In this document: positions 1 through 64,000 of the stretch, piece after piece
Layout: every line of letters begins with the position of its first letter
Position numbering within the stretch: position 1 is the first letter of the stretch
Source of the DNA: Elusimicrobia bacterium GWA2_56_46
GTDB taxonomy: Bacteria; Elusimicrobiota; Elusimicrobia; Elusimicrobiales; UBA9959
Direction: 5' to 3'
Length of the DNA stretch: 64,000 nt
NCBI GenBank assembly: GCA_001799575.1
Contig: MGTT01000010.1
Location: 1-64,000, forward strand
Made by a program: the position numbers and the translations under genes
The notes under the pieces: model-generated
What the model saw: the letters and a program-made list of their open reading frames with translations, nothing else
Told to the model about the DNA's origin: nothing
Database searches by the model: none

Positions 1-1196
1 TCCACGCCGCGCGTTTTAGTCTGCGCCTCTACCAGAGCAAGCGCCGATTCTACCTGGGAATTCAGATCCAGAAGCTCCTGTTTTTCGTTTTTCTGGGTGC
101 GGGAGAAAGTCAGCAGGTTCTGCACCAGATTTTTGCAGCGGACCGCTTCGCGTTCGATGGTCTTGAGCGGCAGCGCCAGGGAATCATTCTCCCCGAGCCG
201 TTTGACCGCGGTCTGGGCGAAGCCGAGGATGATGCCGAGGGGGTTGTTGATCTCGTGCGCCACGCCGGCGGCCAACTGTCCGACGGCGGACATTTTTTCT
301 GATTGCACCAGCTGTGACTGGGTCCGCTTAAGCTGTTCATAGGCGGTTTTAAGCTGGTTTTCGGCGTCCCTGCGGGCTTCCTCCACTCCGATCGCGGAGG
401 CGATTATGCCAAGCAGCATTTTGTCCTCTTCGCCGGGGATAAAATCCCGCTGATGGACGACGCACAATGAACCAAGAATATTTCCCTCGTGTTTGACCGC
501 CATGCCCATGTACGTTTTCAGTTTGTAGCGGGAGACATTGGGGTCTGTCTGCGCGTAAGGCGTGCAGGGCAGATTGGTGACGACAAAGACGTCGTCGCCG
601 CCCCGAACTATCACGTCATTGCAGATATGCCCCTCCGGCTTATCGCTGAAGTTGAAATCCGGAGGAGTGTTCCAGTGTCCCACGGAGCAGAGGAGGCCTT
701 TCTCAAGGCAGTTGTAAAGCGCGCAGGCGCCTCCCAGCAATTCGCCGCAAATGGCGGTGAGACGCTGGATGTTTTGCAAAGGATCCGCCGCAAAGCCCAG
801 AAAACAGGCGTTCAGTTTATTCAATCTTTCCTCGCGCCGCCTGCGCTGCGAAATATCGCGAAAAATGCCATAGCAGAGCGCGGGTTTTCCGTCCATGTTT
901 TTGCAGGAGCACCTCCCTTCCACGTCGATCTTTTCTCCGGTTTTGGACACAAAAACGGTTTTTATCAGCGGTTCCCCGTTTCCCGCCAGGAGATTAGCGA
1001 ATTGCTTTACGCAGTGTTCCCGGGAGGACGGGTGGATTATGTCGAAGATCGACAGCTTTTTAATTTCCTCGTTGTCGTAGCCGAGGGCGCGGCGCCAGGC
1101 GCTATTAACGAAGCGGAAGCGTCCGTCGGGAGCCAGAATCTGGATCAGGTCGGCGGTGTTCTCCACGATATCGCGAAAGTATTCTTCAGTTTCCAT
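1..1196 (-). CDS. Sensor histidine kinase (PAS-GAF-HisKA), C-terminus beyond window edge
   Basis: Reverse translation gives [40 protein letters not shown] (PAS), a GAF-like middle and [24 protein letters not shown] (HisKA H-box). Open through position 1. Confidence 0.85.
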
Positions 1197-1260
1197 AAAG
1201 AAGTCATTCCTGAGTGCGGCGTAATCGTCCCGATCCCCGCCTGCCGCGTCATACCGATGA

Positions 1261-3117
1261 TTATAACATTGTTTCCCTGTCCGCGGCCGCCTGCTGGGCC
1301 GGTAAAGTGACGATGAAAACGGTGCCTTTCCCCTCTTCGCTCTCCAGCGTGATGGCGCCGCCGTGTTTGTTCACTATTTCGTGTACCAGCGACAGGCCGA
1401 GTCCGGTGCCTTTGCCCACTTCTTTGGTGGTGAAGAAAGGCTCGAATATCTTCTGCCGGATCTCTGGCGTAATGCCGATCCCGGTGTCCCGCACCTGAAT
1501 TTCCACGTACCCCGGACGGTTGAGCGAAAGCGAGGTCTTAACGCTGAGGGTTCCGCCTTCGGGCATAGCGTCAACGGCGTTGTTGGCCAGATTTATTATG
1601 AGCTGCTGGATCTGGATCTTGTTGGCGTAAATTTTGGGTAGTCCGGCCCCCGGTTCCCTGATAAGTTCCACGCTGCGTGTTTTTGTCTGCGCCTCGACCA
1701 GGGCGAGCGCCGAATCCACCGGGGAGTTCAGTTCCATGAGTTCCCGTTGCTCATTTTTATAGGAACGGGAGAACACCAGCAGATTCTGCACCAGATCCTT
1801 GCAGCGTACTGCCTCCCGTTCTATCGTTTTCAGCGGAGCCGTCAACGGATCGGTTTCTTTAAGTCGTTTTGTCACGCTCTGGGAGAACCCGAGTATTATC
1901 CCCAGGGGATTATTGATCTCATGGGCCACGCCCGCGGCAAGCTGGCCCACGGCCGCGAGTTTATCCGATTGCCGCAGCATGGCCTGTATTTTTCTGTGTT
2001 GGCGCATATCTTTGGCCGAAATGATCGTTCCGCCGGCGTTTTCTCCGCCGTTGTGAATATGCGAGAACCCGGCCATCACGGGGATCTTTTCTCCTGATCT
2101 CGCGATAAGCACGGCGTCGATGTTGGACGCGGTGTCCCCGGACGGGGGCAGTTTGGCGACGGAACCGGAGACCCCGCCCGGCGCAAGCAGCTCATGATAA
2201 GAACGCCCTATTATTTCGCTTTCCGAAAAATCGGTCATGGCGAGCATGGCGTTGTTGACCATTTGTATTTTGCCTTCCGTGTCGGCCACTATCAGCGCGT
2301 CCAGCATATTGCCGAGCACCGTATTAAGGAAATCCCTGGAGACCATGGTGGTCGCGAGCTGGCGGCTCATTTTATTGAACCCGGACGCCAGCTCGCCTAT
2401 TTCATCCGCCAGCAGAACCGGCACGTCCGCGCACACGCCGCTGCGTCCCACCTGCGCGGTGGCCGCGATCAGCATATCCAGCTGTTTGAGGGTTCTGCCG
2501 GTAAAAAAGAATATAAAACCTATCCCGGCGAGACAAATGCCGCCCAGAGCCGCGAATATCAGCATCAGGATCCGGCGCGTGGTGTCCAGGGCCTCTTCCA
2601 GCGAGATTCCAACGCGCAAGATCCCCGCTTTGGATCTGGAGGCCGCTCCGGGACCGCCGGTGAGGAGAAATTCCTCTCCCTCGTCAGATTCCTGTTCCGC
2701 CCATACGGGGCAGGTGATTATCAGCACGGGTTTTCCATACAAAACGTCACGTTTATAGACCGGGATATTGCCCTCAACGGCCAGGCGGAGTTCCGGGTCG
2801 TCGCGGACGCCTCCTTTTTCGGCCACATTGGTGCGGGCTATGACGGAACCATCCAGTAATAGAGCCTCTACGTATATGGCGTTTATGTTGCTGAGAATGT
2901 TGTTCAGGTGGGGCAGGAGAGCTTTTTCCGAACGCGATTTTAAAGCGTCTTTCAGTTGAAGTTTGAACGAGTTTTCCGTGACAAGAGCTATCCCTCTTTT
3001 AGCCACTTCGGATATTATGGCGTTTGAGACGCCCCAATAGACAAGGGGTCCCATGGCCAGTCCCAGGATTATGGACATGGCCGCCAGAAATATCAAAAGT
3101 TTAAGTCTGAGTTTCAT
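1261..3117 (-). CDS. Membrane sensor histidine kinase (HAMP-PAS-HisKA-HATPase)
   Basis: 618 aa; two TM segments, H-box [15 protein letters not shown] boxes [31 protein letters not shown]. Confidence 0.93.
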
Positions 3118-3126
3118 GGCGGGAGT

Positions 3127-5082
3127 TTAGAAGCGATAGGAAACATCCGCCGCGTACCGGGCGCCTATTATTTCTCCGTTCTGACCCGGCTGGGAGGAGC
3201 TTTCTCCGGGCAGCGTTTCGTAGTGCCTGTCGTTCAGCAGATTAAAAGCGCTGAAACCCGCCTGCAGGCCCTCCAGTTTCCCTTTGAAGCGGTACCCGGT
3301 GCGGGCGTTAAGAACGGCGTAGCTGCCGACGCGTTTTAAAAGCTCTTCAGCTCCGGGCGAGTTGAGGTTCCAGAAAGTTTTATATACCCAATTCGCCCAG
3401 AAATCGGCCGTGAGACGGCCATCGGCGTATTTTATTCCGCCGTTGGCTTTGTGTTTCGGCGAATTGGAGTAGTTCTGTACGCTGAGAAAAGTATAGTTAG
3501 CGAATGAGCGCAGCCGCCTGGTCATGGCCAGTTCCGCTCCGGTTTCCGCTCCCCACCCCCGGGCGCTGCCCTGGTTGGTGAAAACGGCTTCGGTCTTAAC
3601 GGCGGGAATGCAAGCTACGGTGCAGGTGGTTCTTGAGTCCGACATCTTCACGATATCCTTGAGCAAGTAGGTATAAACGGCCGTGGTCGTTTTCAGTTTC
3701 CCGAATATTCCGTTATGCGCCGCTTCCAGGGAATAAATTTTTTCCGTGTCCAGTTTTCTGCTGCCCAGGAGGGTCGATTCGATCGTGGTGAAGGGGGGAT
3801 TGGGGAGCTGGGCGCCGTCGTTGGGCAAGGTCTGGATCAGGGCCAGATAGTTCTCGACCAGCGAGGGATTTCTGAACGCCGTGCCGGCCGACAGCCGGAA
3901 AGTTTGGCTGGGGGTCAGGGAATATACGGTGCCGGCCCGCGGAGAGAAAGCGTAGCCGGTGAGCGAGTGGTGATCCAGCCTGGCGCTCGCGACAAAGGCC
4001 CAGGCGTCGGAAGGCTCCCATTTGTTCTCCATGGACAAAGCCCATAATTCCTGCTTATTTCTTTCCGGAGAAAAAACCCTGGAATTAATGGTGTTTCTTG
4101 TGTACCCCCCGCCCAGCGTCAGTATGTCCCCGGGGAAAAGATCCACGCTCTTTTCGAGATTGAAGTCGTAACTGTCGCTGTACATATTGGGATCGTTAAA
4201 AGCCGTGAAATCCCTGACGTCCAGCCTGTCCCTGTTCCAGAAAAAACGGGCCTTGGCGCCGGAGCGGGTAAAATCAGTTCTCAAGTAAGAAGTGTAACCG
4301 TCAACGTTTCCTGTGCCCGCGGGGCCCAGCGATACGATATAATTCGTGTCCGAATAGCCCCCGGAAAAACTGGCGGTGGTTTCGGGGCCGTAGTCGTAAG
4401 ATACCAGGGCGTGGACTTTCCCCACGCGTTCGGCCGGTTTGTCCGGATCCTCAAAGCGGTTGGCCCTGCGCTGATCCGCGCCTATTTTATAGGCGAGATT
4501 CCCCTTTTTTGTTCCGTAGAGCGCGGAGCCAAGGAATGTGTCCCTGCTCCCGGCCGAATAAGTTATCGTTCCGCCGCCGAGCTGTTCCGGCTTTTTTGTG
4601 ATAATATTTATCACTCCCTGGATAGCGTTCGCGCCGTAAAGGGCGGAAACCGGACCCGCCACTATTTCGATCCGGTCTATTTCGGACATGCTTACCGGGA
4701 TGTCCTCCCAGTTGACGATCCCGTAAAACGGATGGAGAACGGTCTTTCCGTCCAGCATGACCAGGGTTCTGTTGTTTAGAGGTTCGTTAAGGCCCCGTAT
4801 GCTTACGTTCCCGTAAAAAGAACGGGACTCGATCACATCCACCCCCGGCACGTTCTTTATGAGATCCCAGAGTCTTACGGCTCCCCCGGCCGTTTCTATG
4901 TCTTCCGAGGTTATCACATACACGGAGGCCGGCGCTTTACGCGCGGGAACGGCCTGTCTTGACGCGGTTATAACCCGGGCCTCTTCTTCAAAAAAACTGA
5001 TATCGTCGGCCGTCTGCGCGGAGAGCGGGGCGGCGCACCCCGGCAAGATAGACAATCCCAGCGCCAGTTTAATGATTTTCAT
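3127..5082 (-). CDS. TonB-dependent outer membrane receptor
   Basis: Signal peptide from MKIIKLALGLSILPGC; plug domain (ASVYVITSEDIETAGG, IRGLNEPLNNRTLVMLDG) and C-terminal beta-strand ending YAADVSYRF. Start moved inside the 678-aa ORF. Confidence 0.9.
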   Translation of the reverse strand: MKIIKLALGLSILPGCAAPLSAQTADDISFFEEEARVITASRQAVPARKAPASVYVITSEDIETAGGAVRLWDLIKNVPGVDVIESRSFYGNVSIRGLNEPLNNRTLVMLDGKTVLHPFYGIVNWEDIPVSMSEIDRIEIVAGPVSALYGANAIQGVINIITKKPEQLGGGTITYSAGSRDTFLGSALYGTKKGNLAYKIGADQRRANRFEDPDKPAERVGKVHALVSYDYGPETTASFSGGYSDTNYIVSLGPAGTGNVDGYTSYLRTDFTRSGAKARFFWNRDRLDVRDFTAFNDPNMYSDSYDFNLEKSVDLFPGDILTLGGGYTRNTINSRVFSPERNKQELWALSMENKWEPSDAWAFVASARLDHHSLTGYAFSPRAGTVYSLTPSQTFRLSAGTAFRNPSLVENYLALIQTLPNDGAQLPNPPFTTIESTLLGSRKLDTEKIYSLEAAHNGIFGKLKTTTAVYTYLLKDIVKMSDSRTTCTVACIPAVKTEAVFTNQGSARGWGAETGAELAMTRRLRSFANYTFLSVQNYSNSPKHKANGGIKYADGRLTADFWANWVYKTFWNLNSPGAEELLKRVGSYAVLNARTGYRFKGKLEGLQAGFSAFNLLNDRHYETLPGESSSQPGQNGEIIGARYAADVSYRF

Positions 5083-5108
5083 ATTCACACGCTCCATTTT
5101 AGTTGATT

Positions 5109-6014
5109 TCAGCGGATTAATCTGAACCCCGGTATCTTGATCCCGGAAAGATCTATTCCGCATTGCCTGGCTGAGGCGGCGTTTATGACTATTTCCAGTT
5201 TTTCGGGATAGATATTGTCCGGTACGGATCTTCCCTCCAAAAGTGAAATTGACGCCTCTCCGGCCAGGCGTCCGATTTCTTCGAAACTCGGCGCAATGGA
5301 GACCGTGCCGCCGTTGCCGGCGAGACCTTCGGTCGGGACATAGAGCGGAACCGAATTTTTCACGGAATAACCGCGCAGGATCTCGAAGTTCTCGGAATTT
5401 ATCAGCAGCGGATCCGGCGGTATCCAGATCGAACTGCCGATTACAACCCCGGTTCTGAGCGCCGAGGAAAGCACGCTGCCATCCGCTGTTTGGTATGATC
5501 TTACTTCAAGCCCCGCCGTCCGGCCGGAGTCGGTCATTTGTTTGATGTAGTCCCGGGACGTTTCCGAGGCCCAGAACGCTACCAGAACACGCAATTCCGG
5601 CTGTATCCCGCGGATCCTTGCTACCATTTCCCCGGCTTCCGGCAGCATCTCTATGCGGATCTCGCGGTTTGCGCGCGGAGTTGGAAGCATGGCGGGCGCT
5701 ATTGCGATGATATGCGCGGTTTTTCCGGGCAGCGCCGTCTGGGCGGCCCTGGCGCCGAAAGTTACGGCTATGCGGATATTCTGCGGGAGGATCGTTTCGG
5801 TGTCTTTTGCCAGGGTATAACGCAGGATAGCGCGTCCGGCAAGCGTTTTTTCAAGTCCCTGACGGGCTTTTTGGTAAGGGGTCAGTTCGGAGCTCAGTAT
5901 CGCCGCTATCAGCGGGGCCTCCCCGGCCCGGGCTGGAGTCGGCCGTCCGCTCTGGAACATGAACAGGACGGCCGCGGCGGTACTGATAAAGTTTGCATTT
6001 TGACGGTAGCTCAT
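5109..6014 (-). CDS. ABC-type periplasmic substrate-binding protein (PF04392-like)
   Basis: Exported ~300-aa protein with ABC_sub_bind style segments (TFGARAAQTALPGKTAHIIAIAPAML, SVPLYVPTEGLAGNGGTVSIAPSFEEIGRLAGE, NAASARQCGIDL). Confidence 0.65.
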   Translation of the reverse strand: MSYRQNANFISTAAAVLFMFQSGRPTPARAGEAPLIAAILSSELTPYQKARQGLEKTLAGRAILRYTLAKDTETILPQNIRIAVTFGARAAQTALPGKTAHIIAIAPAMLPTPRANREIRIEMLPEAGEMVARIRGIQPELRVLVAFWASETSRDYIKQMTDSGRTAGLEVRSYQTADGSVLSSALRTGVVIGSSIWIPPDPLLINSENFEILRGYSVKNSVPLYVPTEGLAGNGGTVSIAPSFEEIGRLAGEASISLLEGRSVPDNIYPEKLEIVINAASARQCGIDLSGIKIPGFRLIR

Positions 6015-6109
6015 CGGTTTCGCCGCATTATTTGGCCAGGGTGACACCGGCAATTCCGGCATGAAAGCCTTACGGCGGATATGCTTCCACCAGGCCGGAA
6101 GCCCGTGGC

Positions 6110-7720
6110 TTACGCCGCGGCTTCTATCGGTTTCGCCGGCTGGAACGGGAGGGAAATGATGAAAGTCGTTCCCACCCCGACCTGGCTTTCGACCCGGAGC
6201 GTTCCGTGGTGCTGCTGGACGATTCCGTACGAGATGGAAAGTCCCAGTCCCGTTCCCTGGCCCACCGGCTTGGTGGTGAAAAAGGGATCGAACACTTTGC
6301 GCAGATTTTCCGGGGGTATGCCGCAGCCGTTGTCTTCGAACCGCAGAACGACCTGGCTGCCTTCTTTGGCCGCGCTGATCTTAAGAACCCCGTCCTTTTT
6401 CCCCTCCATGGCATGCCGCGCGTTGGCGATAAGGTTAAGATAGACCTGCTCCAGCTGCGCCGGATCGCCCTGCACTGGGGGAAGATCGTCGGGAAATTGC
6501 TTTATAACCTCGATCTTGGAACGGACAAGATCGTACTTCATCAACTGCAGGCCCACTTCCAGCAGGGGGCCCAGGTTGACGGTTTCATCGTTTCCTTTTT
6601 TCCGGCGGCTGAACTGGAGGAGATTCTGCACGATCCTGCGGCAGCGCTGGCTCTGCTCCAGAATGGATTGCACGTCCTCGCGCTGGCTCGGGGAAAGTTC
6701 CTCGCTCTGGAGCATCAGCTCCGCGAACCCCATGATCCCTGTAAGCGGATTATTGATTTCATGCGCCACTCCGGCGGCCAGCTTGCCGATGGCGGCCAGT
6801 TTCTCAACCTCCACCAACTGCGACTGCATCTGCTGGATCTCCTGCACCTTGTTGTCAAGTTCCCGGTAAAGCGTGGCGTTGTGGATGGCCTGGCTGATCT
6901 GGTTGCAGAAAACCGAGGCGTATTTGAGATCGGAGGCGGCGAACGGCATTTCCCGCACGGTGCGGTTGGCGTTCAAAACCCCCAGCAGACGGCCTTCCAT
7001 AAGCAGCGGAAACACGATGGCCGAGCGGATGTCGCGAAGGCTGTCGATGTTTGCGAACCGCGGGTCTTTGTCCAGCGGCCCGTCGATGATGACCGGCCCC
7101 CTGTCCTTGGCCACTTTGCCCGCGACCCTTTCGCCCAGGGTCAGGCGCGCCTGGCCCCGCGTTTCTTCGCTGAGGCCGGAGGTCGCGGAGACGGAGAGCC
7201 GGCCTTCGGCGTCCATCAGCATTATGGAAACATCGTCGGCTTTGAGGATCTGGGTGGACAGCGCGGCCATAATGGGGAGGAGTTCGGCCAGCTTGACGGA
7301 GGAGAAGATATCCTTGCTCGCTTCGTAGACCCCGAGGAGGATCTTCAACTCGCTTCTCTCCAGCGCTTTTTCGATTATGACGAAGATCTCGTCGAGGTTG
7401 AACGGCTTCTGCACGAAATCGTACGCTCCCATTTTCATGGCGCTGACCGCCGTTTCAATGGTGCCGTACCCGGTGGACATGATGACCTCGATATCGGGAT
7501 TTATCTTTTTAATGGCGTCCAGCATTTCAAGGCCGCCCATCTTGGGCATCTTGATGTCGCTGATGACAAGGTGAAATTTCTCTTTCCTGACCTTTTCAAG
7601 GGCGTCCTCTCCGTTGACCGCCGTGACCACTTTATAATCGTGGGTGCAGAGTTCGTAGGAAAGGAGGTCGCGTATTCCGGGCTCGTCGTCCACCACCAAT
7701 ATTTTTATCTGGTCTTTCAT
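6110..7720 (-). CDS. Hybrid REC-GAF-HisKA-HATPase histidine kinase
   Basis: N-terminal receiver (KILVVDDEPGIRDLL), [31 protein letters not shown]. Confidence 0.93.
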   Translation of the reverse strand: MKDQIKILVVDDEPGIRDLLSYELCTHDYKVVTAVNGEDALEKVRKEKFHLVISDIKMPKMGGLEMLDAIKKINPDIEVIMSTGYGTIETAVSAMKMGAYDFVQKPFNLDEIFVIIEKALERSELKILLGVYEASKDIFSSVKLAELLPIMAALSTQILKADDVSIMLMDAEGRLSVSATSGLSEETRGQARLTLGERVAGKVAKDRGPVIIDGPLDKDPRFANIDSLRDIRSAIVFPLLMEGRLLGVLNANRTVREMPFAASDLKYASVFCNQISQAIHNATLYRELDNKVQEIQQMQSQLVEVEKLAAIGKLAAGVAHEINNPLTGIMGFAELMLQSEELSPSQREDVQSILEQSQRCRRIVQNLLQFSRRKKGNDETVNLGPLLEVGLQLMKYDLVRSKIEVIKQFPDDLPPVQGDPAQLEQVYLNLIANARHAMEGKKDGVLKISAAKEGSQVVLRFEDNGCGIPPENLRKVFDPFFTTKPVGQGTGLGLSISYGIVQQHHGTLRVESQVGVGTTFIISLPFQPAKPIEAAA

Positions 7721-9018
7721 ATTTTTTCAAGTTCTCCCTGTTCTTGCATGATCCTGGGCGAAGAAGCGGTTCTTCCGTCGTAAACGGAGCCCAGCGGAAA
7801 CTTCAGCGCGAAATTAGTTCCGCGGCCGGGTTCCGTGGTGAAACTGACGCTGCCGCAATGTCTCTGCATGATGGCGGAGACGTAACTCAGCCCCAGCCCC
7901 TTGCCGTCGCCCTCTTTTGTGGTAAAGAAAGGTTCGAAAATCAGCGGCAGGAGCGCCGGATCTATTCCCTGGCCGGTGTCTTCCACCTCGCAAATCACCT
8001 CTCCGCGCTTCGTTTCATTTGCGAGGCGCGTCCTTAAAACAAGAACGCCGCCGTTTGGCATGGCATCCAGCGAGTTTTTAATCAATTCTTTGAGGGCACG
8101 GCCCAACTGGCGTTTCTCCGCCTGGACAGGCGGCAGATCGTCCTGAAGTTCCTGGCGCAGTTCGATCTTTTTATCGCCGAAAGCCCTTTCCTCGCGCAAG
8201 GCGGATACCGTGTCGCGAACCACGGCATTAAGGTCTGTGGAGTCCAGCGGCGCCCAGGACTGGTCGGAAAGGAGAAGCAGGTTATCTATCATCTCACGGC
8301 AGCGGTTGGCGCCGTCGAGCATATGCCTGGCCGCCAGCTGCTGATGGCTGTCGGAGCCGGTCTGCTTCACGAAACTCTGGCCGAAGCCGATTATTATAGC
8401 CAGAGGGTTATTCATCGCAAAAGCTATTTTGCCGGCTATCTGACCGGTCATGCTCCGGTATCTCGCCTTGGCAAGTTCGGCCTTATGCTGTGCCGCCACG
8501 CGCTCTTCCTTTTCCTGAACCTGGCGGGCAAAATAGGCGCTGAAAAAGGAGATCAGGTAAAAGAAAGGCAGTCTGAGCAGTGTGTGCGTGTTAAGGAGAT
8601 CCTCTCCCGGCCGGGCGGCCGTCCACAGGAAAACGTAGATCAGGCTGGCCACGGTGCCGATGAGGAAGCTCTGCCAGATCTTCACCTGCAATCCGGCCAT
8701 GAATATTATAAGGAAATATATCAGGTAAATGTCGCTGTTAAAACCTTCGCCCATATAAATGATCCATGAGATCAGACCGGTGTCGAAAAGGAATATGGCT
8801 ATCGGTATCAGGGAATCGGCGAAGCGGGCGCGTTCCACCGGGAAGAGAGCCAGGTTTGAGACAAGATACAGGAGCACCAGCGCGGCCGGTTCCCACGAGA
8901 AAGTATCGCCTTTCGCGGGAGCGTAGAGCAGGAAGAAGCAAAGGAACAGGAAAACGACCCCCCGGAAAGCCAGGATGGTGGTTTTTTCATTGAGGTTCAA
9001 TGATTTTGTCTGCGTCAT
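7717..9018 (-). CDS. Membrane histidine kinase
   Basis: N-terminal multi-TM region, FAMNNPLAIIIGFGQSF (H-box position has M/N instead of H/E), C-terminal HATPase [38 protein letters not shown] overlap with the previous CDS. Confidence 0.88.
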   Translation of the reverse strand: MTQTKSLNLNEKTTILAFRGVVFLFLCFFLLYAPAKGDTFSWEPAALVLLYLVSNLALFPVERARFADSLIPIAIFLFDTGLISWIIYMGEGFNSDIYLIYFLIIFMAGLQVKIWQSFLIGTVASLIYVFLWTAARPGEDLLNTHTLLRLPFFYLISFFSAYFARQVQEKEERVAAQHKAELAKARYRSMTGQIAGKIAFAMNNPLAIIIGFGQSFVKQTGSDSHQQLAARHMLDGANRCREMIDNLLLLSDQSWAPLDSTDLNAVVRDTVSALREERAFGDKKIELRQELQDDLPPVQAEKRQLGRALKELIKNSLDAMPNGGVLVLRTRLANETKRGEVICEVEDTGQGIDPALLPLIFEPFFTTKEGDGKGLGLSYVSAIMQRHCGSVSFTTEPGRGTNFALKFPLGSVYDGRTASSPRIMQEQGELEKI

Positions 9019-9022
9019 AAGG

Positions 9023-10534
9023 TCAATTCACCACGACTCTCGACACTTCCTCCACTGTCGTCAGCCCTTTAAAGACCAGTTCCATCCCGCTTTCACGCAG
9101 TGATTTTAAGCCCTGGGAAGCCAGGATTTTACGGATCCCCTCAAGGTTCTGGCCGTCGTGAATGAGCTGTTTCAATTCGTCGGACATCACCAGAAGCTCG
9201 AAAATCCCGTGCCGGCCCAGGTACCCCGTTCCCTGGCAGCGCGGGCAGCCTTTGGCTCTGTAGAAAACCGCGCTTTCAAGGTTCTGTTTTCCGGGGAACA
9301 TGTTTTTAAGGGCCCTGAGAGGCGGCTGGTATTTTTCCTTGCAGGAGGTGCACAGGACGCGCAGCAGGCGCTGTGCCAGAACGCCCAGCACGGTGGCGGA
9401 CATCAGGTACGACTCGATACCCATATCCAGCAGCCTTCCCAGGGCGCTGGGAGCGTCGTTGGTATGCAGTGTGGAAAGGACAAGATGGCCGGTCATCGCG
9501 GCGGTCATGGCCGTTTCGGCGGTTTCCTTGTCCCGTATCTCCCCGACCATTATGACGTCCGGATCCTGCCGGAGCGCGGATCTCAGACCCGCGGCGAAAG
9601 TGAGTCCTATCTTGGGGTGCACCTGCACCTGCGTGATGCCCATTTCATTGGCGCTGCCGCACAGAAGCTCGTACTCTATGGGATCTTCAAGCGTTATAAT
9701 GTTTTTGAGCGGGGATCTGATCTTGCTTAAAACCGAGTAAAGCGAGGTGGTTTTTCCGCTGCCGGTCGGCCCGGTCACCAGGATGATGCCGTGGGGGCTT
9801 TCGATCAGGGCCTCGAACGTGCTCTGCATATCCGGTTCCAGGCCCAGAGTTTCCAGGCCCAAAGCCGTCCCAGATTTGTCCAGTATGCGGATCACGATCT
9901 TTTCCCCGTATTTGGCCGGCAGCGTGGATACCCGCAGGTCGATATTCTTGCCCTCGCGTTCGATATTTATCTGGCCGTCCTGGGGCAGCCGTTTTTCCGA
10001 GATGTCCAGGTTGGCCATGATCTTTATGCGGGAAATGACGGCGGCCTGGACCTGTTTGGGAAATTCATGTACCGTGTTCAGCACGCCGTCCACGCGGAAA
10101 CGCACGAAAAAACCATGGCGCTGGGGTTCCAGGTGAATGTCGCTGGCGCGCATGATGAGGGCGAAATTAAAGAGCTTGTCGACGGTGCGGACGGCAAAGG
10201 AGTCTTCCGGACGGAAAGATCCATTCCCGTCTTTCGCCGGCTCCACCACCAGCGCCGGGCAGACGGGGTGGTCGGACGGGTCATGAAAATTTTTCTGTAA
10301 AAGGGCCGCCAGTTCCGCCGGGGATACTTTGACCGTTTCGATCTCATATCCGGATCGCAGGCGGATGTCGTCCAGCGCGGCCAGATTGCCGGGGTTAACC
10401 ATGGCGACGAGAAGTTTCTCCCCCCGCAGTTCAAGCGGGACAAGGCTGTGGCGCCGGGCGGTTTCATAGGACACCAGATGCAGTATTTCATCGGGTATCC
10501 TGTGTGTAATTCTGCTTTCCGTGTTCCCGTTCAT
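9023..10534 (-). CDS. GspE/PilB-family secretion/pilus assembly ATPase
   Basis: Walker A GPTGSGKTTSLYSVL, ASDIHLEP, QDPDVIMVGEIRDKETAETAM, CxxC pairs typical of GspE/PilB. Confidence 0.93.
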   Translation of the reverse strand: MNGNTESRITHRIPDEILHLVSYETARRHSLVPLELRGEKLLVAMVNPGNLAALDDIRLRSGYEIETVKVSPAELAALLQKNFHDPSDHPVCPALVVEPAKDGNGSFRPEDSFAVRTVDKLFNFALIMRASDIHLEPQRHGFFVRFRVDGVLNTVHEFPKQVQAAVISRIKIMANLDISEKRLPQDGQINIEREGKNIDLRVSTLPAKYGEKIVIRILDKSGTALGLETLGLEPDMQSTFEALIESPHGIILVTGPTGSGKTTSLYSVLSKIRSPLKNIITLEDPIEYELLCGSANEMGITQVQVHPKIGLTFAAGLRSALRQDPDVIMVGEIRDKETAETAMTAAMTGHLVLSTLHTNDAPSALGRLLDMGIESYLMSATVLGVLAQRLLRVLCTSCKEKYQPPLRALKNMFPGKQNLESAVFYRAKGCPRCQGTGYLGRHGIFELLVMSDELKQLIHDGQNLEGIRKILASQGLKSLRESGMELVFKGLTTVEEVSRVVVN

Positions 10535-10538
10535 AAGC

Positions 10539-10910
10539 TCAGCTTTTGGCGTTCAGAAGCCGCGTTATAATCTCCAGCAGGTTCCGATGGTCGCAGGGCT
10601 TGGCCAGATATTCGTCAGCTCCGGCTTCCCAGCCCCGGAGTTCTTCCATCTGCTGGGTGCGCGCCGTCAGCATTACCACGGGAATGTTTTTTGTTTTCGG
10701 ATCCGCTTTCAGTGTGCGGCAGGCCGCCCGCCCGTCGATCTTGGGCATCATCACATCCATAACAATGAGATCCGGCGCGAGGTCTCCAGCCATTTTGATC
10801 CCCGCTTCCCCGTTGCCGGCTTCGGCCACGGTGTGGCCGGCCGCTTCCAGCCGTGTTTTCAGGATGTCGCGGTTGGAGACATCGTCGTCAACGATCAGTA
10901 TTTTCGCCAT
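10539..10910 (-). CDS. Single-domain response regulator
   Basis: KILIVDDDVSNRDIL, VMDVMMPKIDG, LTAR, KPCDHRNLLE. Confidence 0.93.
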   Translation of the reverse strand: MAKILIVDDDVSNRDILKTRLEAAGHTVAEAGNGEAGIKMAGDLAPDLIVMDVMMPKIDGRAACRTLKADPKTKNIPVVMLTARTQQMEELRGWEAGADEYLAKPCDHRNLLEIITRLLNAKS

Positions 10911-10944
10911 ATTAGTTTGCCGTCGCTATAACGCTGATCTTTCA

Positions 10945-11328
10945 TCACCCATCACTCGCCCCTCCTTTAAGGCAGTCGCGCACTTTTTGCAGGACTTCGC
11001 GGGGGACGCAGGGTTTTGAAATATAGTCGTTGCAACCGGCGGCTATGGCTTTTATATTGTCCCCGGCGAGCGCGTGGGCCGTGAAAGCGAATATGGGGAT
11101 GCCGGCGATTTCCGGCGTCTGCTTGATGCGCTTGGCGGCTTCCCAGCCGTTGAGTTTGGGCATGGAAAGATCCAGCAGGATCAGCGCCGGTTTTTCCGCC
11201 AGGGTTTTCTCGACGGCCTCCAGGCCGTTGACGGCTTCCAGCACCTGGTAGCCGGCGGCCTCCAGCACCTGCCTGATTATCGTGCGGTTATCGTAATCGT
11301 CGTCGGCGACCAGGATCTTAGCGCTCAT
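10945..11328 (-). CDS. Single-domain response regulator
   Basis: KILVADDDYDNRTII, LLDLSMPKLNGWEA, FTAHAL, KPCVPREVL. Confidence 0.93.
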   Translation of the reverse strand: MSAKILVADDDYDNRTIIRQVLEAAGYQVLEAVNGLEAVEKTLAEKPALILLDLSMPKLNGWEAAKRIKQTPEIAGIPIFAFTAHALAGDNIKAIAAGCNDYISKPCVPREVLQKVRDCLKGGASDG

Positions 11329-13294
11329 CGGCGGCCTCCAGCGTTTTTAGCCGTTTTTTAACCAGTCCAAGAATGTCGGACAGGTTCTGGGATCCTTTCT
11401 GTATGACAGCCTCGGTCCTCTTTTGCAGATAATCGGTTTCTTCCGGGGTCAGGTGCCTGGCCGTCAGGATAAAGATGGAAACGTTCTTCAATTTAGGATC
11501 TTTTTCCATCTTCGCGATCAGTTCGAAACCGTTTATTTCCGGCATCATCAGATCCAGAAACAGGATATCCGGCGGAGAAACGCTCATGCTTTTCAGCGCG
11601 GCGGCGCCGTCCTCCGCGGTTTCCACCGCGTAGCCCTCGCCCCCGAGAGTCTCCTTAAGATAATCAGCCACCGGTTTTTCATCATCGGCGACGAGTATCG
11701 TGTGCGGCGTTTTTTTCGGGGAACTTCCCTCCGGCGCGCCGCGATCCAGCGTTTTGAGCTTTTTCAGGAGTTCGACGCGCTCGAACGGTTTCAGGATATA
11801 ATCGGTGACCCCGAGCGCATAGCCCAGGGTCTTATTGTCCATGATTGAGAGTATGATCACGGGGATCTTGCGCAGTTCGGGATCGTTTTTCATGATCTGC
11901 AGGGCGGACCAGCCGTCCTTATGCGGCATCATGATGTCAAGGGTGATGGCGAAAGGCTTGAGCTCGCGCGCCATGGCGATCCCTTCCTCGGCGCCCAGCG
12001 CGCCGGCAAACTCGTAGCCGCTGCCCTGGAGGCTGTCCCTGAGAAGCGTCAGAACCTCGGGGTCGTCGTCTATGGCCAGGAATACTTTCCCCCTGCGGAC
12101 GGCCGCCGCGGGCTGGAAGATGTTTTCCGCGGCCTGTTCCTGCTGTCCGCTTTCCAGCGGCAGCGTGACGGTGAAAGTGGAGCCGGTTCCCGCGGCGCTT
12201 TCAACCACGATGTCTCCCCCCATAAGTTGGGCGAATTTCCGGCTGATGACCAGCCCCAGGCCGGTTCCTCCGTATTCCCGCGTCGGAGAAGCGTCCAGTT
12301 GCTTAAACTCCTGGAATAAAACAGGCAGGTCGTCGGCTTTTATTCCTATTCCGGTGTCCCGCACCCGGATATTGAAAAACGGCTGATCCAGGCTGCGATC
12401 CACCGCTATAAAGATGCCGCCGGAGGAGGTGAATTTGATCCCGTTATTCACAAGGTTGATCAGGATCTGCTTGAGTTTCGTCTTATCGCTCCGCACCCGC
12501 ATATCCTTCGGCACATAGGCCTCCAGCTTCAGCTGTTTGGCCCTGGCCAGGCAGTCCATCATGCTCGTAACCTCGTCGATCAGATCCTTTACGTGGAATT
12601 CTTCCAGATAAACCGGCATGCGTCCGGCGGAGATTTTGGAGAGGTCGAGGATGCTGTTGATGAGATGCAGAAGATTCTTCCCCGCCGCCTCCACTCTTTT
12701 CAGGGCGTCCTCCTGTTTTTGCGTTATCTCCCCGTAAAGCCGGTCCAGGTGGAGAGAGGTGTAGCCCAGGATCGCGTTCATGGGGGTTCTGAGCTCATGG
12801 CTCATATTGGCGAGGAATTCAGACTTGAAGCGGTTGAGTTCCTGAAGTTCGTTCACCTGCCGGCTTAAACGGCGTTTGTCCAGCGCCCGCGCGACCAGCC
12901 TGACCAGCTCTTCGATATCGAACGGTTTGGTGATATAATCGTAGGCGCCAAGTTTCATACTTTCAATCGCGGTTTCAAGCGTGGCGTATCCTGTGACCAG
13001 GATCACTTCTATCTTCGGATCTATCTCTTTCATCGCTTTGAGCGCTTCCAGGCCGCTCAATTTGGGCATTGTCATGTCGGAGATGACCACGTCGATATCG
13101 CGCGCGCCCGCCCTGCGGACCGCCTCCTCGCCGTCGGCGGCCGTCACCACGTCGTAGTCGTCCTGAAAAACCCGGCTTACAAGTTCCCTGAAGCCGAGTT
13201 CGTCGTCCACCACCATTACTTTCGGCCTGGGGGCATCCGGTTTGGGAGCGCTTTCCGCCGGGACAGGATCCTTGTCTGTTTTAGTATCGGTCAT
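11318..13294 (-). CDS. Hybrid histidine kinase (REC-HisKA-HATPase-REC-REC)
   Basis: 658 aa; N-terminal REC, FLANMSHELRTPMNAILGYT, GGTGLGLVISRKFAQLMGG, two C-terminal receivers. Confidence 0.93.
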   Translation of the reverse strand: MTDTKTDKDPVPAESAPKPDAPRPKVMVVDDELGFRELVSRVFQDDYDVVTAADGEEAVRRAGARDIDVVISDMTMPKLSGLEALKAMKEIDPKIEVILVTGYATLETAIESMKLGAYDYITKPFDIEELVRLVARALDKRRLSRQVNELQELNRFKSEFLANMSHELRTPMNAILGYTSLHLDRLYGEITQKQEDALKRVEAAGKNLLHLINSILDLSKISAGRMPVYLEEFHVKDLIDEVTSMMDCLARAKQLKLEAYVPKDMRVRSDKTKLKQILINLVNNGIKFTSSGGIFIAVDRSLDQPFFNIRVRDTGIGIKADDLPVLFQEFKQLDASPTREYGGTGLGLVISRKFAQLMGGDIVVESAAGTGSTFTVTLPLESGQQEQAAENIFQPAAAVRRGKVFLAIDDDPEVLTLLRDSLQGSGYEFAGALGAEEGIAMARELKPFAITLDIMMPHKDGWSALQIMKNDPELRKIPVIILSIMDNKTLGYALGVTDYILKPFERVELLKKLKTLDRGAPEGSSPKKTPHTILVADDEKPVADYLKETLGGEGYAVETAEDGAAALKSMSVSPPDILFLDLMMPEINGFELIAKMEKDPKLKNVSIFILTARHLTPEETDYLQKRTEAVIQKGSQNLSDILGLVKKRLKTLEAADER

Positions 13295-13307
13295 GTGATG
13301 TCCTTTG

Positions 13308-13895
13308 TCAGGTTTTAGCGAGTAAATTTTCTATTTTCCGGAGCAGCTCCTGGACGGCGAACGGCTTGCCGAGAAAATCATCCGCGCCGGCTTTCAGTAT
13401 CCGGGCTCTTGATTCCTCTACGTCGTAGCCGGTTATGGCGAGAATTTTGATGTTGCGCAGATCAGCGTCGTCGCGCATCATCTCGCACACCTTTATCCCG
13501 TTGACTCTGGGCAATTGTATATCCAGCACGACCAGGGCCGGCCGGAGCGAGTGCAGCTTATGGCCCGCTTCAAATCCGTCCACCGCTTCCTCGATCCCGG
13601 CGCCGGGATAGGCGCCTTTGATTACCCGCGCTATGAACTTCCTGTTCTGTTCCTCGTCGTCCACGATCAGAAACACCAGTTTCCCGCGGGTCTCCAACTC
13701 CGGCGGAATGGGCATATTATGCAGACGCATGAAAGCCAGGAGATCCTTATCCCACACCCGGCGGTGTCCCCCTCCCGTGGTAAAGAAAGGCATTTTGCCC
13801 TCCTCGATCCAGTTAATGGCGGTTGGGGGCGTCACATTGCACAGGCGCGCGATATCATGGGTTCCGAAAGCTTTCTTTTGCGGACTATCTTCCAT
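13308..13895 (-). CDS. N-terminal MerR/excisionase-type HTH fused to C-terminal receiver domain
   Basis: MEDSPQKKAFGTHDIARLCNVTPPTAINWIEEGKMPFFTTGGGHRRVWDKDLLAFM (HTH_17-like) then LVFLIVDDEEQNRKFI...VVLDIQLPRVNG...KPFAVQELL. Confidence 0.88.
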   Translation of the reverse strand: MEDSPQKKAFGTHDIARLCNVTPPTAINWIEEGKMPFFTTGGGHRRVWDKDLLAFMRLHNMPIPPELETRGKLVFLIVDDEEQNRKFIARVIKGAYPGAGIEEAVDGFEAGHKLHSLRPALVVLDIQLPRVNGIKVCEMMRDDADLRNIKILAITGYDVEESRARILKAGADDFLGKPFAVQELLRKIENLLAKT

Positions 13896-14050
13896 AAAAT
13901 CTTTTCGGTTTAACTTTGTTAGGTTGTTTACTATTTTTATTATTATTACTTTACTTACGTATATGTTGTACCAGATGTTTTTACCGCTTGTCAAGCTTAA
14001 GAGCCCGGAAAATTAAACCGGATTTTCCGGTTATTTTGTAGAATCTATTC

Positions 14051-15163
14051 ATGCCGCGGAATCTCAGGATACTGCACTTGAGCGAGAGTTTCGGCTGGTC
14101 CGGCGGGGCCGCCCAGGCGCTGGCGCTGGCCGGCCGTCTTAAGGCTCTCGGCCATGAGAATCTTATCGCCTGTCCGCGGGGCGGCGACCTTTGGGGCAAG
14201 GCGGCCGCGGCGGGCCTTGAAGCCGCCCCGTTCAGGCCCCGCAGGGATTACGATCTGCCGTGCGCTTACCGGCTGGCGCATTTGCTTGAACGCTGGAAAC
14301 CGGACATCATAAACGCCCATCACCCGAAAGCCCACGCCATGGCCCTCATGGCAAAAGCCATCGCCCGCCGCAAGCCGGTTCTGGTGGTCACCCGGCGCGT
14401 CTCCCACCCGCTTTTAAACACCTTCTTCGCCAGGCTTAAATACAAAAGCCCGCTTGTCAACGGTTACATTACGGTCGCCGAATCCATACGCCGGATGTTC
14501 CTGGCCTATGGTCTGCCGCCCGAAAAAGTAAGAACCATTTACAGCGGGGTGGATGCCTCGCGTTTTACCCCCGCCGCCCCTTCCGAAAAGATAATAAAGG
14601 AGCTGGCGCTCCCCCCCGGCGTCCCGGTAGTAGGGCTTGTCGGCAACTACAGTTTCGACAAGGGCCAGCACGTGCTGGCAGAGGCCGCCGGACGGCTTTT
14701 CAGCGAGGGCGCAAGATTCGTCCTGCTTCTGGCGGGCCGCGATACCGATTCCGGGGCCGTAAAGGATCTGCTTGCGCGGAAAGGATTTCCTTTGGAGCGG
14801 GCGCGCCTGCTTGGTTTGAGGCAGGACGTCCCGGATCTGCTGTCCGTTATGACGGTGAGCCTTAACTGCGCGGTCAGAGGCGAGGCGCTGAGCGGATCCA
14901 TCCGTGAGTCCATGGCCATGGAGATCCCGGTCATCGCCAGCGATATTTCCGGGAACGGGGAGATAGTCCGGTCCGACAAGACCGGCATACTTTTTCCCCC
15001 GGGGGACGATACCGCCCTTTATGTCCGTCTGAAATACGCCCTCGCAAACCCCGACGCACTCCGCGGCATGGCCGGCCGCGGACTGGCCCTGGTGCGGGAA
15101 GATTTTACGGTGGATGTGATGGCCCGCAAGACTTTCCTCTATTACCGCGAACTGCTGGTGTAA
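14051..15163 (+). CDS. GT4-family glycosyltransferase
   Basis: LHLSESFGWSGGAAQALALAGRL, TIYSGVDASRFTP, GEALSGSIRESMAMEIPVIASDISGNGEIV. Confidence 0.9.
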   Translation: MPRNLRILHLSESFGWSGGAAQALALAGRLKALGHENLIACPRGGDLWGKAAAAGLEAAPFRPRRDYDLPCAYRLAHLLERWKPDIINAHHPKAHAMALMAKAIARRKPVLVVTRRVSHPLLNTFFARLKYKSPLVNGYITVAESIRRMFLAYGLPPEKVRTIYSGVDASRFTPAAPSEKIIKELALPPGVPVVGLVGNYSFDKGQHVLAEAAGRLFSEGARFVLLLAGRDTDSGAVKDLLARKGFPLERARLLGLRQDVPDLLSVMTVSLNCAVRGEALSGSIRESMAMEIPVIASDISGNGEIVRSDKTGILFPPGDDTALYVRLKYALANPDALRGMAGRGLALVREDFTVDVMARKTFLYYRELLV

Positions 15164-15173
15164 CTAATGCGCC

Positions 15174-15443
15174 AGTGTAGTGTCCGAGAAATAGCTGGGC
15201 ATTTGGCCTGACCGATTTTGAGCCGAGCCGAAGCGATGTGAGGCGCGCAGGCCTGAAGGCCTGTAAGCCGAACAGCGCAAAGGCGCAGGCCAAAAGCGGC
15301 TGGCCCCCTGGGGGAGGCCCATTCCCGGCCGATTTCGTCGTTGCTCCTCATTTACACTGCTAAAGCAGTGCTCAATCGTCGCGCCTAGAACTCGGCTCGG
15401 GCCTGGGCCTCCAAATGCCCAGCTATTTCTCGGACACTACACT
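15174..15443. mobile_element. MITE-like element bounded by perfect 33-bp terminal inverted repeats
   Basis: AGTGTAGTGTCCGAGAAATAGCTGGGCATTTGG at 15174-15206, exact reverse complement at 15411-15443; ~204-bp interior with no convincing ORF. Confidence 0.8.
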
Positions 15444-15479
15444 AGCCAAGCGCCGGACAATGCGGTACAATATACCTAT

Positions 15480-17426
15480 ATGAGAAACGAACCCAGACTT
15501 TTGCTTACCAGCGTCATGAAACCGCTGGGCACGGCTTATGGCGACGCCGACAGCGTAGGTTACGAATTGCTGCACTCGCAGGTAACGCGCGCCCAGGGTA
15601 TGTTCAGCCCACGGGCCGTCCATAAACAGTTCTCACTGGATTATCTGGCCGAAAATCTGGACAACCCCGCCGCCGTCCTGCATTACCCATCCAAAAAAGA
15701 GTTTATCAGGGAGCTGAAAAAAGGTTATGACTATGTCGGGATCTCGTTCATAGTGGTAACGTACCACAAGATGAAAGAAATGTCAGCGCTGATCCGGAAA
15801 TACTCTCCCAAAAGCAAAATAATCCTGGGCGGATACGGCACCGTGCTGCCGGACGAAGCCCTGACCCCGTACGGCGATCATATCTGCCGCGGCGAGGGCG
15901 TGGCTTTTATGCGCGAACTCCTGGGCCAGCCTCCGCTGGAGCGCCACAAACATCCTGTCATAGAAAGCAGGCTCAGCGTTTTTTCCAAGAAAATTTCCTA
16001 TACCGGCATGATCTTCGCCGGCCTGGGCTGTCCCAACGGCTGCGATTTCTGCTCCACCTCCCATTTTTTTAAAAGGCAGCATCTGAAGCTGCTTTCCACC
16101 GGCGCCGACGTTTATGAAGTGGTAAAGAAGCACCTGGCCGTAAATCCGGATGCGCTGTTCACCATCCTGGACGAGGAATTCCTGCTGGACAGGAAGCGCG
16201 CGCTTGAGTTCAGGGACAAGGTGGTGGAGAACGGCCGCCCGCTTTCCATCTTCGTTTTCGCCAGCATCAAGGCGCTGAGTCTTTATGAGCCAGGCGAGCT
16301 TCTGGAGATGGGCGTGGACGGAGTGTGGATCGGTTACGAAGGCGAGCGCTCCGGCTACGACAAGCGCGCCGGCAAGTCGGCCGAAGACATTTTCCGGGCG
16401 CTGCACGCCAACGGCATCACGATACTCGCTTCCATGATCGTCGGTTTCGATTATCAGACCCCGGAAATAATAAACACGGAGCTTTCCAACCTGATGGATC
16501 TGCGGCCCGACCTGGTTCAGTTCATGATCTATAACCCGAACCCCGGCACGCCCCTGTACGAAAGGGTCCTGGCCGGCGGCACCCTGCGCGAGGAATACGC
16601 GCGCGATCCGCTGAAGTACTGGCACGACGCCAGCGGTTTCAAATCCCTGACCAGGCACCCGGTTATGTCGGCCGGGGAAATAGAGAACGCGCAGAAGCAT
16701 TGTTTCAAAAGCGATTTTCAGCGCCTTGGCCCCTCCATACACCGGGTCGTGGAGACCATGTTCGAGGGTTATATGGCGAATAAAAATTCCCCCAGCGCCT
16801 TTCTGAGAATGAAAGCCATGCGTTTTGCCAGGGAGGTGCGCGCCGCCTATTCCATTTTCCCGGCCGGGGAACTGCTGGGGCCCAATGCCTCCGTCCGCCG
16901 GAGCATAACGGAGCTGAGGAAAAGAGTTCACGCCGAGCTCGGCAAACCCGGGTTCAGGGAGCGGCTCCTGGCCTGGGCCGCGGTGGGCGCCGCGATCTGG
17001 ACCGGTTTCAAGCTGCGGTTCAACCTGTTCCAGCATCCTCAACTGGAACGCCACGCTTATCGTATGCCGCCGGAAGGCTTTATCCCGGCCTGGCTTAAGG
17101 AGAAATTCGCGGAAGACTGGAAGAAGCTCTCGATCCGGGTCTATGAAGATCCGCGCCGCCGCCAGCTCCTGGTGCGGCTCGAAGGGATCATGGAAGCCGC
17201 GCACAGCGACGCTCTCGCCCCGCGCATGCGTAAATATCTTGAGGAGAGCAAAGGAAAACTGCTGATAGATTTCGCCCGGGTCCGCGCGCTGGAAGAAAAA
17301 GCGGCCCTGGATCTGTACGCCAAGTTAAGCGATTATCGGGAACGGGTGAAGATTTCTCTTCCCGCCGGCGCGCACGCCGCGCAGTTCCTCTTCATGGCCG
17401 AGGTGTTCAAGATTTATAAAGGTTAG
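15480..17426 (+). CDS. B12-binding radical SAM protein with C-terminal STAS-like segment
   Basis: B12-binding-like N-terminus (YVGISFIVVTYHKMKEMSALIRKYSPKSKIILGGYGT), GCPNGCDFCSTSHF (CxxxCxxC), tail KLLIDFARVRALEEKAALDLYAKLSDY. Confidence 0.88.
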   Translation: MRNEPRLLLTSVMKPLGTAYGDADSVGYELLHSQVTRAQGMFSPRAVHKQFSLDYLAENLDNPAAVLHYPSKKEFIRELKKGYDYVGISFIVVTYHKMKEMSALIRKYSPKSKIILGGYGTVLPDEALTPYGDHICRGEGVAFMRELLGQPPLERHKHPVIESRLSVFSKKISYTGMIFAGLGCPNGCDFCSTSHFFKRQHLKLLSTGADVYEVVKKHLAVNPDALFTILDEEFLLDRKRALEFRDKVVENGRPLSIFVFASIKALSLYEPGELLEMGVDGVWIGYEGERSGYDKRAGKSAEDIFRALHANGITILASMIVGFDYQTPEIINTELSNLMDLRPDLVQFMIYNPNPGTPLYERVLAGGTLREEYARDPLKYWHDASGFKSLTRHPVMSAGEIENAQKHCFKSDFQRLGPSIHRVVETMFEGYMANKNSPSAFLRMKAMRFAREVRAAYSIFPAGELLGPNASVRRSITELRKRVHAELGKPGFRERLLAWAAVGAAIWTGFKLRFNLFQHPQLERHAYRMPPEGFIPAWLKEKFAEDWKKLSIRVYEDPRRRQLLVRLEGIMEAAHSDALAPRMRKYLEESKGKLLIDFARVRALEEKAALDLYAKLSDYRERVKISLPAGAHAAQFLFMAEVFKIYKG

Positions 17427-17430
17427 GAGC

Positions 17431-18741
17431 CTAGACCAATTTCCCCTGCAGCAGCCAGGCCATGCCGAAGAACGCCAGGAAGCCGACCACGTCGGTAATC
17501 GTGGTAAGCACGATCCCGGAGGAATGGGCCGGATCGAACCCCAGCCGTTTCATGGTAAGAGGTATGAGCGCGCCGCTCAGTCCCGCTACTATCAGATTCA
17601 CGACCATCGCCACGGCCACCACCAGGCCCAGATAAGGATTCCCTTTCCAGAGCCAGACGACGAGGCCGGTTACCAGGCCCGTGACCGCGCCGTTCACGAA
17701 GCTTACCCATACTTCCGTGAGAACCATTTTCGCGGCGCTTTTAGGCTCTATCTCCCGCATTATCATTCCCCTGAGCACCACCGCCAGCGTCTGCGTGCCG
17801 GCGTTGCCGCCCTGCCCCGCCACTACCGGCAGGAATACCGCCAGCACCGCTATTTTAGCTATCAGTCCCTCGAACATCGCGACCACGGCGCCGGCCAGGA
17901 ATACCGTGAATAGGTTGATATGCAGCCAGGGCAGGCGTTTTTTTATCTTGAACAGGGCGGGGGAATAAACCCGCTCCTCGGCGCTGGCGCCGAACAGTAT
18001 CTGGAGGTCTTCCGTCGCCTCCTCTTCGGTGGATGCGATGATATTCTTGGTGCTGACGATGCCGATTATGCGGCCGGTCTCGTTGATCACGGGTACGGCG
18101 AGGTAATGTTTCCTGGCGAACATGGACACCAGTTCCTCCCGGTCGGTGAAGGGCGAAACCTTTACGACATCCCTGATCATCACTTCTTCCACCGGCGCGT
18201 CCGGCGCGGCCAGCAGCAGATCGCGCATATTCAGGACGCCAAGCAGGACATTGGAAGCGTCCACCACGTAGCAGTAGGCGGCCGGCAGGTGTTTTTTTGC
18301 GATCTGCCTGAGTTTAAGGATCACCTCCCGCACTTTCAGATCCCCGCGGAAAGCCAGGAAGTCGGTATGCATCATGCGCCCGGCGCTTTCCTTGGGATAG
18401 GCCAGGATCTCCGCCATGTCTTTTGAAAAATCATGGGCCAGCAGGGGGATTACCGCTTTTGAAAACGCCGGGTTGAAGCGGCGGAAGATATCTGCCGCGT
18501 GATACTTGCCGGTTTTCAGCAGGATGTCGGCCGCCTCGCCGATGGAATTCTTTTCCAGCAGCTGCGCGGCCGTGAGCGGGGGCAGGTGCTCAAGGCACTG
18601 GGCCGCTACGGCGGAGGGAAGTTCTTTCAGCACCTGGGCCGCGTCGGAGACCGCCAGCGTCTCCAGCGCCTGGGCGGCTTTAAGCGGATCGCTCTGGATA
18701 AATTTCTTTACTATCTCGATAGCCGCTTCTTTTTTCTTCAT
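17431..18741 (-). CDS. mgtE: Magnesium transporter MgtE (MgtE_N-CBS-CBS-TM)
   Basis: Start at MKKKEAAIEIVKK; MgtE_N, two CBS domains, TM domain with PVVAGQGGNAGTQTLAVVLRG. Confidence 0.92.
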   Translation of the reverse strand: MKKKEAAIEIVKKFIQSDPLKAAQALETLAVSDAAQVLKELPSAVAAQCLEHLPPLTAAQLLEKNSIGEAADILLKTGKYHAADIFRRFNPAFSKAVIPLLAHDFSKDMAEILAYPKESAGRMMHTDFLAFRGDLKVREVILKLRQIAKKHLPAAYCYVVDASNVLLGVLNMRDLLLAAPDAPVEEVMIRDVVKVSPFTDREELVSMFARKHYLAVPVINETGRIIGIVSTKNIIASTEEEATEDLQILFGASAEERVYSPALFKIKKRLPWLHINLFTVFLAGAVVAMFEGLIAKIAVLAVFLPVVAGQGGNAGTQTLAVVLRGMIMREIEPKSAAKMVLTEVWVSFVNGAVTGLVTGLVVWLWKGNPYLGLVVAVAMVVNLIVAGLSGALIPLTMKRLGFDPAHSSGIVLTTITDVVGFLAFFGMAWLLQGKLV

Positions 18742-18758
18742 AGGTGAGATCCTTGTGA

Positions 18759-18791
18759 CCGGATTACTGGTTACCGAATACCGGTTACCGG
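18759..18791. repeat. Degenerate ACCGGTTACCG-type short repeat overlapping the stop region of tsaC
   Basis: CCGGATTACTGGTTACCGAATACCGGTTACCGG; related sequence recurs at 62.86-62.95 kb. Confidence 0.6.
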
Positions 18792-19744
18792 GCCGCGGCC
18801 CGCCGCAGGCGATCCATAATGGCGAGCCCCAGGCCCCGCGCCGGCACAGGCTCGGCCAGTATGACGTCCGCACCGGCTTTGTCCAGTTCGTTAAGATGCG
18901 AAAATAAATTGGCGGCCGCTTCCGCGAGGTTTCCGGAGCGGGAGAGTATCCTGAAACAGCCGACGGCCGCGGCCGGGCGGGAAGTGAAAGCCAGGTAGCC
19001 GTATTTGATCCCTTTACGCAGTCTTACCGGCGTTTTGCCGATGATGCGAAGGGCCGCGCGCGGCGAGTAATGTTTCAGCAATTGTCCGGGCGAAGCGGGG
19101 CGCCTCCCCCCTTTCAGCGCGGCGCCCAGACGCCCGGTGACGCGCTCTATCTCTTCCCGCGGCAGCCCCCCGTGGCGCAGGATGAAGAATTTTCCGTCCC
19201 GGAGCGCCAGAACCGTGGATTCCACGCCTATACGGGTCCGGCCGGAGTCAAGAATGAGATCGGGGCCGTTTTTAAGCTGGGCGCCGGCGTGGGCCGCGGT
19301 GGTGGGGCTTAAGGAGCCGAAGCGGTTGGCGCTGGGCGCGGCCACGGGCGTCCCGGCGGCTTTGATAAGGGCCAGCGCCGTGGGATCGGCCGGCATGCGC
19401 AGGGCCACGGTGTCCAGCCCGGCCGTGACTATCTCCGGCACTATTTTCTTTTTCGGCAGCACCAGGGTCAGGGGTCCCGGCCAGAAACGCTTCATCAGCG
19501 CTTCGGCTTCGGGCCCGATATGCGCGAGCGTCCGGGCCTGCCGTATGGACGAGACATGTACGATCAGCGGGTCGAAGTGAGGTCTTTTCTTGATCTCGAA
19601 GATCCTGGCGGCCGCTTTAGCGTTCAGGGCGTCGGCCCCCAGGCCGTAAACGGTTTCCGTCGGAAAAACGACCGTTCCCCCGCCGCGGATAAAGGCGGCG
19701 GCTTTTCTTACGGCGGCCGCAGAAACTTTGGTCGGTCGTGGCAC
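18785..19744 (-). CDS. tsaC: L-threonylcarbamoyladenylate synthase (Sua5/YciO/YrdC)
   Basis: GGTVVFPTETVYGLGADAL, KKRPHFDPLIVHV, GVESTVLAL, LKHYSPRA (Sua5 C-terminal extension). Confidence 0.92.
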   Translation of the reverse strand: MPRPTKVSAAAVRKAAAFIRGGGTVVFPTETVYGLGADALNAKAAARIFEIKKRPHFDPLIVHVSSIRQARTLAHIGPEAEALMKRFWPGPLTLVLPKKKIVPEIVTAGLDTVALRMPADPTALALIKAAGTPVAAPSANRFGSLSPTTAAHAGAQLKNGPDLILDSGRTRIGVESTVLALRDGKFFILRHGGLPREEIERVTGRLGAALKGGRRPASPGQLLKHYSPRAALRIIGKTPVRLRKGIKYGYLAFTSRPAAAVGCFRILSRSGNLAEAAANLFSHLNELDKAGADVILAEPVPARGLGLAIMDRLRRAAAR

Positions 19745-19814
19745 CGTACAATTTTATGAATTTAATCCCGCAATTGCCAACGCAATAATCCGGACGCCGC
19801 CGCGGCGGATGCTT

Positions 19815-22766
19815 TCACGTCCGGGCTTCTTTGCCCTTTTTCGTTTTATTCCCCGGCTTTTTGCCGCTGAGAAGCCCGGCCATGATCTCCCCCACTTCCT
19901 GAATACGGTAGGGTTTAGGGAGGATAGTGTCGAAAGTGTGCTGGGCGCAATTGGCCATGACCGATTTGTTCGAATAGCCGCTGGAGAGCACCAGCTTTAC
20001 GTTCGGATCTATGGCCCTGAGCCGCTTCGCCGCTTCGTCTCCGCCCATGCCGCCCGGAATGGTGAGATCCATTATAACGGCGCCGAACGGCCGCTTCGCC
20101 GCCGCCGCCCTGGTGTAAGTGTCTATGGCCACCCGGCCGTCCACTGCCGTCTGCGTAGTGTAGCCCAGGCGCCGGAGCATAATTGTCAGGACATCCAGCA
20201 CAAATTTGTCGTCATCCATCACCAAGATCCGCCCCTTGCCGGTTTTCAGGGGTTTTTGCGTCTTGCGTTCATGCGCAATTCCGCGGCCTGCGGCCGGCAG
20301 GTAGATGCAGAAGATGGTGCCCTCGCCTTCCTTTGAGACGACGCCTATATGGCCGCCGTGGCGTTTGATTATGGCGTAGGCCATGGACAAACCCAGGCCG
20401 CGCCCGCTTTTTTTTGTGCTGAAATAGGGGTCGAAGATCTTCCCCGCGGCGTTCCGGGGTATGCCGGCGCCGGTGTCCGCGACGGTGATCCTGGCGTAGA
20501 CGCCCGGCTCAAGGCCCGGTGGGATCCGCTCCTGTATGGTGACGGGCGCCGTTTTTATGGTTATGGCGCCGCCGCGCGGCATGGCCTGGAGGGCGTTCAG
20601 CACCAGATTGTTGAAGACCTGCTTCAACTGGCCCTCGCTGCCTTTTACCGCCGGGGTGTCCGGTTTGAAATCGAAGACAAATTTTGTCCTGGCGCCGGAA
20701 CCAGCCAGCGCGGCCGCTTCCTTTATGACTCTGGGCAGATCCAGCACGTGCATGGCCGCCGTCTCGTTGCCTCTCGCGAAAGTCTGGAGCTGATGGGTAA
20801 GCTCCTGCGCCGCCCTCGACGCCTTGAGGGCGTTGGTGAGCAGCCGGAAAAGCTGGCTTCTGGGCGGAACGCTTTCAAGCGCCAGCGAGGTATTGCCCAG
20901 CACCGCGGTAAGCATATTGTTGAAATCATGGGCTATCCCGCCGGCCATTACTCCCAGCGACTCTATTTTCTGGACGTTCAGGAGCTCCGTCTCCATCTGT
21001 TTCCGTTCGGTTATGTCCCGGGCCATGGAAAATATGCCCATGACTTCCCCCGTTTTGCCGAAAAGCGGGCCCCTGGTCACCAGTAAAGTCTGTTTCTTCC
21101 CGCCTATGCCGGCCTCCTCTTCGAAAGTTTCAATTTTCCCGGTCGCAAGTATTCTCTTTTCCGTCTTGGAGATTTGCCGGATCTTTTCTTCCGGGAAAAG
21201 TTCCGCGTCGGTCTTGCCTACCACTTCTTCCGGTTTTTTATGCATTATGGCGGCCGCGCCCGTATTCAGCGTGGTATAGCGTCCGGAGATATCCTTGGCG
21301 GTGATGGCGTCAGGCGTGCTGTTCAGGATCGCGTTCAGGATGCACCGGTTTTTTGCGACCTCCTCTTCGGCTTTCCGGCCTTTAGACAGTTCCAGCACCG
21401 AATCCACCAGCATGGTCAGTTGGCGGGCGTCGGAGTCCGTGTACGGGCCGTCTTTACGGGTCAGTTCTATGACCGCGGTGTTTTGTTCGGGGGTGAAGAT
21501 GGGGACGGCCAGACATCCCGCGGCGTTTGCGTCTGAAGCGGATTTTGTCCGGGAAGAGGCCGCGGTGTTTCTAAGGACAGGTTTACCCAGGGCGATCGCT
21601 TCGCCCCAGATGCCGGTCTTTCTGGGAGCCGGCATAGGCGGACTGATTATCACGCGATCCTTGTTCTCCCGATCCCTTCCCCAGATCTCCAGGAAGAAAT
21701 TCTTTTTTTGGGCGTCGTAATAATGCAGATAGACTTTCCCGGCCCGGCTGGCGGTCAGCTTGAGCGACTCTTCGAGCAGGTAGTCCAATAGTTCCTTTAT
21801 GCCTTTCGCCTGGTGTTTGTAGATTTTCCAGAGACTTTCCAGACGTTCTTTGTCGTGGATCGCGGCTTGCGCCGACCTTTTGCGCCCGCTTACGTCCTTG
21901 GCCAGCGTCAGGATGGTCTGGGTTCCGTAATAATCGAAGATCCGGGAGGAAAGTTCCATGTCCAGGCGCGCGCCGTCCTTGCGCAGGCAGGCCGCTTCGA
22001 AGACAAACTCTCCCTCCGCTCTCGCCTCTTCCAGGCGGGCGGCTATCCCGGCCAGGGATTCAGGGTGCAGGATGCTTCTAATGTTTTTTCCCAGCAATTC
22101 GCTTTTGGAATATCCCAGCGTCTCGCAGGTTTTCCTGTTCACGTCCAGAAGAATACCGCGCATATCGCTCACGGCTATCGGTTCGCCCGCGTGCTCAAAA
22201 AGATCCCGGTACTGCTTCTCGCGCGCGCTGAGCATCTCCAGGCTTATGTTCCTGGCGATGGCGACAGCCGCCAGCCGGGAAAGGTCTTCGGCTTTCCTGA
22301 CGTCTTCGTCGGTGAATCCGCCCAGCTTATCGGTAAGCCCTATAAAGCCCAGTGAGCAGCTGTCCATGACCAGCGGGATGGTCATAAGATTGCGCCCGGC
22401 GGCCCCTCCCACGGAGCGTGCGCTCCCCCCCTCGCCGGATCCGGGAAGGTTGTTGCGGTAGAAAGGCTTTGAGAGGTTGTTAATATTTCTGTCCAGATCC
22501 GCAATGCAGGAAGGCAGGGAGGAGCGCATAGTGTAGTTATGGCTGGAGGGATCCCATACCGAAATTTCAGGCTTGCCGCCGGTCGGGTTGATGAGGACGG
22601 CGTAGCCGGCGCCCGCGCCGATGAGCCTGCCGGTCGTTTCGCAGAGAAGCTTGGCTAGAGATTTGAAAGATTCTTTTTCCAGGATGCTGCGCATTTCCCG
22701 GCCGGCGGTTTCCAGCGCCTGTTGAGAAATGCCGGCGGCTTTTCCGGCGGTTGAGATGTTATTCAT
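19815..22766 (-). CDS. Hybrid histidine kinase (GAF-PAS-GAF-PAS-HisKA-HATPase-REC)
   Basis: ~983 aa; PAS blocks, GGIAHDFNNMLTAVLGN, SGRGLGLSMAYAIIKRHGG, C-terminal receiver RILVMDDDKFVLDVL. Confidence 0.92.
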   Translation of the reverse strand: MNNISTAGKAAGISQQALETAGREMRSILEKESFKSLAKLLCETTGRLIGAGAGYAVLINPTGGKPEISVWDPSSHNYTMRSSLPSCIADLDRNINNLSKPFYRNNLPGSGEGGSARSVGGAAGRNLMTIPLVMDSCSLGFIGLTDKLGGFTDEDVRKAEDLSRLAAVAIARNISLEMLSAREKQYRDLFEHAGEPIAVSDMRGILLDVNRKTCETLGYSKSELLGKNIRSILHPESLAGIAARLEEARAEGEFVFEAACLRKDGARLDMELSSRIFDYYGTQTILTLAKDVSGRKRSAQAAIHDKERLESLWKIYKHQAKGIKELLDYLLEESLKLTASRAGKVYLHYYDAQKKNFFLEIWGRDRENKDRVIISPPMPAPRKTGIWGEAIALGKPVLRNTAASSRTKSASDANAAGCLAVPIFTPEQNTAVIELTRKDGPYTDSDARQLTMLVDSVLELSKGRKAEEEVAKNRCILNAILNSTPDAITAKDISGRYTTLNTGAAAIMHKKPEEVVGKTDAELFPEEKIRQISKTEKRILATGKIETFEEEAGIGGKKQTLLVTRGPLFGKTGEVMGIFSMARDITERKQMETELLNVQKIESLGVMAGGIAHDFNNMLTAVLGNTSLALESVPPRSQLFRLLTNALKASRAAQELTHQLQTFARGNETAAMHVLDLPRVIKEAAALAGSGARTKFVFDFKPDTPAVKGSEGQLKQVFNNLVLNALQAMPRGGAITIKTAPVTIQERIPPGLEPGVYARITVADTGAGIPRNAAGKIFDPYFSTKKSGRGLGLSMAYAIIKRHGGHIGVVSKEGEGTIFCIYLPAAGRGIAHERKTQKPLKTGKGRILVMDDDKFVLDVLTIMLRRLGYTTQTAVDGRVAIDTYTRAAAAKRPFGAVIMDLTIPGGMGGDEAAKRLRAIDPNVKLVLSSGYSNKSVMANCAQHTFDTILPKPYRIQEVGEIMAGLLSGKKPGNKTKKGKEART

Positions 22767-22891
22767 AGTACCCCCCAATAAAGATGAAAACCCGCCGGGA
22801 GGAACCGCGCGCGCTTAACCCTGATCAGGCCAGGCCGCCTCCCGTAACCAGCACCGCTTTCTTGTGAATATCTCCAGTGTTTTAGACAGCG

Positions 22892-23251
22892 TTACTGGGT
22901 TTTCAGTTTTAATAATTCCCGGTCCAACGCCATACAGAACTTTTTGCAATGGCGAACCCACGCAAAATTCCTCTTATCGTACCTGAACTGATGTGATCTG
23001 CCCTCCTCCGACAGGGTGATCAGCAAGGATAAATGTTCATCCACCACGGAACAATCTACGCCCTTATCCGTGCAGTAATCGATTATCTTTCTGGCGCATC
23101 CGGCGTTTTCACCCGGAGTACTCCCTCCCGGCATCCAGTCGGGGCTCCGCGCCAACAGCGCCGTCGTTGTCCTGTCGCAGCTTTCCGTAAGTTTTTTGCG
23201 GCCGGTATCCGCCTGAGTATTTTTATCGGTTAACATATCCGACGAAAGCAT
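22892..23251 (-). CDS. Hypothetical protein
   Basis: 119-aa ORF downstream of and codirectional with neighbours; no recognised domain. Confidence 0.45.
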   Translation of the reverse strand: MLSSDMLTDKNTQADTGRKKLTESCDRTTTALLARSPDWMPGGSTPGENAGCARKIIDYCTDKGVDCSVVDEHLSLLITLSEEGRSHQFRYDKRNFAWVRHCKKFCMALDRELLKLKTQ

Positions 23252-23478
23252 AAATATTCCTCCTTAAACCGTTCCACCGTGTTGATGTCCTGATGAATGG
23301 CGGTGCGACGACCCCGCCGGCCTTGTTGAACAAACAAGCGCCGGCGCGTACTGATGCGGGTCTCAGCAATTGTTGCGTTACGGTTGTGTTACTCAGCCCC
23401 TACCCCTAGGAGTTTTTATCTGAAAGTATTCTATTGCTTATTTTTTTTCAAGTCAAGCACAAATTCGCGGTTCAAAGC

Positions 23479-23502
23479 AAAAACCCGCAAAAGCGGGTTT
23501 TT
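23479..23502. terminator. Intrinsic terminator, potentially bidirectional
   Basis: AAAAACCCGC-aaaa-GCGGGTTTTT. Confidence 0.8.
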
Positions 23503-23664
23503 ATCAAAGCTTCGGGGTCGACTACGCTAGCCTGTATCGCTCCGCTGCTCTCCATGAGTGTGAACACGAAAGCGTAGTCGAGTCGTGTGTTACCGGAGAC
23601 TGCGCCAGTTTTCCGGAGGGCGGGGTCGACTACGCTGCTGTTAAGTTTTACTGGGGAGACAAGA

Positions 23665-23690
23665 CGAGTTTTTTGTGAGCAAAAAACTCG
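23665..23690 (-). terminator. Hairpin immediately 3' of tRNA-Ser
   Basis: CGAGTTTTTTG-tgag-CAAAAAACTCG (11-bp perfect stem) abutting the tRNA 3' end. Confidence 0.5.
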
Positions 23691-23778
23691 GAGAGGAAGG
23701 GATTCGAACCCTTGATACAGGTTTACCCTGTATGCCGGTTTAGCAAACCGGTGCCTTCAACCACTCGGCCACCTCTCC
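23690..23778 (-). tRNA. tRNA-Ser(GCT)
   Basis: Reverse complement GGAGAGGTGGCCGAGTGGTTGAAGGCACCGGTTTGCTAAACCGGC...GGGTTCGAATCCCTTCCTCTCC; anticodon loop TTGCTAA; long variable arm. Confidence 0.95.
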
Positions 23779-24051
23779 CTCTGATCCGCGCCCCTCCGCT
23801 TACGCTCCGGGGGCTAACCCGCCCTGGCCTCTAGAGGAACTTCGGCCAGGCGCTATACAAGGGGGGCTCTGCCCCCCATTTCATCGTCGCTTGCTCCCTG
23901 CGCTTCGCTTGGTCGCCGCGCTGAACCCCCCGGAGAGGAAATTCTCCTGAAAAATAAGGAAACTGTGTTTTTAAATATTCAACACTGTTCGCGCAATTAT
24001 CAGTATATAAAACTTTTGAGCGGGGACGCTCTTGGTTAATTAGTTTTATTC

Positions 24052-25008
24052 TCAGGAGAAAGTTTTTTTTATGCCTTCTTCCAGCGTGGTCCAGGCTTTC
24101 CAGCCGGTGTCGCGCTCCCATTTTGAAGAGGAGGCCGTCCAACTGCCGGCGGCGCCTTCCCTGGCTTTGTCCCGGTTGAGAACCGGTTCCGCGCCGGCCA
24201 GCCGGGAAACTCCTTCGTATACCAGTCCAAGGAACCACAGTAAATTTCCAGGCAGGTTAAGCATATACGGCATTCTGACTTTCATGGCGGCGGCAAGCAG
24301 CGCTATGAAGTCGCGCCAGACGTAAGTCCTGTTTTCGCAGACATAGTAGGTTTGGCTGTCAGTGGCCGGGTTTTCCAGGGCGGTGATGATCGCGGCGGTG
24401 AGGTCGTCCACATAGATAAAGCTGAACGCTCCCTCGCTTGAACCGGCGTTGACCATGAAGCCTTTCCTGACCCAGTTCGCTATCTGCGAGATCCCGAATT
24501 CGTTTTTGCCGTAAACTATGGGCGGCCTCAGAACCGTGCGGCGGATAGCGGCCGGAAGTTTTTTTATTTCCTGTTCCCCGCCCAGCTTGGAGGCCCCGTA
24601 ATTTGAGACCGGGGCATCGGTCATGAGCTCGTTCCGTGGGGCCGAAGCGGGGGCGGACGGCCCGCCGGCGGATAAGCTGGAGATATAAATAAATTTTTCC
24701 GGAGGCTTTGAAAGGGCGCAGGCCGCTTTAACGAGATTGGCCGTGCCGGTTATATTCGCTTTTTCAAAGCCGGCGCGCGTCCTTGAGAACAGCTTCGCCG
24801 CCAGGTGTATGATGAAATCCGAGCCTTCCGCCGCTTTCCGCAGCGAAAGTTCGTCGTCAAAGGAAACTATCGCGTATTCCGCGTTGTCCAGTTTTTTTGC
24901 CGGCATTTTGCGGGTGAAGATCCTTACTCTGTAACCCCGGGCCAGCAGCGCCCGGGCGAGCGCCCCGCCTATAAACCCGGTTCCGCCGGTTATCGCCGCT
25001 GTTTTCAT
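24052..25008 (-). CDS. NAD-dependent epimerase/dehydratase (extended SDR)
   Basis: AITGGTGFIGGALARAL, YGASKLGGEQ. Confidence 0.9.
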   Translation of the reverse strand: MKTAAITGGTGFIGGALARALLARGYRVRIFTRKMPAKKLDNAEYAIVSFDDELSLRKAAEGSDFIIHLAAKLFSRTRAGFEKANITGTANLVKAACALSKPPEKFIYISSLSAGGPSAPASAPRNELMTDAPVSNYGASKLGGEQEIKKLPAAIRRTVLRPPIVYGKNEFGISQIANWVRKGFMVNAGSSEGAFSFIYVDDLTAAIITALENPATDSQTYYVCENRTYVWRDFIALLAAAMKVRMPYMLNLPGNLLWFLGLVYEGVSRLAGAEPVLNRDKAREGAAGSWTASSSKWERDTGWKAWTTLEEGIKKTFS

Positions 25009-25652
25009 AAAGTTTTAAACTCCACGTGGACCGTAAGGTTGTCTTCGTAAAAATCGGCCGGCAGGGGCGGGAACGGAGCGGCGCTCTCAACGGAGGTCTC
25101 GGCGGCGTAGTCGAACAGCCGGTTGCCGGAGGAACGCTCGACGCTGACGCCCTGTACGGCCCCGTTGCGCTGGATCTCGAATTTGACCGTGCACTTGAAT
25201 ACGCCGCTGGACGGCATTTTCTTCGTCCAGGAGTCCCACAACGCCTCGCGCACCTGGGCGATATACCAGGGGTAGGGAAAATTAGCGAAGTCCGCCAGCA
25301 CCGGGGTTCCGTTTTCCCCCCCGGCTTTTTCCTCTTGCCGCTGTTCAAGGAAGCCGGCGGTTCCGTTCAGGACGCTGGGTTTGGGCAGCGGTTCCGCGCC
25401 CCGCTTTGAAAAGAGGTTCTCGTCCGCCGGCTCCCCCGCTTTTGTTTTAGGGGCTTTGGCGGTTTCCGCTTTCGCTCGTTCGGCGCCCGGCGCGGCACCG
25501 GCTTTTTCCATCGTTACGACGCGGGCCTGGCCTATAAAATCTATGTAGTAGGGAGTCTGCTTTTTCATCGTGAAAGAGTTGCGCGCCAGGAGGAAAAAAA
25601 GAGCCAGAAGCAGAAAGTGCGCCGAAGACGAATAAACGAGGTAAGACCGCAT
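25005..25652 (-). CDS. TonB-like protein with C-terminal TonB domain
   Basis: Single N-terminal TM, C-terminal CTVKFEIQRNGAVQGVSVERSSGNRLFDYAAETSVESAAPFPPLPADF; next to exbD/exbB. Confidence 0.85.
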   Translation of the reverse strand: MRSYLVYSSSAHFLLLALFFLLARNSFTMKKQTPYYIDFIGQARVVTMEKAGAAPGAERAKAETAKAPKTKAGEPADENLFSKRGAEPLPKPSVLNGTAGFLEQRQEEKAGGENGTPVLADFANFPYPWYIAQVREALWDSWTKKMPSSGVFKCTVKFEIQRNGAVQGVSVERSSGNRLFDYAAETSVESAAPFPPLPADFYEDNLTVHVEFKTL

Positions 25653-25665
25653 CTTGGGAGGCTCC

Positions 25666-26082
25666 TTATTTATCCAGGGGAGAGACGCCGATGCCCACCT
25701 TGCTGGCGCCAAGTTTTTTGGCGATGTCCAGCGCGGCCACCACCCGCTCTATGCTTACGGTTCTGTCCGCCTGCACAAGGACGGTCTTTTTATAAGATTT
25801 TGCGAGCCGCAAAGTGAGTTCCCGTTCCAGTCTGCCGAACTTGAGAGGCTTGCCTTCCACGGTCACGTCTCCGTTCTCGGCGAGCTGCACGGTGATCACG
25901 TTCTCGTCCGTCCCTTTGGAAGCTTCCGAGGCCTTGGGCAGGTTGACCTGGATCTGTGACTGGACCAGAAAAGGGGTGATAACCATGAAGATGATCAGCA
26001 GGATCAGCGATACGTCTATAAGCGGTATCATGTTGATATCGGCTATGACGCCTTTTTTTACGTTATGTATCCGCATAATCAA
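25666..26082 (-). CDS. ExbD/TolR biopolymer transport protein
   Basis: INMIPLIDVSLILLIIFMVITPF, VQADRTVSIERVVAALD. Confidence 0.93.
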   Translation of the reverse strand: MIMRIHNVKKGVIADINMIPLIDVSLILLIIFMVITPFLVQSQIQVNLPKASEASKGTDENVITVQLAENGDVTVEGKPLKFGRLERELTLRLAKSYKKTVLVQADRTVSIERVVAALDIAKKLGASKVGIGVSPLDK

Positions 26083-26084
26083 TC

Positions 26085-26714
26085 TTACAGTACGCCGGTG
26101 TATTCCCTGGAAGCGGTTTTGTCTATGAGCTGTTCCGTCATCCAGTTCATCTCGCTTGAAAAATCATTGGCTTTATGTACGAAGTAGTTGTAAGCGACGA
26201 TGGCCGGGATGGCCACGAAAAGGCCCGCCGCGGTGTTGACCAGGGCTTCCGCGATTCCCATGGCGACCACGGAAGGGCCGGCCCCCGCGTACAGCGAAAG
26301 ATCCCGGAACGCCCTGATGACGCCCACCACCGTGCCGAACAGTCCGATGAAAGGGCTGATGCTGCCTATAGTGGCTATGGCGGTCAGGCTTTTGTTAAGG
26401 TGGGAACCGTGCCATTCTATGGCCTTTTCGGCGAGTTCGCGCTTTTCAAGCGGGCTTCCATAGTGGGTAAGCACCTTGTGGATGATGTCGGCCGCCGGGC
26501 TTTTAAGCTTGGAGCAGAGTTCGGCTATCTGGCGGGTTTCCCCGCTTTTTATCATCAGATGCACCTTGTGCAGGAGATCGTCCATGCCTTTAAAGGTTCT
26601 GGCGTAAGCCGACCAGCGTTCCCAGATGAGGGCTATGGAATAGATGGACAGGGCCGCGAGGACGAAAAGGACGGGGCCGCCGGCCATGACCAGCTGTTTA
26701 AACGTGATATTCAT
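26085..26714 (-). CDS. MotA/TolQ/ExbB proton channel protein
   Basis: ATIGSISPFIGLFGTVVGVIRAF, GIAEALVNTAAGLFVAIPAIVAYNYF. Confidence 0.93.
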   Translation of the reverse strand: MNITFKQLVMAGGPVLFVLAALSIYSIALIWERWSAYARTFKGMDDLLHKVHLMIKSGETRQIAELCSKLKSPAADIIHKVLTHYGSPLEKRELAEKAIEWHGSHLNKSLTAIATIGSISPFIGLFGTVVGVIRAFRDLSLYAGAGPSVVAMGIAEALVNTAAGLFVAIPAIVAYNYFVHKANDFSSEMNWMTEQLIDKTASREYTGVL

Positions 26715-26796
26715 GATTTCTCCACGCAAAAAGAATAAATCAGCAGAGTTATTATAGCAATTTGGATGTGCGGCAATTTAGAGCCCTTGCCGCTCT

Positions 26797-27822
26797 CTAT
26801 GCTTTCTTGAAAGCGTATTTCAGGCGTGACTCCAGGTTCTCGAAATAACCGGAAAGGATCCTTACCTTGGAGTGGATGACGCTGTAGAGTTCTTCCTGCT
26901 CGCGGGATTTCAGTTCGTCCACGGATTCATATTCTTTTATTTTGTTCAGAGTTTCGGATAATTCGGCGTTAAGGCGGTCAAGCTCGGCTTGCTTCCATTT
27001 AACTTCTCCTTTCAGCCTGCCGATCTCTTCGCAGAACCGGGTAGTCTGTTCTTCATGCTCTTTTCTTTCATCCAGCATGATGCGCTGGAACTCCTCGGTT
27101 TTCCCCAGAACTCCCTGCATACTCTCGGTTACGGCCGTGACGGCCATTTCCTTTTCTTCCAGTTCCGAACGCAGCGCTTTTAGCTCGTTTTCCGTCTCAA
27201 GGCGTTCCCTGGCGTCTTTTTCCAGGAGGTTCCGCTTTGAATTTTCATAGGCGTCCACCATGTTCTGGATCTGGTTCCGGAGCCGCAGATTCTCCTCGCT
27301 TTTCTCGGAGAGCGTCTGGGTGGCTTCGAAAAGTTTTTCTCCCGCCTGTTTTTTCAGGGTCTTGTACAAGTGTTCCCAGGAGGGATGTTCCGCCTGGGCT
27401 GCATGGGCCGAGGAAACCCGCTTGAACTTTTCGGCCAGCGCCCTTATTTCAACGTCCTTTTTTTTCAGATCCTCTTCAAAACGCCGCTTCTCATGGGAAT
27501 ATTCCCGCTTCATGCTTTTCACTTCGCTTTCAAGCTGGGAGTTTTTCAGGATGGCTTTTTCCAGCAGCGCCCGGACGGCTCTGTCATCCGCCGCCTCCGG
27601 GGTCAGCGCCGGCCCGGGCCTGGCCGGGCCCTGAGGGGCGGCCTCAAGCAGCGTTTGAAAGGCGCTGTCGAGATAAGCTTCTTTCCACTGGCCCAGCGCC
27701 GCTTCGGGGCATACGAGAGTGTTCCTGCCGAAGCCGGGCAGCCGGGCGATGTCTTTGGGATAAAAAGGGCCTTTGATGCTCCTCTTGGTAAAAGCGAAAA
27801 AGCGTGAAACAGGTTCGGTCAT
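26797..27822 (-). CDS. Coiled-coil protein with GYF_2-like N-terminus
   Basis: N-terminal RSIKGPFYPKDIARLPGFGRNTLVCPEAALGQWKEA followed by ~250 aa of coiled coil. Confidence 0.7.
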   Translation of the reverse strand: MTEPVSRFFAFTKRSIKGPFYPKDIARLPGFGRNTLVCPEAALGQWKEAYLDSAFQTLLEAAPQGPARPGPALTPEAADDRAVRALLEKAILKNSQLESEVKSMKREYSHEKRRFEEDLKKKDVEIRALAEKFKRVSSAHAAQAEHPSWEHLYKTLKKQAGEKLFEATQTLSEKSEENLRLRNQIQNMVDAYENSKRNLLEKDARERLETENELKALRSELEEKEMAVTAVTESMQGVLGKTEEFQRIMLDERKEHEEQTTRFCEEIGRLKGEVKWKQAELDRLNAELSETLNKIKEYESVDELKSREQEELYSVIHSKVRILSGYFENLESRLKYAFKKA

Positions 27823-27867
27823 GTTTAAATGTTAGCAAAGAGGTGTTACAAAGAGATTGCGGAACTC

Positions 27868-28923
27868 TTAAAATTGTTTTTTAATACTGGCTCGGTTGAC
27901 CGGCCGGATCACGCCTTTTTCCGTGACTATGGCAGTTATCAGTTTCGCGGGAGTAACGTCAAAGCCGGGATGCCTGGCCCTGACCCCTTTCGGCGCCACA
28001 AGGCGGCCGTTTATGAAAGTGACTTCTTCGGAAGAGCGCTCCTCTATTTTTATCTCTTCCCCCGTCCTGAGCGAAGCGTCTATGGTGGGCGTGGGGGCAA
28101 TGACGTAAAAGGGTATTTTGTGGTATCCGGCCAGCACGGCCAGGGCGTAGGTGCCGATCTTGTTGGCCGTGTCGCCGTTGGCGGCGATCCTGTCCGCCCC
28201 CACGATAATGGCGTTGATGCCGGCCGTCTTCATGAGGTGGGCGGCCATATTGTCGGTGATGAGTTCGGAAGGCACTTTGCTCCGCTGGAGTTCCCAGATC
28301 GTTAGCCGTGCGCCCTGCAGATAGGGCCGGGTCTCGGAGGAATAGGCGTGTTTGATCCTGTCGCGCGCGTGGGCCTCGGTTATGACGCCGACCGCGGTGC
28401 CGATGCCCATCGTGGCCAGAGCGCCGGCGTTGCAGTGGGTGAGGACTATGGAATTTTTTTTGAGCAGATCCGCGCCGAGTGCGCCCATGCGGGCGCAGGC
28501 CAGCCGGTCTTCTTCGGTCACCTTCGCGGCCTCGCGCTCAAGAGCGCGGACGAGCAGCCTGTATTTTTTTGGAGAAAACTCTTTCTGCCCGGCGATGATG
28601 GCGGCGGCTTTTTCCTGCATACGGTCCGCGGCGTAGAACAGCGCTAAAGCGGTGGGCCTGGCCGCCTTGATGATCCGGGCGGCGTTTTTGATCAGGGTAA
28701 GGGTTTCTTTCCAGGAAGACGGGCGGCGCGTCCTGAGCTCCAGCGGGAAGCCCCAGGCGGCGGCGCAGCCTATGAGCGGAGCGCCGCGCAGAACCATATC
28801 TTTTATAGCTTTGGCCGTTTGGGCCGCGTTGCGAACCGTCAGATAGGCGACCCTGTGCGGCAAAAGGCGCTGATCCAGGACTTTTAATTTGCCTTTTTTG
28901 TAAATGAGACGGGGAGGTATCAT
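27868..28923 (-). CDS. mtnA: S-methyl-5-thioribose-1-phosphate isomerase
   Basis: LDQRLLPHRVAYLTVRNA, VLTHCNAGALATMGIGTAVGVI, ETRPYLQGARLTIWEL, IVGADRIAANGDTANKIGTYALA. Confidence 0.95.
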   Translation of the reverse strand: MIPPRLIYKKGKLKVLDQRLLPHRVAYLTVRNAAQTAKAIKDMVLRGAPLIGCAAAWGFPLELRTRRPSSWKETLTLIKNAARIIKAARPTALALFYAADRMQEKAAAIIAGQKEFSPKKYRLLVRALEREAAKVTEEDRLACARMGALGADLLKKNSIVLTHCNAGALATMGIGTAVGVITEAHARDRIKHAYSSETRPYLQGARLTIWELQRSKVPSELITDNMAAHLMKTAGINAIIVGADRIAANGDTANKIGTYALAVLAGYHKIPFYVIAPTPTIDASLRTGEEIKIEERSSEEVTFINGRLVAPKGVRARHPGFDVTPAKLITAIVTEKGVIRPVNRASIKKQF

Positions 28924-28924
28924 G

Positions 28925-28965
28925 CCAGTGGTCAGTGATCAGTGGTCAGTGGTCAGTGGTCAGTG
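28925..28965. repeat. Tandem GGTCAGT heptamer array
   Basis: CCAGTGGTCAGTGATCAGTGGTCAGTGGTCAGTGGTCAGTGA, followed by inverse-type CCACTGTACACTAACCACTG at 28993-29012. Confidence 0.85.
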
Positions 28966-29015
28966 AGGAGCCTTTCAGTTGCTGTTCACCGGCCACTGTA
29001 CACTAACCACTGCTG

Positions 29016-29279
29016 TTATGGGATCGAGTCCAGCAGATTCTTGAGTTCTTCCTCGGTTTTGCCGGTTATTTCAACGGTTTTTTCCCTGCCCTTGGCGCCC
29101 CGGATGATATTGACCATCTTTATGGAGACTTCAAAGAATTCCGAGAGGTAGTCGCGGAGCATGCTGTTTATCTGGAGATCCGCCGAGGAGGCGCAGATCC
29201 TGACGCGCAGGACGCTTCCTATCCTGGAGACGACTTCGTTGTCTTCGCAATTAGGTATCACTCTGACTTTAACGATCAT
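29016..29279 (-). CDS. DUF167 (YggU-like) family protein
   Basis: 87 aa; MIVKVRVIPNCEDNEV...IIRGAKGREKTVEITG. Confidence 0.8.
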   Translation of the reverse strand: MIVKVRVIPNCEDNEVVSRIGSVLRVRICASSADLQINSMLRDYLSEFFEVSIKMVNIIRGAKGREKTVEITGKTEEELKNLLDSIP

Positions 29280-29294
29280 TTGCCCTCCCGTAGA

Positions 29295-30020
29295 TTACGC
29301 AAACAGCAGGCGCCCTATTCTGGGCAGATTGGATCCTTCCTGCACCGCCTCCTCAAAATCCCCGCTCATGCCGAGCGAGAGGTAGTTCTTAAAACCGTAG
29401 GCGTTCACTTCGCCGGGGAAATCTCTGTCGAATATGCGTTTTACTTCCCTGAACAGGGGCTTCAGGGTTTCGGGATCTTTGTCCGCCGGCGCTATGGCCA
29501 TGTATCCCGAAGGGGCCAGGAAAGGAAGTTTCCGTATCTCTTCCAGGAGTCCGGGGGCTTGCGCCGGGTCTATTCCGCCCTGCGTGTCCGAGGCCGTCAG
29601 TTTCAGCTGGATAAGGACGGGCATCTTTTTCCCTTTCAGACCGGCGTGACGGTTGATCTGAACGGCGAGTTTGAGGCTGTCTACGGAGTCTATCCAGTCG
29701 AACAGCTCCACCGCGTCCGCCGCTTTATTCGATTGGAGCCGGCCTATAAAATGTAATCTGACCAGCGGTCTCGCTTCGGAAAGTTCCCCCTCAACCCACT
29801 TCTTTGCCGCGTCCTGCACCCTGCTCTCGCCGGCCGTCCGCAGTTTCCCGCTTTCCACTAGGTATTTCACATCGTCGGTATCCGCGTACTTTGTGACGGC
29901 CAAAAAATCCACTTCCGAAACGTTTCTGCCGCCCTTAAGGCAGGCGGCGGCGATTTTCTCGGTTATTAACTGGAAATTTTCCAGGAGTTTTATTTTTCGT
30001 GCGGATTCGATGACCGGCAT
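29295..30020 (-). CDS. YggS-family PLP homeostasis protein
   Basis: FLAVTKYADTDDVKYLVESG, ESRVQDAAKKW, LHFIGRLQSNK, LSLGMSGDFEEAVQEGSNLPRIGRLLF. Confidence 0.93.
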   Translation of the reverse strand: MPVIESARKIKLLENFQLITEKIAAACLKGGRNVSEVDFLAVTKYADTDDVKYLVESGKLRTAGESRVQDAAKKWVEGELSEARPLVRLHFIGRLQSNKAADAVELFDWIDSVDSLKLAVQINRHAGLKGKKMPVLIQLKLTASDTQGGIDPAQAPGLLEEIRKLPFLAPSGYMAIAPADKDPETLKPLFREVKRIFDRDFPGEVNAYGFKNYLSLGMSGDFEEAVQEGSNLPRIGRLLFA

Positions 30021-30256
30021 TCAGTAGCTACATTCTAGCAAAAAACAGCCGCCTTTCATAGGAAAAAACCACGCCTACGGCATGATCAGGCGCGCCTGTC
30101 CCAATCAATCCGGCAAAAAACTAATTATCTAAGGGCGTCCCCAAGTCAGCCCTGGCGAAGCCCGTACCGTCACCCCGGAGAATTGGCGCGGCCCCCGCGC
30201 AGATACACCACGCGGGGGCCGAGACTACCGCCATGAGACCGCATTTACTGCCGGAT

Positions 30257-30928
30257 CTATGGGTAAGGCGATGCATACGCCATATAGAAATAAGTGTACC
30301 TGACCCATTTCGCTGCCCAAGTGTTCCATGTAGATCGTTGCACGATATACGCCTTATACCCATCTACTACGGCGACACGGTATTCATCTTCTATGCTCAA
30401 ACCCTCCGACTCGTTCATGGTTTTCCGTTTAGCGCCCGGGAATATCACCGCCTGCGGGGTTAGATTACATTCCAATGTGGACAGTTCATCGTATGACAGA
30501 TGATCATATGCGGCAGGAAAGGATGCATTATAGCCCTCGGAGATGGTGAAGTTGATGTCTGAATCAAATAAGGGACCACCTAAATCAGGCTGATCTTTAC
30601 CAATAAGTATTGCGGCCATAAACCTGTTCTCGTTTAACGAATCCACCCCTCTTCCCACATGCCGGCCGCGCAGGCTGTCCTTGGTGGCGGGGGATCCTGA
30701 CTTAAACAGATTTTCCAGTTTTTTATATGCAGTCCCACCGCTCAGACCCGCAAGTCTTGCGGAATCATCTGCGGATTTATCCGCGGCTTTGAACTTCACG
30801 ATTGCTGTGTCGTTTGCAGAGGCCGCTTTGAGCTCGTTGACGCTGACATCCAGGTCGCCGAAGTCAGGGGCGGCATAGGCCGCGCTTGCAGAAATAACCA
30901 TAACTACAGCCATCATTATTTTTTTCAT
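30257..30928 (-). CDS. Hypothetical secreted protein
   Basis: Signal peptide MKKIMMAVVMVISASAAYAAP; no recognised domain. Confidence 0.65.
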   Translation of the reverse strand: MKKIMMAVVMVISASAAYAAPDFGDLDVSVNELKAASANDTAIVKFKAADKSADDSARLAGLSGGTAYKKLENLFKSGSPATKDSLRGRHVGRGVDSLNENRFMAAILIGKDQPDLGGPLFDSDINFTISEGYNASFPAAYDHLSYDELSTLECNLTPQAVIFPGAKRKTMNESEGLSIEDEYRVAVVDGYKAYIVQRSTWNTWAAKWVRYTYFYMAYASPYP

Positions 30929-31145
30929 TTTTCTCCCCTCTAATATCTGTCCGCCGAGTGTTTGCTGTCTTGTGTACAAAGCTTGCTGCGTTACTATAGT
31001 TTAGCCGATAAAGAGGTCGTCACCAAGGGGCATAATACCCATTTCGTTTTTTTTTTTTTTGACCCATTTTGCATAGGTCTTTTGCCCGAAAAATTTAGGC
31101 ACATAGGCCCGTTCGGAATCTGCGGCGGGTAAAGAGGATGTTTAT

Positions 31146-31179
31146 TGGATCCCCGCCTACGGATTGCGGGGATGACAGA
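31146..31179. repeat. Short palindromic repeat of the GGATxCC-GC-GGxATGACAGA type
   Basis: TGGATCCCCGCCTACGGATTGCGGGGATGACAGA; a second copy lies at 60366-60400. Confidence 0.75.
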
Positions 31180-31311
31180 GGCGGAAAGTTTTACCTTAAC
31201 CTGAAAAATGCAGTTACCCGTGCTTTTGCCAATGAAAGCCGGGAATAATTCTGTGCCTGATTTTTCGACCTGTTTTATCGTTCCATAGCGCCTCCTTTTC
31301 CCTGTTTTCTT

Positions 31312-32650
31312 TTATCCGTTTTCAACTGCAACACCATTGAATTTCTCCCAATGGAAAACCCTCCCGCAATAGTCCCGGAACCGCTCTCTCCGTTTGCCGG
31401 CCAGCGATAGTCTCAGCACCATTTTATGCCCATCCCTGCCCAACTCGGCTCCGCAGGCAATAACCATCGTCCGTATAACTCCGAGCGTCTTTTTCGTCTT
31501 TATGCCGATCGCCTTCTGGAACTGCTGCATCAGATTATAAGCGAAACACACCACGCGGAACGCCGCCTCCGTCGCATAAAACTTCTTCATACAAAACCCG
31601 TCTATCCCGTAGTCCCATTTCAATTCGTATGCGGGTTTCAAGAATAGCCCGCTTACGGTAAAACCGCCACACTTCATCCGGCGCGGCCGGCATATCCGTG
31701 AAGATGCCCTGATACAGATATGCTTTGTCATCGAACAGTTCCTTGCCTTTCACGAAATCGTTCGGCCGGTCACGCTGCCGTATAACCACCAGCCTGCGCC
31801 CCCTGCTCCAGCTTTTGGCCTGGAATATGATTTCGCTCACCGAAACATCCTCGTCCAAAGCCCGCCAGTCACTTATTGTCCGCACTTCTCTTTTTACGCC
31901 CCTGGTGAACCTGGCTGATACGGCGTAACGCAGTTTCCCACTTTCAAGAAAAGCAAACACTTTCTCGCTGTCAAAGCCGGAATCGCCCCTGATGATTTTA
32001 ACCCTCGCGCCCGCGGGCAGCGCCGACATGGCCTCGCTCATAAAATCTATGGCCCCGGTTACGCTTGCCGTGTTGCCGCTGCGCAGCCATGAATGGATAA
32101 CAGCGTCGTTCTCGGCAAGTGTTGCAAGCAACGGGTGATGGCTGGGCCGACGGTGCTTCTTCGGGTTGTAACCCAATAACGCGCCTTCCTGCTTCCCGTA
32201 ACGCTCGAATACGGACGAATCCAGATCCAGCGTGTAGTCGCCGGGCGGCGTCATCTGTTCTATCTGTACGGCGCGCAGGGGCTCAAACACCTCGTATAGC
32301 TCTTTTTGCCCGAATCGCTTGAAAAACCGCATTATCGTAATATCGGACGGGAATCGCTTCATGCCCAGCAGTTCCCTGATGACCTCGTCATGCCGTAAAG
32401 CCTCGATGTGCGCAAACCGCCGCGCGCCGGTCAGAACGCCGCTCATAAAAGCCAAGATTATGTCTATAGGCTTTGTCGCATTTGGCGAGGAGATATCAAA
32501 TGACAGATGCCGGTTAAGAGCTTCCGGCAGTTTGATGCGGGCTGCGTAACCGGCAAGCAGCGACATGCCGCCCCAAGCGGTTATGGGTTTGTCGGTGAAG
32601 GTCAGGACTATTGGATTTGCGGTTTGTAATGTGGTAGTTTGTATATGCAC
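31312..32650 (-). pseudogene. IS1380-family transposase split by a frameshift near 31630
   Basis: 31535-32650 encodes TLDLDSSVFERYGKQEGALLGYNPKKHRRPSHHPLLA; the C-terminal part ELKWDYGIDGFCMKKFYATEAAFRVVCFAYNLMQQFQ continues in another frame (31312-31731). Confidence 0.85.
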
Positions 32651-32740
32651 GGTTTCGTTCCTCCATGTTAGATCGCGAGTCTAAATATAGATGATACGAA
32701 ACCGTGCCTTTTTTGTCATTCAAATGAACTTGAATATTGA

Positions 32741-32870
32741 GGAAGGATGGCGGCAGGGTAGAGCTGGAGGGGTGCCAGGGCCGGGCCTTTCCGTCCCGCA
32801 GGCCGCCGAGGGAAGCGGAAAGGCCCGGCCCTGGCAGGACCCCGAACCGGCAGCCTGCCGCCATCTTTCC
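32741..32870 (+). repeat. Composite palindromic repeat, copy 1
   Basis: Perfect 20-bp arms 32774-32793 / 32816-32835 around loop TCCCGCAGGCCGCCGAGGGAAG; outer GGGGT/ACCCC with AGG bulge; further outer stem 32741-32757 / 32854-32870. Confidence 0.9.
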
Positions 32871-32973
32871 GTGTAGTGACAGGGCGCCGATATTGCAAGC
32901 CAACTGCAACTTTCAGGCCCCCGCTTTGCTATCCTGCGGAGCATAAGTTGAAATTGACCAGCCTTGCATAAAT

Positions 32974-33006
32974 AAAAACCCCCGGACTTTGGGTCCGGGG
33001 GTTTTT
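32974..33006. terminator. Intrinsic terminator downstream of groEL
   Basis: AAAAACCCCCGGAC-tttgg-GTCCGGGGGTTTTT. Confidence 0.92.
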
Positions 33007-33043
33007 CTGCCTACGGCTTATGGCCTAAGGCTTATGGCGTCGT

Positions 33044-34684
33044 TTAATACATGTCTCCGCCGCCGCCCATTCCGCCCATGCCGCCGGGCATCGCGGGCAT
33101 CTTGTCCTTCTTCTCGGGCAGATCCGCCACCAGCGCTTCCGTCGTCAGCAGCGTGCTCGCGATGGAGGCCGCGTTCTCAAGCGCCGTGCGGGTCACCTTG
33201 CAGGGATCCACGATGCCGGCCTTGATCATGTCCACGTATTCCAGCTTGTCGGCGTCAAAGCCGATCTCGGCGGGAGAGTTCTTGATCTTCTCGATCACGA
33301 TGGAACCGTCCATGCCGGCGTTCTCCACGATTATGCGCAGGGGCGCGTAGATGGCTTTCCGGACGATGTTGAGACCGGTCTTTTCGTCTTCGTTGTCGGT
33401 CTTGACCTTGTCCAGGGCCCTGGCGGCGCGTATTATCGCTACGCCGCCGCCGGGGAGCAGGCCTTCCTGTACCCCCGCTTTGGTGGCGTTCTTGGCGTCC
33501 TCGACCTTGGATTTTTTCGCTTTCATCTCGGTCTCGGTCGCCGCGCCGACGCGGATCACGGCCACGCCGCCGGAAAGCTTGGCGAGCCTTTCTTCCAGCT
33601 TTTCCTTGTCGTAGTCGGAGGTGGTGTCGTCTATCTGTTTGCGGATCTGGGCGGTGCGCTTTTTGATCTCGTTCTTATCCCCGCCGCCGTCCACGATGGT
33701 GGTGTTTTCCTTGTCGATGACGATGCGTTTGGCCTTGCCCAGCTGCTCTACGCCGGCCTTGTCCAGTTTCATGCCGCGCTCTTCGCTGATGACCTCGCCG
33801 CCGGTGAGGATGGCGATGTCTTCCAGCATCTCTTTGCGCCTGTCGCCGAAGCCGGGGGCTTTCACGGCGCAGCCTTTAAGGGTTCCGCGCAGCTTGTTCA
33901 CGACCAGTGTCGCCATGGCTTCGCCTTCGAGGTCTTCCGCGACGATAAGGAACTGCTTGCCGGTCTGGACGATCTTTTCGAGGACGGGCAGGAGTTCGGT
34001 CATGGCGGAGATCTTCTTATCGGTGATCACGATGAGGGCGTCTTCAAGCACGCACTCCATTCTTTCGGGATCGGTCACGAAATAAGGGGAGACGTAGCCG
34101 CGGTCGAACTGCATTCCCTCCACGACGTCCAGTTCGGTCTCGGAGGATTTGCCCTCTTCCACGGTTATCACGCCCTCGTGTCCGACCTTCTCCATCGCCT
34201 GGGCGATGAGATCGCCTATGACGCGGTCATTGGCGGAGATGGTGGCTATCTGGGCTTTTTCTTCCTTGGTTTTTACGGGCTTGGCCATTTTCTTCAGCTC
34301 TTCGACGATCGCCTGCACGGCTTTGTCGATGCCTTTCTTGAGATAGATGGAGTTGGCTCCGGCCGTGACGTTTTTCAGGCCTTCGGTGAAGATGGCCTGG
34401 GTCAGCACGGTGGCGGTGGTGGTGCCGTCGCCGGCGACATCGTTGGTCTTGGAGGCGGCTTCGCGCACCAGCTGCGCTCCCATGTCCTCGAAATTATCGT
34501 CCAGCTCTATCTCTTTGGCGATGGTCACACCGTCGTCAATGATGGTCGGCGAGCCGAATTTCTTGGAGAGTATGACCGTCTTGCCTTTCGGGCCGAGGGT
34601 CACTTTTACGGCGTTGGCCAGTTTGTCCACGCCGGCCTTGAGGCGCATCCTGCCTTCTTCCGAATATATGATTTGTTTAGCCAT
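33044..34684 (-). CDS. groEL: Chaperonin GroEL
   Basis: [36 protein letters not shown]... ending [13 protein letters not shown]. Confidence 0.99.
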
Positions 34685-34704
34685 TGTTCATTTCCTCCTG
34701 TAAG

Positions 34705-35013
34705 TTACCTGATTATGCCGAGGACGTCTTCTTCCCTCATGATGAGGTAATCCTCGTCGTTGATCTTGATCTCGGTGCCGGAATATTTTCCGTAGAGCAC
34801 CTTGTCGCCGACTTTCAGTTCCATGGCGACGAGTTTGCCGTCCTCGGTGGTTTTGCCTTTTCCGGCGGCGATGATTTCCCCTTCCTGGGGCTTTTCTTTG
34901 ACGGTCTCCGGAATGATGATCCCGCCTTTCCTGACCTCTTTGGCCTCAAGGGGTTTTACGATAACCCGGTCCCCAAGCGGCTGTATCTTTACTTTTGTCG
35001 CTGTTTCTGACAT
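34705..35013 (-). CDS. groES: Co-chaperonin GroES
   Basis: [46 protein letters not shown]. Confidence 0.98.
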
Positions 35014-35109
35014 ATTGGTGCATCCTCCTAGTTTGAATTAAAAAAAATATTATTGGCGCTTCGATCTCTTAACTGCTAATTATTTTAGCAAAAGCGGTTT
35101 CCGGTGTCA

Positions 35110-35136
35110 ATAGCAGTCTTGAGGGAGGACTGCTAA
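35110..35136 (-). promoter_or_regulatory. CIRCE-like inverted repeat upstream of groES
   Basis: On the minus strand TTAGCAGTC-N9-GACTGCTAT; compare canonical TTAGCACTC-N9-GAGTGCTAA. Confidence 0.7.
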
Positions 35137-35213
35137 TATAAGGATCCGGATTCCGGCTTTGCAGGACAGTCCGCTGGATGGAATAAGATCGAAAGCTGGT
35201 CGTCACCCGTTCC

Positions 35214-35876
35214 CTATTTCTTTACGAAGAACCGGAACTTGGTTCCGCCCACGGCTATAACGTCGTCGTCCTTGAGCGCCGTTTTTTCGTTCAGCGGGTT
35301 GCCGTTATGCGTGGCGTATCCTTCCTTTATAGGGATGAGATAATAGCCTTCGGGCCGCAGCGTGATTACCGCCGCGATATCCGGCCCGGTGTTGAAGATG
35401 CCCGAGCCCTTGTACTGGATATTAGCCTGGGCGGTTTTGCCTATATAGGTGGAAAGGTTGGTCAGTTCGTGTTCATTCTTGTCGTCCGCCGGGCCTTCCA
35501 GGACTTCGAGCGAACCCTGAACCCGGGCTTTCTGCGGCGGGAGTTCGGGTTCGGGAGCTTTTTCGTCCGCCTTGGGCGCGCCGGCCCCGGTTTCGTCCAT
35601 ATATATAAGGAGATATTTAACTATGCCGATGCTGTCGTTATTACGGAGCCCGGCTTTGAGGACTTTTTTTCCGTTAACGAAAGTGCCGTTGGTGGAGTTC
35701 AGGTCTTCGACGAACCAGCCGCCTCCGGCCTCGTAAAGTTTGCAATGGTGTCCCGAGACCGTGGCGTTTTCAAGGACGATGTCGTTCTCGGGCTTGCGGC
35801 CCACGGTCAGCGCCGGTTTGTCCAGTTTTATTTCCTTTATGACGGCGGCCTCGAATTTAAGCAGTATTTTAGGCAT
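35214..35876 (-). CDS. FHA-domain protein (one clear and one degenerate FHA domain)
   Basis: LTVGRKPENDIVLENATVSGHHCKLYEAGGGWFVEDLNSTNGTFVNG; second FHA-like segment at the C-terminus. Confidence 0.88.
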   Translation of the reverse strand: MPKILLKFEAAVIKEIKLDKPALTVGRKPENDIVLENATVSGHHCKLYEAGGGWFVEDLNSTNGTFVNGKKVLKAGLRNNDSIGIVKYLLIYMDETGAGAPKADEKAPEPELPPQKARVQGSLEVLEGPADDKNEHELTNLSTYIGKTAQANIQYKGSGIFNTGPDIAAVITLRPEGYYLIPIKEGYATHNGNPLNEKTALKDDDVIAVGGTKFRFFVKK

Positions 35877-35899
35877 ATCGTTATTTTCACCTTTGAACT

Positions 35900-36700
35900 T
35901 TACAGTTTCAGCATGTCTCCAAGAGTCTCTTTCAGGGTCTTTTTTCTGAAAGCGGCTATCGCCACGGTAATGTTGTCCGGGCCGCCGTTGGCGTTCGCCG
36001 TCCGCACCAGGATGTCGCAGGCCTGCCGCGCGTCCGGATTGGCTTTCATTATCCCGGCTATCTGCTCTACCGGCACGGCTTTGAACAATCCGTCGGTGCA
36101 GAGCAGGAATCTGTCGTTTTCCATTATCGGGATCTCTTTAAGATCAACCGCCGGGGTTTTTTGCGCGCCGAGCGCGCGCGTGAGGATATTCTGCAACGGA
36201 GACCGCTCCGCCTGTTCCAGCGTCATCAGACCTTTGCGCACATGATCCATGACCATGGAATGATCCTCCGTCACCTGCTGCAGCACGCCGTCCCTGAAAA
36301 GATAGACGCGCGAATCTCCGATGTGCGCGATGGAAGCTTTGTCGCCGTTCAGGAACAGGACGCTCAGCGTGGTTCCCATGCCTTTGTTTCCCGGCGTGGA
36401 ATTTCCGGCCTCGTAGATGACGCTGTTCGCCAGTTGGACGGCGAAGCCCAGCTGGTTGGTTTCCAGGGCGTATTTTTCTTCGTACGCTCCGGGCTTAAGG
36501 CGGGTGTTGCGCATGGACTCGAACTTGTCGCGCGTAACTTTTACAGCCAGGGAGGAGGCCACTTCCCCGGAACTGTGTCCGCCCATGCCGTCGGCCACCA
36601 TGGCGAGGCCCAGCGCCCCGTCCGTAAGGACGTTGTCCTCGTTGTTATTTCTCATTTTTCCGGTATCCGACAGGGACGCCACTTCCATCTTAAAGCTCAT
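35900..36700 (-). CDS. PP2C-family Ser/Thr protein phosphatase
   Basis: SDTGKMRNNNEDNVL, VADGMGGHSSGEVAS, AHIGDSRVYLFRDG, LCTDGLF, GGPDNITV. Confidence 0.95.
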   Translation of the reverse strand: MSFKMEVASLSDTGKMRNNNEDNVLTDGALGLAMVADGMGGHSSGEVASSLAVKVTRDKFESMRNTRLKPGAYEEKYALETNQLGFAVQLANSVIYEAGNSTPGNKGMGTTLSVLFLNGDKASIAHIGDSRVYLFRDGVLQQVTEDHSMVMDHVRKGLMTLEQAERSPLQNILTRALGAQKTPAVDLKEIPIMENDRFLLCTDGLFKAVPVEQIAGIMKANPDARQACDILVRTANANGGPDNITVAIAAFRKKTLKETLGDMLKL

Positions 36701-39700
36701 TTTTTCTCCTCTTCAGGATAGATCAGCGGCAGAGTCTTTTCAAAATCGGGACCGCTCGGAATAAGCGGCGCGGGAGCGGGGGCCTGAGGCTGCGCGGCTT
36801 TGGGCGGCAGGCCGGGGAGTCCGGCCGCGGGAAGCGGGTCGTTCTCTTTCTTTTGGGGAGAGAGGGATAAGGTGGCCGGGGGCGGTTCAAGTTCTATTCC
36901 GTTGAGCGCGCGGTTAAGCGGCGCCGGCTGCGATCCGGCCGGGCCTGGCCTGGGGGCCGGGGCCGGGAGCGGCTGGGGTTCCATCTTCAAGGTTTGGGCC
37001 GGACGAGGTTCTTTTTCCAGTCCCGGCGCTTCACGCTTTTTCAGCGGCTCCTCCGCCGCGGCGGGTTGAGCCGCCGGGAGAGGCTGCGCCGCGGGCTTGG
37101 GCTGGATCGCCGGGGCTGGCGCAGGCTGCGGGGCCTGAAGCGGCTGCGCCGCTACGGGTTTAGGCTGGGCTGCCGGGGCGGGTTTAGGCTGTGAGGCCGG
37201 GAGCGGCTGCGCCGCGGCGGCGGGCTTAGGGGCCGGTTGAGCGGGAGAAAGGGGCTGCGCCGTCTGAGGCTTCGTCTCAGGCTTTGGGGCCGCCGCTCCG
37301 GATCCGGCCGGCTTGTGGAGGAGGCGTCTTATATCGGCCGCCATCTCGGCGCCGGTCTGATATCTTTCATCGGGATTTTTTTTGAGGGCCTTGTCGATTA
37401 TGGGCAGGATCTCTTTCGGCAGTTCCGGCCTGATAAGCAGGGGATCCGGATAGGGATCCGAACTGATCTGGAAGAAGAGCGTGCCGACGGCTTCCCCCCC
37501 TTTCCAGGGGCGTTCGCCGGTAAGCAGTTCGTACAGCGTCACGCCCAGCGAGAAGAGATCCGCCCGGCCGTCCACTTTTTTGCCGGCGATCTGTTCGGGG
37601 CTCATGTAATAAGGCGTGCCCAGCACGGTTCCGGTGGCGGTCTTGGAGGAGGCCTGTATGCGGGCTATGCCGAAATCCGCCACGCGCAGTTCCCCGTTCT
37701 CAAGCAGCATGATGTTGGCCGGCTTGATGTCGCGGTGTATGACCCCGTTCTTGTGGGCGTAATCCAGCGCCTCGGCGGAGGTCGCCACATAATCCAGCGC
37801 TTTTTCCACCGGCAGGAGGCTTCCTTTGGCGGTCCATTTTTTCAGATCGTCGCCCTTTAAAAGTTCCATGGCCATGTAGGCGATATCCTGTTCCTCTCCC
37901 GCGTCGTAGATCTTGATGATATTGGGATGGGAAAGGTTCCCGGCGGCCTGGGCTTCCCGGAAGAAACGTTCTTTCATCTCTTTCAGGGCTTTTTCTTCCG
38001 TCCCCTCCTCGAAGCGGAGGGTCTTTATGGCCACGATCCTGTTGATCTTGGGATCGCGCCCCAGGTAAACTATGCCCATGGCGCCCTTGCCCAGCTCTTT
38101 GGTGATCTCGTAGCGTCCCAGCGTGGGGATCGTGGAGGAGCCGGCCACCAGCATGGTCGCGTCGCCGCCTCCGGCCTTGCCGAGGGAGCCGCCGAAAACC
38201 GCGCCGTCCGAGGCTTTTGTGAGCATCGCGATCTTGTCCTGGATGTCCTTGTACTTAGGATCCTTGGACGCTATATGGCCGTAGACCGCCGCGGCTTTGT
38301 TGAACTGCCGCTTGCGTTCAAAATCCAGGGCCAGATTGTAAAGCAGTTCTTTCATGGCTCCGTCCACCGGGCAGTTTCTGAATTTTTCAAAAGCGAGATC
38401 CAGCATGCCCTGGCCCTGGAACGACAGGCCCAGCATTTTATTGGTCTCTATGGCGGAGACTTCTATCAGTTCCTTTTTCTTTTCGGTGGAGAAGAAGCGC
38501 TTGCTTACTATGAAAATATAGCCGGCCACCAGCAGGAAAGAGGGGTAGGCCGTTTTCACCCATAAGCCTTTGTCGGTGAACAGGTAGACTCCGGCTCCGC
38601 CCAGGCCGGCGAGGAGCAGGGTCGCCAGAACCGCGCCCAGGCCGGCTTTCAGCCGCGGCAGCAGGAAAGTTATAAAGAGGCCTATGAAGATTATCAGCCC
38701 CAGTTCCGTCTGCGGCGCCCAGTCGGGTCTGGCGATGAAATGCCCATGCAGGATGTTCTCCACGACATTGGCCGAGAATTCCACGGCCGGCAGATTTTTT
38801 TCCACGGGAGCGACGTAAAGGCTGCCCACGCCCTGGGCGGTAAGGCCGATCAGAACGATCTTGTCCTTGAAAGCTTCCGGAACTATCTTGCCGTTCAGCA
38901 CATCGTAGAAAGAATAGTATTTGAAAGAGGCCTTGCTTTTATTGAAAGCGAGAAGCATGGCGGAGGAATAATCCAGCGGCACCTTGCGGTTTCCGAGCGC
39001 CAGCAGGCGTCCGGGCGTGATAACGGCGTCGGAAGGCTTCAGCTTGAGATAGGTTCTGGCGAGCTCTTCGGCGAAAGACGGATAAAAACTCTGATTGTAA
39101 GGGATGAACGGATATTCTTTCCTGACTGTCCCGTCGCCGTCGTTGAAAACGTTGACATGGCCTATCCCGGCGGCGGAGGACGCCAGGATCTCCAGCGGCG
39201 CCGTAAAGCCCGAGCCTTCTATCTGCATATCGGAGGCGCCGGGGGTCTGGGCCGCCGCGGCGGAGTATTGTTTCAGCCAGTCCGGTTCGGCCGGAGGTTT
39301 GGAAACAAGCTCGTCGGTCTTGAAGTACATAGGCAGGACGACGTTCCCGGCCCCTTCGATGGCGGCCGCGAGCTTGGCGTCGTTATCCAGATCCTTTTTT
39401 GTTTCAAGCAGTATTTTATCGAACTCCGATTCCTTTGTGGTTTCCCTTATCTTTCTGGCCGCCACCAGCTCCTGATATTTCCGGCGCAGCAGCTCCGTAA
39501 TTTCCATGTCTTTGTTCGTTTCCGGTTCGGAGAACAGGATATTGAGTCCGATGACCGCCGGCCTGGCGGCGTCCGCGGCCAGCCAGACAAGCATTTCGGC
39601 CACGCGCGAGCGCGGCCAGGGCCAGCGGCCTATTTTGGAGATGCTGTCGTCGTTTATTTCTATGATGGCGATCTCGTTTTTGGCGGAGGTGCGGGCGTTA

Positions 39701-39828
39701 AGCTGGGTTCTGAAGTCGTAAAACTTAAGTTCCAGCGGCTCTATGCCGGTTCCGGAAAAATAAAAAAAGAGCGCGGCCAGAGTCATGGCCGTACCCCACA
39801 GTATATTTGAGAAGATAAATTTTTTCAC
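36697..39828 (-). CDS. CHASE2-Ser/Thr protein kinase with long Pro/Ala/Gln-rich tail
   Basis: CHASE2 N-terminus (LKFYDFRTQLNAR...IAIIEINDDSISKIGRWPWPR), kinase LGKGAMGIVYLGRD, VIHRDIKPANIML; tail AQPLPAxQPxPAPA. Confidence 0.94.
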   Translation of the reverse strand: MKKFIFSNILWGTAMTLAALFFYFSGTGIEPLELKFYDFRTQLNARTSAKNEIAIIEINDDSISKIGRWPWPRSRVAEMLVWLAADAARPAVIGLNILFSEPETNKDMEITELLRRKYQELVAARKIRETTKESEFDKILLETKKDLDNDAKLAAAIEGAGNVVLPMYFKTDELVSKPPAEPDWLKQYSAAAAQTPGASDMQIEGSGFTAPLEILASSAAGIGHVNVFNDGDGTVRKEYPFIPYNQSFYPSFAEELARTYLKLKPSDAVITPGRLLALGNRKVPLDYSSAMLLAFNKSKASFKYYSFYDVLNGKIVPEAFKDKIVLIGLTAQGVGSLYVAPVEKNLPAVEFSANVVENILHGHFIARPDWAPQTELGLIIFIGLFITFLLPRLKAGLGAVLATLLLAGLGGAGVYLFTDKGLWVKTAYPSFLLVAGYIFIVSKRFFSTEKKKELIEVSAIETNKMLGLSFQGQGMLDLAFEKFRNCPVDGAMKELLYNLALDFERKRQFNKAAAVYGHIASKDPKYKDIQDKIAMLTKASDGAVFGGSLGKAGGGDATMLVAGSSTIPTLGRYEITKELGKGAMGIVYLGRDPKINRIVAIKTLRFEEGTEEKALKEMKERFFREAQAAGNLSHPNIIKIYDAGEEQDIAYMAMELLKGDDLKKWTAKGSLLPVEKALDYVATSAEALDYAHKNGVIHRDIKPANIMLLENGELRVADFGIARIQASSKTATGTVLGTPYYMSPEQIAGKKVDGRADLFSLGVTLYELLTGERPWKGGEAVGTLFFQISSDPYPDPLLIRPELPKEILPIIDKALKKNPDERYQTGAEMAADIRRLLHKPAGSGAAAPKPETKPQTAQPLSPAQPAPKPAAAAQPLPASQPKPAPAAQPKPVAAQPLQAPQPAPAPAIQPKPAAQPLPAAQPAAAEEPLKKREAPGLEKEPRPAQTLKMEPQPLPAPAPRPGPAGSQPAPLNRALNGIELEPPPATLSLSPQKKENDPLPAAGLPGLPPKAAQPQAPAPAPLIPSGPDFEKTLPLIYPEEEKK

Positions 39829-39884
39829 CGGTTTCCTCCGTTAGTAGTCAAATAAGCGCTGAAGCGGAACCCCGCAAACCAGCG

Positions 39885-42002
39885 CTATTCCTGCGCCGCA
39901 TCCCGCTCCCCGTAGTACGACATCGTCTCTTCCACAAAATAGATATTGGCCATGAGCAGCATAAAAAGCGCCAGGAATATCAGTCCCGAGGCGTTAAGGA
40001 GATCGCTCCTGAGCCTGGAGGCAAGCAGTTCCAGGTGCTCCGCTTTGGCGGCCCGGCCCAGTTCCTCGCGCGTGGCGGGGAGCGCCGCCGCCGGCTTTAC
40101 GACCGGTTTTTTCTCTATGGGGCGCCCGTCAGTGTCGAATTCCGGGACGGCGGCCTCCCGCTCCGTCAGCGCCAGCCGGTATGCGCGGTATGCCTCGCGG
40201 TTGAGTTCCTCCACGCGCGGTGTTTCCCGGGCGAGCCTGGCCTCCGTGAGCGCGGCGATCTGCGGGCCGGAGAACATGGCGAAGATAAAAACGTTGGCGG
40301 CCAGGAACAGTACCGGCGGGTTGAAGAGGAGGGCTCCCCGCCTCTGGATAAACGCGGCGGCCAGGCCGGACAGCGACGCGGCGGCGGCCAGGGCCAGATA
40401 GGTGGTTTCGGGCTGGACGGCCAGGCCGTTTCTAAAATAGGTATAAGTAAGCAGCAGGGAGAGTCCGTAAGCGGCCGATGCGCCGGTTTTTGCCGCCCAG
40501 TGCGGTTTGAAAGCCGATTTTGAGGCCGCGAGGAACAGAGCCAGGGAATAGGCCGGGAGGCTGGCGGGCGAGGCGATGTTTTCGGCGGCCAGTTTCAGGC
40601 AGAAAAATGCTTTTGACACCAGGTCGGTGCTTTCGGGCGAAGGGGCGTAAACGGCGCCCGCATAAGCGGCCAGCGCCGAGGCGGCCGAGAAGAGGAAATG
40701 CATCGGCGTGAGCTTCAATGGTTTGAGAAATACCGACCAGACCGCCAGGCTCAGGCCGGCTGCCGTGAATATCCACGCGGCAGCGGTTCCGGAAGAAAAA
40801 GGAGAAAGAAGCGAGGCCGGGATCGTAGATTTAGGAGTACCTGTCGAACCCGCCAGCAGAAAAAAACCCATGGCCGCCAGCGTGACCGAGGCATGACGGG
40901 CGGTTTTTATGGCGTTATGAAGCTTAGGCAGCTGCAACTCTTTGCCCGACGGCGTTTCTTTCCGGTTCACGGAGAGCCGTGGCGGCGCCGGCGGGGTATG
41001 GTCGGAGGAGAGCGGGGCCTCGCTGGGCTGGAACGGCTTAAACTCGGGCGGCGGAGGAGGCGGAGGCGGGGGAGGCGCGGGCGCGGCTTCCGCCCGGGCG
41101 GCCAGACGGGCAGACAGCTCAGGCAGCTCTATGGAGCGCTCGTTCGAGACCGCAGTGCCGTCCAGCTCGGCGGTTTTCAGGCGTTTGATCTCGTCGATCA
41201 CCTGGGCCGCGCTCTGGTAGCGGTCTTCCGGTTTTTTGCGCATCAGATGTTCCAGGACGCGGGAGATCCATAGAGGAAGGTCGGGTTTCAGGCGTATAAT
41301 GTTCGGGAAAGGTTCTCCGATATGCTTATGTATGACCTCGATGGAACTTTTACCTTCAAAGGGATATCTGGCTGTGAGCAGATAAAAATAGGTGGCGCCG
41401 GCGGAATAAAGATCGGCCCTGTGATCCACTTTAGCCGCCAAACCCTGTTCCGGCGACATGAAGTAGGCTGTGCCTACCATTTCTCCGGCGATGGTCAGCT
41501 GCTTTTCTTCGTTGATACTCCGGGCCAGGCCGAAGTCGACTATCTTCGGATGACCATCGGCGCCCAGCAGGATGTTGGAGGGCTTTATGTCCCGGTGAAT
41601 GATGGTTTTGGAATGCGCGTGGCCGAGGCCCTCCAGCACTTCCAGGATAATGCCGGTCGCGGTTTCCGCGTCAAGAGGGCCCTTTTCAGCGACCACGTCG
41701 GCCAGGCTTTTGCCGTCAATATACGACATGACGATGAAATAGGAGCCGTTTTCCAGGCCGAAATTATATATCTGGACGATATTGGGATGCTCAAGTTTGG
41801 CGGCGGAGCGGGCTTCCCGCAGAAAAAATTCCACATTGCGCGCGTCACGGGCCAGTTCGGGTGAAAGGATCTTCACGGCCACGGTTTTGTCCAGGGCCAG
41901 ATGCCTGGCCGTATAGACAGAGCCCATGCCTCCCTGCCCTATCTTCGTCATTATCCGGCAGCCCGCGAACTCGGTTCCGGAAAGGTTGTCGGTTTCAGTC
42001 AT
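39885..42002 (-). CDS. Ser/Thr protein kinase with multi-TM C-terminus
   Basis: IGQGGMGSVYTARHLALDKTVAVKIL, IIHRDIKPSNILLG, (Pro)10 linker, several TM segments. Confidence 0.94.
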   Translation of the reverse strand: MTETDNLSGTEFAGCRIMTKIGQGGMGSVYTARHLALDKTVAVKILSPELARDARNVEFFLREARSAAKLEHPNIVQIYNFGLENGSYFIVMSYIDGKSLADVVAEKGPLDAETATGIILEVLEGLGHAHSKTIIHRDIKPSNILLGADGHPKIVDFGLARSINEEKQLTIAGEMVGTAYFMSPEQGLAAKVDHRADLYSAGATYFYLLTARYPFEGKSSIEVIHKHIGEPFPNIIRLKPDLPLWISRVLEHLMRKKPEDRYQSAAQVIDEIKRLKTAELDGTAVSNERSIELPELSARLAARAEAAPAPPPPPPPPPPEFKPFQPSEAPLSSDHTPPAPPRLSVNRKETPSGKELQLPKLHNAIKTARHASVTLAAMGFFLLAGSTGTPKSTIPASLLSPFSSGTAAAWIFTAAGLSLAVWSVFLKPLKLTPMHFLFSAASALAAYAGAVYAPSPESTDLVSKAFFCLKLAAENIASPASLPAYSLALFLAASKSAFKPHWAAKTGASAAYGLSLLLTYTYFRNGLAVQPETTYLALAAAASLSGLAAAFIQRRGALLFNPPVLFLAANVFIFAMFSGPQIAALTEARLARETPRVEELNREAYRAYRLALTEREAAVPEFDTDGRPIEKKPVVKPAAALPATREELGRAAKAEHLELLASRLRSDLLNASGLIFLALFMLLMANIYFVEETMSYYGERDAAQE

Positions 42003-42007
42003 CAGAT

Positions 42008-42940
42008 TTATAACCTTCTGTCTTTGATGCAGATGCTGTTTTTGCGATCCGGCAGCTCCTTTGCGTATCGCTTCAGTTCGGCCGCGGTTTCCACGAGTTT
42101 GCCGTAATGCCTCAGCGCTTTGGGTATTATGACCGCGATAGTAAGTGAAACGAGCGGGAAGCGCCGATTCTTGTTTTTTCTGTCCACTGTGACTATGTAG
42201 CCGCGCTGGCGGTCTTCATTGTTGTAAAAGTCCGGTATCGTCCTGTCGAATTCTTTCGCTATTTCGTTTCCCGCCGCCTCGATCAGCTCTGGCCTGGTCA
42301 CAAGCACAAAATCATCCCCCCCCACGTGTCCGATAAAATAATCTTTTCCGGCGTGCGTCCTGGCCGCGTCGCTGATGACCGCGGCTATATGCTTGATGAT
42401 CTCGTCGCCTTTGGCGTAGCCATAGACGTCGTTATAGGCCTTGAAATTGTCGGCGTCTATGTACGCGAACGCGAAAGGGGTTTCAGCCGCCATGCGCTTG
42501 AGGACGTCTTCCTCTATGGCCGGACTGCCCGGCAGATAGGTAAGAGGGTTCAGCGACACATCCGCGCTCTTGCGTTTCAGAATGCGGTTGATGCGCGCGC
42601 GCAATTCCCGCACGTCGAAAGGCTTGGTGATGAAATCGTCCGCGCCGAGTTCGATGGTGTTTATCTTGGCGTCCACTTCCGATACGCCGCTGAGGACGAT
42701 TATGGGGAGACCGTGCGTGGCGGGGTTGTCGCGGATGCGTTTGCAGAGGGCATAACCGTCGAGGCCCGGCATGCGCAGATCCATCAGGATGAGATCCGGC
42801 TTGTCATTGTCCAGGAAACGGAGAACCTCCTCGCCGCTGTAAAGCGTGACTACGGTGTAATTGAATTTTTTCAATACCGCCGAGATCAGCAGCCCCACAT
42901 TCGGATCGTCATCCACGACCAGTACGGTTTTATTGATCAA
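42008..42940 (-). CDS. Response regulator with GGDEF domain (diguanylate cyclase-like)
   Basis: TVLVVDDDPNVGLLI, DLRMPGLDGYAL; AYIDADNFKAYNDVYGYAKGDEII, GHVGGDDFVLV. Confidence 0.9.
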   Translation of the reverse strand: MINKTVLVVDDDPNVGLLISAVLKKFNYTVVTLYSGEEVLRFLDNDKPDLILMDLRMPGLDGYALCKRIRDNPATHGLPIIVLSGVSEVDAKINTIELGADDFITKPFDVRELRARINRILKRKSADVSLNPLTYLPGSPAIEEDVLKRMAAETPFAFAYIDADNFKAYNDVYGYAKGDEIIKHIAAVISDAARTHAGKDYFIGHVGGDDFVLVTRPELIEAAGNEIAKEFDRTIPDFYNNEDRQRGYIVTVDRKNKNRRFPLVSLTIAVIIPKALRHYGKLVETAAELKRYAKELPDRKNSICIKDRRL

Positions 42941-43147
42941 ACAACCCCCATTTTGCGGTCATTAACGCGCGCCGCGCGCGTTTCCGGACTTCTATCCCGG
43001 AAAGCGCCCGGCTCTCTTTCATTATAAAATATATAACTCCTTAATACAATAATACAATAATGCGGTTCGGGCGGACGCTTATGCCGGATCCGGCAGCCTC
43101 ATCTTTGCCGGCGGTTATCAAACCGGATTTAAAAAAATAAAAAAACG

Positions 43148-43175
43148 TTGCGGGGGAATTTAAATGTGCTATAAT
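43148..43175 (+). promoter_or_regulatory. Putative sigma70-type promoter for the 43.2-kb HTH-REC gene
   Basis: TTGCGG-N16-TATAAT, with TGTGC just upstream of the -10. Confidence 0.55.
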
Positions 43176-43217
43176 ATTGAAAGGGTAAAAATCACAAAAA
43201 TACAAATCGAGGATACT

Positions 43218-43796
43218 ATGCGCATAAAAACATATTCCACTTTTGATGTCGCAAAAATGCTGGATATCGTTCCGGGAACCGTGGCCAACTGGGTAGACAG
43301 CGGCAAGCTTAAAGCGTTCGCCACTTTGGGCGGGCACAGGCGGGTTTCCCATGAGGATTTGCTGGTTTTCCTGAATGAAAATTCCATGCCGGTGCCTAAA
43401 GACCTGCTGAGCGCCTCCGGAAAGAAAAAGATCCTGGTGGTGGAGGATGATGAGAAATTCCTGAAACTGGTGATCAAGGCTTTCAAAACGCTCAAAGAGT
43501 ATACGGTCTTCACCGCGACCGACGGTTTTCAGGCCGGGCAGCTGGTAGAGGAGCATAAACCCGACCTGGTGGTGCTGGATATCATGCTCCCGGATATTAA
43601 CGGTTTTAAAGTCTGCGAACTGATCAAAGCCAAAAATAAAAACACAAAGGTCATCGCCGTGACCGGTTACGATTCCGAGGACATCAAGAAGAAGATCGTG
43701 GACGCCGGGGCCGATGTTTACCTTATGAAGCCGTTCCAGTTTAAGACGCTTTTCGAGTATGTGGATAAGTTCCTTGGCGCGAAAGCGAAAAGGTGA
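43218..43796 (+). CDS. N-terminal MerR/excisionase-type HTH fused to C-terminal receiver (paralogue of 13308-13895)
   Basis: MRIKTYSTFDVAKMLDIVPGTVANWVDSGKLKAFATLGGHRRVSHEDLLVFL then KILVVEDDEKFLKLV...VLDIMLPDINGF...KPFQFKTLF. Confidence 0.9.
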   Translation: MRIKTYSTFDVAKMLDIVPGTVANWVDSGKLKAFATLGGHRRVSHEDLLVFLNENSMPVPKDLLSASGKKKILVVEDDEKFLKLVIKAFKTLKEYTVFTATDGFQAGQLVEEHKPDLVVLDIMLPDINGFKVCELIKAKNKNTKVIAVTGYDSEDIKKKIVDAGADVYLMKPFQFKTLFEYVDKFLGAKAKR

Positions 43797-43846
43797 AGTT
43801 TTGCGCGAGTACGGGATTGGGTGAGGGAGGCGTTGCGCTGATCAAA

Positions 43847-43892
43847 GCCTTTCCTCCGGGACCGGGGGGTACCGGAGGAAAGGCCCGTTTTT
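43847..43892 (+). terminator. Intrinsic terminator of the 43.2-kb HTH-REC gene
   Basis: GCCTTTCCTCCGG...CCGGAGGAAAGGC (13-bp perfect) followed by CCGTTTTTT. Confidence 0.85.
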
Positions 43893-43908
43893 TGGGGCAA
43901 GATCGTGC

Positions 43909-43937
43909 TTGACAAATGTCAAAGCAGGTGCTACAAT
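43909..43937 (+). promoter_or_regulatory. Near-consensus sigma70 promoter for a short transcript
   Basis: TTGACA (43909-43914), 17-nt spacer, TACAAT (43932-43937). Confidence 0.75.
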
Positions 43938-43943
43938 ACCTCT

Positions 43944-44009
43944 GTAAGAAATTTGTCAGGGCTGCCTCCCTCACCCTACCCCCCAAAAAGGCAGCCCTGC
44001 CTTTTTTTT
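43944..44009 (+). ncRNA. Putative ~66-nt small RNA ending at an intrinsic terminator
   Basis: Terminator CAGGGCTGCCT...AGGCAGCCCTG + T8 begins ~20 nt after the -10; no ORF between. Confidence 0.55.
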
Positions 44010-44036
44010 GTCCCAAAACACGTATTTGAGTATAAT
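44008..44036 (+). promoter_or_regulatory. Separate promoter for moxR
   Basis: TTGTCC-N17-TATAAT, starting at the end of the preceding terminator; moxR ATG at 44084. Confidence 0.5.
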
Positions 44037-44083
44037 AAGCTGTATTTCCAGCAGGCGGCCTGAACGACCTGCGCCGGAGGCGT

Positions 44084-45070
<987 letters not shown>

Positions 45071-45075
45071 CGGCA

Positions 45076-45957
45076 ATGAAGTATCTGACTCCCGAGGCCG
45101 CCGCCAGGATCCGGGCGCTCAAAGTCCGTTCTTCTCCTTTCAGATCCGGCGGAACCCTTGAAGGCCGCCACGCGAGCGCGTTTAAAAAAGGCAGTTCGCA
45201 GGAATTTTCCCAGTACCGTCAGTACACCGCCGGTTCGGATACCCGTTTTCTGGACTGGAAAGTATACGCGCGCAGCGACCGTCTTTTCATAAAGGAATTC
45301 AGTCTTCAGAACGCGGTCAGTTTCCATCTCATCCTGGATTCCTCCGCCTCCATGGCTTTCCGGGGGCCGGACACCAGCGTCTCAAAATGGGATTACTCCG
45401 CCAGGCTGGCTCTCTACCTGGCCTGTTTTTTGATGGCGCGCGGAGACTACGCCGGCCTTACGGTATTCTCCGGCGCCGGAACCGCTTCCGTGCGGCCCTC
45501 CGGGGATCCGCGCGCGCTGACGGAGATGGATGCCCTGCTGGCCGGAACCGGGCCGTCGGGCGATTCCCTTCCGCCCGGGCCGTTCAAGAAGATAGCGGCC
45601 GGCCTGGACAGGAACTCCGCCGCGGTCGTGTTCTCCGATTTTATGGCGCCGCCGGAACGCCTCGCGGTTTTCGCCCGCCTGCTGTCTTCGTTCCGCGGCA
45701 AAACGCGGGCTTTCCGGGCGCTGGACCGCGCCGAGCTGGAGCTCCCCTGGGAAGGCAATGCCGTTTTCAAAGACATGGAGACGGGCGAGGAGATTCAGCT
45801 TTCCCCCGCCGCGCTCAGGGAGGATCACGGAAGGGAATTCGCTTTCTGGCTGAAACGCACGGAGCGGCTTTTCTCCGTCTCGGGCGTACGTTCGTTCACG
45901 GCGTTCACCGATGTCCCCCCGTTCATGTCGCTGGAGAAACTGATAGGGATATTTTAA
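45076..45957 (+). CDS. DUF58 domain protein
   Basis: GRHASAFKKGSSQEFSQYRQYTAGSDTRFLDWKVYARSDRLFIKEF, LDSSASM. Confidence 0.93.
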   Translation: MKYLTPEAAARIRALKVRSSPFRSGGTLEGRHASAFKKGSSQEFSQYRQYTAGSDTRFLDWKVYARSDRLFIKEFSLQNAVSFHLILDSSASMAFRGPDTSVSKWDYSARLALYLACFLMARGDYAGLTVFSGAGTASVRPSGDPRALTEMDALLAGTGPSGDSLPPGPFKKIAAGLDRNSAAVVFSDFMAPPERLAVFARLLSSFRGKTRAFRALDRAELELPWEGNAVFKDMETGEEIQLSPAALREDHGREFAFWLKRTERLFSVSGVRSFTAFTDVPPFMSLEKLIGIF

Positions 45958-45958
45958 A

Positions 45959-47989
45959 ATGCGTTTTCTTGAGCCTTCTTTTTTATGGTTCCTGCCGCTG
46001 GCGCTGCTGCCGCTGCTGCTGAATTTTATCTTCCCCCTTAAGCCTTTTAAACTTCCTTTTTCAAGCGTGCTCCTGCTGCGCGCGGTCAGGGACGTCAGAC
46101 GTAAAAAAATAACGGCGGCCAAAACCCTTATCCTTTTGCTCCGGTGTCTGGCCATTCTAGCCCTTGTGGGCGCTTTTTCAAGACCGGTGTCGGTCTGGCG
46201 TTTTTTCGGCGCGTTTTCGGGGCTTACGGCGGGATCCGTCCGTCCCGTAAGCCTGGTCGTCCTGGCCGACCGTTCCCTTTCCATGAGCGCCGCTTTTGCC
46301 GGGCGTACGCGCCTGGATTTTGCCGCCGCCGCCGGGGCGCGGATACTTGGGACTTTGGGCGCCCGCGACGAGGCCGCGCTGGTTTTTTTTGATTCGGAGG
46401 CCGATAGCGGGGGGTGGACTTCGGATCTCCCGGCTGTCGCAAGTCAGCTCGCCGCCGCAAAACCGGGATTCAAAGGAACGGATTACCGCAACGTCCTGGA
46501 AAAAGCTTACGGGCTGCTGGCCTCAAGATCTCCCTCCCGCAGAAAAGCGGTGCTGCTGTTAAGCGACGGCGCCCGTAACGGTTTCGCCTCCATGCCTGGT
46601 TCCGGTTCCCTGACCGGGCTTTCCGGCTATGACCCCGCCGTGACGCTTACCGGGCTGGTTTTCCCCGAAGTTCCCAACGCCTGGATGAGCGGCGCGGGCG
46701 CGCTTGAAAGCGGCGGGCGCGCCCGGCTCTCGGTGTTTACCGGCAGTTCCGGCGGTTTCCCCGAAAAGGAGCCGCTCACCGGCCTTTACGCGCCGGTTTT
46801 TTCCGGCAGCCTGAAAGCGGGTTCCGGCGGCGCGGTTTTCCCCCTCCCCGCCGGAGGCGACCTCTCCGGCCGCGCCGAACTTCTTACGCCGGACGCGCTC
46901 GCGCTGGACAACGCCGTTTTTTTTTCCCTGGCCCGCAAAGAGACCGGCTCCCGCAAAGCGCTTGTGCTCTATACCGGGCCGGAAGAACTGAAGCCGGGGG
47001 GCGGAGCGTATTTCCTCAAAAAATTCTTTGAGACGGAGGCCGGCGCCGGCGGCGCTTTCTCCGCGGATTTCCTGGAATTGTCCGCTCTTGAGCGGCTTCC
47101 CGGACAGGATTATGGCGCGCTTATCGTTTTTGACGGCCCGGTTCCGGCCCGCCAGGCCGGACTTATCCTGAAATTTATCAGATCCGGCGGCGGCGCTTTC
47201 ATTATCGCCGGAGCCCCGGTAAAAGCGGCCGCCGAGCGGGCGGTGCTGTCCGGCCTGGGTTTCAAGGCCGGGGAAACGCTCGAAAGGGAGTTTTCCCTTG
47301 GGTTCCCGGAACCCGCCGGCGGTTTTTCAGAAGTTGAATTTTCCGGCTTCGAGCTGCGGCGCGTTTCCGCCGCGCGCGCGGCGGCTTTTGAAGCGCCCCG
47401 GGGGGTTGAAACGCTCTGGAATTTCAGGGATCCGTCCGGCGCCCCGCGTCCCGCCCTGCTCGGAGGGGTGAGCGGCAGGGGGCGGGTGCTGGTCTGGACA
47501 TCTTCATTAAGCCTGCCCGGTACGGATCTGGCCGCCAAACCCGTGTTCGCGCCTTTCATGGCCGCGATCCTCCGCCATCTTTACGGGGTCAGGCCGCCGA
47601 AGCTCCTGCAGGCGCGGGTCGGCGGCGTGTATGAAGGCGCCTTGGAAAATGCCGATACCGTCAAAGTCGAGATCACCTCTCCGTCCGGCGTAAAAAGCTA
47701 TGTCCCGGCCCGGAACGGGTTTTTTAAATACACGCTTACCGACGCTCCCGGCCTGTATTCCTGGAGCGCGCCTCCGGAAAGCGGAACTTTTGCGGTGAAC
47801 CTGGACGCCGGGAACGGAGAGAGCGATCTTTTGCCGGAGCGCTTCCCGCCCTGGATCCCGCTCCCGGGCGGCGCGCCGGTGGAGGCTTTTAAAAGCGCGG
47901 TATACGGAGTGGAGATCGGGCAGTTCCTGCTTTTCCTGGCCCTTGTGTTATTTCTGGCTGAATTCCTGCTTTCCCGGAGGGCGCTGTGA
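45959..47989 (+). CDS. BatA-like membrane protein (N-terminal aerotolerance-type domain, VWA-like)
   Basis: MRFLEPSFLWFLPLALLPLLLNFI, VVLADRSLSMSAAFAGRTRL, C-terminal TM. Confidence 0.88.
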   Translation: MRFLEPSFLWFLPLALLPLLLNFIFPLKPFKLPFSSVLLLRAVRDVRRKKITAAKTLILLLRCLAILALVGAFSRPVSVWRFFGAFSGLTAGSVRPVSLVVLADRSLSMSAAFAGRTRLDFAAAAGARILGTLGARDEAALVFFDSEADSGGWTSDLPAVASQLAAAKPGFKGTDYRNVLEKAYGLLASRSPSRRKAVLLLSDGARNGFASMPGSGSLTGLSGYDPAVTLTGLVFPEVPNAWMSGAGALESGGRARLSVFTGSSGGFPEKEPLTGLYAPVFSGSLKAGSGGAVFPLPAGGDLSGRAELLTPDALALDNAVFFSLARKETGSRKALVLYTGPEELKPGGGAYFLKKFFETEAGAGGAFSADFLELSALERLPGQDYGALIVFDGPVPARQAGLILKFIRSGGGAFIIAGAPVKAAAERAVLSGLGFKAGETLEREFSLGFPEPAGGFSEVEFSGFELRRVSAARAAAFEAPRGVETLWNFRDPSGAPRPALLGGVSGRGRVLVWTSSLSLPGTDLAAKPVFAPFMAAILRHLYGVRPPKLLQARVGGVYEGALENADTVKVEITSPSGVKSYVPARNGFFKYTLTDAPGLYSWSAPPESGTFAVNLDAGNGESDLLPERFPPWIPLPGGAPVEAFKSAVYGVEIGQFLLFLALVLFLAEFLLSRRAL

Positions 47990-48735
47990 AGAAAGGGTTT
48001 ATGTGTGTATGCATTCTTTTTTTTCCTTTTCCGCTGCGCGCCGGAGGTTTTTCGCTCACGGAACTGGATCTTGGCTCCGGCTGCGGAGTTATGGATTCCT
48101 CCAGGGTCGAAATTCTGCGCGCGTTGGCCGCTTCGACCAGCGTGGATCCGGAGCCGGCCAGAAAAACGGTTAGCCTTTCTTCCCCGGAGCTTTTTGAAGA
48201 GCCTTTTGTGGTTCTCTCTTGTTACGGCGCTCCCCGCGCCCTTGATTATGACGAAATCCGCAGTCTGCGCCTCTACCTCGCTTCCGGCGGTACGATCTTT
48301 GCCAATGACGCTTCGGGCCTGCGCCGGAGCCCGTTCGCGGCCTGGCTGACACGGGCGCTTGAGCTGGCGCTGCCCGAGGCCCCGCTTAAGCCGGCTTCCA
48401 GGGAGCATCCTCTTTTTAAAAGTTTTTTCATGAGCGTGGCGCCGGGGGGCAGATTCGATCTTGAGCGCGAACCTTCCGCCGCCGAATACGGTGGACGCTA
48501 TGCCGTGATATTTTCACGCAATGATCTGCTGGGCGTCTGGCCCAGGGACGCTATGGGGCGGTATCTTTACGAGCCTTCCTCCGGCGGAGAGCGCCGGCGG
48601 CGCGAGGGCGAAAAACTTACTATAAACATACTGATATACGCGCTGACCGGCTCCTATAAACAGGACGCCGTGCATCAGCCGTACATCATGCAGCGCCTCC
48701 GAGAACTTGATGCGGTTCCGGGAGTTAAACGGTGA
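47986..48735 (+). CDS. DUF4159-like exported protein
   Basis: Signal peptide; DYDEIRSLRLYLASGGTIFANDASG; conserved operon position. Confidence 0.75.
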   Translation: MKKGFMCVCILFFPFPLRAGGFSLTELDLGSGCGVMDSSRVEILRALAASTSVDPEPARKTVSLSSPELFEEPFVVLSCYGAPRALDYDEIRSLRLYLASGGTIFANDASGLRRSPFAAWLTRALELALPEAPLKPASREHPLFKSFFMSVAPGGRFDLEREPSAAEYGGRYAVIFSRNDLLGVWPRDAMGRYLYEPSSGGERRRREGEKLTINILIYALTGSYKQDAVHQPYIMQRLRELDAVPGVKR

Positions 48736-50930
48736 AAGTATTTATCGGCGCGAACTGGTATTTTGTAGCGGCGGCGGGCCTGCTTATGGCGGCGTTTATC
48801 CGCGCTCTGAAAAGATCTTCCGGGCTCCCCCCCGCGCTGAGGGTCTTAAGATTCTCGGCCGCGGCCCTTGCGGCCCTGCTTTTAACGCGGCCGTACGCGG
48901 TTTTTTACCGCCAGGTTCCGGTGAAGCCGGTCCTGGCTGTTCTGCTGGACGCTTCGCTTTATATGCGGGAGGGCCCGGCCGGAAAGTCTTCCGGAATTTC
49001 CAAGTACGACCAGGCGGCGGCATGGCTTGGTAAATATCGCGCGGAACTGGGCGGCGTCTCCGATCCGGAGTGCTACGCTTTCTCCGACCGGCTTTACAAG
49101 GTGGATTGTTCTTCCCTCGCGGCAGCCGGTTCCGGCAGCGTCTCTTACTCCGATCTGGGCCGCGCCTTGTCGGAACTGGACGGCGGAGACGGCGCGCGCG
49201 ACGGCTCCTGCCCCGACAAAGTATGGGTGTTAAGCGACGGACTTTCCCTTTCCGGAAAAGCGCCGCCGCTGCCCGCGGGCTGCACGAAAAAAACGGATAT
49301 TGTGGCCGTGGGCGAAACCGTTCCTCCGCGCGGGATCTCCGTGACGCGGTTTTCCGGTCCGCCGTTCGCGTTCGCCCATATTCCGTTCTGGCTTTCCGCC
49401 GCGGTAAGGGTTTCGGGTATGAAAGGTTCCCGTTTTGAGCTGCGGCTTAAGGACGGCGCCGGGAATACGCTTGAGACGCGCAAATATGAGGCGGGCGGCC
49501 AGGATGAAACAGTGATCTCTTCTTTCAGCGTCAGCGCCCCTTCGGTGGGGCGGGCCGCTTATGCGGTCTGCGCCGCGCCCGGGCCGGGCGCGGGGTGTTC
49601 CGCGGCCGGGAAATTACAGGTTTCGGTCATCAGGGAAAAGCTTCGCGTTATGTACCTGGCCGGGCGTCCGTCTTTTGAGTACGCTTTTCTGCGGGATCAT
49701 CTGAAAAGTCAAAGCGGCATAGACCTGGTTTCGTTCATCATTTTGCGCAACCCGGAGGACATGCCGGGCGCGGATGAGCGCGAGCTTTCGCTCATACCTT
49801 TTCCGGTCAACGAGATCTTTCTGCGCGATATTTCGCATTTTGACGTTTTTATCCTCCAGGATTTCGATCTGCGCCGTTTCGCGGCGGACGGTAATTATGC
49901 GGCTTCGCTGGCGGAGTTCGTCAGGAAAGGCGGCGGACTGGCGGTTCTCGGAGGCCCGTCCGCGTTCGGGAGCGGGGGCTATCGCGGGATGGATTTCCTC
50001 AACGCCATGCTTCCGGCCGAAGTGGCGGGCGGGCCTGACTACCGTCAGGATCTTGAGTTCCGGGTTTCGCCCGCGTCGCATACCGCCTCCGATCTTTTCC
50101 CCGGGATGGAAAATAAAGAGCGGTTCTGGGCCGGCGCTCCTCCGCTTAAGGGCGTCAATGTTCTGGGCCCGCTGAAATCCGGGGCGAAAGCGGTCTTTTA
50201 CTATAAAGATCCGGCCGCCGGACGGGACGCTCTTTTTTCCGCAGAAAAGAGTTATGGAAAAGGGCGCGTTATGGTTCTCGCCGGGCCGTCCACCTGGCGC
50301 TGGAAGATGCTGGGCGCCGCGGACGCCAGATATGCGGGGCTTTATTCCGCGTTCTGGGGCCGCACGCTGGCCTATCTGGATGGTTCGCTCAGTCTTGAAA
50401 AAGTGGCGCTTGAATCCCTGCCGCGTTCCGGTCAAAGCCGCGCTTTCCGGTTGAAGGTGCTGAACGCCAATTATCTGCCGCCGTCGGACAGCGACGCGGT
50501 TTCGGTGGACGCTTCGCTGGAGGCGGGCGGGAAAGTGGTTCCGGTGGAGTTTTCCGCGGCGGGGCGCGGCATTTATGAGGCGGCGTTCGCGCCGGCCGAG
50601 TCCGGGCGCAACCGGCTGAGGGTTTCGGTGAAAAGCGGCAGGGAGTATCTGGGTTCGGCGGAGGCGGTGTTCGAGGCGGAGGAGTCTCCGGTTTTCACGC
50701 CGTCCGACGAGGAGGTTTTAAAGAAGACGGCGGCGGGGCTTGGCGGGGGTTATTACCGGCTGGATCCGAAAAAGGGGCCGGAGGAGCTGCTGAAGTCTTT
50801 GCCGCCGGAACGGGAAGGGCGGCGGGAGGCGTCGCGGTTCGACCCGGACGGGTCTTTGGCGGTGATGCTGCTGGCGGCGGCGCTGTTCTTCGCCAGCTGG
50901 ATCCTGGGCCGCCTGAAAGGGCTGCAATAA
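48732..50930 (+). CDS. Large membrane protein with VWA/glutamine-amidotransferase-like regions
   Basis: LAVLLDASLYMREGPAG, LAEFVRKGGGLAVLGGPSAFGSGGYRGMDFLNAMLP; N- and C-terminal TM; ATGA-type overlap. Confidence 0.85.
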   Translation: MKVFIGANWYFVAAAGLLMAAFIRALKRSSGLPPALRVLRFSAAALAALLLTRPYAVFYRQVPVKPVLAVLLDASLYMREGPAGKSSGISKYDQAAAWLGKYRAELGGVSDPECYAFSDRLYKVDCSSLAAAGSGSVSYSDLGRALSELDGGDGARDGSCPDKVWVLSDGLSLSGKAPPLPAGCTKKTDIVAVGETVPPRGISVTRFSGPPFAFAHIPFWLSAAVRVSGMKGSRFELRLKDGAGNTLETRKYEAGGQDETVISSFSVSAPSVGRAAYAVCAAPGPGAGCSAAGKLQVSVIREKLRVMYLAGRPSFEYAFLRDHLKSQSGIDLVSFIILRNPEDMPGADERELSLIPFPVNEIFLRDISHFDVFILQDFDLRRFAADGNYAASLAEFVRKGGGLAVLGGPSAFGSGGYRGMDFLNAMLPAEVAGGPDYRQDLEFRVSPASHTASDLFPGMENKERFWAGAPPLKGVNVLGPLKSGAKAVFYYKDPAAGRDALFSAEKSYGKGRVMVLAGPSTWRWKMLGAADARYAGLYSAFWGRTLAYLDGSLSLEKVALESLPRSGQSRAFRLKVLNANYLPPSDSDAVSVDASLEAGGKVVPVEFSAAGRGIYEAAFAPAESGRNRLRVSVKSGREYLGSAEAVFEAEESPVFTPSDEEVLKKTAAGLGGGYYRLDPKKGPEELLKSLPPEREGRREASRFDPDGSLAVMLLAAALFFASWILGRLKGLQ

Positions 50931-51179
50931 GGTGACGCCGGCTGGTTGGCTTTGGGCTCTGGCTCCGCAGGATAGCAAAGGCGGGGCCTGCCGACGGGCA
51001 ACCTTTTTGCTCCCCTCGGAAACCTGCGGGACAAAAAGGTTGCCCATCGTCACCCGCCGTAAAACTTACTCACTTGATGCTCGCGCGGCTTATCAATTCT
51101 CCGGCGCATCCTCATCTAAAAATATGATATCTTGATCCCGCCCATATTACGATACGTCCGAATTCCCCGCCCACCAGAA
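50931..51179 (-). repeat. Composite palindromic repeat, near-complete copy 3
   Basis: Hairpin arms 50990-51009 / 51032-51051 (18/20), loop TCCCGCAGGTTTCCGAGGGGAG on the minus strand, 3' CTATCCTGCGG, and distal ATCTTGATCCCGCCC...CGTCCGAATTCCCCGCCCACCAGAA. Confidence 0.85.
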
Positions 51180-51287
51180 AGACATAGACTATATAGCCAC
51201 AAGAAAGCCTGCGGGGATTTAGAGCGAATCCCTAAAAATTGTTCAGAACTATATTTAGAAACGGTCCCCCGTCAGTTTAAATGGATT

Positions 51288-52115
51288 CTAAAAATGGCGC
51301 TTTTTTAGTTGTAACTCCGCAAAATCGCGTACCCGTTGATCACTGTCCTGCGCCAGTTGCTCTAAAAGCGTATGTGTAGTACCGGGATGAAACGCAACAG
51401 AACGACGGACAGCCCAGGCATTATCGTGTGCAAGCAAGGGCAGCAGGTCTACAGGCGTGTTGTGATGGGCCGCGACACCCGCCCGCGTGTATTCGTTCTT
51501 ACTTAATGCTCGTTTGCGTAGTAGTTCAGGCGGGGCTTTTGGGTTTTCTACAATCCCCCAGTCAATGAGATACGAGTCTATGTCTCCAAAGGCACGCAAG
51601 ATATGTTCAGGCGTCTTGGGATTGGATAAAACGTTCATGATCACGTATTCATCCTTGCTCTGCGCGAGTCGTTCTAACGTAGCTTGGGAGACATTGGGAT
51701 GCAACGCCACCAACCGCATCACAGCAAGTCCTTTGGAGTTCTTGCCCATTGCAGTTACTGTGCCAAAAAACTTTTGATGGAGTCGGGGATCGTTTTTGCG
51801 TGAGATACGATCTAGAATCTCGGCCGTGGCCAAAGGAGATTGTGCGATGGCAGCGAGCACATACAGGTCATCGCTCCACTTCTGATCATCCAGCAACCCG
51901 TTCAGCCCATTGGCATCAAGATTCGAAACTCGGGTTACCTGCGCCTCACTCCGCACACTACTATCCTCGCAATGAAGGGCGGACAAGAGATATATGAGTA
52001 AAATAAAACTGAGAGTGATTGTCCCCCACACTTGCACTGCACGCAATAACCCGTCGGTAGTTTTATGAGCATCTAGTATTTTTTCCATAAATGACTTAAA
52101 CCTTCCGTAGAACAT
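51288..52115 (-). CDS. HEAT/leucine-rich-variant-like repeat protein, membrane anchored
   Basis: Repeats ALHPNVSQATLERLAQSKDEYVIMNVLSNPKTPEHILRAFG, VAAHHNTPVDLLPLLAHDNAWAVRRSVAFHPGT. Confidence 0.75.
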   Translation of the reverse strand: MFYGRFKSFMEKILDAHKTTDGLLRAVQVWGTITLSFILLIYLLSALHCEDSSVRSEAQVTRVSNLDANGLNGLLDDQKWSDDLYVLAAIAQSPLATAEILDRISRKNDPRLHQKFFGTVTAMGKNSKGLAVMRLVALHPNVSQATLERLAQSKDEYVIMNVLSNPKTPEHILRAFGDIDSYLIDWGIVENPKAPPELLRKRALSKNEYTRAGVAAHHNTPVDLLPLLAHDNAWAVRRSVAFHPGTTHTLLEQLAQDSDQRVRDFAELQLKKRHF

Positions 52116-52658
52116 TTAATCACTTATCCATATCCTCTTAAAGCGGGTGGTGGCCGCATCCCAAATAAAGAAGGAATTTGCACTTTCCGGCTTAAAATAA
52201 TCAATAGCTGCCCCTTTGACTTTCACAACCGATGGTTCATCTTTTTCGCACTTCCAATATCCCTTAGCGCATGCTGTTTTGTATTTGCCAGGCTTTACGA
52301 TGTTAATGCCCATGCTTAAATTAACCTTTGGATATTTTTTGCCCCAGTCGATAGAATCGAGCACTATCCAGCGAAACGCCTCTTTTCTATCCGACAATCT
52401 CACGAGTAATCCTTCACCACTAAACTTAGTGCTTTTCAAAAGTAAAGCCTGGTCCATACGACCATCTCCGTTGAAGTCAGCAACAACTTCCGCGTATTTT
52501 GTAGGCGAATCTTTCCTGATGGCCTCATCAGACAATTCCTCAGTAGTTGGATAACGCCAACCATCAGGCAAAGCAACATCGCTAGCCGCGCCAGGTTGCG
52601 CAATCAGTAAAAATAAAACAAGTGGAAGAACTAACCTATACGTTATATTTATTATCAT
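52116..52658 (-). CDS. Hypothetical exported protein with FG-GAP/VCBS-like motif
   Basis: Signal peptide from MIINITYRLVLPLVLFLL; VVADFNGDGRMDQALLL. Confidence 0.65.
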   Translation of the reverse strand: MIINITYRLVLPLVLFLLIAQPGAASDVALPDGWRYPTTEELSDEAIRKDSPTKYAEVVADFNGDGRMDQALLLKSTKFSGEGLLVRLSDRKEAFRWIVLDSIDWGKKYPKVNLSMGINIVKPGKYKTACAKGYWKCEKDEPSVVKVKGAAIDYFKPESANSFFIWDAATTRFKRIWISD

Positions 52659-52790
52659 TGTCACATCTGCCCCATTTTGTTTTTCAGCAACCTCATTAGG
52701 CTCCGGTGCCAGGTTACTTTTGGCCCCCGCCCAATTCCTTTTCCAGTTCCGCAATAGTGGGGAGGCTGGGTTAAGAGGGGATTAAGAGGA

Positions 52791-52963
52791 GACGTTGTTG
52801 ACTTGTTGACTAACTATTTCCCTTGAGCGCATAATAGCCTCCGTTCTTTTTCAACGAGTCTTGATATCCCGCTCCGCGTCAGCCCCAATTGCCCGCATAA
52901 CGCTGCGCCGTCAAGCTCCTGCTTTCCCTTTGCCTAAAAGTTAGTCAACAAGTCAACAACGTC
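52791..52963 (-). mobile_element. 173-bp element with perfect 25-bp terminal inverted repeats around a transposase C-terminus-like remnant
   Basis: GACGTTGTTGACTTGTTGACTAACT at 52791-52815, exact reverse complement at 52939-52963; interior minus-strand QELDGAALCGQLGLTRSGISRLVEKERRLLCAQGK*. Confidence 0.65.
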
Positions 52964-52980
52964 CCCCGTTTCCGGGTCGA

Positions 52981-53139
52981 AAAAGTCTGACCCCGTCACC
53001 CCTCCATCTAGTCGGTGCCGACCCTCCAACCTTGTTTTGCGTACTTAATTTTCCACTAATACCGGCATTTCAAATCTAAAAATAGAATATCTTGATCCCG
53101 CCCGGATTATGATACGTCCGAATTCCCCGCCCACCAGAA
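52981..53139 (-). repeat. Composite repeat family, partial copy
   Basis: GTCACCCCTCCATCTAGTCGGTGCCGACCCTCC and TCTAAAAATAGAATATCTTGATCCCGCCCGGATTATGATACGTCCGAATTCCCCGCCCACCAGAA. Confidence 0.8.
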
Positions 53140-53323
53140 CACATAGGTTCGAATCCAGTTGACCGCGCTTCCACTTTCGTAAAGTTAACCCCTGTCGTAT
53201 TTTACCTATTTTCCAATGAGAAATGGGTAAATCTGCGGGGGTTTTTCTATGTCTTTTTGCACTTTTCAATCAAGGGGATTCGAACTTTTTAGTCCTATTT
53301 GGGGGTTGGTTAGGCCATACGGG

Positions 53324-54952
53324 TTATTTATCCATATGATCCAGCATTATGCGGAGATAATTTTCCTGTGGAAAAAGGAAAAAATCCGGTATAGGAGGAT
53401 TGCCTTCCAGAGCCTCACCGTCCGGCTTGTAGCCTATACCGGTTGGAAGCCGCACACTGAATTTATCACCGTTTTTTAGCACGAACTCCTCTTCCATGCC
53501 GGAAGGCATTGTTCCGCCGCGCGACGGCAGTCCGAAAACTCTGCCCATGTCATTGTATTTAAAGATGCTTACAAACTGGTCGCAGGAGCTTACACATAAC
53601 GGCCCTGATAGAACGGCTACGTCGAACTTTTTTATTTGTATGTCCGGCTGTTTTTCAGCATTCATCATATCTGCAAGGGTACATTTATGCGGACAATCAT
53701 ATGAATATTGGTAGCGGAAAGATTCTTTAGCGTTCTTATTATTTTCCATATCCTTCGCGAGAAATTCTTTTACAGGGCCTAAATTTTCCGTAGCTTTATC
53801 AAAAATATTCACATCCCCGCGCATGCGGGGCGTATAAACAAAACTGCGTGTAGCCATTCGAAACGGTTTTCTCGCGATAAACTTAAGCAATTCTTCCGGC
53901 AATCCGCCGCCTGTATTTTCTCGCACATCAATCAGCAACCTGCGCCATTTCTGTCGTGCCAGGTATTTGCGCAGTTCCGCCGCATCTATTTGTGAAAGCT
54001 GGTGTTCAGCCGGATAATTAGAGTGAGTGTCTAACACCTGCGGCTTATAGGAAAGGAACGCCGTCCTATTCCAAAGGCGCATCACGGGAAAATAGTAATA
54101 AAAAGAAAAATACCGCAATAAGATCGTCTTACTGACCGGGTCCTTGTAAACGCAATAATTTAATCCGGCAAAATCAAATTTAAATTCCTTGTAATCGCCG
54201 TCATTTTCCATATTTATGCCGCATGGCGATGATTGTTCGACGTCGGGCTTCGGCCGTTTTCTCCATTCAAGCGAAACCTGGACCGTTGTTTGCGCCTCTA
54301 AGTCATAAAATGACATCTCAACCGGCTTGGTAGAGGGCAACGGCACATCTTCGGCATCGCGGCGTGTAAGCCATTTCACTGTTTCAAATTTAAGCAGTTC
54401 GGGCGAATTACTATCGTGCCATTGCAGATATTCGTATTGCAGCGCAGGTAAATCTTTGTCGTTATACTTAATAAGTTCAAATCCCCGTTTTACCTGTGGG
54501 ATTTTGCTCTGTATCACCACTGCGCGCGGGTTATGAATAGCCGAGCCTGCCAGCGCGAGCTTAAATGGGAGTGATAAACTATCATCCTGCGGCTTAAGCT
54601 TATCCGGGACGTTAATGGCAGAATGCGTGTTATGCATGGAGTTTTTGAGAGCAACTAAAGCATAATAAACATCTTCTTTTGTCCGCGCGGATACAAAAAG
54701 CTTTTTAGCGCGTTCCAGTTCGCTGTCCCATGTTGTATCCAGCCTTTTAAAACCTTTTTGAGAAATTATTCCGTTATCGCGGATAACCTGAGCATACGAG
54801 TCGAAGAGTGCGGCCCTGGCATCTGCAACACCTAAAAAGATATCGGCTTCGTCCGCCCATAGAACGGAATGGGGTACCGCAATAACACTTAGCATGAGCA
54901 TAATACGGAATGCCGCATTGAATTTTGTTTCGATTGTGTTGCGATTCTTCAT
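53324..54952 (-). CDS. S41-family peptidase-like exported protein
   Basis: Signal peptide; LLIDVRENTGGGLPEELLKFI, VAVLSGPLCVSSCDQFVSIFKYNDMGRVFGLPSRGG. Confidence 0.8.
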   Translation of the reverse strand: MKNRNTIETKFNAAFRIMLMLSVIAVPHSVLWADEADIFLGVADARAALFDSYAQVIRDNGIISQKGFKRLDTTWDSELERAKKLFVSARTKEDVYYALVALKNSMHNTHSAINVPDKLKPQDDSLSLPFKLALAGSAIHNPRAVVIQSKIPQVKRGFELIKYNDKDLPALQYEYLQWHDSNSPELLKFETVKWLTRRDAEDVPLPSTKPVEMSFYDLEAQTTVQVSLEWRKRPKPDVEQSSPCGINMENDGDYKEFKFDFAGLNYCVYKDPVSKTILLRYFSFYYYFPVMRLWNRTAFLSYKPQVLDTHSNYPAEHQLSQIDAAELRKYLARQKWRRLLIDVRENTGGGLPEELLKFIARKPFRMATRSFVYTPRMRGDVNIFDKATENLGPVKEFLAKDMENNKNAKESFRYQYSYDCPHKCTLADMMNAEKQPDIQIKKFDVAVLSGPLCVSSCDQFVSIFKYNDMGRVFGLPSRGGTMPSGMEEEFVLKNGDKFSVRLPTGIGYKPDGEALEGNPPIPDFFLFPQENYLRIMLDHMDK

Positions 54953-54959
54953 AGTGAAA

Positions 54960-55961
54960 TCAAACACCGTATTTTCCGGTTTTATAGCCGCCGGAGCGTT
55001 TTACTAGGTCAGCGTCCAGTAAAGGTTTCAAAATAAAATGCGCGCCGGGTTTCGTTACTTTCAGCGTGGACATTATTTCCTGTATGCCGCGGGGGGCTTC
55101 TTTCAGGAGGCCCAGCAGTCGCTCCTGATTCTTGGTTATTGAAATACCTTTGCCGCCTGTAAGCGCGCGGACGGAGTCTATACGCTTCCATGTACGCTCA
55201 AGGGCTTCAAGCACTGTCTCCGCCGAGTATTCCACCCAGCCGGAAATATCTCCCCCCTGCGTCTGAACGTTGTTCAAAGCCCGATAATAGGCCATCCTGT
55301 CTTCAAGAAAAACCTCATCTACCGCGAATATGTGGTTGGCATCAAACTGCTTGCGATAAAGTTCCCAGGTTGCAAGCGCACGGCCTACGCGGCCGTTGCC
55401 GTCGCCAAAAGGGTGGATATACTCAAATTGATAATGCAGGATGGCGGAACTTATCAGCGCGGGCCAATCCTTACCGGTGCCATTAAGCCATTCGCATAAT
55501 TCCTCGGTTAAATACGGGACAGAAGCAGGCGGAGGCGGCGTGTGGTTGCCGACAAAAACCTTATAATCCCGGAAAGCACCCACAGGCCCCCGATCCAGCG
55601 CATTTTTTTTACCTATAATAGCATGGAGCTTCAGAATTTGAGGCACCTTTATGGCCGCAATATCGGAGTTTTTTCCAATAAACCGCAGGATCTCGAAATA
55701 GTTCAGGATTTCCTGCACCGCACGCGGACTGGCCCCCGGCACGGTGCCGCCATCTGCCAGAGTTTTTACTTCATGGAGCGTCAGGGGATTGCCTTCTATG
55801 GCGGTAGAGCCATGCGTCTGCCTGGCCAAGGCCTCACGCTGCATATCGGGCAGCCAGCTAACGCCTATAACGGCTCCTTGTATCTTGGACTTGAGCTCGG
55901 CAGCCTGCTCGATTACCTTGAGAAGGTGCTGGGTTGGGCTGAATTTAGGGTTAAAAGCCAT
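54960..55961 (-). CDS. Fic-family protein (putative AMP-transferase) with N-terminal inhibitory helix
   Basis: Fic motif HPFGDGNGRVGR; inhibitory-type motif HGSTAIEGNPLT; C-terminal winged helix. Confidence 0.95.
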   Translation of the reverse strand: MAFNPKFSPTQHLLKVIEQAAELKSKIQGAVIGVSWLPDMQREALARQTHGSTAIEGNPLTLHEVKTLADGGTVPGASPRAVQEILNYFEILRFIGKNSDIAAIKVPQILKLHAIIGKKNALDRGPVGAFRDYKVFVGNHTPPPPASVPYLTEELCEWLNGTGKDWPALISSAILHYQFEYIHPFGDGNGRVGRALATWELYRKQFDANHIFAVDEVFLEDRMAYYRALNNVQTQGGDISGWVEYSAETVLEALERTWKRIDSVRALTGGKGISITKNQERLLGLLKEAPRGIQEIMSTLKVTKPGAHFILKPLLDADLVKRSGGYKTGKYGV

Positions 55962-56067
55962 AAACACAGTATAGTAGATAGTAAAGTATAAGTAAAGTAA
56001 TACGTAAAGTCCCCTATGGGCGGGTAAATGTACGCTGTATCATAACAAAGCCAACCAGCCCGGAGTT

Positions 56068-56451
56068 TTATTTTGTTTTCAGGGCGGCGCGGAGGGAGGT
56101 GAAAAGGCGGAGATAGTCTTTCAGGCGGCCGTAAATATCTTCCGCTAATTTTTCGTTGTAGGTGTGGACGGAAAGATTTCTGTCTTCCAGCATTTTCAGC
56201 CACGAAGGATCGTCGGCGATGAGACCGAGGCTGAAGCCCTGCTCGAAACAATCCCTTGGGGAACGGCAGACTATGCCCTTGCCGCCCAAAAAATCTTTCA
56301 GGCATTTCCAGGCAAGTTCAAATGTAAGTTCAAAACGTTTGATGGCCGAGTCGCGGTTGGCCACGGTGGCGGGGGCGGTCAAGATCTCGGACAGGCGTTC
56401 CAGGGACTGGCCGAAAGAATTCAGTTTCTCACCGTCATAAAAGTTTTGCAT
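56068..56451 (-). CDS. HepT/HI0074-type HEPN protein (nucleotidyltransferase partner)
   Basis: FELTFELAWKCLKDFL, RNLSVHTYNEKLAEDIY (Rx4H-type). Confidence 0.9.
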   Translation of the reverse strand: MQNFYDGEKLNSFGQSLERLSEILTAPATVANRDSAIKRFELTFELAWKCLKDFLGGKGIVCRSPRDCFEQGFSLGLIADDPSWLKMLEDRNLSVHTYNEKLAEDIYGRLKDYLRLFTSLRAALKTK

Positions 56452-56725
56452 GGCTTAGAACCTCCCGGCGGAATCCGGCGTCGGTTTTGCTTAAATCCAC
56501 TATTTCTATTTTCCTCAGCGTCGGAATAGCATTAACCTCGTCGCGCAAGCGGAGCAGGGTCAGGTCATCCAGCGGTTCGGCGCCAAACAGCCCGATATCT
56601 ATGTCCGAAGCCGGATCCGCCGCGTCCCTGGCCTGTGAACCGAAAAGATAAATTTTAAAATTTCCCTCCGGCAGACGCCGCCGGAGAATGGCGACTGTTT
56701 CCGCGATTATTTCCTGGACGGTCAT
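56435..56725 (-). CDS. MntA-type minimal nucleotidyltransferase
   Basis: IYLFGSQARDAADPASDIDIGLFG (GSxAR...DxD). Confidence 0.93.
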   Translation of the reverse strand: MTVQEIIAETVAILRRRLPEGNFKIYLFGSQARDAADPASDIDIGLFGAEPLDDLTLLRLRDEVNAIPTLRKIEIVDLSKTDAGFRREVLSHAKLL

Positions 56726-56784
56726 TGCATCTAATTATAACAAAAAATTCCGGATCAAAAGGGCGGGGCGCGGACTTTTCAGCT

Positions 56785-56952
56785 TTGATGGGCGGGCATG
56801 GTAAAAAAAGGCTGCCCGTCGCCACCCCTCCCAAACTATCGGGGCCGACCCTCCATCCTCACTTTCCCGGGTTATGTTCCTCCGGCTAAATTCCCGGTGT
56901 TTCCTGTTTAAAAATATAATATCTTGATCCCGCCCGGACGACAAAATAACGA
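56785..56952 (-). repeat. Composite repeat family, degenerate copy with shortened hairpin
   Basis: AAAAAAAGGCTGCCCGTCGCCACCCCTCC, TATCGGGGCCGACCCTCC and TTTAAAAATATAATATCTTGATCCCGCCCGGA shared in order with the other copies. Confidence 0.75.
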
Positions 56953-57052
56953 GAATTTGGCCATAAAACCGGGATATGTGTTTAATTGGAAGCGGCTTTT
57001 TTGTAATACTTTACTTGTTTAAACGTATTAACTACAGGAACAAGAGAACATA

Positions 57053-57553
57053 ATGAGTTTTGAAGAGCTTTACGATAAATACTTTGGTCGGGTTTATAAC
57101 TATATCCTTTACAGGGTCATATCCCCGGATATTGCCGATGACATGGTTTCACTGGTCTTTGAAAAGATCCTGCATAAATACTCAAGCTTCGACCCGGCAA
57201 AAGCCACCATTGCAGAAGCCTGGATATTTGCTATAGCCAGGAATACACTGAATGATTATTTTAGACGCAAAAAAATACTGAACTGGCTTTCCATGTCAGG
57301 TATGGAAGACCACATCGAATCCGGAGAATCACTGGAAACCGACGCTGAAAAGCATGAAGTAACCGCCAAAGTACTCAAAGCGGTTGAACAGCTTTCAAAT
57401 CCGGAACGGGAAATAATAGCCTTGAAGTTCACTATGGATATGACAAACCGCGCCATAGCCGGGGAAATGGGCCTGAGCGAAAGCAATGTGGGCGTAATCT
57501 TATTCAGGGCTATGCGAAAAATTAAAGAGTTGATGGAGCCGGAGATTTTATGA
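57053..57553 (+). CDS. ECF-type RNA polymerase sigma factor
   Basis: Region 2 YDKYFGRVYNYILYRVISPDIADDMVSLVFEKIL; region 4 LSNPEREIIALKFTMDMTNRAIAGEMGLSESNVGVILFRAMRKIKEL. Confidence 0.93.
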   Translation: MSFEELYDKYFGRVYNYILYRVISPDIADDMVSLVFEKILHKYSSFDPAKATIAEAWIFAIARNTLNDYFRRKKILNWLSMSGMEDHIESGESLETDAEKHEVTAKVLKAVEQLSNPEREIIALKFTMDMTNRAIAGEMGLSESNVGVILFRAMRKIKELMEPEIL

Positions 57554-57885
57554 CTGATTTTAAAGAGGAAAATTTTGGCGAACACAATCGCTTGGCCGTT
57601 ATACTGAGGGCAACCGATTTCAGCAGCAAAAGTAAAATAAAAATTTCGCTAAAAAACCGGCTTTTAAGTAAAGCTGCAAATGAGGAAAAGCGGTCTTTCA
57701 CTATATGGGCATGGCTTCTCCCTGCGGCAGCGGTCACCCTGGCCGCGTTGATGCTAACGGTCAATATAAACCATAAGGAAGTTGAACAATCGCCATATTA
57801 TCAGGCGCCTGACGCTGATTATAATATTTACGGTAATTGCGGCAGACAGGGACTTGAGGACTATTTGTCCGCCCCACGCTTCTAA
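57550..57885 (+). CDS. Small single-TM protein, candidate anti-sigma factor
   Basis: 4-bp overlap with the sigma gene; one TM (TIWAWLLPAAAVTLAALMLTV). Confidence 0.7.
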   Translation: MTDFKEENFGEHNRLAVILRATDFSSKSKIKISLKNRLLSKAANEEKRSFTIWAWLLPAAAVTLAALMLTVNINHKEVEQSPYYQAPDADYNIYGNCGRQGLEDYLSAPRF

Positions 57886-57896
57886 AGGAGACAGTT

Positions 57897-59024
57897 ATGA
57901 AAAAGAAAATACTGATATCGGTGGTCATGGCCTGCGCGGCTCTTATTTGCTTTCTAATTTTCGGCAATATCAAAGATGATACATCTATGTCCTTCGTAAA
58001 CGACGAATTGGTAAAAGGGAAATGGCAAACCGTGGATTATGTAAAAAGTCCGGACAACTTTAATCCGGCTGTCCAGAACTGGGACGGCGATCTTTTCCTT
58101 AAAGGCCTGACTTTCCTTGACGACGGAAAGATGTTCGAATCCTGGTGGACCTGGACCAAAGGCTTTGTAATGTGTGGAAATGAAAAAACCGCATCAAAAT
58201 ATATCATTAAAAAGCTTAATGGCGCAGAATATCTGTTTATGGAATGGAAAACCAGGGACTATACTGTTTTTCACAAACCACCGTGGTATTATGTGCTAAA
58301 AAAGGGTTCATACCTGGGTGACGGCGCGGATATAATCCGTGACAATATCGATCTCCCTTTCGTCAATGATCCAGAGGCGCTTGGCAGCTGGAAATCCGTG
58401 GATTTTGTCGAAACCCCTGATAGATTTTCCCCGCGTAAAAAAAACAGGCGCGATGATCTATACTTAAAAGAACTGGTCTTTCTTGCCGCTGGTAAGACTC
58501 TTGACGGCTGGCTGACATGGACCAAAGGTATGCTCATAGCCAAAGGCAACAAGACTGCAAGTAAATATGCGATTAAAGATATTGCCGGCAGTAAATATAT
58601 GTTCCTTGAATGGAAGAGCGGGGATTACACTATAAGGCACCGGAAACCGAATTATTATGTCCTCAAAAAAGTCTCCGATATAAGAACCGATAATATAAAT
58701 CTACCCTTCCAGAACGATCCACAGGTGGTTGGTATCTGGAAAAGTAAGGATTTTGTGGAAAAACCGGAAGATTTCGGCCCAACCACCAGGACCTGGGCCA
58801 GAGACTTATATCTGAAAGAAATGATCTTCCAGGCCGGCGGCAAAGGCGGCAATCCGTGGTGGACTTGGACCAAAGGTGTTGTTATGAACAGCGGCGATAA
58901 GACCGCCAGCGCCTACATCATCAAGGATATAGGCAGCGCGAAATATATGTTCCTTGAGTGGAAAAGCGGCGACTACATCTTCCGGGGGGCCAAGCCGTAT
59001 TACTATGTGCTCAAAAAGCAATAA
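57897..59024 (+). CDS. Exported protein with three tandem ~110-aa repeats resembling the C-terminal domain of some BlaR1-type M56 proteins
   Basis: Three copies of PFVNDPxxxGxWKSxDFVExPxxFxP...DLYLKE...WWTWTKG...KTASKYxIKD...YMFLEWKSGDY...YYVLKK. Confidence 0.85.
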   Translation: MKKKILISVVMACAALICFLIFGNIKDDTSMSFVNDELVKGKWQTVDYVKSPDNFNPAVQNWDGDLFLKGLTFLDDGKMFESWWTWTKGFVMCGNEKTASKYIIKKLNGAEYLFMEWKTRDYTVFHKPPWYYVLKKGSYLGDGADIIRDNIDLPFVNDPEALGSWKSVDFVETPDRFSPRKKNRRDDLYLKELVFLAAGKTLDGWLTWTKGMLIAKGNKTASKYAIKDIAGSKYMFLEWKSGDYTIRHRKPNYYVLKKVSDIRTDNINLPFQNDPQVVGIWKSKDFVEKPEDFGPTTRTWARDLYLKEMIFQAGGKGGNPWWTWTKGVVMNSGDKTASAYIIKDIGSAKYMFLEWKSGDYIFRGAKPYYYVLKKQ

Positions 59025-59121
59025 AACCAAGGCGACAACGTATGAATAAGAAAATAGCGGTAATAATTTTGGTGTTAATACCCCCGGTTCTTTAGCCAAA
59101 GCCGACCGGCCCGGCGTTACA

Positions 59122-59178
59122 TTATTTTGTTTTCAGGGTGGCGCGGAGTTCGGTGAAGAGGCGGAGATAGGGCTTCAG
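59122..59178 (-). pseudogene. Remnant of a second HepT-like gene 3' end
   Basis: Minus-strand LKPYLRLFTELRATLKTK* matches LKDYLRLFTSLRAALKTK* of the 56068-56451 gene. Confidence 0.75.
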
Positions 59179-59185
59179 GATAAAT

Positions 59186-59551
59186 TTATTTGGAGGCTTC
59201 CAGCAGGGTGATGCGGCTTTCGTGGTTCTGCAGCTTGTCATTCTGTTCCATCAGCATCTGCCCGCGTTCCATGTCTTTTCTTCTGTAGTCCCTGGCTTCG
59301 CCCGCGAAACTGTCTATCGCGCCGAGTATCCTGCTGATGTCGTCTTTTGTGGCCATGGTTTCATGGATATCGCGAATGTCGTCCTTGATATGCAATATGT
59401 CAATGGTATTGGTTTTTACTATGTCTTCCAGCCGTTTAATGTCCGACTTTAATTCCGTTTTGAGAGAGCCTATTTCAGAACGCAACCCGGTTTCGGAAAG
59501 TTTTATGTCGTTTTTGGTGGCCGGCTGGTTTTCCCATTTATTATCTGCCAT
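59186..59551 (-). CDS. Small coiled-coil protein
   Basis: 121 aa; SETGLRSEIGSLKTELKSDIKRLEDIVKTNTIDILHIKDDIRDIHETM. Confidence 0.7.
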   Translation of the reverse strand: MADNKWENQPATKNDIKLSETGLRSEIGSLKTELKSDIKRLEDIVKTNTIDILHIKDDIRDIHETMATKDDISRILGAIDSFAGEARDYRRKDMERGQMLMEQNDKLQNHESRITLLEASK

Positions 59552-59656
59552 AATTTCTTTCCCCCACTCTCTTCTTCCATAATTTTACAAGATTTCAGTT
59601 AACCGCGTAAGGGCCGAAAGGCCCATCTGGGATAGAGCGCATACGTGCGCGAGGCG

Positions 59657-60313
59657 TTATCTTTCTGCTATGCCGGTTCCCAGGGCTTTGTGGAGGTTTG
59701 AGAGGAGGCGGTAGCAGGCCGCTATCGCCGCGTCAACGCAGGACAGCGAGAACGGGGTAAGAGTGTCGTCCTCGTTCAGCGGAACATGGTAAAGGCAGCA
59801 GTATTCGGCTACCTCAGCCCTTGCTTTCATAAGCGCCTCGTCTATCACCCGGTCGTTCGGCGCGGCGTTCATTTGTTCGGCCAGGGGTTGGAAGCGCAAT
59901 CTCGCGTATGTTTCCATGATCCGCCGTTCCGCATCGGCGGCTCCGGCCCCGGCTTTGCGCGCCTCGCCGGTCAGCGATACGGGCCTGAGAGCGGAGAGCC
60001 TTTTCTTTATCAGTTCTTTGCTGCCGGTCATGCCCGCGCAGACCATTCTGAAATCCTTGTCGGAGATGAGTTTGTCGAGCGCGTCCTTGAGTTTCGCTAT
60101 TTCTTTTTCTGTGATCTTCCCTTTGCCGAGTTGCACGTCGAAGCTTTCGCAAGTTTCTTTCAGCGTTTCTTTTTGTAAATTATACAGGTGTTCCGCCATG
60201 TTCTGGAGGGAAGTGATAAAGAACTCTTTCTGACTGGCATATGCCGCTGGGATTTCGCCGGTGAACGCCCTCAGGCTGGCAATAAGCATCAGTTGATGTT
60301 CCATCTTCGCCAT
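59657..60313 (-). CDS. Hypothetical helical protein
   Basis: 218-aa ORF with consistent codon usage; no recognised domain. Confidence 0.6.
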   Translation of the reverse strand: MAKMEHQLMLIASLRAFTGEIPAAYASQKEFFITSLQNMAEHLYNLQKETLKETCESFDVQLGKGKITEKEIAKLKDALDKLISDKDFRMVCAGMTGSKELIKKRLSALRPVSLTGEARKAGAGAADAERRIMETYARLRFQPLAEQMNAAPNDRVIDEALMKARAEVAEYCCLYHVPLNEDDTLTPFSLSCVDAAIAACYRLLSNLHKALGTGIAER

Positions 60314-60365
60314 ACCACATTATATCATTGCCGCGATCTATCGGCGGCAATCCATAAACGTTGTT

Positions 60366-60400
60366 TGGATTCCTGCCAACAGATTGCAGGAATGACAGAA
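60366..60400. repeat. Short palindromic repeat (same class as 31146-31179)
   Basis: TGGATTCCTGCCAACAGATTGCAGGAATGACAGAA. Confidence 0.75.
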
Positions 60401-60467
60401 AAATACGTGAGCTTTTGGGGTAATAAGGGATAAAGCCGGACGACCATCATGTGCGTAAGCTTAACGC

Positions 60468-60617
60468 GGGGTGCCGGGGTGAGGCCTTTTCGACCCAGCA
60501 GGCCGCCGATGGAACGCGAAAAGGCCTCACCCCGGCAGGACCCCGCTTTACTATCCTGCGGTACAATAACCCAAAGCCCATTAGGCCACGCACCTTTGCC
60601 TGGCGTTACATTATATT
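60468..60617 (+). repeat. Composite palindromic repeat, copy 2
   Basis: Perfect 20-bp arms 60473-60492 / 60517-60536, loop ACCCAGCAGGCCGCCGATGGAACG, outer GGGGT/ACCCC with AGG bulge, then CTATCCTGCGG and GGCGTTACATTAT. Confidence 0.9.
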
Positions 60618-60646
60618 TTGCGATTTAAAAAATATAGAATTACGTT

Positions 60647-62863
60647 ATGGAGCCGGGAGAGCAGGGCATTAAGAAGTGGCTTTTCGATTCGCCGTTTCCG
60701 GCGGGGGCGCTGCTGTTTGTTTCGGCCTGCCTGGTGTGGCTCTACTGCCTGCCGCCGGGACTGGCGCCTTACCGCGACGCCGGCGAAATGGCCTGCGACG
60801 TCTATACCCTGGGCATAGCCCACCAGCCCGGCTACCCGCTTTATATCCTCTCCGCCAAACTGGCCTCGCTCCTCCTGCCCGGTAATTTCGCCTATAAACT
60901 CAATCTCTTCTCCGCCCTGGCCGGCCTTGCCGCCCTGCTGTCCCTCTATTTCCCCCTCGCCGCCCGCTTCGGCGTGCTGCCCGCTTTCGCCGCCGTTCTG
61001 CTGTTCTCGCTCAATTTCACCATGCAGACGGTTTCCAGCGTTTCCGAGATGTACGCTCTTAATATTCTTCTGGCGGCGGTTTTGCTTTGGCTGGCGCTGT
61101 CGTTCGAGGACGTCTGGAGCCGGCGACGGCTGTGGCTTGGCGCCTACCTGCTGGGCCTTGCCATGACCAATCGTATGGACATCGTTCTGATGGCTCCGGC
61201 CTTGGCTCTTGCCGTCTGGCCCGGATTAAAAACCTCGCCTTTTCCGGCGGCGGTAAAAACCGTCTCCGGGGCCGCGCTATTCTGGCTGGCCGGGTTTTCG
61301 CTGTATCTCTATCTCCCGATCCGCTCCGGGACATTTCCGCTTTTTGACTGGAGCCATCCGGCCGACCTCGGGACTTTTCTTTCGGTCATCACGCGCAAAA
61401 GCTACGGTTCGACTCTGGATCTCATCTCCCGGAATTACGCCGCCGGCGAGCTGTTCTGGCCTAATATGAAACATTACGCCCTTCATCTGGTCCGGAATTT
61501 CAATTTCGCGCTTGGCTTCGCTTTAGCGGGGCTGCTCTCGGAATTCTATCAGAACCGCCGGCGCGCCTTATGGATGCTCGCGTTTTTCATAGTGCCGGGC
61601 CCGGTGTTCCTTTACATGGCCAATATGCCGCCCAATCCTCACGCTCTGGCCATCGTGGAGCCGTATTACCTCCTGCCGGATATAGCGGTGCTGTTCTGGA
61701 TCGCCGCCGGGCTGGCCTATTTTTGGAGGGATGAGGGATTAGGGATGAGGGATGAGGACCGAAAAAATCTCCCCACGTCTTTCTCCTCATCCCTCATCTT
61801 TCATCCCTCATCCTTACGGCCCTGGGCCGTCGCCGCCGCTGCGGCGGCGTGCGTCGTCCTGGCCGCCGCGCGGAACTTGCCGTACTCCAACCGGCGGACG
61901 CTTTTTGCGGCGGAAGACTGGGCGGCGGACGCCATGAAGAGCGTTCCGCCGGGAACTTCCCTTGCGGCCAAGAAAGACGTGCAGCTTTTTACGCTTTGGT
62001 ATCTTCAGACGGTGCGGGGCTTGCGGCCGGATCTGAAGATCGTGGCGCAGGGCCTCAGCGGGTCGCCGTGGTACCGTAACTCCATGGGTCTGAGCCGGCC
62101 GGAACTGAAGCTTTTTAATCTTAACTCCGGCGGAGCGGCTGAATGGGAAAATTTCAGCAAATCCAATCCCGGGGGCTTTTACGCCACCCTTGACGCCGAA
62201 CTGCCGGCCGGGTTGGAAACCGCGCAGCGCGGACTCGTGAATGCGCTTTACGATAAAAGCGGGCCGTACGATCTGTGGCGCTTTTATAATTTCAGATGGC
62301 TGAACGGGAAGTATAATGATTTTTTCGCGAAAGACCTGGGCGCCGCGTATGCGTCGGGCATTGTGGCGCGCGCGGCCTGGCTCAACGGCAGGGGCGGTTT
62401 AACCGGGGAGGAAGCCGGGCGGCTTGAACTTGCGCGCGTAATGGATCCCGATAATCCGGACGCGCCCCTTTATCTTGGCTTTTATTACGCCCGTCTTAAC
62501 GACTGGGTAAAGGCCGGAGGATATTTCCGACGATCCGCGGACGTTTATGAGCGTCTCCTCGGCCTTGCCGGGGAGTATTACGCCCTGCCGGAGGCTAAAA
62601 ACGGCCTGCGCAGGGCCGGAGCCTACGCCTGGCTCAATTACGGCGTGGCGCTGGAGAAGACTGGCGATACGCCGGGTGCCGAGAATTCCTACAGGCGGGC
62701 GCTGGCGGCCGATCCGGGAATGGCCGAGGCTCATTTCAATATGGCGATACTTTATTGGACTAAGGATCCCAACCGGGTCTATGAAGAATTGAAAGCCGCC
62801 CTGCGGCTCGACCCCAACCACCAGCGGGCGCGGTATTATCTGAACAGAACCAAACTACAGTAA
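60647..62863 (+). CDS. DUF2723 membrane glycosyltransferase-like protein with C-terminal TPR
   Basis: LPPGLAPYRDAGEMACDVYTLGIAHQPGYPLYILSAKLASLL, multi-TM, C-terminal TPR AENSYRRALAADPGMAEAHFNMAILY. Confidence 0.9.
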   Translation: MEPGEQGIKKWLFDSPFPAGALLFVSACLVWLYCLPPGLAPYRDAGEMACDVYTLGIAHQPGYPLYILSAKLASLLLPGNFAYKLNLFSALAGLAALLSLYFPLAARFGVLPAFAAVLLFSLNFTMQTVSSVSEMYALNILLAAVLLWLALSFEDVWSRRRLWLGAYLLGLAMTNRMDIVLMAPALALAVWPGLKTSPFPAAVKTVSGAALFWLAGFSLYLYLPIRSGTFPLFDWSHPADLGTFLSVITRKSYGSTLDLISRNYAAGELFWPNMKHYALHLVRNFNFALGFALAGLLSEFYQNRRRALWMLAFFIVPGPVFLYMANMPPNPHALAIVEPYYLLPDIAVLFWIAAGLAYFWRDEGLGMRDEDRKNLPTSFSSSLIFHPSSLRPWAVAAAAAACVVLAAARNLPYSNRRTLFAAEDWAADAMKSVPPGTSLAAKKDVQLFTLWYLQTVRGLRPDLKIVAQGLSGSPWYRNSMGLSRPELKLFNLNSGGAAEWENFSKSNPGGFYATLDAELPAGLETAQRGLVNALYDKSGPYDLWRFYNFRWLNGKYNDFFAKDLGAAYASGIVARAAWLNGRGGLTGEEAGRLELARVMDPDNPDAPLYLGFYYARLNDWVKAGGYFRRSADVYERLLGLAGEYYALPEAKNGLRRAGAYAWLNYGVALEKTGDTPGAENSYRRALAADPGMAEAHFNMAILYWTKDPNRVYEELKAALRLDPNHQRARYYLNRTKLQ
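61725..61813. repeat. GGATGAGG-type short repeat with inverted partner inside the DUF2723 gene
   Basis: GGAGGGATGAGGGATTAGGGATGAGGGATGAGG ... CCTCATCCCTCATCTTTCATCCCTCATCC. Confidence 0.85.
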
Positions 62864-62946
62864 CCGGTATTCGGTAATCAGTATCCGGTATTTAAGGAAG
62901 TTCCTTATAGTACAGGTTACCGGTTACTGAATACTGGCTACTGGCT
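62863..62946. repeat. GGTTACCGG/GGTATTCGG-type short repeats in inverted orientation between convergent genes
   Basis: AACCGGTATTCGGTAATCAGTATCCGGTATT ... GTACAGGTTACCGGTTACTGAATACTGGCTACTGGC. Confidence 0.8.
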
Positions 62947-62947
62947 G

Positions 62948-63874
62948 TTACTTCGGGAAATATCCGTACCGGAACTGGAACATGCCGAGGGCGTCCCAGC
63001 CGCCCTTGAAAGTCAGGTAGGAAATCTCAAAATTAAGTTTCAGGAGCGTGCCGAGGTGGAAGTTGAAAAGCTTCGGATTCATAGGCGCGCCCTGCGGGAT
63101 CATTACTTCGACGCCTATCGGGGAATCCGGTTTCGGCAGCCACATCAGCCCGCCGAACAGCATGCCGGCGGGTATTGACGGATCGGTGACGCCGTTAAGG
63201 CTCATGGCCTGTTTGGAAAGAAATTCGGAAAGCTGGTAGAGGACTTTGGGCATATCCCCGTCCGAATAGCCCGCGTTAAGGATAAATTTGGGGTGAACCC
63301 TTTTCGTAAGGACCACATAGGCGTTGGCGTAGGAGGCGGTTTTTTTGCCGGTCGCTTTGATGGTCAGGTTGAAAGTTCCGTTTATAGGGGGCTGGGGCGC
63401 GTCGCGGAACTGAAAAATACCCTGCACCCCGGACGCCACGGCCGGGCGCCAGCGTCCCTCGGTCTGAACCAGCATTTTTGTGTCGGCGCTAAGCATCCAG
63501 AGGCCCACGCGATCCAGGTAATTGGTTTTCTCCACGGTCCAGTCGTACTTGTTTTTCCCGTAAAGGCGGCCGATATAGTAGGCGGCGTTGAAGTCAAGTC
63601 CCAGGCCTATCGAATTCTTTCCCCGGCCGCGGTAGGCGGTCGGCATGAGCACGATGCCGCTCAGAGGCGCCTTGGTTTCCCCGTACTGCGCGGGTTTGGA
63701 CGGCAGGCCGGGTTTTGCGGCCTTTTGAGGCGGCTGGAATAGGGAAGAGGTGGAAAGCATGAGGCCTTCAAGCGTGGAGGTGCTGGGCGCGGGGATGACC
63801 TGCATGATCTGCGCGGCGGCGGGCGCGCTTAAAACGGCGGTCAGGAGCAGCGCTGCGGAAATTGTTTTTTTCAT
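62948..63874 (-). CDS. Hypothetical exported, probably outer-membrane-associated protein
   Basis: Signal peptide MKKTISAALLLTAVLSAPAAAQ; beta-rich ~300 aa. Confidence 0.7.
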   Translation of the reverse strand: MKKTISAALLLTAVLSAPAAAQIMQVIPAPSTSTLEGLMLSTSSLFQPPQKAAKPGLPSKPAQYGETKAPLSGIVLMPTAYRGRGKNSIGLGLDFNAAYYIGRLYGKNKYDWTVEKTNYLDRVGLWMLSADTKMLVQTEGRWRPAVASGVQGIFQFRDAPQPPINGTFNLTIKATGKKTASYANAYVVLTKRVHPKFILNAGYSDGDMPKVLYQLSEFLSKQAMSLNGVTDPSIPAGMLFGGLMWLPKPDSPIGVEVMIPQGAPMNPKLFNFHLGTLLKLNFEISYLTFKGGWDALGMFQFRYGYFPK

Positions 63875-63878
63875 ATGG

Positions 63879-64000
63879 TTACCTGCCGAGCCAGAACATC
63901 ATCAGAAGCCGTGTAAGCAGGTTCGCTTCGATGCCTGCGAGCGCGTCGTCGAACACTATGCCGAAACCGCCGGCGAGATTCGTCTCAAGCTTTTTTATGG
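63879..64000 (-). CDS. pgpA: Phosphatidylglycerophosphatase A-like C-terminus, truncated by window edge
   Basis: Minus-strand PIKKLETNLAGGFGIVFDDALAGIEANLLTRLLMMFWLGR*. Confidence 0.7.
   Translation of the reverse strand, partial: IKKLETNLAGGFGIVFDDALAGIEANLLTRLLMMFWLGR

Follow-up and report, generated by a model that had tools for sequence, protein, structure and literature searches.

The segment at 50931-51179 of the window (the whole stretch of 64,000 nucleotides analysed, contig C10:1-64000 of a genome, G000, of 2.66 Mb in 30 contigs) is a nearly complete copy of a modular mobile repeat family, previously uncatalogued as far as our searches reach. Its copies are dispersed, share a common left border and were gained at orthologous sites, and their hairpins covary and carry a strand bias. 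With a probability of roughly 60%, we interpret them as a non-autonomous mobile intergenic family with a conserved left end often behind stop codons, a looser right end and a swappable hairpin with complementary arms, recognised through its folded minus strand. Literature searches found no published description of such elements in Elusimicrobiota.

Copies of the repeat and host range

The 249-bp query 50931-51179 was searched against its own genome, as the first-pass annotation had proposed. It gave 50 matches over many contigs (E=2.3e-127 for the window copy itself, E=9e-46 for the best other copy), with full-length or near-full-length relatives at C28:194124, C28:203787, C16:89372 and C30:50203. 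A covariance model of the hairpin core pointed to 48 distinct places in this genome, its 65 matches including opposite-strand re-matches of the same hairpins. In the window, the signature CCGCAGGATWGTAAARNNGGGG was found with at most 3 mismatches at 3 sites, versus 0.01 expected (a 300-fold excess). Together, the 50 matches and the signature excess mean that this is a dispersed repeat family and not a chance resemblance. The hairpin is indeed one module of a repeat of about 250 bp, as first described. The features in the window are the following.

50931-51172, + strand: most complete window copy, module A short allele, from left end to right-end block (self-search; relatives G000:C28:194124 and C28:203787)
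50932-50958, + strand: left end GTGACGCC..GGCTTTGGGCT, directly behind the TAA with which the upstream gene stops at 50928-50930 (44 aligned left ends, several genomes)
50965-50990, + strand: conserved 5′ foot CCGCAGGATAGCAAAGGCGGGGCCTG (3 window sites versus 0.01 expected; conserved across genera)
50992-51009, + strand: hairpin 5′ arm, variable in sequence, structure kept (covariation, double changes in 12 of 20 helix pairs)
51032-51049, + strand: hairpin 3′ arm (covariation)
51051-51089, + strand: conserved 3′ foot CACCCGCCGTAAAACTTACTCACTTGATG..CGGC
51098-51111, + strand: TCTCCGGCGCATCC, the complement of the left end, with which it forms a closing helix (full-length copy fold)
51137-51172, + strand: right-end block CCCGCCC..GATACG..AATTCCCCGCCC (right-end probe)
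52974-53132, + strand: 3′-half copy with hairpin 3′ arm, nested-module remnant and right-end block (sequence search)
56803-56938, + strand: 3′-half copy with hairpin 3′ arm, nested-module remnant and part of the right-end block (sequence search)
56018-56069, - strand: mini-copy that has lost the hairpin and has its two ends fused, at the NTase_sub_bind stop codon (left-end alignment)
59085-59120, - strand: left-end fragment GTAACGCCGGGCCGGTCGGCTTTGG (left-end alignment)
60433-60609, - strand: inverted copy at the other border of a 9.7-kb island, with a partial REP hairpin close to its left end (self-search, hairpin model)
32746-32965, - strand: copy made of the left part of module A, then an intact module B hairpin with a 12-bp outer stem (signature search, hairpin model)
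50931-60609, no strand: accessory island between inverted copies, encoding an LRV-repeat protein, an S41 peptidase, Fic, an NTase_sub_bind/nucleotidyltransferase pair and an ECF sigma factor (absent in a congener)

In the orientation of the window copy, module A starts with the left end GTAACGCCGGGCT.ATGGGCTTTGGGTTAA and the 5′ foot CCGCRRGATGCCCAGTCGGGG (or CCGCAGGATAGTAAAGCGGGG), continues with N-CCTG, the hairpin and CACCCC, and closes with CTCC/GCG-GTAAAACTTACGC, ATTCCCCGGCGCTTCC, an AT-rich stretch and CCCGCCCAAATTATGATACGGCGTAATTACCCGCCC. Element length in the genus of the window is about 235-300 bp, and no coding gene was found inside the copies. The recurring blocks noticed in the first-pass annotation were all recovered: GTCACCCxCC with CCACCCCTCC at 51050, 52995 and 56822, the ..TATCGGGGCCGACCCTCC blocks at ~53010 and ~56838, and TAAAAATA..ATATCTTGATCCCGCCC at 51117, 53077 and 56909, continuing as GATACGTCCGAATTCCCCGCCCACCAGAA in the first two. 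The sequence ascribed to the other end, GTGACGCCGGCTGGTTGGCTTTGGG, lies at 50932 (+), and ends resembling it were located at 56069, 59120 and 60609 (all -). Two points need amending: the copies at 52974-53132 and 56803-56938 are the 3′ halves of nested copies, and 56018-56069 is the mini-copy. The 5′ half of the 52974 copy is replaced by a near-perfect 31-bp inverted repeat (GACGTTGTTGACTTGTTGACTAAC) at 52788-52966, with 117 bp between its arms. Rfam, at gathering and permissive thresholds, returned only a tRNA in the window, the best sub-threshold matches lying far under the cut-off.

The repeat is restricted to one family of uncultured Elusimicrobiota in a phylum-wide sample of 296 genomes, where the hairpin model matched 0 of the 269 unlisted genomes. 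Within the family, 12 of 59 genomes were matched by this model at E≤0.01 (with 14 matches in G002), 24 of 59 by a left-end probe, and 30 of 59, in 9 of 13 genera, by a right-end probe. When one genome per species was scanned, the signature appeared in the Elusimicrobia bacterium MAGs RIFOXYA12_FULL_51_18 and OS_PC_MetaG.mb.28; kinship with these would put the genome of the window in Elusimicrobiota. Outside Elusimicrobiota the signature was met only in two mutually homologous Rhodobacter records and one Eubacterium; the rest of the element is missing there, so these matches are attributed to chance. Two element patterns searched in viral contigs gave no exact match.

Borders, modules and strand bias

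Forty-four distinct left ends, from several genomes, start at the same base, typically after TAA and one base (consensus (TAAK)GTAACGCC-GGCTTTGGG), and several upstream reading frames terminate in the element's own G-TAA. The right end lies near GATACG..AATT.CCCGCCC. Many copies stop at CCCGCCC; in several others homology runs on for 30-80 bp, which makes the right terminus less sharply defined. Alignment, which had been suggested as a means to define true termini, therefore yielded a common border on the left and a fuzzy one on the right. The annotation's statement that most copies sit at gene ends divides in the same way: 17 of 43 left ends border directly on the end of an ORF (at least 80 codons, same orientation), versus 7.8% of random intergenic points, while only 4 of 44 right ends do so. 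In the same test, 9 of 32 composite-MITE ends (see below) abut ORF ends.

The hairpin is exchangeable. A second module, B, has the layout (outer stem)-GCTGCMAGTTCGGGG-hairpin-CACCCCTCCAACTATACC-(outer stem′); it stands free at several loci (L012, L016, L018) and lies intact and concentric inside module A at G000:C28:84336 and G002:C17. Such nesting explains the odd ‘..CGGGGCCGACCCTCC’ block as the 3′ side of a nested module B hairpin. In other genera the same feet surround unrelated hairpins of 100-230 nt, and a few copies carry the left end on both sides (L126, L132, L137). The right-end block also terminates an otherwise unrelated element of ~700 bp in genus g4. Thus blocks occurring independently, with no common boundaries, were not found for the left end and were found in part elsewhere, as the right-end block of the g4 element and the free-standing module B. 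Compared with the view taken in the first-pass annotation, the element proves more modular and has a less sharp right terminus.

The ~700-bp element of g4 is itself non-coding and conserved, with several hairpins (L100, L101, L103, L106, L109, L112, L114, L115), and was also found in G014 of g12. Recurrent ‘ORFs’ in it are inconsistent in frame and look like chance reading frames of the repeat. On the CCCGCCC side of the repeat, the right end is followed by a promoter-like block of ~80 bp (GGTCGCAGCCAAACTTATAAAAATTTGCGCC..GATTTGGGGCATAATATCC) at L319, L320, L146 and L033. A tRNA-derived, SINE-like right end was considered from CCCGCCCACCA in two copies and discarded, as other copies give no support.

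The fold persists even where the hairpin sequence is entirely replaced. Of 957 cells in 31 short hairpins, 97.9% are paired, and double changes are found in 14 pairs (123 cells); none of 500 shuffles reached the observed covariation, and sliding the partner by 1-3 columns lowered pairing to 42-61%. The closing helix of TCTCCGGCGCATCC with the left end is too invariant for covariation testing and rests on the fold: folded as minus strand, a full-length copy closes its own ends (GCGCCGGGG with CCCCGGCGUUAC) with z=-3.6. For the window copy, z is -2.6 on the minus strand and -1.8 on the plus strand.

Imperfect pairs are unevenly distributed between the strands. Across 63 hairpins of several genera, plus-strand reading gave 32 distinct A-C events versus 5 G-T events (binomial p=7e-6), a p-value weakened by the relatedness of the hairpin copies, which makes the counts partly non-independent; the direction is consistent across clusters, at 18:3 for A-C over G-T when counted by cluster. 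By RNA energies, 31 of 34 long hairpins are more stable as minus strand. No bias was seen in control inverted repeats from these loci (52:45). In the short hairpins alone the bias is slight, with 7 versus 5 in the outer 12 pairs and a more stable minus strand in 15 of 29. As the imperfect pairs are G-T on the minus strand, the folded strand is antisense to the upstream gene, which argues against a 3′UTR or terminator RNA and for folded minus-strand ssDNA or an antisense RNA. Inspection by eye for a promoter of a minus-strand transcript revealed no clear sigma-70 match.

Gain at orthologous sites and neighbouring elements

In G003, of the same genus, the orthologs of the two genes that frame the island (gene1, 48732-50930, and gene2, 60647-62863) are 66 bp apart with no element between them, and in several other genera they adjoin on one contig. 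In G000, one copy marks the beginning of the 9.7-kb island, exactly at the gene1 stop, and an inverted copy at 60609 marks its end; in G002 the corresponding gene1 stop reads TAG|GTAACGCCGGGCT. What was gained at the window site may have been the island as a whole, the repeats being passengers or having arrived later. Two other sites also show gain. At G000:C20:2061, the orthologous gene ends of G001, G003 and G034 lack the element. At G000:C20:36828, G005 and G034 lack it, and G000 and G002 both have it but differ in the hairpin module that it contains, which suggests that hairpin cores were exchanged at a standing site. In genus g4 (G071:C65; L191, L233), a family copy lies upstream of the ortholog of the gene at 60647-62863, as it does at 60433-60609 in the window; this coincidence reflects either a common hot spot or a copy of ancient date.

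No copy was seen to contain a transposase, and none could be linked to the element ends; the copies are hence non-autonomous. We conclude that their mobile and non-autonomous nature is well supported. The earlier suggestion, a non-coding mobile element of which each locus had shown only a portion, agrees with the common borders, the orthologous sites that lack copies and the lack of any gene inside.

Other mobile sequences keep company with the repeat. At least five long copies that combine A and B lie between clear TIRs of a classical MITE (CCYAAATCCTCCGATAA, also given as CCYAAATCCTCCGATAAG), with 5-bp duplications read by eye from the ends (ATCTC, TGCGC, TAAAT, AGCTC, TGATT, AGTTC). A true REP (AAAAGGTGCCTGGCACCTTTT and GGCAAAGGTGCCAGGC..) stands beside a RAYT gene at G000:C6:83386 (L167), and the same REP has repeatedly landed at module A left ends (L003, L009, L010, L017, L022, L027).

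A common operator-promoter, CGACAnnACGnTGTCG followed by a TATACT-like -10, is found upstream of most RAYT genes in this family. It also precedes ORF6N-like, HigB/RelE-like, TcmP-like and HNH genes (names read from their N-termini), the loci including L161, L163, L165, L166, L175, L176, L185 and L189, as well as L048, L100, L142, L060, L006 and L168. These genes look like one regulon of accessory genes, perhaps SOS-like.

Proposed explanation, alternatives and known systems

In the explanation that we favour, the conserved left end would often settle directly behind stop codons, the right end being conserved and less sharp. The arms of the central hairpin would be free to vary as long as they stay complementary, and hairpin modules would be exchanged and nested, A containing B and B containing the hairpin. 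Since the copies have no gene, a putative recombinase acting in trans must move them and would insert them behind stop codons. The form recognised would most likely be the folded minus strand, as ssDNA or as an antisense transcript, to which the strand bias of G-T versus A-C mismatches points, and some copies have also been carried by the ordinary TIR-type MITE. A narrower proposal makes the minus strand a structured guide or handle for the putative recombinase that inserts behind stop codons, either a transcript of the bridge-RNA or omega-RNA kind or an attC-like folded single-stranded site, with the swappable hairpin as specificity or identity module; we consider it quite unlikely. Identity with a group II intron, HEARO or omega RNA was rejected, as no match supported it.

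The placement of left ends at gene ends and the compensatory selection on structure would also suit a host-domesticated RNA element at the 3′ end of genes, acting as a terminator or mRNA 3′ barrier, which would have spread by duplication and been retained because it is functional. Yet the strand that tolerates wobble is complementary to the mRNA, the element is missing behind orthologous genes of relatives, and no U-tract follows the hairpin on either strand: where an intrinsic terminator has a GC hairpin followed by a T run, here the hairpin is followed by CACCC/CACCCC (+) or CAGGCCCC (-). This origin is therefore unlikely. That the repeats are REP-type elements mobilised by the RAYT (Y1 tyrosine) transposases of the same genomes is improbable. 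In the family, 9 of 10 genomes have RAYT genes, many module A copies have a RAYT-type REP at their left end, and REPs likewise favour positions behind genes (PMC3733652). However, one RAYT gene of G000 is flanked by a different short REP (GGTGCCTGGCACC), and when the flanks of 30 RAYT loci were searched with probes A, B, C, DE and R2, only R2-type REPs recurred; neither modules A and B nor the right end gave a match there, apart from one weak DE/B match at L172. G002 has no PF01797 (Y1_Tnp) match yet contains its 14 model matches, gene loss or an assembly gap being possible there. The unpaired GTAG/CGTC tag of a REP, a palindrome of 20-40 bp, is missing too, as the hairpins span 58-200+ nt and have AGTCGGGG / CCCCTCC at their feet.

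The long A+B copies between clear TIRs could also mean that module A is mere debris, a broken piece of the composite MITE with its 5-bp duplications. But those TIRs are missing from the majority of A copies, which begin with a left end of their own and in many cases lie behind a stop codon; complete copies with intact left ends exist, and A occurs in genera without these TIRs in the loci read. Module A alone shows no visible target-site duplication, and no convincing TIR pair in most copies (a TIR only in L126/L132/L137). This idea, largely refuted, is very improbable, and the trans-mobilised intergenic family remains our preferred reading.

Among known systems, the closest analogue in style appears to be the pneumococcal BOX, a resemblance that would be architectural only. 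BOX elements of Streptococcus, arranged as boxA-boxB(n)-boxC, are likewise modular, non-coding, structured, variable between conserved ends, enriched 3′ of genes and without a transposase of their own (PMC3049150). They differ in sequence and phylum, and in having a tandem boxB array where the Elusimicrobiota element has an inner hairpin in concentric nesting that is freely swapped; the latter element also shows strand-biased wobble. REP/BIME sequences with RAYT (PMC2817692, PMC3733652) are palindromic, dispersed, located behind coding regions and possibly mobilised as single strands, whereas the present repeats are much longer, vary in stem sequence, lack the GTAG/CGTC tag and do not lie beside RAYT genes, and a separate true REP exists in the same genome. 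Like bacterial MITEs (review PMC10969869), they are small, without coding capacity and dispersed, and some copies lie inside one with TIRs and 5-bp duplications, but most module A copies stand alone with no convincing TIR pair or target duplication. Integron attC sites also lie directly behind a stop codon, with a variable central palindrome between conserved ends. The bottom strand of attC is the folded, active one. In contrast to attC, the repeats are scattered in both orientations, mixed within the window, and form no arrays. The core boxes RYYYAAC/GTTRRRY are absent from their ends, as the listed left ends read [AGT]GTAAC and the right end has no GTT; the positions before AAC being unlike RYYY, identity with attC was rejected.

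The present analysis adds a lineage-wide family of structured mobile repeats to Elusimicrobiota. Its traits are unusual: nested, exchangeable hairpin modules, near-perfect compensatory change of the arms, and wobble tolerance confined to one strand, an indication that the element works as a folded single strand. With the empty sites, both the target rule (insertion behind stop codons) and the mobilising enzyme can be searched for directly.
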